Shown here piece by piece: positions 1-45,000 of a stretch of DNA of 45,000 nt. The notes under the pieces were generated by a model that made no database searches, was not told where the DNA came from, and worked only from the letters and a program-made list of their open reading frames with translations. Positions within the stretch are counted from its first letter, which is position 1. Each line of letters opens with the position of its first letter. A program made the translations under genes and the position numbers. The DNA comes from Anaeromyces robustus (taxonomy: Eukaryota > Neocallimastigomycota > Neocallimastigomycetes > Neocallimastigales > Neocallimastigaceae), in the NCBI GenBank assembly GCA_002104895.1, contig MCFG01000262.1, positions 1 to 45,000 of the forward strand, given 5' to 3'.

Positions 1-1
1 A

Positions 2-2053
2 TTATGGGATAGTTCTGGAGAAGAACAATATACCTTTAAATCATCAATAATTGTTATATTAACAAAATTTGTTATTGTATAGATCAAATAATTACATATA
101 TATATATAATAAATATATAATAAATATATAAATATTTTTTTTTTTTGTATAACTTTTCTTTTATTTATTATAATATATATGATATTAAAATTTTAAATAA
201 TATATTATATATATATAACATGATAAATATAAAAGGCTTTAAGACAAGATTCAATGAAAATATATGAAATTACTATTCCAATTATTAAAAAATGTATTGA
301 TCCAAGTGCTGTAAGTTATTTATTTATTTTTAGTTGTATAATTAATTACATTTATAAATTATATATTATGTATAATATATAATTTGATAATTTATATTAA
401 TATTTATAATTTATTTATAAATTAATAATATATATATATATATTTTATTTAAAATATATGAATTTTATTAGAAATCACAATATTTTTATTTTGTTGAAGA
501 TATATTAGAATTATGGCAAGCCATTGTTCAAAATGCTCCTGAATGTACTCCAGAATTATTAAGTTTATTCCCACCTTTATTAGGTCTTTTTGATTATAGT
601 TCAACATTATTAACTGTTATAAAAATTGTAGAATCTTATGTTATTTTAGCTCCAACTCTTATTTTCCAAGTATGTTATATATAAATTTTTTTTTTTCCTT
701 TTTTTTTTATATTCTCATTTTATTTTATAATTTTATAATAATTATTTTTCATATTACTTATAATTTTTTTATTATTATATATTCTCATAAAGCAATATGC
801 AAGTGAATTATTTAATAAATTATCTGAAGTTATTGATCATCCTAAACCTGAAATTGTTAAATATACAGTAAGAATTATTGATTTCTGTATTCAAATTGGT
901 CATCGTGATCATTGTTTACCATCAATTGTAGAAGTCATTACAACTACAACAGTTATAGATAAAATGCTTGATACTATAATGAAAGAAGACGTAAGATTTC
1001 AATAAGAACAAAAAAAAAAAAAAAAAAAACAAAAAAAAAAATTATAATATATATATTATTTATAAAATTATATTAATATTAATTAATTAATTAATTCTAA
1101 TCTTTTTTTATATTATATAAAAATATATAAAAATATATATAATAATTATTTTATAATTTATAAATAATATATAGGAGTATTGTCGTGCAGTTGTTGATTA
1201 TTTATCTTTATTTTCAAGAATTATGTTCTATGATGTTAATTTATTTATTCAATTGATGAAACATTATGGTCAAAAGTATGACCAAGATAGTATTTTAAAA
1301 CCTATGCTTCAAATTTATGTTGATAGAGTATGTATTTATATATTTTATTAATATCATAAGTTAAAAATAAAAAAGAAATATAATAAAAAAGATATACAAT
1401 TATAATTATAATTAAAAGTATTATTAAATTAAATTATGATTTATTAATTAAATCTATATAAATTATTATTTCAAAAAAAAAAAAATATTTTTTTTTTATT
1501 TTAGATTGATACTGTTGGACATCCAAAGGTTAGAAAACTTGTTGGTTTAGCATTATCAAATATAATTCCTTCATTAAATCAAGATACTTTGGATCAACTT
1601 CAAGGTATTTTTGTAGTTATGTCTGATATTTTAACTGAAGTTCTTGAATCTGGAAAAAAAGAGTAAATATTTCATATAATATATAATATATATATATGTA
1701 TAATAATGAAGTTTTTTATTTTATTAAAATATATTAATATATTTTATATGTTTGTAAATATATATAAATATATAAATATATTAATATTGTATTATATAAT
1801 TATTTTTAATAGTTTATTAGTATATTGGCATGATGATAATATTGAACCAGAAGATGAAGATAGTCTTGATATAATTAGAAGACGTGAATTATTAAAACTT
1901 GATCCAGTTAATACTGTAAATATATTTGACTTTTTCAAATCGAAACTTTCAGAATTAGAAGCGATTGCTGGTGGACCACAACCATTTAATGATTTAATTT
2001 TATCTCATATGGATCCATTAATTGTTTATCAAATTCAAAAATTAATTTCTTAA
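2..2053 (+). CDS. IPO11: Importin-11 / Kap120-type karyopherin, C-terminal part (5' end outside window)
   Basis: This is the last 365 residues of an importin-beta-family nuclear import receptor, which carries cargo through nuclear pores under Ran control. Exons: 2-76, 236-310, 472-669, 793-990, 1175-1327, 1505-1662, 1813-2053. All introns are GT-AG and all junctions keep frame. The sequence is helical HEAT-repeat type throughout. The end is diagnostic: an acidic stretch EPEDEDSLD, then RRELLKLDPVNTVNIFDFF and a final IVYQIQKLIS. This lines up with the importin-11 tail (KDPVHTVSLQQFIYEKL...TQLQEFL) as I recall it. The window cuts the gene, so the Ran-binding N-terminus is not visible. The exon at 236 starts directly after AG at 234-235 in phase 0. 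An ATG at 1706 lies inside the last intron and is not a start. Another member of the importin-beta family is the only realistic alternative. Confidence 0.87.
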
Positions 2054-4017
2054 AAAAAAAGAAAAAAAAGAGACCTTTTTTTATTATTATTATTATTATT
2101 AAATAAAATATAGAAAACAATAATTATATTTAAATATATAAATGTTTTTTTTTTTTTTTTTTTTTTTTATATTCAAAAATTTAAATAATATATATATATA
2201 TATAGAAATAAGTTATATTCTTAATTATATAAAAATTATATATATAATTTTCAGTATTTTTTTTTAGTAATTTTATATTTATATTTATTTATTAATATAA
2301 GTTTATATAATTATTAATATTTTATGTTTAATAAATATTAAATAAAGAATCTAATGAAAAAAATAAATATATTAATTTAATTATAATAACCCAAAATTAT
2401 TATACTCTTTTATTTCATTTTCAATGTTTCCATATTTATATCTTGTTTTTTTATTTTTTTTTTTCATTTTTAATTTATATTATTTTTAATTTTTATTATA
2501 TTTTAGACTTAACTACAAAATTCTTTTTTTTTTTTTTTTTTTTTTTGTGGATTACTTATTTTTTTTTTTTATTATAGCTGTCAAATTAATGATTTTTAAT
2601 ATTATAGCCAATAAAAAGTAAGCAAGATTAAATAAAATGTTTGTACTACTTAAAAAAATTTTTATGTATTTTATATTAAAGAAGAAGAAAAAGTATTATT
2701 AATTTGTTATTATATAAACTTTTCTGAAATAAACTATAAATTTTTATTTTTATTGTAATTTATATTGGTGTATAACTAATATATATATATATATATATAT
2801 AAAAGGTTTAGTATATACTTATCATATCTTTTTAAATAAATATAAAAAAAATATATAAGAGTAATATATTATACATATTAATATAGCCAATTAATATCCA
2901 TTATTACTTTTTTTTACTTAATTTAATTAATTATCTCATGTGATTTTTATCAACACGTGATAAGTAAATATTGTTTAAATTATACATGATTACTACTAAT
3001 TAACAAAAAAAAATTAAAGGAAAGCTTTTTTTTCATTATTATTATTATTATTATTATTATAACTAATATACAATTATTTTTATATAATACCTAGTTATAA
3101 TCTAGTTTTTGGTTAAATTCGAACTTGGTTTTTTTACTTCAAGAGAAAAAGATTGATAAAAAAAAAATAAACAAAATTATTAAAACTTAAAAGGAAAAAA
3201 CTTTCTTTACCTTAAAAACATTCATATTATATATTAACAATGTAATCCAATATATTAAAACCATCATTCTATAATAAAAATATATCATAATTACATTTTT
3301 ATATATTAATATATATTGATTTACATTGATAATATATAATAATATTAAATAAGGATTTTTTAATATTTATTATATTAAAAGTTTATTAAAAATTTTTTGT
3401 TTTCTTTTTTTTATATAAATAATAAATAATAATAAAGTTTAAAATATTATTTATTATTTTCTCTTAATAATAATAAAAAAAGTATAAACTTTTATTTTTT
3501 TTTTTTTATTTAAATATGTTTATTTTATTTTATTTTATTTTATAATATTTTGTTAGATATTCATTTTCATTTTCATTATTATTATTATTATTTTGAAATG
3601 TTATTATCGTATTATTGTAAAAGAATATTATTTCTAATATAAATATTTAAAAAATATTTTTTTTTTGTTAATTTAACTATATTATTGAAAAAAAAGAAAC
3701 ATATTGAATTATATAATAAAAAAAAAAAAAGAAATTTGAAATTTCTATTAAAAGAAAAGAAAAAAAAAAAATTATATTAAAAAAATATATATATAATATA
3801 TACTATATATAATATAATAATATATAAATAATTTTAATGAATATTCAATAATTAATATAAAAATATTCATATAAAAATATCACATTTACTATAAACAATG
3901 GTTAATCAATAAATATATTAATAATTAAATGCATCTCAGAAATGAAATATTAAAAAATATTGTAAATATTAATATATAAATAAATAATACAAAAAAAATA
4001 TTAAAAAATTTAATTGT

Positions 4018-4049
<32 letters not shown>

Positions 4050-4794
4050 TAATAATAAAAATAAAAAGAAAATAATAAAAAAGAAAAGCAACCAAAATTT
4101 AAAATTATAAATTAAAATTAAATAATTATAATAATCTATAATAAATATATAATAAATAATAATAAAAATGTTATAATTCCCTTTTTCAATAAAAAAAAAA
4201 ATAGTATAATACTAAAATTCAATAAACCCCTTAAAATTAAGTAATATTTTTACAATTATTTTCTAACAAAAAAAAAAAAAGGTTTAAATCAAAACAAACA
4301 AATAAAGAAATAAATAAGTAATAAAGTAAATCCCCTAAAAAGAAAAATACAATAATAATTGAAATTAATTTGAATTTTGAAAGTAAAATAAAAATTATAC
4401 ATTATTTAATATTTTATATAATAGAGCGTAAAACATTTATAAAAAATAATTTTTTTTTAATTTGAACATTAATTCAATCCTATAATTAATTTATATTATA
4501 AAATTCTTTTTTTTATTTATATTTTTTTGATTTATTATTTATTGTTAAATAATATTTACAGAAACAGTAATAATAATAATAATAAATTGGTTAATATATT
4601 ATATACAAAGAATTTATATTAATTCATAGGAAACAAGTAATTGTAACTATTATTAAAGAAAGACAAAATAAAATATAAACAACAACAATAACAACAAAAA
4701 AAAAAAAAAAAAAAAAAAAAAAGAAAAAAGGAAGAAAATATAAAGAAAGATTATTTAAATATTCAAATACATTTTAAATAAAATATTATAAACA
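2054..4794. other. Intergenic, AT-rich, no gene seen
   Basis: This 2.7 kb between importin-11 and the membrane-protein gene is nearly pure A/T. It has T runs (2145-2168, 2523-2546), TTA triplet runs (near 3037-3060) and A runs (4019-4042, 4696-4722). No reading frame with coding character was found on either strand. The only less simple part is an E-box-like imperfect inverted repeat at 2931-2963. The last ~100 bases, rich in AAC and A, are probably the 5' UTR of the next gene. Confidence 0.7.
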
Positions 4795-6105
4795 ATGTTG
4801 GATGACAAAAGTAGTGAAAATCTCGTCGTAAGAGACGATGAATCGGAATTCGAAGATTTTGATGGTGATGATACTATGGAAAATTTATTAGATCTTTTTC
4901 TCTTTAATAGAAAAGATGCAGCATTTTTAGATTGGGTTTCATTAATATCATTTTTAATGTTTTTAAGTATTAATGTTGGTTGTGCTTCATTCAATTTATA
5001 CAAAGCTCTTACAGAACCAACAGATGACAGTGATGATAATGATATGCTTAATGATTTTTTATATAGTAAAGGTAAAGCAATTACTTTATTTAATTCTACT
5101 GGTAGTTTTTTCAATAGTACTTCTACAGATGTAAAATTTAAGATTGATAGAGCAACAAAAATTTTATATTTCACAGAATTTTCAGTAATTTGTTTATTTG
5201 CTTTAATTGCTATATATAATTATATAAAATTGGCATTTAATCCTTTATCAAAATCAGCTTTATCTAATGCAGCAAACTTTACTCGTTTAGTTAGAGAATT
5301 TTCATGCTTTACTCTAGTTCCTCTTTTCAATATTAGAACCATTACAGGTATTTATAATGACATAGCAAAAACATTTAATGAAGAACAAAAAAAGTATGCT
5401 GATCGTTCAGAACTTTGGGATGGTATATGGGGTGTTAGTACAAAAGATGTTCAAAAGACAAATACAGCGATGGAACTAGCCATTGATAGTGACAATCCTG
5501 AAGATATAAATGAAGAACCAGAACAAGATGAAAATAATTTAGATGGTGGTGAAAGTAAATTCAAAAAGTTTAAACATTCAAAGTTTTTCTTACGTATTGT
5601 ATCAATCTTAATCTACATTGGTTTTATTTTATCATTAATGTCTGTAGTAATTTTAGCATTTTTCGCATTTGTTGCACTTTATATTAAAACTCGTCACGTT
5701 GGTAATTTCATTAGAAGTCAAGGAAATTTTATATATAAATGGTTTAATTTTATTACATTTATTATGAATATTGCTTCTTTATCACAATCAAGTCCAGCTA
5801 TTAAGCTTATTATTTATCAACTTAAAGTTTTAACAAAGAAGGCACATGTTAATGAATATCGTCGTAGAAGACAAAATAGAATAAAAGAAAATGCTAAAAA
5901 ATTTGATGCAGATAAAGATGAACCAGGAATTCAACCACCAAAGATTATTATTCATAAGAAAAAAATATCAAGAACATTAGATGATTCTGACGTTGATGTC
6001 ATAAAAGCTCAAGGTACTGAAGAAATAGATGCAGATAAATTGTCACCACCATCATTAAAACGTCAAAACTCAAAATTATCATCAAAATCAACAAATTCTG
6101 TATAA
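4795..6105 (+). CDS. Multi-pass membrane protein of unknown family, 436 aa, single exon
   Basis: I do not recognise this protein. The frame is open for 436 codons with no intron, and the start at AACAATG is the first in-frame ATG after an A-rich leader. The N-terminus (residues 1-40) is strongly acidic. Hydrophobic segments lie at about 47-68, 123-146 and 264-297 (long enough for one bent or two helices), with a weaker one at 316-330. The loop between the first two helices holds two N-glycosylation sequons (N100-S-T, N107-S-T), which suggests that this loop faces the lumen or the outside. A charged acidic linker (229-252) and a basic tail from about 350 (EYRRRRQNRIK, then Ser/Lys-rich) would then be cytosolic. 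A PEX11-like identity was considered but no motif supports it. The codon pattern (A/T third positions) matches neighbouring real genes. A 139-codon antisense frame over the 5' half is a shadow. Confidence 0.82.
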   Translation: MLDDKSSENLVVRDDESEFEDFDGDDTMENLLDLFLFNRKDAAFLDWVSLISFLMFLSINVGCASFNLYKALTEPTDDSDDNDMLNDFLYSKGKAITLFNSTGSFFNSTSTDVKFKIDRATKILYFTEFSVICLFALIAIYNYIKLAFNPLSKSALSNAANFTRLVREFSCFTLVPLFNIRTITGIYNDIAKTFNEEQKKYADRSELWDGIWGVSTKDVQKTNTAMELAIDSDNPEDINEEPEQDENNLDGGESKFKKFKHSKFFLRIVSILIYIGFILSLMSVVILAFFAFVALYIKTRHVGNFIRSQGNFIYKWFNFITFIMNIASLSQSSPAIKLIIYQLKVLTKKAHVNEYRRRRQNRIKENAKKFDADKDEPGIQPPKIIIHKKKISRTLDDSDVDVIKAQGTEEIDADKLSPPSLKRQNSKLSSKSTNSV

Positions 6106-7260
6106 TCAATAATCAATAATCAATAATCAATAAGCAATAATTTATTAATTTATAATATATAATTTATAATGTAAATAGGCTGCCTTTTCTTTTTACATAT
6201 ATTTTCAAAAAAAAAAAAAAAAAAAAAAAGTTTTTTTTTTTTTTTTTTATTAATCACATTTTAATTTTAATTTTAATTTTTTTTTTTTTTTTTTAAGATT
6301 AATAATTTCTTCATATATAATATTTTAATTTATTAAACAATTAACAATTAATTATATCATTTTAAAATTCTTTATAATAAGTTAAAATATATATTAAAGA
6401 AATTATTTTTAAATTAAAATAATAATATACACTTATATATATATATATATATATAAATGAAATCAAAGGAAAATAAAGAAAAAAAATATAAATAAAAAAT
6501 AAATAAATAAAAAATAATAATAATCATATATAAAATGAAAAAAAAAAAGAAACAAGAAGCAAACAAAAATAAAAACAAAATTAAAAAAGAATAAAAATAA
6601 ATTTATAAATAAATAGAAAAGAAAAAAAAATAATTTAATAATAAATAAAAAAAAAACTTATATATATATATATATATATATAGTAAATTATAATATAATA
6701 ATAAAAATAATAATAATAATTAAGAATTTTTATTAATATATTATAATTATTATTTAAAAATTTATTAAAATACAAGAAATAATAATAATAATAATAATAA
6801 TTATAAGAGTTATAATATTATTAAATAGTTCATCTTCTATTATAATATTTATATTTATATTTATTAATATATTATAATTATATTTTATTATTATAAATTC
6901 AATAGTTATATTTAATTATCAGGAAAAAAAAAAAAAATAAAAGACTAAAAAAATAAAAAAATAAAAAAAATAAAAAAAATAAAAAAAATAAAAAAAATAA
7001 AAAAAATAAAAAAAAAAAAATATTAAACATGAAATTAATTATATTTTTTAAATTTTTATTTTCGTACATTTTTTTTTATTGAATATTCTTTTTTTGTTAC
7101 TGTTATTTTTTTTTTTTTTTTTTTTTTTTTTTTATCATTATAATATATTTAAAGAATAATAATAATAATACTGAAATAAATAATTAAATAATTTTTTTTT
7201 ATTATTTAATATATAAATATATATATATATATATACTTTTGTTATTTGTTTTATTATATT
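6106..7260. other. Convergent intergenic region, low complexity
   Basis: This is the shared 3' space between the membrane-protein gene (+) and the zinc-finger gene (-). It contains back-to-back A and T runs (6209-6250), AT dinucleotide runs, AAT triplets and an A-run ladder broken by single T's at about 6945-7020. It presumably holds both 3' UTRs and poly(A) sites. AATAAA occurs too often here to choose a signal. No gene seen. Confidence 0.65.
6945..7020. repeat. (A7-8 T)n tandem repeat
   Basis: About seven tandem copies of a T followed by seven or eight A's run into a pure A tract. It sits in the convergent 3' intergenic space and looks like a slippage product with no coding role. Confidence 0.8.
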
Positions 7261-7467
7261 TCATTTTACTTCTGCTTTTCCTTTCTTTTTATTCTTTATT
7301 GCTGGTGGTTTATAAGACATTCTCTTTTTTAAATAATCTTCAGCTTCAACTTTAGCTGATGATTTTGTATTTAATTGATGTAATAATGAACGAGCTTTAA
7401 TTTCTTTACATTTTGGCCTAAAATATAAATGTAATATTATAAATTTAATAATTATTATATGGTATAT

Positions 7468-7502
<35 letters not shown>

Positions 7503-8467
7503 ATATTTTAAAAATTTTTATTAATTTTTTTAATTACATATGTCTTTCTGCAACTTGAGCATCGAATCTTCTATTACAAGTTGGACATGTAACATAGTCT
7601 TCATATAAATCAATTTCTTGAGATGTAGTCATTTTTTCTTGTTCATTATTATTATATTCTGAAGACTTTAATGATGTATCTTTTTTATCTTTTTTATTTT
7701 TATTTGAAGAAGAAGAAGAAGATGATGATGATGATGAAGCATTATTATTAGATGAAGAATGTGTTTTTTTCTTATTTGGTTCTTTTGCGGCTCTAATCAT
7801 ATTTATAAATCTTTCATGTTTAACACGCCATGATGTTTGTTTTTTCGGTATTATTGGTTGTTCCTATAGATAAAAATTTTTTTACATATATACAATATTT
7901 AATAAAATGCATATAATAATAATAATAATTAATTTCAATTATATATTTTTATATTTAATAATTATAACAATAAATATCATATTATTAATTATTAAATCAA
8001 ACCTTAGGACCAGATAATAATTCTTCAGTCTTTTTTTCTTTCATAAATTTTTCTAGATCAGTACCTTTAGCTCTTGCTTGAGAGGTATTAAATACCTTTC
8101 TCTTTTTTTGTCCTTTTTGACAGGCATTAATATGACGATTCTATAAAAAAAAATTTTTTTTAAATATAATAAATATTAATATTAATATTTATATATTATA
8201 TTTTTATTGGTTTATATAATATTATATTATTTATTATTTATTTATATTATTATTTTATATATAAATATGTTACCAAACTATCTACAGCAAATTTTCTATT
8301 ACATATTGGACATGGTTCTAATTTTATTTCAAGTACTTCTTCTTGTTCATTAACACCAATAACATCTGGTACACTAGTAACAACAGTAGATTTTTCAGAA
8401 TTTCTATTACTATTACCAGATGATATTCTTGAATTTGCATTATATCCATTCATATAATTATAATTCA

Positions 8468-8503
<36 letters not shown>

Positions 8504-10535
8504 CGTTAATATTATTGTAATTATTATAATTCATATTACTCATATTTTGATTATTATAATAATCGTTTTGTATTGAATTATTATTTATAATATTCATTGG
8601 ATTATTGGAATTATTAACTAACATAGAATTTCTCTTACTAGTCATTGGATTATTATTATTATTATAATTGTTACTATTACTGATATTATTATTATTTGAA
8701 TATTCATGATTCATATTATAATTATTATTTAAATTATAGGTATATTCTGGATTACTAATTAAACTACTAAAACTATTTTGATGACTTGGCATATGATTAT
8801 TTTGTACTGAATTCATATTCATATTCATATTCATATTCATATTCATATTTGAATACATATCAATATTATGTAAAGATATATTTAAATTATCATTATAATA
8901 GGCTTGATTAATATTATTGTCATTAATATTATTGTTATTATAATTTCTATTTGAATTATTATTGTTTTGAAGATTCATTTTTGACATATCATTAACAATA
9001 CTATTAGTACTACTTTGTCTAGAAACATCATTAATACTATTATGTCTTATTACATTATTATTATCACTATTATTATTATTAATACTATTATGTCTTATTA
9101 TATTATTGTTATCACTATTATTATTAATATTATTATTATTGCCTTCTATATTATTATTATAGGTACTTTGATTGGATTCATTTGCTTCTAATTTATTTTG
9201 ATAAGGATTATTATTTTCATTGTTAATATTATTATTATAATATGATAAATTATTATCATTCTGAGGATGATTTGGAATTGGTTTCAGTGGTTTCCATGAA
9301 TTATCAGCATTTGGATTATTATTATTGTTATTGTTTTCCATATGACTTAATGTTGGTAAAGAACGCATTGGTTTAAGAAATTTTGAATTTGGATCAAAAT
9401 TTGAATTTATATCTTTTAAATTATTTGGAACATTAGCAAAACTTTGACATCGTTCTATTGGTATTGCTGGTGAGGAAGAATAATACTGATATGGAACATC
9501 ATGTCCTAATATCATACTATGTCTATTATTATTATTATTATTATTATTGTTGTTGTTGTTGTTGTTATTATACATTGGATGAATAATTCCATTATTATAA
9601 GATAAAATTTCATTATTATTTTCACTAGGAGCAATAGATGAAGCAGATGATATAGGTGGTAATAAATTTAATTGATTAAGTTTTCCATTATTCATATTTA
9701 ATGACATAATATTACCCATAGAAGATACAGAATCCATATTTAATTTTTCTAAATGTTTTCCATTTGTTGATGAATGTAATCCTTTACATGTTCTTATATG
9801 TGAAGATAGTTTATTATATGGAACTTGTTGTAAACCTTAAAAAAAAAAATAAAGAAAAGAAAAATAAAAAAAAAAAAAATATTAGATACATAAAAGATAT
9901 AAAATCCTTATTGTTAATCATATTGTTTATAAATATTTTTTAATATAAAAAAACTTTATTTTTTCTACTTTTATTTCATTAATTTGTGAATTTATAAAAA
10001 TAGAATATATAAAATTATTCTTACAATTTGAACATGGATAAGTTGGATTATTGTATAATATTTGATTTTTTATATTATTAACATTAAAAAAGTTAGAAGA
10101 TAATTGGTTTGGACGAGCAAAATTTTTTTTCATACATCTTTTATATATATATATTAAATTGTTTGAAAAAGAAAAAAGTTAATAATATTAATATTTGTAT
10201 AAATTTATATATAAAATGAAAAAATTAAAGAAAGATAGGATAATTTAATAAATATATATAATTATTATATATAATTTTTTAAATATCATAACAATAATTG
10301 AATATTATAATATTAATTCTATTTTTATTCTTTACATTTTTTGATGGGATGGTATAGAGGCTTTAGGAAAGCCTTTTCCACAAATATGACATAAATGGAA
10401 ATAATTTTTACTTTTATCATTAGAAGCATTTGCTGAATTTACATTATTATGATGGATTTTATTAGCATCTGTATTTAATAATGATCCATTCATAATACCT
10501 TCATTATTAAAATCTGAATATCCAGTATTAAGCAT
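7261..10535 (-). CDS. Four-finger C2HC zinc-finger protein (ZC2HC1-like) with long Asn-rich linker, 831 aa
   Basis: Exons in transcript order: 10535-10336, 10137-10025, 9835-8274, 8140-8003, 7863-7538, 7417-7261. All introns are GT-AG and frame is kept. After splicing there are four fingers of identical spacing C-X2-C-X11-H-X3-C: C49/C52/H64/C68, C102/C105/H117/C121, C613/C616/H628/C632 and C764/C767/H779/C783. This is the zf-C2HC_2 pattern of the ZC2HC1 (FAM164) family, whose members usually have two to four fingers. Typical motifs are CPICNRKF and CPTCNRRF. Residues 122-612 are mostly poly-Asn, Ser and Met (one stretch alternates N and M). Fingers three and four are joined by a Lys-rich and Ser-rich segment. 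The family's biochemical role is poorly known; zinc binding is inferred from the ligands. The start is the first ATG of the finger-bearing frame; a further upstream exon cannot be excluded. Confidence 0.85.
8812..8851 (-). repeat. In-frame hexanucleotide repeat coding (Asn-Met)n
   Basis: On the coding strand a tandem AATATG-type hexamer (TTCATA on the + strand), about six to seven copies, encodes alternating Asn and Met in the disordered linker of the zinc-finger protein. It is an in-frame expansion inside an exon. Confidence 0.85.
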
Positions 10536-11530
10536 TTTTATTTTTATATCATAATAAAGAAAAAAGAAATGAAAAAAAAAAAAAAAAGATATAGAAAACT
10601 AGTAATAATTCCTTTTTAAAGTACACTTCAATATTATTCTAATAAATATTATAAATAATAAAAAGAACTTATTATATATTAATAAATCAAAAATTAAAAC
10701 AATAAAAAATAAAAAAAAAAGAAACAAAAAGATATTATTTTAATAAAATAAAAAAAAAACAGAACTTTTTTTTTTGTTTTTTATAATAATAATAAATAAT
10801 TAATTTAGATTTTATTTCATTATAAATTTAAATTAATAAACTTTCATCATTTATAAAAATTATATATATAGTGATATTAATAATAATAATTAAATATGAA
10901 TAAATAAAATAATTTGTATTAATTATATTTATAAATAATAAAAGATTAAAAGGTTAATAAATCGTTTAACATAAAAAATAAATAGTAATAAAAGAAAAAG
11001 ATAAGATTATAGTATAAAGTATAATTAAAAAATTAATAATTATTATTTTTTTCTAATTATACTTGTAAATATTATAATAAATAAAAAAAATAATATTTAA
11101 AATTATAAATAATATATTTTTTTTAAATTTTTAAACTACTAACAAAATAATAATTTTTTTTTGTTTTGTTTTGTTTTGTTTTGCATTTAAATAATTTTTT
11201 TAAATTTTAATTATTGATAAGTATAAACTTTCTGTTTTTAATTAATTTATAAAATTTTAAATTATATTAAATATTGGTTTTAGAAATACATAATAAATTT
11301 TTTGGTCTTTATTATATATATAAATAATATTTTTTTTTTTTTTTTTCAATTTTTATTCAAATTTTAAATGGTTATTTTTTTTATATAACATGACAGAAGT
11401 ATTGATTATTTATTAAAATTTTAAATTATTATTTTATATAATAACATTATTAATTATAAAAAAAATTATTCAATTGAAAAACTTATTAGAATATGATAAA
11501 ATAAAAATTACAGAAAATAAAATATAATAA

Positions 11531-11613
<83 letters not shown>

Positions 11614-11748
11614 GTAAGTAAATAAATAAATAAATAAATAAATAAAAATTTATATATAAAAAATTCTTTAATATTTAAATTATAAAGCTGACAAAAATAT
11701 CAGTAATTTTTATTTATTTTTAATGATTTTTTTTAATTTATGAGTCTA

Positions 11749-11795
<47 letters not shown>

Positions 11796-11862
11796 TTATT
11801 TATTATATTTTTATATTTTTCTTTAATTTATTTTTATTTTCTTTTAATTTTTTTATGTTTAT
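10536..11862. other. Intergenic region with long AAAT microsatellite, no gene seen
   Basis: This region lies between the start of the zinc-finger gene and the end of IFT38, both on the minus strand. It would hold the zinc-finger promoter and the IFT38 3' UTR. Contents: A/T homopolymers, a short TTTTG pentamer run at about 11157-11183, the AAAT array at 11528-11646 and a TTA triplet run at about 11752-11783. No coding frame. Confidence 0.65.
11528..11646. repeat. (TAAA)n microsatellite
   Basis: About 30 tandem TAAA tetramers, interrupted once by TAAG units near 11611-11619. An almost identical array lies at 18107-18237. Confidence 0.95.
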
Positions 11863-12964
11863 TTAAAAATCATTATCACTTAAATTATCATCGTCATCAT
11901 CATCATCTATATTGTCATCATCATCATCATCATTATCGTCATCATTAGAAGTCTCTGAATTATCTTCGTCATCTAGATCATCATTATTATTTAATTCGTC
12001 ATTATTATCATCCATTTTATCATTATCTGACCCAGAATCAGAATCATTATTATCTAATTGAAGTCCTAGGCTTTTTCTTCTTTTTATTTCAAGATCACTC
12101 TCGGAATTTGATAAGTCTGACTCTAAACTATCATCAACATTCTTTTTTTATTTTTTTTTTATTTATAATATTACAATATTATATAAAAATATATTATGTT
12201 CATAAATAAATAAAATATTTTATATTAATTTCTATTATAAATATAATATATATAAATTACATATAAATTATTTACATCTGATGAAAGGTCATTATCACTA
12301 TCACCATCAGAATGAAATATACTTTGAGATTTTAATTGGTTTTCTAATATATTATTTTATTTTATATGATTATAAAATATATGTCATTATTATTATTGTT
12401 TTATTAAATAATTAGAAAAAAAAGTTTATTATAGAAAAAATCATCACGAATTATAAATAAAAAATATAGAAAACAATAATTATTATATACCTTTAAGTTC
12501 TTTCTCACCTCTTAACATTTTCCATTCTTCTTCTCTTAATTTATTTTGCATTTTCTTTAAGTTTAACTCATTTTCCTTATTGAATGAATTTAAATATTGA
12601 TACAATATGATATAATATGTTAATGTATCTATCCATTTTGATATTTATATAATAATAATTATTATAAACATATTAATAATATATTTTACATCTGATTTAT
12701 CTTGTTCTTGTCTATTATATTCTTCTAATTGCTGTTCTAAATAAGTTAAATTTCTATATTTATCCATATATTCTTGGTATAAAACTTTTAGATCTTCTTC
12801 TAATTTTTCATAATCTTCCATAAATGTTGGCCTTTTTTATATAGGTATATATAATTCATTTTTTATAATGGAAACAAACAAAAATAAATAAAAAAAAAAT
12901 TTAATTAGTTTTTTATAATTATTTATTTGAAATTATTGATGAACATAAGATATTATGGTATAAT

Positions 12965-13012
<48 letters not shown>

Positions 13013-13721
13013 AAAAATAATGGAAAATTAAAAAAAAAAAATTTTTTTATCAATGTTATAATTAATATACCTAACACTCTTTAAACTTTTTAATCTTTTT
13101 TCTGCTCTATCTAATTCTACTTTTCTTTTTTGAATTTTTCCTTTTAAATTGACTTCATCAGCTGACAAATTTTCTAATTTTAGTTGAGTTTCTGTTAATT
13201 TCTGTTGTATATGTAGTAATGCTTGATTAACATCTGTTTCCATTGAAGATAATTCAAATGGTTTAGCTAATACAAGTGCTCTCATTTCCTTATTAATATA
13301 ATTTAAAAGGATTTATATATATTTTATTTTATTTTATTTTTTTTTTCAATTTGAATTATTATTATATTTATTTTTTTTATTTTTTTTTTTTAAAATTTTA
13401 TTTTGAATATCATATTTATACATAGATAAAAAATGATTATTATCGCATATATACTATTAATATATATATTTTTTCATTTAAAGTAATATAAAATAAAAAA
13501 TTCATTTATATTGTAATGATATTTACTCTTAATTCTACTTCTTTTTCTAATAAATCATATAAATTTGCACCTCTTGTAGTTATTTCAGCTGATAGTGCTC
13601 TACATGTTTTTAAATCTTGTAATTTACTTTGGATATTTGTTGCTGTCATTATTGAATCCTATTTTATTATTGTTATTATATTATTATTATCATATTTATT
13701 TGTTAATCTAATATTTTATCG

Positions 13722-13767
<46 letters not shown>

Positions 13768-14760
13768 TACTAACATCTGTTATTTCTTCTTCAAAATTTT
13801 TAGCTTTAAATAATTCATTTGCTATTTTAAGTAATTCTTTTACAGCATAACCATCTGCCGTATATAATTTTTTAGGATTTAATTTTATATTTGCTTTTGT
13901 AGTCTAAAATATATTTATGCCATTTATGATCGTCATATTATTGATTAAATATTTATTGTATTATTAAAATATTATAACATATTTTGTATTAATTCATTCA
14001 TATATTTGATTATGTTTTTTATGTAATTCAATTTAAATTTAATGCATATATATATATATATTTTATAAATGAAATATAGAGAATAATAAAAATAAAAAAT
14101 TAATAATTTTTAGTATATATATTTATAATATTAATGATTTGATTTTAATTATAATACTTATTTATTACCATATAACTTGTAATAGTTTTTATGAATACAA
14201 TTGGATCCTTTTCAGAACTTAAGTCATTTAATACTTCAATAGCTGGATCATAGCTTTTTTTTTAAGTTTTATTTTTTTTATATATCCAATTATTATTTAA
14301 ATGAATAAATTATTATTATAAGAAATTTTTATTAATAGTAAAAATATAATTAATATAACTTTTTTATCGTTTATAAAATCTCATATATCTAGTTGTTTTT
14401 TTTTTTTTTATCAATTATTAATAGTATTACCTTTTAACCAACCAAAACAATATTTCAGAAACAAAACTAAAATCTGGTGTTCTGAACGAATCAATGGATA
14501 TCAATTTTGGGTATCCTAAAGATTTCATTTTTTCAATAAAATCTATTGTTTTATTTATCCAATATGATATTATAAAAAATTGATTATATGAATAAAGCAT
14601 AGTATGTATCATATACAAAAAGTATTAATTATACATTATTTAAATAATTAATAGATAAAAACACTTGTAATATTATAACATTAAGACAATTAATAAATAT
14701 ATTATATGTTTATGCATTTATATAGTTAATTTATTTACTTCTTTTTTCTCGATACGACAT
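11863..14760 (-). CDS. CLUAP1: Intraflagellar transport protein IFT38 / CLUAP1, 423 aa
   Basis: This is an IFT-B complex subunit that acts in the flagellum and at its base, where it helps link peripheral and core IFT-B parts during kinesin-driven transport. Exons in transcript order: 14760-14739, 14542-14431, 14253-14169, 13903-13775, 13658-13527, 13288-13071, 12831-12690, 12575-12491, 12343-12276, 12141-11863. The N-terminus [19 protein letters not shown] matches the CLUAP1 start. The calponin-homology-like head (about 1-125) holds [21 protein letters not shown] coiled coil (about 150-310) holds [34 protein letters not shown] and [12 protein letters not shown]. The tail from about 330 is very Asp-rich and ends DNDF, as animal CLUAP1 does as I recall it. 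Length is close to the human protein (about 413). The first exon is only 22 bases, and the codon split across its junction gives the expected Asn. Identification is very secure and shows a flagellated organism. Confidence 0.95.
12969..13010. repeat. A42 homopolymer inside IFT38 intron
   Basis: A pure run of 42 A on the + strand lies within the intron between IFT38 exons 6 and 7. On the gene strand it is a T tract in the body of the intron, well upstream of the acceptor at 12832-12833. Confidence 0.95.
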
Positions 14761-15362
14761 TTTGAAAAATAATATATTATAGGATATATTTAAAAAAAAA
14801 GTAATAGAATAAAAATAATAATATATTAAAAGATAAAATAGATAAAAAAATAATGCTCAAGCTATTTTATATATATATATATATGGATATGAATTTTTTA
14901 TTAATAAATAATGTTTAATATAAAGAAGTGTATAAAAAAATTTTAATTAATACTGTACTAAAAAATGTTAAATAATATAATTCGGAGATTCAACATATAT
15001 ATTTTATATAATTTTTATGGATAATAAAAAAAATGTGCTACAAAAAAAAAAATGTAATAATATATATTATAAAAGTTATAGAATAAATTACATAATACTT
15101 AAATAAAAAAATTATAATAATTAAAAGTGACACTAATTTTCTTATAAAAAATATATAATATTAATAATAAAGTTTAATTATAAAAATATAGATAAAATAA
15201 TAAACAATTATTATTCAATTATTAATATAAATTTTTTATAATAATTATTTATTATGGAAATTTTTTAAAAATATTTATTATAATTAACATAATATATTAT
15301 TAATAAAAATTATGATAGTAATATACTATTATCAGTAATTGTTATTTAATAACTATTATTTA

Positions 15363-15407
<45 letters not shown>

Positions 15408-15566
15408 TTTTTTTTTTTTTAATATTTAATATATATTTTATTATTAATATTTTTGTCGAATTAATAATAAATATAGTTATAATTATTATTTAAAATTATT
15501 AAGTAATTATTTTTTGATTTTTTTTTAATTATTTTTAATTTTTATATCAGATAGAAAAGGAAAAGC
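14761..15566. other. Intergenic region, no gene seen
   Basis: About 0.8 kb between the IFT38 start and the end of the PQ-loop gene. It is almost entirely A/T with a TTA run at about 15359-15404 and T runs after it. It presumably holds the IFT38 promoter and the transporter 3' UTR. No motif stands out. Confidence 0.6.
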
Positions 15567-17147
15567 TTAATGTTCGTTATTAATAAATGGTTGTTGTTCT
15601 TGGATAGTTTCGCCAGATATGCTCTATTATATATAAAATATGATATATTATATCATTATTATAATAATTATAATAAAATAAATGAATATATATAACATTA
15701 ATATTGTAATTATAACGAAAATATAAAAAAAAAAATTAACACGATAAACATTTATATATATCATAGTAATAAATATTAAAAAAAAAATATAAAAAAAAAT
15801 AAAAACAAAAATAAATTCAAGAATAAAAATAATAATAAAAAAAAAAAAAAAAAAAAAAAAAACTTACATAACTAGAAGATATATTCCAGTAGTGAATACA
15901 ATGCATAATAATTAAAAAGTCAATAAATAGTTGGAAGCAACCACAATATATAAATTGGGCTGGAGACTTATCCATAATATAATATCCAGTCTTAAATGCA
16001 TCTCCTAAAACCCAAGTTAATAATAAAGTTTTACTAATTTAATAATAATTGGTTTTTTTAATTTATTTATACATATATATATATATTTATTATTAAATAA
16101 TAAGATTAATATAAGTTCATCATTAATTAATATATATTTTTTTGTTTATTATTAGATATATTATTAAATACCTAAATCCTTTAGAAGAATGTTGTTCTCT
16201 AATTTTTAAAAGTTGTGGAATACCTAAAGTAGCTTCAATACCTAAAGCTAATGCACCTAATATATTGGCATAAGTTTTACTATTTATGAATAAAACATTG
16301 AATAAAAATACTACGATACAAAGCCATGAAAGAATAACCATATAGGCATTGAAAGATGTCCATTTCCAGAATTTTTTCCAGTATTTTGCATCAAAAGCAT
16401 AAAATAAATTATAACTGAAAAATTGATTTTCTCCAAAGAATTCATTTTGATTACTCACTTTTAAACAAATATTTAATAATACGATTTGCATTAAAGACAT
16501 AACGATAGCTTGAAATAATAATGCATAATTAAAATGTGATAGCGTCCTATTATTAAATTACATTATTTGAAGAGTTTTTTTTTTTTATTATATTTCATTT
16601 TAATTATATTTTTTAAATAAAAAAAAAAAATTGTTTCAAGTTCATAGATTTATTATAATAACATTTATAAAAAAAAAATAATATTAAGAATTATGTTTAA
16701 AATGAAATATTTTATTTTCAATATTGAAATATTAAAAATTTATATCTATATATTTATTTATCGTACCAAAAGAAGATACGAATAATATTACTAAATAATA
16801 AAATGCCACAAATAGCTAATGAAAAACCTTGAGATGAATTAGTTTTTTTAACTGTATAATATTGGTCAACATATCTTTTTTTGCAATGTTAAAAAAGAAT
16901 AAATAAATTTATTTTTTGATAATTAATAATAAGCTTTAAAAATATTACATATATTGAAGAATTAAAACATTATATATTTATTTATTATCATTATACTATA
17001 ATTAACTATGAAATTTGTTTATTAATACTATTATTTCCTTAATTTATTTTTTTGATAATACTTTTATTATATATATATATATTATTTTATAAAAGGAATT
17101 TACCCAATAATAGGACCAAAGACCATACCAACATCTACTAAAAACAT
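15567..17147 (-). CDS. SLC66A2: PQ-loop repeat membrane protein, SLC66A2 (PQLC1) type, 249 aa
   Basis: Exons in transcript order: 17147-17104, 16874-16767, 16546-16172, 16033-15868, 15623-15567; GT-AG introns, frame kept. The family is a seven-helix PQ-loop fold (MtN3/SWEET clan), with members on endomembranes and lysosomes. The second loop is canonical: ATLGIPQLLKI (P161-Q162), followed by HSSKGFS and TWVLGDAFKTGYYI, which match human PQLC1 (GVPQLYRNH, STEGMS, MWTSGDAFKTAYF) as I recall it. The FWKWTSF segment before helix 4 also matches. The first loop reads GYVDQYYTVKKT: the family Pro is replaced by Asp18. The following segment SQGFSLAICGILLFSNIIR is normal for the family, so this looks like a substitution and not an exon error. 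The first exon is short (44 bases); its start is the only ATG that keeps MVFGPIIG in frame. The C-terminal exon (SISGETIQEQ...) is polar and not conserved. Substrate unknown. Confidence 0.9.
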
Positions 17148-18640
<1,493 letters not shown>

Positions 18641-19239
18641 TTACATTTCCATATCTTCATCTTCCTTAACATTAACATATTCACCATCAACCTTTTCATC
18701 ATTGTAAATTTCAGTATTCCATTTAGGGAATATTCTTTTGTATAAGTTCATACAGACAGTATCTTGTTGATTGATTAAACCATCAAATATACACTTCATA
18801 TAACCGTGAGTACCTATTTATTATTATATTTCAAAAAATTTTTTATATATTATTATTATTTAATTGTTTATTCATTTTTATATATATTTATTTAAATTTT
18901 TTTATTGATGACTTTTTTTTTTTTTTTTATTTATTTATTATATATATTATATACATACCAATAGATTCACGAATGTGACCAACATGACCATATTTAGTAG
19001 TAAGTTGAATTGGTTTGAACCAATTAATATCATCTGGGTTGAAGAACATGTAACGAATAACAGCAGATTTTCTGTGAATCTTGAATGGATATCCAGTAAG
19101 AACAATTTTTTTAGCAATAATTCTATTAGTATCCATATTCAATAATGAACCAGTAGCAATTAAAGTTGGCATTTGTTCTATTAAATATTTTACATAAAAA
19201 AAATGTAATAATTAATACTTTTTATATCTAATTATGTTA

Positions 19240-19282
<43 letters not shown>

Positions 19283-19728
19283 GTCTAATTTAATTTTATT
19301 TGCTTATTTACCTATATTTTCATTTTCGTTATATTTAAACATTAATACTGGTGCTGGTCCATAAGTAATTGGAGCGTATGCAGTTGCTATTGTTGATCTA
19401 CCTGGTTGAAGGAATCTTTCTGCCTTATGAACGTTATTAGTACCACCACGGGTATTGGATGAATAAATTGGTCTCATGACGAATCTTCTGAAACCACAGT
19501 GAACAACAACTGGGTCTTTAGCCTTAACAACTTCTTCGCATTCAGAATGTTTTGTAATAACATAGTTAACAATACACATTTTTTGTTCATGTGGTAATAA
19601 ACTGAATACAATGAATGGCTTCTTTGGATTGTAGTTGTCTATTTATAATATATACATAATTAAAATAATTAATATTTAATAAGAATAATATTAGCATAAT
19701 TTTAAATATTTCTCTGCTTTTATATTAA

Positions 19729-19773
<45 letters not shown>

Positions 19774-22508
19774 GAATATATATATTTTATAGTAAAGAAA
19801 AAAAAAAAAGTTACCATAAAGTGATTGTGGAACATTCTTAATGTAGATGGAAATTCTTCTACCTGGTTGAACATAGAATTTGTCTTCATCTTCATCACTA
19901 ACATTCTTCATGGCTTTGAAAATTCTAGCCTTAGTTCTTTTGAAATTTTCAAATTGGAAAATTCTTGAATAATCTACTGGAAGATTTTCATATGGATCCC
20001 ATGGTGAGGTACGGAAACTACGTAAACCTCTGTATTTTTGGAATCTTTCTCTAGCTGGAACATCTAATGGTGTATCTACTTCATCAGGGAATTCAAGATC
20101 CATATTAGCTTGATTCTTCTTTTCAATAAATTCCTTGTAACTATTTAAAAAAAATTATATTTTTAATTAATAGTGTTAAATTAATTGATTATTATTAATT
20201 TTAGGTTATATTATTATTTAATATATTTAATAAAAAACTACATATATATAATATAATATATTATATTATTATATTATATAAAAGATTATATTTATTATAT
20301 AATATTATATTAAATTTTATATTTATAATAATAATAATATATATATAAAAACTTACGCTTTTTCTTCTTCTTCTTCATCAATTTGAGCATCAAATAAATC
20401 ATCTTTGTTTGGAATTTCAAGTTCTTCAAATTCTTCATCATTAACTTCTGGTTCAATTTCTTCATTAGCATTCATGGAACTTTGCCATTCACTAATTTTG
20501 TTATTAATAGATTCTTGATTAACTTCCATTTTCATATCGTCATCACTGTAATCATCTTCACTATCATTTTCATCATCAGAATCAATAATCCAAGCAGCTT
20601 GATAAGTTGATGTACCTTTTGGTACTTTTCTAATTTCTTTATTATTGGTCATTACTGATTTTGGAATTGAAACACCATCCATATTATTCATATTTTTAAC
20701 TCTTTCTTCAGCTTCCATTAATTCTTCTTCTGTTGGCCAGGTTTGTTCACCTTCAAATGGATCTGGTTCATTTTCTGATATTAAATCTTCTTGAATTTCT
20801 GGATCTGGATAAACAGTTCTTTTATATGAATTTTCATCTACTGACATACCATTTTTATTACTATGATCATGTCTAATATCTTCTTCTATTTTTTGAATTT
20901 GGAAGTTACCATAGTTATTTAAATATACTAAACTATTAACAGAAAGTTGCTGTCCTCTAAGATTACCAGTAACTTTTAAAACATTTTCATTACTATCATA
21001 TTCAATATTTTCACTTAGAACATATGAATACTTTTCACGCCATACTAATTGTTTTGGAGTTTGCATTGTAACTTGTCTTAATAAAGTTAAACAATCCTAT
21101 TGTTATTAATATTATTAATATTATTATTTTATGATTATTATATACAAATTATATATATAATAGTTATTATTGATAATTCATTTTTGTTATATATGGGCAT
21201 TGTAAAAAATATAGAAAAATTTTAAAAATTAAATTTTATAATTCTTACATTTTTTTCAGCAATTGAATATATCTTTTGTTCTCCTGGGAAATGATATTCC
21301 ATATATGTAGTTAATGCTTTTTTAATTTCAGGCTTCTTTTTGTTTGGAATTTTTTCTAAATGCTAATATATTAAAAAGTTAGATATTAATAATTTAATTA
21401 TAATAAAATTAAGATAAATATTTTTGTATAATTAATTTAATTTAATATTTTGAAAAATAGTAATAATAATAATAATAATAAAAATAAATTTTAAATTATT
21501 TTATATGTTATATTACTTGAACAACAGTTAAAACAGTTGGAACACCTTGAGATTTAATAGTTAATAAAATAAGTTCACCAAATTTATCAACTTCTTCTTC
21601 TGCTGAAACAAGGAACATGACATAATCAGCAACCTTTATAGCATCGAGAATTTCATTAACATTTTTTCTACATTGAATAAATTGAACTTTTTGCTTAAAA
21701 CGTTCAACCCTTTTATCAAAATAAATAAATATAAATAAATAAATAAATCATATTAATTATATATATACTTTATTATATATATAAAAATGACATTTAGATT
21801 TTTTTTAAAATAATACTTTAAAGTAACTGGTCTTCCATCATTATCAACAGGATAATCCTTTTCTACTGTTTCGAAAAATTTTTTAGTAACATCAACAGAA
21901 TTTACATCAACACATAATGGAACTACAGCCTAATATTTAAACATAACCAATACATTTTTTTTTTTTTAATGATTAAAGTTATATTAATGATTATTATTTT
22001 AATGAATGTTATATATTAATTTATGGTTAAAAAATTTAATTAACAAATGAAAAAATACAATAGAAATAAACATTTTGACATTTACAATAATTTTTGGTGT
22101 ACCATTGGTTCCACTAAATAATCTATTAATATTTATAATTTCTTGTCTTTTTTTATTTTGAGCAATTTTTGCAGCATTTCTTCTGTCTGCTTTAGAAATT
22201 TCATTTCTTTTAGCTGAATATTGAATTGATCTATTAACTTTACCTATATATTAAAAAATTCGTGTATATATTTTTATATAAATTTAAAAATTCAAAGGAT
22301 TATTATTCATTGTAATTATTTTATATTTAATTCAATTTCAAAATTATATTTAATATATTTTGTTTCATTTCATTTTTTTTCCAATTATTTTTATTTTCGA
22401 ACCTTTGTTTTTGATTTTTAATTCACCCTTTGTAGTAAACTTTGATTTAAATGGTTTATTAGTTTGTTTTAAAGAGGAACGATGATGGAATGATTCATCT
22501 CCCGCCAT
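18641..22508 (-). CDS. TSR1: Ribosome biogenesis factor TSR1 (40S pre-ribosome assembly), 822 aa
   Basis: Tsr1 is a Bms1-related, GTPase-like factor without GTPase activity that sits on late pre-40S particles. Exons in transcript order: 22508-22403, 22243-22086, 21929-21817, 21709-21517, 21362-21249, 21096-20357, 20140-19815, 19638-19312, 19177-18959, 18813-18641; all GT-AG, frame kept. The G-like domain (about 80-190) has no P-loop GKS/T, as expected for Tsr1. An AARP2CN domain (about 205-300) holds [18 protein letters not shown]. Hallmarks follow: [98 protein letters not shown] and [12 protein letters not shown]. The RIBIOP_C region runs to the end. A very acidic linker lies before residue 475. 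Length fits the family (human about 804, yeast about 788). Transcribed divergently from PRP8. Confidence 0.96.
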
Positions 22509-23693
22509 TTTGAAATATATATATAAAAACCGTAATAATTAATATATGTCTTCTAATAAAAAAAATGTCAATTATTATGGTTTTTACTGATAAAAAGAAA
22601 TAAAAATATTTATTAATTAAATTATTAAAAGAAAATTTTAAAAAAAAAAAAAAAAAAAAATAAAATAAGCTAAAATTCGATTGGATAAAAATTTTAAACC
22701 ATATATTATAATAAATTTTAATAGTAAAAATTTTAATCTTTATTTTTAATATTAAATATTGAAAATAATTTTAACATTGAATATATATTTTTTTAAAATG
22801 TATTAAAAAGTAATTAATAACGTATCAATTTTACATTATGTACATTTTTAACCAATCATTGTTTAACATAATACAAAATGTTAATATAATATGTTAGGTT
22901 AATTTTTTTTATTTCTGGTAAAAATGAAAGCCTTTGACCAGAAATAAAGATGAATAAATTAACCTGAGTAAATTACAATATTTATAAGTTATAAAAAATA
23001 TATAATTATTTTAAATGATTATAATTAATTGCATATGTAATATATAAATATTTATTTTATACTAAGAAAAAAATTTACAAAGACATAAAGTTTACTAATT
23101 ATATTTTATAATGATATATGTATTTAATCTTCAAGTTTTTCTAAAAGTAATATGAATTATTATTTCTATATTATTATCCAATATATTTATAAATCATTTT
23201 AATTTTTTGTTAAAAATTAAATATATTATAATTAATAATACATATATATTAATTGATTTAATTATATTAAAATATATTATATTAATATATTTATTTAATT
23301 TTTTTTTTATTTGGTGTATAATAAATTCATTTTATGTAAAATTTTTTTTTAAGAAATTTAAAATAAAAAGAAGATAAAAAAAAAAGGAAATCTGAAATTG
23401 CTAATTAATATTTTTTAATGGCAATTTTTTAATTTATTTTATATTATATTTTTTTAAATTAACATATTTTTGCTTTTTTTTCACTTTTTATTTTAATTTT
23501 TAATATTTTTTTTTCTTCTTTTTTATTTATAATATATATAAAATTAATAAATTTTAATTCATCATTTTTTTTTCAATCATTGATGTTACCTAAATTTTTA
23601 TAGTAATTATTTATTCAATCAACATTTACAATTAAAATAAATTAATTCAAAATTTAGCATAAAAATAAAATATAAAAGTATTATATATTAAAG
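22509..23693. promoter_or_regulatory. Divergent intergenic region between TSR1 and PRP8
   Basis: 1.2 kb separate the two start codons, so this must hold both promoters, possibly independently. It is AT-rich without a clear TATA choice. The only ordered structure is the hairpin at 22896-22965. The 120 bases before the PRP8 ATG are mixed A/T with TTTC runs, probably the 5' UTR. Confidence 0.5.
22896..22965. repeat. 70-base inverted repeat / hairpin
   Basis: The outer arms AGGTTAATTT (22896-22905) and AAATTAACCT (22956-22965) are perfect complements. So are the inner arms TTATTTCTGGT (22909-22919) and ACCAGAAATAA (22937-22947). The asymmetric internal loop is 3 versus 8 bases and the apical loop is 17 bases with a GC-richer core. 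It could be a structured RNA, a tiny MITE remnant or a protein-binding palindrome; nothing in the sequence decides between these. Confidence 0.8.
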
Positions 23694-26600
23694 ATGTCTT
23701 CAATACCTCCTCCAATGGGAGGTTATCCAAGAAATGGATATATACCACCTTCAAATCCACCAATGAATCAACGTCCATATTATCCACAACAAGCTCAACC
23801 TCAACCACAAAGTCTTGATTTACCTGAAGATAAATTAAAAGAAAAAAGTATGAAATGGCAGCAAATGAATTCAAAACGTTATGGTGAGAAAAGAAAATTT
23901 GGATTTGTTGAACAACAAAAGGAAAATATGCCACAAGAACATTTAAGAAAAATTATTAAAGATCATGGTGATATGTCAAGCAAAAAATATAGACATGATA
24001 AGAGAATTTATTTAGGTGCATTAAAATATATACCACATGCTGTTTTAAAATTATTAGAAAATATGCCAATGCCATGGGAACAGGTAAATCATTATTTTAA
24101 ATAATCTTTTTTAACATTGATTTTAATATTTTGTAATTTAGAAAATTCTAAAATAAATTTATATATAATTTTTTATTATAAAAAATTTTAAAATTACAAA
24201 TTCATTTATATTTTTTAAAGGTTCGAGAAGTACCAGTTTTATATCATATTACAGGTGCAATTACATTTGTTAATGAAATCCCATGGGTAGTTGAACCAAT
24301 TTATTTAGCCCAATGGGGTACTATGTGGATTATGATGCGTCGTGAAAAGCGTGATCGTAGACACTTTAAAAGAATGAGATTCCCACCATTCGGTATGCTT
24401 TTTTTTTATAAACATATTTTTTATATAATATATAATTACATTTAAAATATAAGTTTTATATAAATTATAATTTTAATAAAAATTTAAATTATATATATAT
24501 ATTTTATTTTATTATAAAATTATTAAATTAATAATCAATATTGAATTAAAATTTTTAATTTAATTCAAAAACTTAAATAAATATAACTAAAAACAAAATT
24601 GATTAAATGTAAATAGATGATGAAGAACCACCACTTGATTATGGTGATAATATTTTAGATGTAGAACCATTAGAGGCAATTCAAATGGAATTAGATGAAG
24701 AAGAAGATGCAGCTGTATATGATTGGTTTTATGATCATAAACCATTAGTCGATACTAAATTTATTTGTGGATCATCATATAAAAAATGGAATCTTAACTT
24801 ACCTATTATGTCAACTTTATACAGACTTGCTCATCAATTATTATCAGATTTCACAGATAAAAATTACTTCTATTTATTTGATCTTAATTCATTTATAACA
24901 GCAAAATCATTAAATCTTGCAATTCCTGGAGGTCCAAAATTTGAACCATTATATCGTGATATGGATCCTGTTGATGAAGATTGGAATGAATTTAATGATA
25001 TTAATAAAATTATTATTCGTCAACAAATTAGAACGGAATACAAAATTGCATTCCCATTTTTATATAATTCGTTACCAAGATCTGTCAAAGTTTCATGGTA
25101 TCATTATCCAATATGTGTATATATAAGAGCTGAAGATCCAGACCTTCCAGCATTCTATTTTGATCCAATTATTAATCCAATTTCATCTAGAACCATCGAA
25201 ACTCATGTAAAAATATCTCATGAAGATGAAGTGTTTGGTGATGATGATGAAGATGATGATTTTGAATTACCAGAAAATACTAAACCATTCTTAAGTGATA
25301 CACCATTATACACAGATAATACTGCAAGTGGTATTGAATTATATTGGGCTCCAAGACCATTTGATAAGCGTAGTGGTCGTTCAAGACGTGCTATTGATGT
25401 ACCATTAGTTAAGAATTGGTATTTAGAACATTGTCCATCTGGATACCCAGTAAAAATTAGAGTTTCTTATCAAAAATTATTAAAGTATTATATATTAAAT
25501 TCATTAAAGCATCGTCCACCAAAAGCATTAAACAAAAAATATTTATTTAGACAATTAGCAGCTACAAAATTTTTCCAAAAGACAGAACTTGATTGGGTAG
25601 AAGTTGGTCTTCAAGTATGTCGTCAAGGTTATAATATGCTTAATTTGTTAATTCACCGTAAAAACTTAAATTATCTTCACCTTGATTATAACTTTAATTT
25701 AAAACCAGTAAAAACTTTAACAACTAAGGAAAGAAAGAAGTCTCGTTTTGGTAATGCATTCCACCTTTGTCGTGAAATTCTTCGTTTAACAAAATTAGTC
25801 GTCGATTCACATGTTCAATATCGTTTAGGTAATGTTGATGCTTTCCAATTAGCTGATGGTTTACAATATATTTTCTCACATGTTGGTCAATTAACTGGTA
25901 TGTATCGTTATAAGTATAGATTAATGCGTCAAATTCGTATGTGTAAAGATCTTAAACATTTAATGTAAGTAATTTATTAATGAATATTATTTAATTTGTC
26001 ATAATATATATAATATAGTTTTTTTTTTTTTTTATTTTTAAATTATTACTAATAATGTCAATAATAATAATATTATTTATATCTATTTTATAATATTATA
26101 ATTAATATATTTTTTTTTTTATTGTATTATTTGATTTTTTTTCTATTATTTTTTCTTTTAAATAAAGATATTACCGTTTCAATAGTGGACCTATTGGTAA
26201 AGGTCCAGGTTGTGGTTTCTGGGCACCAGGATGGAGAGTATGGTTATTCTTTATGCGTGGTATTGTTCCATTATTAGAAAGATGGTTAGGTAATTTATTA
26301 GCTCGTCACTTCGAAGGTCGTCAATCAAAAGGAATTGCTAAAACTGTAACTAAACAACGTGTTGAATCTCATTACGATCTAGAACTTCGTGCTGCTGTTA
26401 TGCATGATATTTTAGATATGATGCCAGAAGGTATTAAAGCTAATAAATCAAGAACTATTTTACAACATTTAAGTGAAGCATGGCGTTGTTGGAAAGCCAA
26501 TATTCCATGGAAGGTACCAGGTTTACCAACACCAATTGAAAATATGATTTTACGTTATGTTAAATCAAAAGCTGATTGGTGGACAAGTGTAGCTCACTAT

Positions 26601-29600
26601 AATAGAGAACGTATTCGTAGAGGTGCTACTGTAGATAAAACAGTTTGTAAGAAGAATTTAGGTAGATTAACTCGTCTTTGGTTAAAAGCAGAACAAGAAA
26701 GACAACATAACTATTTAAAAGATGGTCCATACATTACTGCTGAAGAAGCTGTTGCTATTTATACAAGTACAGTACACTGGTTAGAAAGTAGAAAATTCTC
26801 ACCAATTCCATTCCCACCACTTTCATATAAACATGATACTAAATTATTAACTTTAGCTTTAGAAAGATTAAAAGAAGCATATAGTGTTAAAGGTAGATTA
26901 AATCAAAGTCAAAGAGAAGAACTTGGTTTGATTGAACAGGCCTATGATAATCCACATGATTGTCTTTCACGTATAAAGAGATTATTATTAACTCAACGTG
27001 CATTTAAAGAAGTCGGTATAGAATTTATGGATTTATACAGTCATTTAATTCCAGTTTATAGTATTGAACCATTAGAAAAGATTACTGATGCTTACTTAGA
27101 TCAATATTTATGGTATGAAGCTGATAAACGTCATTTATTCCCAGCTTGGATTAAGCCAAGTGATTCTGAACCACCACCACTTCTTGTTTATAAATGGTGT
27201 CAAGGTATTAATAATTTAGTTGATGTATGGGAAACAGGTGATGGTCAATGCAACGTTATGTTAGAAACTCAACTTAGTAGAGTATATGAAAAGATTGATT
27301 TAACATTATTGAACAGATTGTTAAGATTAATTTTAGATCATAATATTGCTGATTATATGACTGCTAAAAATAATATTGTATTAAATTATAAGGACATGAA
27401 TCATGTAAATGCTTATGGTCTTATAAGAGGTTTACAATTTGCTAGTTTCATTTTCCAATATTATGGTCTTGTATTGGATTTACTTATTCTTGGTCTTAAG
27501 AGAGCTAGTGAAATGGCTGGTCCACCTCAACTTCCAAATGATTTCTTACAATATAAGGATATTAAGACAGAAACTCGTCATCCAATCAGATTGTATTCAA
27601 GATATATTGATAGAGTTCATATTATGTTTAGATTTACAGAAGAAGAAGCTCGTGATTTAATTCAAAGATACTTAACTGAACATCCAGATCCAAATAATGA
27701 AAATATTGTTGGTTATCCATCTAAAAAATGTTGGCCACGTGATTGTCGTATGCGTTTAATGAAGCATGATGTTAATTTAGGAAGAGCTGTCTTCTGGGAT
27801 ATTAAGAACCGTCTTCCAAGAAGTCTTACTACTATTGAATGGGATGAAAGTTTCGTAAGTGTATACAGTAAGGATAATCCAAATCTTTTATTCTCAATGT
27901 GTGGTTTTGAAGTTAGAATTTTACCAAAGATTCGTAGTATTCATGAAGAATTTACATTAAGTGAAGGTGTATGGAATTTAATTAATGAACAAACCAAAGA
28001 AAGAACAGCACAAGCCTTCTTAAGAGTTGATGATGCTAGTCTTCAAAGATTCCATAACAGAATTCGTCAAATTCTTATGGCTTCTGGTAGTACAACATTC
28101 ACTAAGATTGTTAATAAATGGAATACTGCTTTAATTGGTTTAATGACTTATTATCGTGAAGCTGCTGTTCATACCCGTGAACTTTTAGATTTATTAGTTA
28201 AATGTGAAAATAAAATTCAAACTCGTATTAAGATTGGTTTGAATTCAAAAATGCCAAGTAGATTCCCACCAGTCGTATTCTATACTCCAAAAGAATTGGG
28301 TGGTTTAGGTATGTTAAGTATGGGTCACGTTTTAATTCCTCAAAGTGATTTAAGATGGAGTAAACAAACTGATACTGGTATTACTCATTTCAGAAGTGGT
28401 ATGTCTCATGAAGAAGATCAAGTTATTCCAAATCTTTATAGATATATTCAGCCATGGGAATCTGAATTTATTGATTCTCAACGTGTTTGGGCAGAATATG
28501 CTTTGAAGAGACAAGAAGCTAATGCTCAAAACAGAAGATTAACATTGGAAGATCTTGAAGATAGTTGGGATAGAGGTATTCCTAGAATTAACACTCTTTT
28601 CCAAAAGGATAGACATACACTTGCTTATGATAAAGGTTGGCGTGTACGTACTGACTTTAAACAATATCAAGTATTAAAGAATAATCCATTCTGGTGGACA
28701 CACACAAGACACGATGGTAAATTATGGAATTTAAATAATTATCGTACTGATATGATTCAAGCATTAGGTGGTGTTGAAGGTATTTTAGAACATACATTAT
28801 TTAAAGGTACTTATTTCCCAACTTGGGAAGGTTTGTTCTGGGAAAAAGCCTCTGGTTTCGAAGAAAGTATGAAATATAAGAAGTTAACTAATGCTCAACG
28901 TTCTGGTCTTAATCAAATTCCAAATCGTCGTTTCACTCTTTGGTGGTCACCAACTATTAACAGAGCTAACGTTTATGTCGGTTTCAGAGTACAATTAGAT
29001 TTAACAGGTATTTACATGAATGGTAAGATTCCAACCTTAAAGATTTCATTAATTCAAATTTTCAGAGCTCACTTGTGGCAAAAGATTCACGAAAGTATTG
29101 TTATGGATTTGTGTCAAGTATTTGATCAAGAATTAGAAGCACTTGAAATTGAAACTGTACAAAAGGAAACTATTCACCCACGTAAGTCATATAAGATGAA
29201 TTCTTCATGTGCTGATATTTTATTATTTGCTGCTTACAAATGGAATGTTAGTAAACCAAGTTTATTAAATGATACTAAAGATTCCTTTGATGGTGCTACC
29301 ACTCAAAAATTCTGGGTTGATGTACAATTACGTTGGGGTGATTTCGATTCTCACGATATTGAACGTTATGTTCGTGCTAAGTTCCTTGAATACACTACAG
29401 ATAATATGAGTATTTATCCATCTCCAACTGGTACAATGATTGGTATTGATTTAGCTTATAATTTACATAGTGCTTATGGTAATTGGTTTGCTGGTATGAA
29501 ACCATTGATTCAACAAGCTATGGCTAAAATTATTAAAGCTAATCCTGCTTTATATGTATTAAGAGAACGTGTAAGAAAGGGTCTTCAACTTTATTCTTCA

Positions 29601-31373
29601 GAACCAACTGAACCATATCTTTCATCTAGTAACTATCTTGAACTTTTCAGTAATCAAATTATTTGGTTTGTTGATGATACTAATGTATATCGTGTTACTA
29701 TTCACAAGACATTTGAAGGTAATTTAACTACAAAACCAATTAATGGTGCCATCTTTATTTTCAACCCAAGAACGGGTCAATTATTCCTTAAGATTATTCA
29801 TACTAGTGTTTGGGCAGGTCAAAAACGTTTAGGTCAACTTGCTAAATGGAAGACTGCTGAAGAAGTTGCTGCTCTTATCCGTTCTTTACCAGTTGAAGAA
29901 CAACCAAAACAAATTATTGTTACACGTAAAGGTATGTTAGATCCACTCGAAGTTCACTTGCTTGATTTCCCTAACATTGTTATTAAAGGTAGTGAATTAC
30001 AACTTCCATTCCAAGCTTGTTTGAAGATTGAAAAGTTTGGTGATTTAATTTTGAAGGCTATTGAACCACAAATGGTTCTCTTTAACCTTTATGATGATTG
30101 GTTAAAGACCGTAAGTAGTCACACTGCCTTCTCTCGTTTAATTATGATTCTTCGTTCTCTTCATATCAATAATGAAAAGACTAAGATTATTTTAAGACCA
30201 GATAAAAACACCGTAACTGAACCACATCATATTTGGCCAACACTTACAGATGATGAATGGATAACACTTGAAAATAAACTTAAAGATCTTATTCTTGGTG
30301 ATTATGGTAAGAAGAATAATGTTAATGTTGCAAGTTTAACTGCTCCTGAAATTCGTGATATTATATTAGGTATGGAAATTTCAGCTCCAAGTTTACAAAG
30401 ACAACAAATTGTTGAAATTGATAAACAAAATAAGGAACAAAGTCAACTTACAGCTGTTACCACTAAAACTCAAAATATTCATGGTGATGAAATGATTGTT
30501 ACAACTACTTCTAATTATGAATCTCAAACATTCTCTTCCAAAACTGAATGGAGAGTTCGTGCCATTTCTAGTACAAACTTACATCTTAGAACAAATCATA
30601 TATATGTTGACTCTGATGATATAAAGGAAACAGGTTATACCTATATTCTTCCAAAGAATATATTAAAGAAGTTTATTTGTATTAGTGATTTAAGAACACA
30701 AATTGCAGGATATCTTTATGGTGTTAGTCCACCTGATAATGCTCAAGTTAAAGAAATTAGATGTATTGTATTAGTTCCACAATGGGGTACACATCAACAA
30801 GTTCATTTGCCATCACAAATACCCGAACATGAATATTTAAGAAACTTAGAACCATTAGGTTGGATTCATACACAACCTGCTTTACTTCCACAACTTAGTC
30901 CAATTGATGTTACCATTCATTCCAAAATTATGGCCGAAAATAAAACTTGGAATGGTGAAAAGACTGTAATTATTACTTGTAGTTTTACACCAGGTTCTTG
31001 TTCATTAACAGCATATAAGGTTACACCAGCCGGTTATGAATGGGGACGTAATAATAAAGATAATACAGCAAATCCACCAGGTTACTTACCATCTCATTAT
31101 GAAAAAGTACAAATGTTATTAAGTGATCGTTTCCTTGGTTTCTTTATGGTACCAGAACCAGATGGTGTATGGAATTATCACTTTATGGGAGCTAAGCATA
31201 GAACTGAAATGAAATATACTTTACAACTTGATACTCCAAAAAGTTTCTTTGATGAATGTCATCGTCCAAGTCATTTCTTAAACTTCTCTGGATTAGAAAG
31301 TGATGGATTTACTAGTGTAGGATCAGGTGTAGAAATGAATCAAGAAGTCGATATTGAAGATGAATTCGCTTAA
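23694..31373 (+). CDS. PRPF8: Pre-mRNA splicing factor PRP8, 2371 aa
   Basis: PRP8 is the U5 snRNP scaffold that forms the spliceosome's catalytic cavity, and it is shared by the major (U2) and minor (U12) spliceosomes. Exons: 23694-24083, 24221-24392, 24617-25964, 26168-31373; GT-AG introns. The Pro-rich start ([10 protein letters not shown]) is typical. PRO8NT lies at about 50-190 ([39 protein letters not shown]). PROCN follows ([40 protein letters not shown]), then the reverse-transcriptase-like and U5/U6-binding parts. The RNase H-like domain has the [13 protein letters not shown] core (D1806, D1807). The C-terminal MPN/Jab1 domain (about 2125-2260) has [18 protein letters not shown], where H-T-Q replaces the JAMM H-x-H, so it is inactive as a protease, as in all PRP8. 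The total is close to the human length (2335). No intein is present. The tail after HRPSHFLNF is about ten residues longer than in human. Confidence 0.98.
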
Positions 31374-31960
31374 GAAATCACAAAAAAAAATTATTTTTTA
31401 TATTTTTTAATATTTTAATTTTTTAATAATTCTTTTATTTTTTTTTCTCATTTTCATTATTATTTTTTTAAATAGTTTTTTTTTCATATAAAAAAAATTT
31501 TTTTTTCTATTATTAATATTATAAAAAAATCATTTTCATTTAAAATAATTTTTAATATAATTTAAATTAAATAAATAGCCTATAAAATTCATTTCATAAA
31601 AAAAATTAATAAGCAAGCAAAATATAAAAAAAAAAAAAAAAAAAAAAAAATAAAGAAAAGAATTTGTATTTTATTTTAATATTTTTTTTTCTTTTACTAT
31701 TAAATTATAATATACATGTATTTTATTTTTAATATATATTATTTTTATATTCTTATGTAAAATTTTTTTTAAGTAATAAATAAATAAATAAATATATACA
31801 TATAATAATTATAATTATACTGATAAAAATATATCAATAAAAAAAATCTAAAAAAAAAAAAAAATAATAATAATAATAATAATAATTAACTCGTTTTTTT
31901 TTTATAATATATGTGTTTTTAAATAAAAAGAAATACAAAAAAATATAATACTAATAATAC

Positions 31961-32045
<85 letters not shown>

Positions 32046-33259
32046 TTTATAAAATGATATTTATATATATTTTTTATAAATTAATATTTATATTATATAT
32101 TGAATATAAATTTATTCAAATAATTATTTTTAATTAATATAAACAATAAAATAGACTTTTTTTATTTTTTCTTTCCAACTTTTATTTAATTTATTAAATT
32201 AATAGGTTAATTAAAAACTAGTATATACTTTTTTTTTTTTTTTTCAATAATAAAACTATATAAAAATCATGATATTAATTATTTTTATACATTCATTTTT
32301 TATACATAAAAAGTATATTTATTTTTATATATTTTATATAATTTTTTTTTTTTTTTGTAATTCTTATTTATTTTTTAAATAATTTTAAATATTACATTTA
32401 TAAATAACATTTATTAATAAAAACTGATCAATCTAATGATTTAAACAATCATTTTGTTTTTTAATAATTATAAAATCATTATTTTATTCTTTATGATTAT
32501 TATTATTATAAATCATATTAATGATTCTTTAATATTTTTTAAATCTTTAATTTCTTTTTTTTTTTTAAAAAAAAAACGAAAAAAATGGATATTCCATTTT
32601 ACAAAATTTTAATTTATAACAAAATAAAATAAAAAAAAAATTTTTATTATTATTATTAATTTGTGTTTATGCATACAAAACATAATATCGTAAATTTTTA
32701 TTTTTTTTTTTTTATTATTATTTAGAATTTATTACTATCATTATTAATTAGTATATAAAGTATAAAATAAATAAAATAAAAAAAAAAGTAAAAAAAACTT
32801 TAAATCATATTATTTATTTTTATATATTATAATTATTTTATTTTATATTTGATATATAAAATATAATAAAATCTTGATTATTTTTTTACTTCTTGATATT
32901 TTAAAAAACAAAAAAAAAAAAACACTACTTTTACAAATATTATGTTATAAATATGTTTTTATAAAATTTATATGAAAAAGTTTTTCTCTGAACCAAAATT
33001 ATAAAATATAATTATTGAAAAATATTTTCATTTTTTAATTTTTTATTTTATATTTTTTATTTCATATTTGTAACAAAAATAAAACATTAATATTCCATAT
33101 TAAAGTTTGAAAAAAAAAAAATAACTATTATATATTGTAATAATCGTAATATAATAATATTAATAACATACAATAGAAATATTATAATTTAAATTTAAAA
33201 AGAAGAGGAAAATATATAATAATAATAATATCATTTAAAATAATTTAGATAAAAAAAAA
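31374..33259. other. Intergenic region, no gene seen
   Basis: 1.9 kb between PRP8 and the PH-CLU-TPR gene, both on the + strand. Contents: A runs (31628-31650, 31850-31863), T runs, AAT/TAC triplet arrays (31935-32046) and many short T tracts. No coding frame on either strand. Confidence 0.65.
31935..32046. repeat. Compound AAT/ACT triplet array
   Basis: Runs of AAT triplets are broken at semi-regular intervals by ACT, so that units of three to five AAT plus ACT recur about seven times. It looks like a higher-order expansion of a mutated triplet repeat. Confidence 0.85.
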
Positions 33260-36200
33260 ATGATATCAACACCGATAAATAATGGAAAAAGAGTAGCAAA
33301 ACAAGGATGGGTATATAAAAAAGGAGGAAATCATTTTTTATCAAAATGGAGATTAAAATGGTTCGTATTATTTGATAAACCAAATGTAGAATTACATATT
33401 TATGATAAAAGAGATCATGCTGTACAATCATCCCATCCAAAACATTTAGTAAATCCCGAAAATACAATTATTGAAGTACCAAATGAAACCATCAATTTAA
33501 GTAAGGGATTATTAAGAAAATCCGAAAAAATTTCACCATTTACTATCATAACAAAAAACAAAAAAGTAAAAAAAAAAAAAAAAAAATTATAATATTACAT
33601 ATTCATAACTATTATATGGAATTTATCATATAATAAATAAAAATATATTAATAAAAAAATATATATATATATAAAGTATTATTTCGCAGGTCAAAATAAA
33701 ACAGATCGTGAAGAATGGATTAAAATGCTTCAACAAATATCAAGTGCACAAACAATAGTACCCAAAAATTTAAAACCAAAAGAAGATGACGAATTATATT
33801 CAGTTTATTCGGAAGATACAGCTTCACTTTCCGGATCAGCTTATACACAAAGTAATTATTCGGGAAATGAAGTTGAAAATGCATATACTTCAGTTAGCGT
33901 TTTGGTAAATAATAATAATAATAATAATAATATACATATATATATATATATATTGTTCGAAATTTAAAGAAAAAATTAAGCAAAAATAATAATTCAAAAT
34001 CTTCATTAATATATTTGATTCTTAATATTATATTATTCAATTAATGAATTTAATAAATATATATTAAATAAATAAAAAAAAATAAATGAAATACATATAA
34101 TTTATTTAACAAAAAAACTCTGATAAATATGAAAAAAAATATTTATTATTTTAGTCAATTGGTGATGCATCAATTTTAACATCAGATGAATTAAATCACT
34201 TAAATAGACCATCAGCACAATTAATTACAGCGTAAATATTTTTTATTATATATATAAAATATTTAATATATATTACTATTAACGAAATAATAATTGAAAA
34301 TAATAATAATAATAATATACATAACCTATAAAATTTGTAACAAAATTGAATAATAAATGTATATAGTTCACAAAGAATGGAAGATTTTAGAAGGAAGCAA
34401 GGTTAATATAATTCAAAATTATGAATAAAGAATTTCACAATTTAATATATATATAAATTTATTATTAATAATTATTTTAAAAATATTGATATTTTATGAT
34501 ATATATAATTTATTATTAAAAATAAAATCCAAATTTCCAAATTTATATATATAAAGAATCTACTAATTCTCAAAAATCAAAAGATTTCTTGAATCCTGGA
34601 GGTAGATTAATTATGCTAAATTATCTTTCTTTATAAATAATAATGAATAATGTATCAAAAAATTAATAATATATATTAATATCTTTCATTATATATAATA
34701 TATAAATATATATATATAAAAATAGAAAAATGGAATGAAAAGTATCAACAAGTAATTTCATTAAATGATGATGATAAAGATAATACATATTTACAGAAAA
34801 GTAAATTTCTAAAACTTATTAAAATTAATATTTGTTTAAATAATAATTATTTATAAATATTAATTTTTATTAATTTCTTTTTATTTAAAAAAAAAACATA
34901 ATAAATCAATATATAATATAAATATTATAAAAAATAAAAATAAAAATTAAAATAAAAATAAAAATAAAAATAAAAAGATATTAGAATTTGTGAATTAATA
35001 GGAGCATTCCAAGAAGCATCACAATTCTATGGAAGAAAGATTATAGATGAATTACATTCTTCATCTAATACTACGGGTCAAACTGATATATCATCACCAA
35101 GAAAATACCTTTACGGAGAAATATTTTTCCAATTTGCAACGGATTATGAAAGTAAAAAATTAATGCTTAACTTTTTAATAAAAAAATTTATATAATGATA
35201 TATATAAAAAAAATATTTGTCATAATTAAATATTATAATAATAGTACATTATTTATTATGAAAAAAATAAACATTGATCTTTAATGTATATTTATATATA
35301 TAATATGTTAATATTTTTACAAATTATTTTTAACTATTAGATGAAGATACCAATAATATTAATATAGAAGTAGCAAAGACAAATCAAGAATTAAAAGCTA
35401 TTAATGCAATTAATAAATTGAAATCAGATGTATGTACAGCATTATTTTGTCTTGTCGATTATAAAGGTTTCCGTTTAGTTGCATGTGCTTTAATGCCATT
35501 AGACGAACAAGTAAATATAGCGTTTTTTGAATTTATATATATTATTATTATTATAAAAAATACTATAAAAAATCCTTAATAAATATAATATATATTGTAT
35601 TGATATATTATATATTTATTTATTTTATATATCAAAGAATTCTCTTTTATTTGATTTAACATCAGATGAATGTAAAATGGATAATAATGCAATTTATAAA
35701 ATTAGTGAAATTGGAAATATGTTAAACTTGAAAGATCATATCCTTTACATATTTTAAAATATATTAAAGAGATTAATTATATATATTTTTTTTTAAAAAT
35801 AAAAAAAAAGGAATTTAAATCAAACTTATATGTTATATTCTTTAACTTTTTTTTCTTTTTCTTTCAAACATCAAGTAATTTTAGAAGACAGTCAAAGAAT
35901 TACAATAAATCTTTCAGGAACTGTTGAAGTAAATTCATTTTTTTTATAATAATAAATTATAATAAAAATACAAAAAAATATAATAATAATAATAATAATA
36001 ATAATATATTATTTAATATAATAATCTTTTATATTATTATATTATTATTAATTAGGTTTATTTCAGTCAACCTACTAGTAAATATTATTTCTTAAATTTA
36101 TGTGATGTATTCCCAGTTGATTGTGATAATTCAGAAGAACCAGAAAATATTAATGTTCATAATCGTTTAAGACCTGAATTTATTAAAACCTATAAAACTC

Positions 36201-37169
36201 AACTTTGTTCAGATGTATTTTCAGACTTCCAAATGAATAAAAAGGAATTAGAAGGATTTGAAACAGATTTAATAGAAGCAGGAAATTATTTAAAAGATAT
36301 TATTATACCACAATTTGTAAAAGAATTAGATGACTTACAATTAATGCCATTAGATAGTGAAGAATTTACAGAAGCTTTACATTCTCGTGGAATTAATGTT
36401 AGATATTTAAGTAAATATTATTATATTTAAAATTTCAAATATTTTTAATTATTCTTTTTATTATTATTATGATTATATCTATACCTATATTTATATATAT
36501 TGTTGATTTTATTTTAAAATATATATTTCCTTTTTATTTATATTATATTTATTTATTTTATAAAATATTTTTTTTTTACTATTTTTTTCTTCTATAATAA
36601 TAATTAATATTAAAATAATATATATAAATAGGTATAATTGCAAAACTTACTAAATTACCATATATTAGAGATTTCTGTCATGCAGAAATGGTAGCTAGAG
36701 CATGTAAAATTATTTTTAATGACAAATTAAGAAAAATTGTATATCATTTTAAAAGTATTGAAGCTTCAAAAATTGATGAAGAAATACAAGCATTTATTAT
36801 TAATTTATTCCAAACAGTATTAGGAAATAGTCCAAAAGCTAAAGCTGTATGTATTCCTTTTTACTATTAATAATTTTTAAAAAAAAATAAATATTATTAT
36901 TTATTAACTAATGTATATTTAAAATATAAATTTTATTTCATTTTATTTTATTTTATATGACTAGTTTTGGAAAGAAAATATTGAAGATATGATATACAAA
37001 AAATTTAATACAAGATTAGATTATTCAGTATTCCAAAATATTCATAAACCAATGCTTTTCATTAGCATGCAATATCATGTACATGATAATAATTTATATT
37101 AATATATATATTTAATATATTTTAAAAAAAATTATTTATTTATTTCTAATCGATTATTTAAAATTCTTT

Positions 37170-37211
<42 letters not shown>

Positions 37212-38907
37212 ATTTAAAAATTTTTATTATTTTTTTATTTATTCGTACTTGTAAAAAAAAATAGTGTGGAGTTATTTTTGAAGATACTACAGATTATGAT
37301 TTTAAACTTCAAAATCCAATAAATAAAGAAAATTTCATTGGTTTTGTATCAAAAACAAAAACAGTAAATGCTAATTATGAAATAGCTGAAAGACTTTCAA
37401 CTGAAGAAAAGGAAGTTTATGATTTAGGTATTCATTTCTCTTCTTTAGGTAGTAAATTAAAATTAACAAAAAATAATAAAACAGCTATGAGATTCTTAGG
37501 ATTAGCTAAATATTATAATAGTATTGGAAAATATGAAGAAGCACAAATTTATGGTAATTCAGCATTAAACTTAGTAAATAAAAATCATTCATATTGTGCA
37601 TTAATTTTAGAATGTTTAATGGAAACCTATTTTATGCATTCTGCATTTGTTGATATTGAAAATGGTGAAAATTCTGAAAAAGAATCTGAAAATAATGAAC
37701 AACAAGAACAAGATCAAGAACAAGATCAAGATCAACAACAAGATCAACAACAACAACAAGATCAAAACAATGAACCAGCTAATAGTGAAAAAAGTAATAT
37801 AAGAAAAAATAAAGTAGATGAAAATGTATTAGAATTATATAATCAAGCACTTGAAGTAATTCGATTCCATTTAAGTGAAGATCATTTATATTATATAAAT
37901 CTTAATAGTAAATTATCAGATTTATATATTAAATGTGAAGAATATGAAAAAGGATATGAAGTTCATAAGGAATGTTTAGAAACTTCCTATAAACTTCTTG
38001 GAAAGAATCATCAATTAACTGGAAAACATGTATCAAAGGTAATATATAATATTAATAATAATAATAATAATAATAATAAAATTAATATTAATAAATATAA
38101 AATATAAAATATAAAATAAATATAATATACTAAATATATGATATAAAATTTTAATAAAAATATAAATAAAAATAAAATAAAAAATAAATGAATGAATAAA
38201 TAAAAAAAAAAAAAAAAAAATAAAAAAAAAAAAAGATTGGAAATTATCTATTAACATTAAAGAGAATTGATGAAGCTATTCAAAAATATTTAGAAGCTAT
38301 TCAAATTTTTGAAGGATTAGGAATAGATAAAAATATAGAAATTATAGCCATTACCCATCATTCCCTTGCAGATGCTTATTATCAAAAAGATGATATAGAT
38401 AATGCAGTTATTCATAGTACTGAAGCTCGTAAATTAAAAGAAAAATGTTTTGGACAATATCATCCACAAACTGTAAATACCTATCGACAATTAGCCAAAC
38501 TTGTATTAGCCAATTATACCAATTATCAAGGAGTTATTACCCCACAAATTAAAAAAAGTATACAAATTGCTATATCATGTTATGAAAGAGTATTTAAATA
38601 TTTAAAATCAAGAAAAGATTTTGGAAAACAAAATGTAGCTCTATTGACTTTAATAAGAACGTTAATAGGACTTAAATTTAAACTTTTTAATACAAGACAA
38701 AGAGAAATTTTAAGAAGTGTACGTCAAAGTGATAAAGTTTATTCACAAGAATCTGTTAAAGATGTTATATTAAAATTAGTACATTTAACACCAGTAATTG
38801 TTATTGATGAAATTTTACAAAAATTAGAAGATAGAGATGAAAATAGTATTAATGAATTAGGTATTATTGTACAAATTGTTGAATCTGATGATATTACATT
38901 TGCTTAA
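33260..38907 (+). CDS. PH domain - CLU domain - TPR protein, 1132 aa, 15 exons
   Basis: Exons: 33260-33565, 33677-33904, 34155-34231, 34367-34401, 34557-34601, 34726-34800, 34978-35151, 35341-35510, 35638-35737, 35870-35928, 36056-36410, 36632-36846, 36965-37078, 37265-38038, 38236-38907. A PH domain opens the protein (about 12-125: QGWVYKKGG, WRLKWFVLF, DREEWIKML with the invariant Trp). A CLU-type region follows (about 310-650): FCLVDYKGFRLVACALMP, LNLKDHQV, YYFLNLCDVFPVD, RPEFIKTY, RGINVRYLSIIAKL and LPYIRDFCHAEMVARA. Kinesin-light-chain-like TPRs fill about 670-1040, interrupted by a Gln/Asp/Glu-rich insert (about 793-823). CLU proteins (CluA, CLUH) bind mRNAs for mitochondrial proteins, but here the usual CLU N-terminal domain is replaced by PH, which suggests membrane or phosphoinositide targeting; function is inferred. 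Intron 9 (35738-35869) is AT-AC, U12-type; the other 13 are GT-AG. Confidence 0.88.
35738..35869 (+). other. U12-type AT-AC intron (intron 9 of the PH-CLU-TPR gene)
   Basis: This 132-base intron starts ATATCCTTT, a full match to the U12-dependent AT-AC 5' splice-site consensus. It ends in AC at 35868-35869. A branch-site-like TTCTTTAAC (consensus TTCCTTAAC) lies at 35838-35846, about 24 bases before the 3' end. The phase-1 join C|AT restores His and gives LNLKDHQVILED, matching the CLU-family L-K-x-x-H-x-V segment. The upstream exon frame hits a stop soon after, and no GT donor in this exon gives a join that keeps this motif. Confidence 0.88.
37172..37207. repeat. T36 homopolymer in intron 13 of the PH-CLU-TPR gene
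   Basis: An uninterrupted run of T lies within the intron 37079-37264, about 57 bases before the acceptor at 37263-37264. Confidence 0.95.
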
Positions 38908-39830
38908 AAAAAAAAATTATATCTTAAAAATATTTATTTATATTGAAACATTTTATTTCTTTTAGCATTATAAAATTTATATTTAGATTATAAAAACATA
39001 TTAAAAAAAAAATAAAAAAAAATAATAATTTATTTTTTCATAATAACCAATTTATTTTTATTATTTAATATTTGCTTTAAATTTTTTTGTATAAAACTTT
39101 TACATTGATAAATCTTTTATATATTATATTATTTTTTTTTTAAAGAATATAAAATATAATATGTATATAATATACATATATAAATATTTTATTTTAACTC
39201 ATTATTTTACAATTATACAATACATATTATAATATTTTTTAGTATTATTAAGTAAAATATTTCTATATTATTATTGTTATTATTGTTATTATTGTTATTA
39301 TTATTATTTGTATTGATATTATAAATTATTTATTTTTTTAAAAAACTACCAAAATGAAAAAAAAAAATTCTATTATTCTTTCTAAAAAAAAAAAAAAAAA
39401 AAAGCATGTAAAGTATTAATCATTTGTAATAAACGCATAATCAAATAAATATTAAAATATAAAATAAAATATTACATAAAAATTAAAAATATAATAAAGG
39501 AGCATTTAAAAAAAAAAAAGATACTTCCAAAAAAAATATTTTTATTAATAAAAAGAAATACTTATATACTTATATACAAATGTTTTTAATTATATAAATA
39601 TAAAAAATATAATATTAATATAAATAATTGAATCAATGAAAATAAAAAAAAATAAATAAAATTTTATATATATATATATTGAGTAAAGTATTTTATTCAT
39701 TAACTTTTGTTATATATTATTATAATTAATTTTCTACAAGATTCATTTTAAATTTCATATATATTTTGAATATAATTATTATAATTATTATTATTGTTAT
39801 ATATTATTTTGTTTTTTCTATATTAAAGAA

Positions 39831-39861
<31 letters not shown>

Positions 39862-39981
39862 AACTCACTATTATTAATAGATAATAATATTTGTATAAGA
39901 TATGTTTATCTTAAATACAACTAGAAGACAGAGAGATATATATTTTTTAATAAGTTCTGTAATTAAAATTGATTTAGTTAA

Positions 39982-40153
39982 TTAAGCTAATAGTTCTTTT
40001 ATAGCTTTTAAAATTAGTGTTTCATCACGTTTTATTATTCATTATAATAAAAATTTCTGGTTAACCATAGATATTTTTATTTAAAAATGGTATTAGTGGT
40101 CTATATGAAAACCAATTTTTAATAAACTCTGAAATATGATCCTCTATTTTTCT
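39982..40153 (-). pseudogene. Possible decayed coding fragment of unknown family
   Basis: On the minus strand, two neighbouring short segments in different frames read like protein: one with RKIEDHISEFIKNWF and SYRPLIPFLNKNIYG, then KRDETLILKAIKELLA at the end. The sequence is more complex than the surrounding repeats and has amphipathic spacing. It is clearly broken and has no start. I do not recognise the family. It may be chance in A/T-rich DNA, so confidence is low. Confidence 0.25.
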
Positions 40154-40373
40154 TAATTAATAATAATTAAAATATATTAATTAATATATATATATTTGGA
40201 TATACATGTATATTAATAATTAATACATCATTTCATTTCATTTAAATTAAATTAATTATATATTTATATAATAATATAATATACTCAATTCATTTACTTT
40301 TTTTTTAATAATTTTTATTAGTGAATATAAAATTATATTTTTCAACAATATTTTAATTATTATTATTTATATT

Positions 40374-40632
<259 letters not shown>

Positions 40633-41097
40633 TATATGATATTATTATTATTATTTTCCTTTTTGAATTATATTTATTTTTTCTTTATTTTTATTTTTTT
40701 TTTTCACAACTCTATATATAGTCTTCAATTTTTTTTTTCACTTGAAATTCATTTTAAAATTTCCTTTTTTTATTATAAACATTTACCTTATTTTTTATTT
40801 ATTTTATACATTTTGATTAATAAATTAATTAATAAAGTATAATAATTGTTTAAGGTTACACAATAATAATGATTTTTGGAGAAATTTTTTTAGTGAAACA
40901 AAATTATAAAATATATTTAATTATTCATCCAAATAATTATATAAATTAATTATATTTTTATTTTAAGTATAAACTAAATTAAATCATATAGTATTTACTA
41001 ATTAATATGATTATTTTATAAAATAAATGAATAAAATAAATAAAGAAGAAAAAAAAAAAAATAAGATATTTAATAAATCATCATATAGTTTAAAATA

Positions 41098-41202
41098 ATA
41101 ATTTTAATAATTCATAATGATAGTTTTAATAATAATTCTTAATAATTCATAATGATAGTTTTAAATAATAATTTTAATAATTCATAATGATAGTTTTGAA
41201 TA
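41098..41202. repeat. 35-base tandem repeat, three copies
   Basis: The core AATAATTCATAATGATAG followed by TTTT recurs at 41106, 41141 and 41176, an exact 35-base period with near-identical copies. It is a minisatellite-like array, unlike the short microsatellites elsewhere in the window. Confidence 0.9.
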
Positions 41203-44200
41203 AAAAAAAAAGCTAATTATCACATTCTTTAATATAATAACTAGCTTGGTATTAATATAATTTGAAGTAAAATATATATAGCTTAGAATTGAATCAATTA
41301 TTAAATAACCTTTGTATAGATTATATAATTACTAATAATTTACTATAAATAAATTATTTTCTATTTAGTTATCCTAATCTTTATCTAAGTGTAAATCTTT
41401 TAAAATATGATTTATAGATAATAACTATGAAAAAGTTATAAAAAAAATTTATACATTTAACAAAAATTATTAATTTTTATATATTAATTTTTAAAAATTC
41501 TAAAAAAAAAAAAAAAAAAAGATAAATATTTTTCCAAAAGATAAAAAAGAAATTGAATTAGATTCATATTAATACCTTAATGTTCTTTATTATTTTTTTT
41601 TATTATTAATAAATAAACTGAATAAAATTAATATTAATCATATATAGAAAAAATCATTAGTTTCAATTATTTAAATTTACTAAAAAAAAAAAGAATTCTT
41701 TTTATTCTTTTATATATTATTTATTATTTTATTTTTTTTATTTTTTATTTTCTTTTTGTGTACAAAATAAAAATATTTATATATACATATTCTATTAAAA
41801 AATTATAATATTTAAAGTTTATTATTTATATATAATTTAATTTAATTACAATATATTTCCAGAAAGTAAATTAATTATATTAAATATATTAAAATAATTA
41901 ATTTTTACTTTTAAATTTATTTTAAAAAATGAATTTGAATTTGAATATGGATAATTTATGATATTTATGGTATATGCATTTTACTATTTTTTTTTTAAGA
42001 AATTGAAATAGTTTTAAATAAAAAAGTATACATTATAATGTATAAATAATATTCCAATTCAATTTTTAAATTTTTAGTGCATTAAATCCAAAGAATAAAA
42101 AAAATTTTATCCGTGGATTTTATAAAAATATATTTTCAAATATGTATAATTTTTAAATATTAATTTTTAGAATATATTGGTAATTATTAATAATATAATT
42201 AAAATTATGTTACAATTAATAATTATAATAATAATAACAATCATTGTAATAACAAAAGTAAGAATTATTAATAAATAATGCTAACAACAAAAAATGAATA
42301 ATAATAATAAATTTTGTTATTTAAATATTTATTCAATATTTCAAGAATAATCTATAATTTTTTTTTATAAATAATAATGTAACGTATTAAAAATAATTAT
42401 ATTTAACAATTATAAAATACATTTTATAAAAGTATAATAAATAAAACAATTAGATTATATAATAATACAATAGCATATAATGAATACAAATTAAAAACTT
42501 TCATATTAATAAACTAAAATAAAAATTAAAATTTTTAAAAAAAAAATGCTTTATTAGTCATTTTATATAATACAATTATTTAATGAATTAATTATTATTT
42601 TTTTTTTTGTTAATGATATAATTATTAAATAATTAATAAATAATAATAAATAAATAAATAAATAAATAATTATATATATAATATAAGTATTATCAATTAA
42701 CAATCAATCTATTAAAGTATAAATGACATAATCATTATATATAACATTAAAAAATTGATATATAAAAAATATTTATCATATAAAAAAATATAAAAACAGA
42801 GATATTTAATGATAATGATTAAAAATTAATTATTTATTTACAATATAAATAATAAATAATTATTCCATAAATATCATAAATATAATTTTAAATATTATTA
42901 TCCATATTATTCCTTTTAATATTATTATTACAATATATTTTTATTATTTATATAATAAATAAAAATCATTACAAACGATTAAATCATAACAAAAATTTAT
43001 TAATATCATAAATAAATAATTCAATTAACAATATTAATAATAGAAATAATGATATAAAAAAAGATTATTTTATAGAATGAAGTATTTTAAATATAAGACT
43101 ATTAATTATATTTATATAAATCAAATCTATTGTGCAAAATTAATATAAATAAATAGTTGTTTATAATAATTATAGAGTAAAATATTTAACAATAGATTGA
43201 TTTTTTAATTATATGTCATATAAAGTATTCTATAAATATAATACATTTAATCAATTTTAAAAAAAATAGCTCAATAATCTAATAATAATCAAATCTTCTA
43301 TTATATAGAAGTGATTAATAAATTTGATAATGAATAATGATATTAACTTTTAACTATTAAATATTAAATATTAACTATTAAAAAATTATATAATTATTTA
43401 TTTTAGATTTTTATAAATTTTTAAATTTTTTTTTTTTTTATTAACTAGAATAATTATCGAAAAATCCATTTATTATTTAAATTTTTTTTAATATTTATAT
43501 TGAAATAATTCTATTTTTTTGTTTTATTTTTAAACCAACAAAAGTTTAATAATTATTGTAAAAGGATGTAGAAAATATCTGTATTTAATTTATATACATT
43601 AATAAATTTGTATTAATTACCCAATAAAAGTTAAAACTAATTTATTATTAGCCAATAATGTTACAGATAATTTATTGGAAATACATTGTTATTTACATTA
43701 ATATTGTAGAATAAAACAAAAACTTTAAAGTTTATTGGATTAAATTGGGAATATCTCTAATAGTTAAAAAAATTTTTTTTTTTAAATATTAAAAATTTAT
43801 ATTTAATATATTATAAGTTCTTTTCAATTAATTTTTTAATAATTGTTTATTATTATAGAAAGAAAAATCAGTATTCAAAAATAATAATAATGATAATATA
43901 AAAATGAACCCTTTAAAATATTCATTTTAATATTATATTTTCAGATAATATATACTATTAATAAACCCTTTGGTTTTAGTTATGGTTTTAGTGCATTCTA
44001 TAATATTAATCTAGTAAGATACTATAATTATATATAATATTTTTTAGTTATATCATCAATTTTTATATAAAAAAAATATGAATATTATTAAAACTTTGAT
44101 ACATTAAACCATAATATAAAGATCTCGACTACCGAATACCAACATTAATATTAATAAATGTTAATTAATAAATACTATTAAAAAAAATATTTGTTGATTG

Positions 44201-44314
44201 ATAAATTATTTATAATTATTAATAATAATTATTATATAATATATTTATTATATAATATTTATTATATTTTGTAATAATAATAATAATAATAATAAATAAT
44301 AAATTATTTATAAT

Positions 44315-44365
44315 TAATATTTAATATTTAATATTTAATATTTAATATTTAATATTTAATATTTA
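44315..44365. repeat. (AATATTT)n heptamer repeat
   Basis: About seven tandem copies of a 7-base AT-only unit, followed at 44383-44417 by an ATTT tetramer run. The unit lacks G, so it is not a telomere repeat. Confidence 0.85.
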
Positions 44366-44383
44366 TTTATATACTCTATAAAT

Positions 44384-44414
<31 letters not shown>

Positions 44415-45000
44415 TAAATAAATTAAAATTTCATATATTACAAATAATTATACTCAATAAATTAATATTAAATATAATATAATTTAATTTATATTATTAA
44501 TATAATTTGTTATATAAATATTAAAAAATTTCATTTACATATAATTTAATATATTATAATATATTATAATAAAAGAAATTAAATTAAATCAATAAAATCA
44601 TTTTAAATATTTGATAATAAACATAAAAAAAAGGTGGTATAAAAAAAAACTTATTAAATAATGATATAATAAAAAAATAAAAAATAATAAATTATTATAG
44701 TATTAAATAATAAATAAATTTTTTTATATTTCTTTTTATTATATACAAATATAAAACATGTTATAAATAATATAATATAATATACTATAATATAATATAT
44801 TAATTTAATAAAATATAAAATATAAAATATAAAATATATTATTATTCATTGTTATTATTTATTATAAATTAATATAAATATATAAATAAATATATTTTTA
44901 AATAAATAATAAATAATTAAATAATAAAAAATAAATTAATAACTCGATAACTAAATAAATGTAATACAAACTTTCATATATACATAAAAAAAATAAAACA

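Follow-up and report, generated by a model that had tools for sequence, protein, structure and literature searches.

Minor introns and minor snRNAs have been described in a number of Neocallimastigomycetes, including Piromyces finnis and Neocallimastix californiae, and minor introns are biased away from phase 0 (PMC10639083). Other early fungi have also been reported to contain minor introns and minor snRNAs (PMC2846911). When such introns are spliced, U6atac takes over from U11 at the 5′ site (PMC3584512). The intron considered here appears to come from the same fungal class as those of P. finnis and N. californiae, is of the same kind and is accompanied by the same kinds of snRNA, although the available text of the study on those species describes neither an intron of a CLU-family gene nor a changed U6atac (PMC10639083). 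Minor introns of Neocallimastigomycetes are already published but appear to be little described.

The intron is the ninth of a gene that encodes PH, CLU, eIF3_p135 and TPR domains (Table 1). It lies in what we call the window, meaning the whole 45,000-nucleotide stretch of DNA that was analysed. Within residues 1-790 of the predicted protein Pfam places PH (13-124), CLU (233-438) and eIF3_p135, and the TPR repeats follow further along. CLU, eIF3_p135 and TPR domains are common to this gene and the CLU/CLUH (clustered mitochondria) family, whereas the window gene also has an N-terminal PH domain (PF00169, 48.3 bits; 33260-33904). A long ATT-repeat tract lies 3′ of the gene at 40377-40632. Elsewhere in the window, a plus-strand open frame of 437 aa (4792-6105) shows several hydrophobic segments on visual inspection, and Pfam gave no match to it at E≤0.001.

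Table 1. Positions of the features discussed, in window coordinates except where a locus handle (L) is given
Feature	Position	Strand	Basis or remarks
U12-type AT-AC intron (assigned), 132 bases, phase 1, intron 9 of PH-CLU gene	35738..35869	+	sequence, frame, CLU score, gene model
5′ splice site ATATCCTTT, exact U12-type consensus RTATCCTTT	35738..35746	+	direct reading
Branch-site-like TTCTTTAAC, one mismatch to TTCCTTAAC	35838..35846	+	direct reading
Terminal AC, 3′ intron end	35868..35869	+	direct reading
PH-CLU-eIF3_p135-TPR gene, predicted 15 exons, 1124 aa, 13 GT-AG introns and one AT-AC	33260..38907	+	gene model, Pfam domains
Exon 9 of PH-CLU gene, directly upstream of AT-AC intron, inside CLU domain	35638..35737	+	gene model
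Exon 10 of PH-CLU gene, directly downstream of AT-AC intron, inside CLU domain	35870..35928	+	gene model
PRP8 gene	24613..31373	+	open frames 24613-25968 and 26166-31373 tested; limits run from stop to stop and do not mark exon bounds exactly
U12 gene	L001:1501-1668		57.4 bits, Rfam cut-off 53
U6atac gene	L002:1501-1648	-	61.5 bits, Rfam RF00619 cut-off 33
U4atac-like gene	L003		40.4 bits, below Rfam cut-off 53; E 4.8e-4 in genome

Read without splicing, the frame across 35738-35869 gives DHILYIF followed by a stop. Joining 35737 to 35870 gives GAT C/AT CAA GTA, that is D H Q V, in which the junction codon is His-396 of LNLKDHQV within the CLU domain. Direct reading and the gene model both agree with this join, which the original prediction had proposed; the internal motif it had placed about 24 bases before the 3′ end is also there, with a measured distance of 23 bases from the C of the branch-site AAC to the intron end. 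The segment thus has a U12-type 5′ site, a branch site near the 3′ end and frame-consistent AT-AC termini. With described AT-AC U12-type introns it shares the ATATCCTTT 5′ site, a TTCYTTAAC-like branch site, the AC end, a phase other than 0 and a lone position among GT-AG introns. Judged by these signals and by the snRNA genes described below, 35738-35869 is almost certainly a U12-type AT-AC intron that would be removed by a minor spliceosome retained in a gut fungus.

Similar introns, mostly AT-AC, were found across the genome (70.17 Mb in 769 contigs). The scan for the motif pair that had been suggested as a check, in the form RTATCCTTT and then TYCTTRAC after a gap of 52-112 bases, returned 43 matches versus 9 for the reversed control, so that about nine of the 43 may be chance occurrences; about 10 extra entries in the motif-pair listings overlap these 43. 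An earlier pattern with a gap of 21-81 showed no excess (12 versus 12 in the control). With its branch site TCTTTAAC, which departs from TYCTTRAC, the window intron is not one of the 43. The matches start with ATATCC (40) or GTATCC (3), and 33 of the 43 have T at +10.

Homology across the junction supported 10 of the 16 junction peptides tested, which were drawn from matches of both patterns: CDK-like, EXO84, TRM9-like, RhoGAP, Exportin-5, FH3, TTL, eIF2A, RasGEF_N and TSNAXIP1_N. The PDB alignments across the CDK-like junction are gap-free as shown; the TTL match is not gapless (62 residues over 54 profile positions), and for eIF2A (L020) the Pfam test was made with an AG end, the AC end being our own judgement. 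Four peptides (L010, L017, L026 and L044) gave no match or a weak one irrelevant to the junction, and two (L005 and L006) consisted of upstream pieces only. With the window intron included, the 11 homology-checked introns comprise ten AT-AC introns (eIF2A by the chosen acceptor) and one GT-AG intron, of 101-140 bases, with 10-33 bases from branch site to 3′ end. Their phases 0, 1 and 2 number 1, 4 and 6, and the single phase 0 intron is in line with the published bias. Ten of the 11 were found through their canonical 5′ site and give no measure of the frequency of other kinds. Relative to AT-AC U12-type introns described elsewhere, the set in this host is thus strongly AT-AC, both among the homology-checked introns and among the pattern matches, with the branch-site spacing given above and very AT-rich surroundings. 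In animal minor introns the branch site lies 10-20 bases from the 3′ end; in six of the homology-checked introns (L008, L009, L019, L024, L040 and L048) the interval is 24-33 bases. As far as its sequence goes, the window segment is a real intron and adds a member to the known U12-type group. The prediction of a U12-type AT-AC intron is in this respect upheld by motif, frame, domain score and the ten similar introns in other genes.

The genome also agrees with the earlier claim that this DNA belongs to an anaerobic gut fungus. All 150 CBM_10 candidates that were scored, from 683, exceeded the cut-off, and CBM_10 is the dockerin of anaerobic gut fungi. These at least 150 domains, together with a G+C content of about 17% in the loci fetched around motif-pair matches, point to Neocallimastigomycota.

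A genome search for minor-spliceosome components had likewise been proposed as a check, and it recovered part of the snRNA set: U12 and U6atac genes score above their Rfam cut-offs, a U4atac-like gene scores below its own, and neither U11 nor the zf-U11-48K finger turned up in the genome. Together these genes would support a working minor spliceosome, as predicted. PRP8 does lie in the same window, as had been noted, and frames 23676-24104 and 24182-24445 are by their look a putative N-terminal part of it, but because both spliceosomes use PRP8 its presence bears little on the question. In the searches for U12, U6atac and U4atac, 42-48 candidates were scored among 1013-2901 each, and further copies are possible. 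All three genes form islands richer in G+C (0.31-0.36) than their flanks (0.05-0.15). By eye, a CCAAT sequence stands about 85-135 bases upstream of each (inverted in L003), possibly a shared promoter element.

The U4atac-like RNA carries an Sm-like AATTTTTGG, and its stem II with the U6atac of the same genome is predicted to form 14 consecutive pairs (-27.2 kcal/mol), versus -20.1 kcal/mol with the Rfam consensus U6atac. The two consensus RNAs give -30.1 kcal/mol, and the genome's own U6atac with consensus U4atac gives -25.6, so that from the U6atac side the own U4atac is only slightly preferred. In stem I the found partner is not favoured (-7.6 for the own pair versus -12.8 for own U6atac with consensus U4atac). 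The Sm-like element and the stem II pairing nevertheless speak for the U4atac-like gene being a U4atac. The U12 RNA has UAAGGAUAA in the region predicted to pair with the branch site, where the consensus has UAAGGAAAA, and this change lowers the predicted pairing with UUUUCCUUAAC (-6.5 versus -9.0 for consensus U12). Co-variation of U12 with the branch site, by which A is predicted at one branch-site position, found no significant support: A stands there in 19 of 43 matches and in 4 of 14 background sites (p = 0.24).

For U11, the genome gave no Rfam match at E≤1e-3 or at E≤10 (39 scored among 6831 candidates). A genome-wide pattern search yielded 72 matches versus 55 in the control and no convincing candidate among the 67 loci inspected, which leave out four places as repeats and one that overlaps another. 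One locus (L059) was rejected because it had no Rfam match at E≤10 and lies inside a 232-aa open frame; the remaining loci were assessed from their sequence, flanks and G+C content. The zf-U11-48K finger (PF05253) had no match in the genome, with 0 candidates.

The U6atac gene is the component that departs most from expectation. By the title of a 1998 paper, activation of U12-type 5′ sites in vivo reportedly requires that they base pair with U6atac. The U6atac found here has in common with RF00619 a full-length match, the 5′ GUGUUGUAUGA and the U4atac-pairing stem, and it is followed by a T-run, as expected of polymerase III. It differs from Rfam consensus at six of its first 30 positions, in a stretch printed as conserved: 12-14 are changed from AAG to GCC, 21-22 from AG to CA and 26 from A to G, with one base inserted after 30. 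In mammals, the partners of 5′-site positions +4 to +8 are U6atac positions 12-16. Where a canonical U6atac has AAAGGA, complementary to the 5′ site, this one has AGCCGA, and GGC replaces the AGC triad. Its predicted duplex with AUAUCCUUU is in a shifted register and has -1.4 kcal/mol, versus -5.7 for the Rfam consensus, and with AUAUCCUUUU it has -2.5 versus -6.8 kcal/mol. From these sequences and energies, complementarity to the 5′ site is plainly lost, and the single U6atac found is, by predicted pairing, unable to form the usual AAGGA:UCCUU helix with it. Positions 8-32 can fold into an 8-pair hairpin (-6.3 kcal/mol) that the consensus segment does not form and that 2 of 200 shuffles equal, the bounds having been picked after the fold was seen. 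Folding of segment 1-48 is not unusual (z = -0.23), and the whole RNA favours other pairings; the hairpin is thus only a suggestion of the folding model. Among the open-access papers listed, no title or opening of an abstract concerns an altered U6atac of gut fungi, and the AGCCGA form is apparently undescribed so far. The U6atac pattern had 0 matches in the viral_contigs and genome_contigs collections.

One account of these changes is that the gene is a diverged copy and that the assembly lacks a canonical U6atac which the fungus does possess. The concentration of changes in a conserved stretch fits such a copy, as do the persistence of ATATCCTTT sites throughout the genome and an assembly split among 769 contigs, for which a completeness figure is not given. 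On the other side, a single U6atac was obtained at E≤1e-3 (46 scored of 1013 candidates), and the canonical U6atac core, searched as a 21-mer, had 0 genome matches at up to 3 mismatches; a copy with AAAGGA and the same other changes would have surfaced, because it has 3 differences from the 21-mer. The fit of U4atac stem II to this U6atac over the Rfam consensus and the T-run 3′ of the gene also argue against this account. We regard a diverged copy as a serious possibility that falls somewhat short of probable.

It is possible, though less likely than not, that the sole U6atac has lost its 5′-site pairing element, which would now lie in a hairpin that also hides the GGC equivalent to AGC, while dozens of canonical ATATCCTTT introns persist; minor splicing would then proceed without a U6atac:5′-site helix, the 5′ site being fixed by U11 and proteins alone. 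It is very unlikely that the 5′-site class has instead shifted to a UCGG type that matches the altered U6atac. Good pairing is predicted with AUAUCGGCU (-9.7 kcal/mol), but RTATCGG with ATYCTTAAC 52-112 bases on, the one gap range and branch site searched, occurs 0 times in the genome and once in the reversed control, and all 11 homology-checked introns have CCTTT, although this motif served to find ten of the 11.

At the exon pair itself, use of a U2-type GT-AG intron, with the AT-AC signals there by coincidence, is highly improbable. The remaining 13 introns in the gene model are all GT-AG, and an enumeration of GT or GC donors at 35641-35829 and AG acceptors up to 35925, with a minimum intron length of about 45 bases and the neighbouring exons fixed, gave nine frame-keeping pairs, every one GT-AG. 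The statement in the original prediction that the GT donors lose the conserved stretch or the frame was thus nearly right: nine keep the frame, but all have a lower CLU-domain score, 79.3-93.3 bits versus 110.1 for the AT-AC junction, the best of the ten, which is a drop of 17-31 bits. The nearest competitor (35721/35810, 93.3 bits) retains HQV and has 14 extra residues. Coincidence is likewise hard to reconcile with the motifs. While ATATCCTTT is unremarkable by itself (RTATCCTTT with up to 1 mismatch has 62 matches in the window, 2 of them exact, versus a shuffle mean of 58.9), the combination of RTATCCTTT, 30-200 bases, TTYYTTRAC and then AC or AG 6-34 bases further occurs once on both strands of the window and at least once in 9 of 300 dinucleotide shuffles. 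That single occurrence sits where the reading frame needs joining, and a similar motif pair is in excess genome-wide, as noted above. A second U12-like intron in the window (17396-17500; ATATCTTTA..TTTTTAAC..AG) is a weak match and was taken as chance.

That the AT-AC intron is spliced by the major (U2-type) spliceosome is as improbable, since its 5′ site agrees with the U12-type consensus at all nine bases and is accompanied by a U12-like branch site in a genome that has U12, U6atac and U4atac-like genes, even though AT-AC termini are not confined to U12-type introns (PMC3584512).

Taken as a U12-type intron, 35738-35869 would be processed in the following way. U11 and its proteins would recognise ATATCCTTT, the branch site would pair with U12, U6atac would be delivered by U4atac, and exons 9 and 10 of the CLU-family gene would be joined by two-step splicing. 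Identity of the 5′ site may be enforced mainly by U11 and proteins, with U6atac perhaps keeping only a short 5′-site contact, A16-U4 and G15-C5. The register used for that contact is the mammalian one.

The intron provides a specific example of minor splicing in a fungal lineage that branched early, and through the altered U6atac nature itself offers a test of what textbooks describe, the pairing of U6atac at the 5′ site. If a lineage retained that site while its pairing partner changed, the needs of U11 could be told apart from those of U6atac. If the altered U6atac is a working gene, this is the part that specialists would find surprising.
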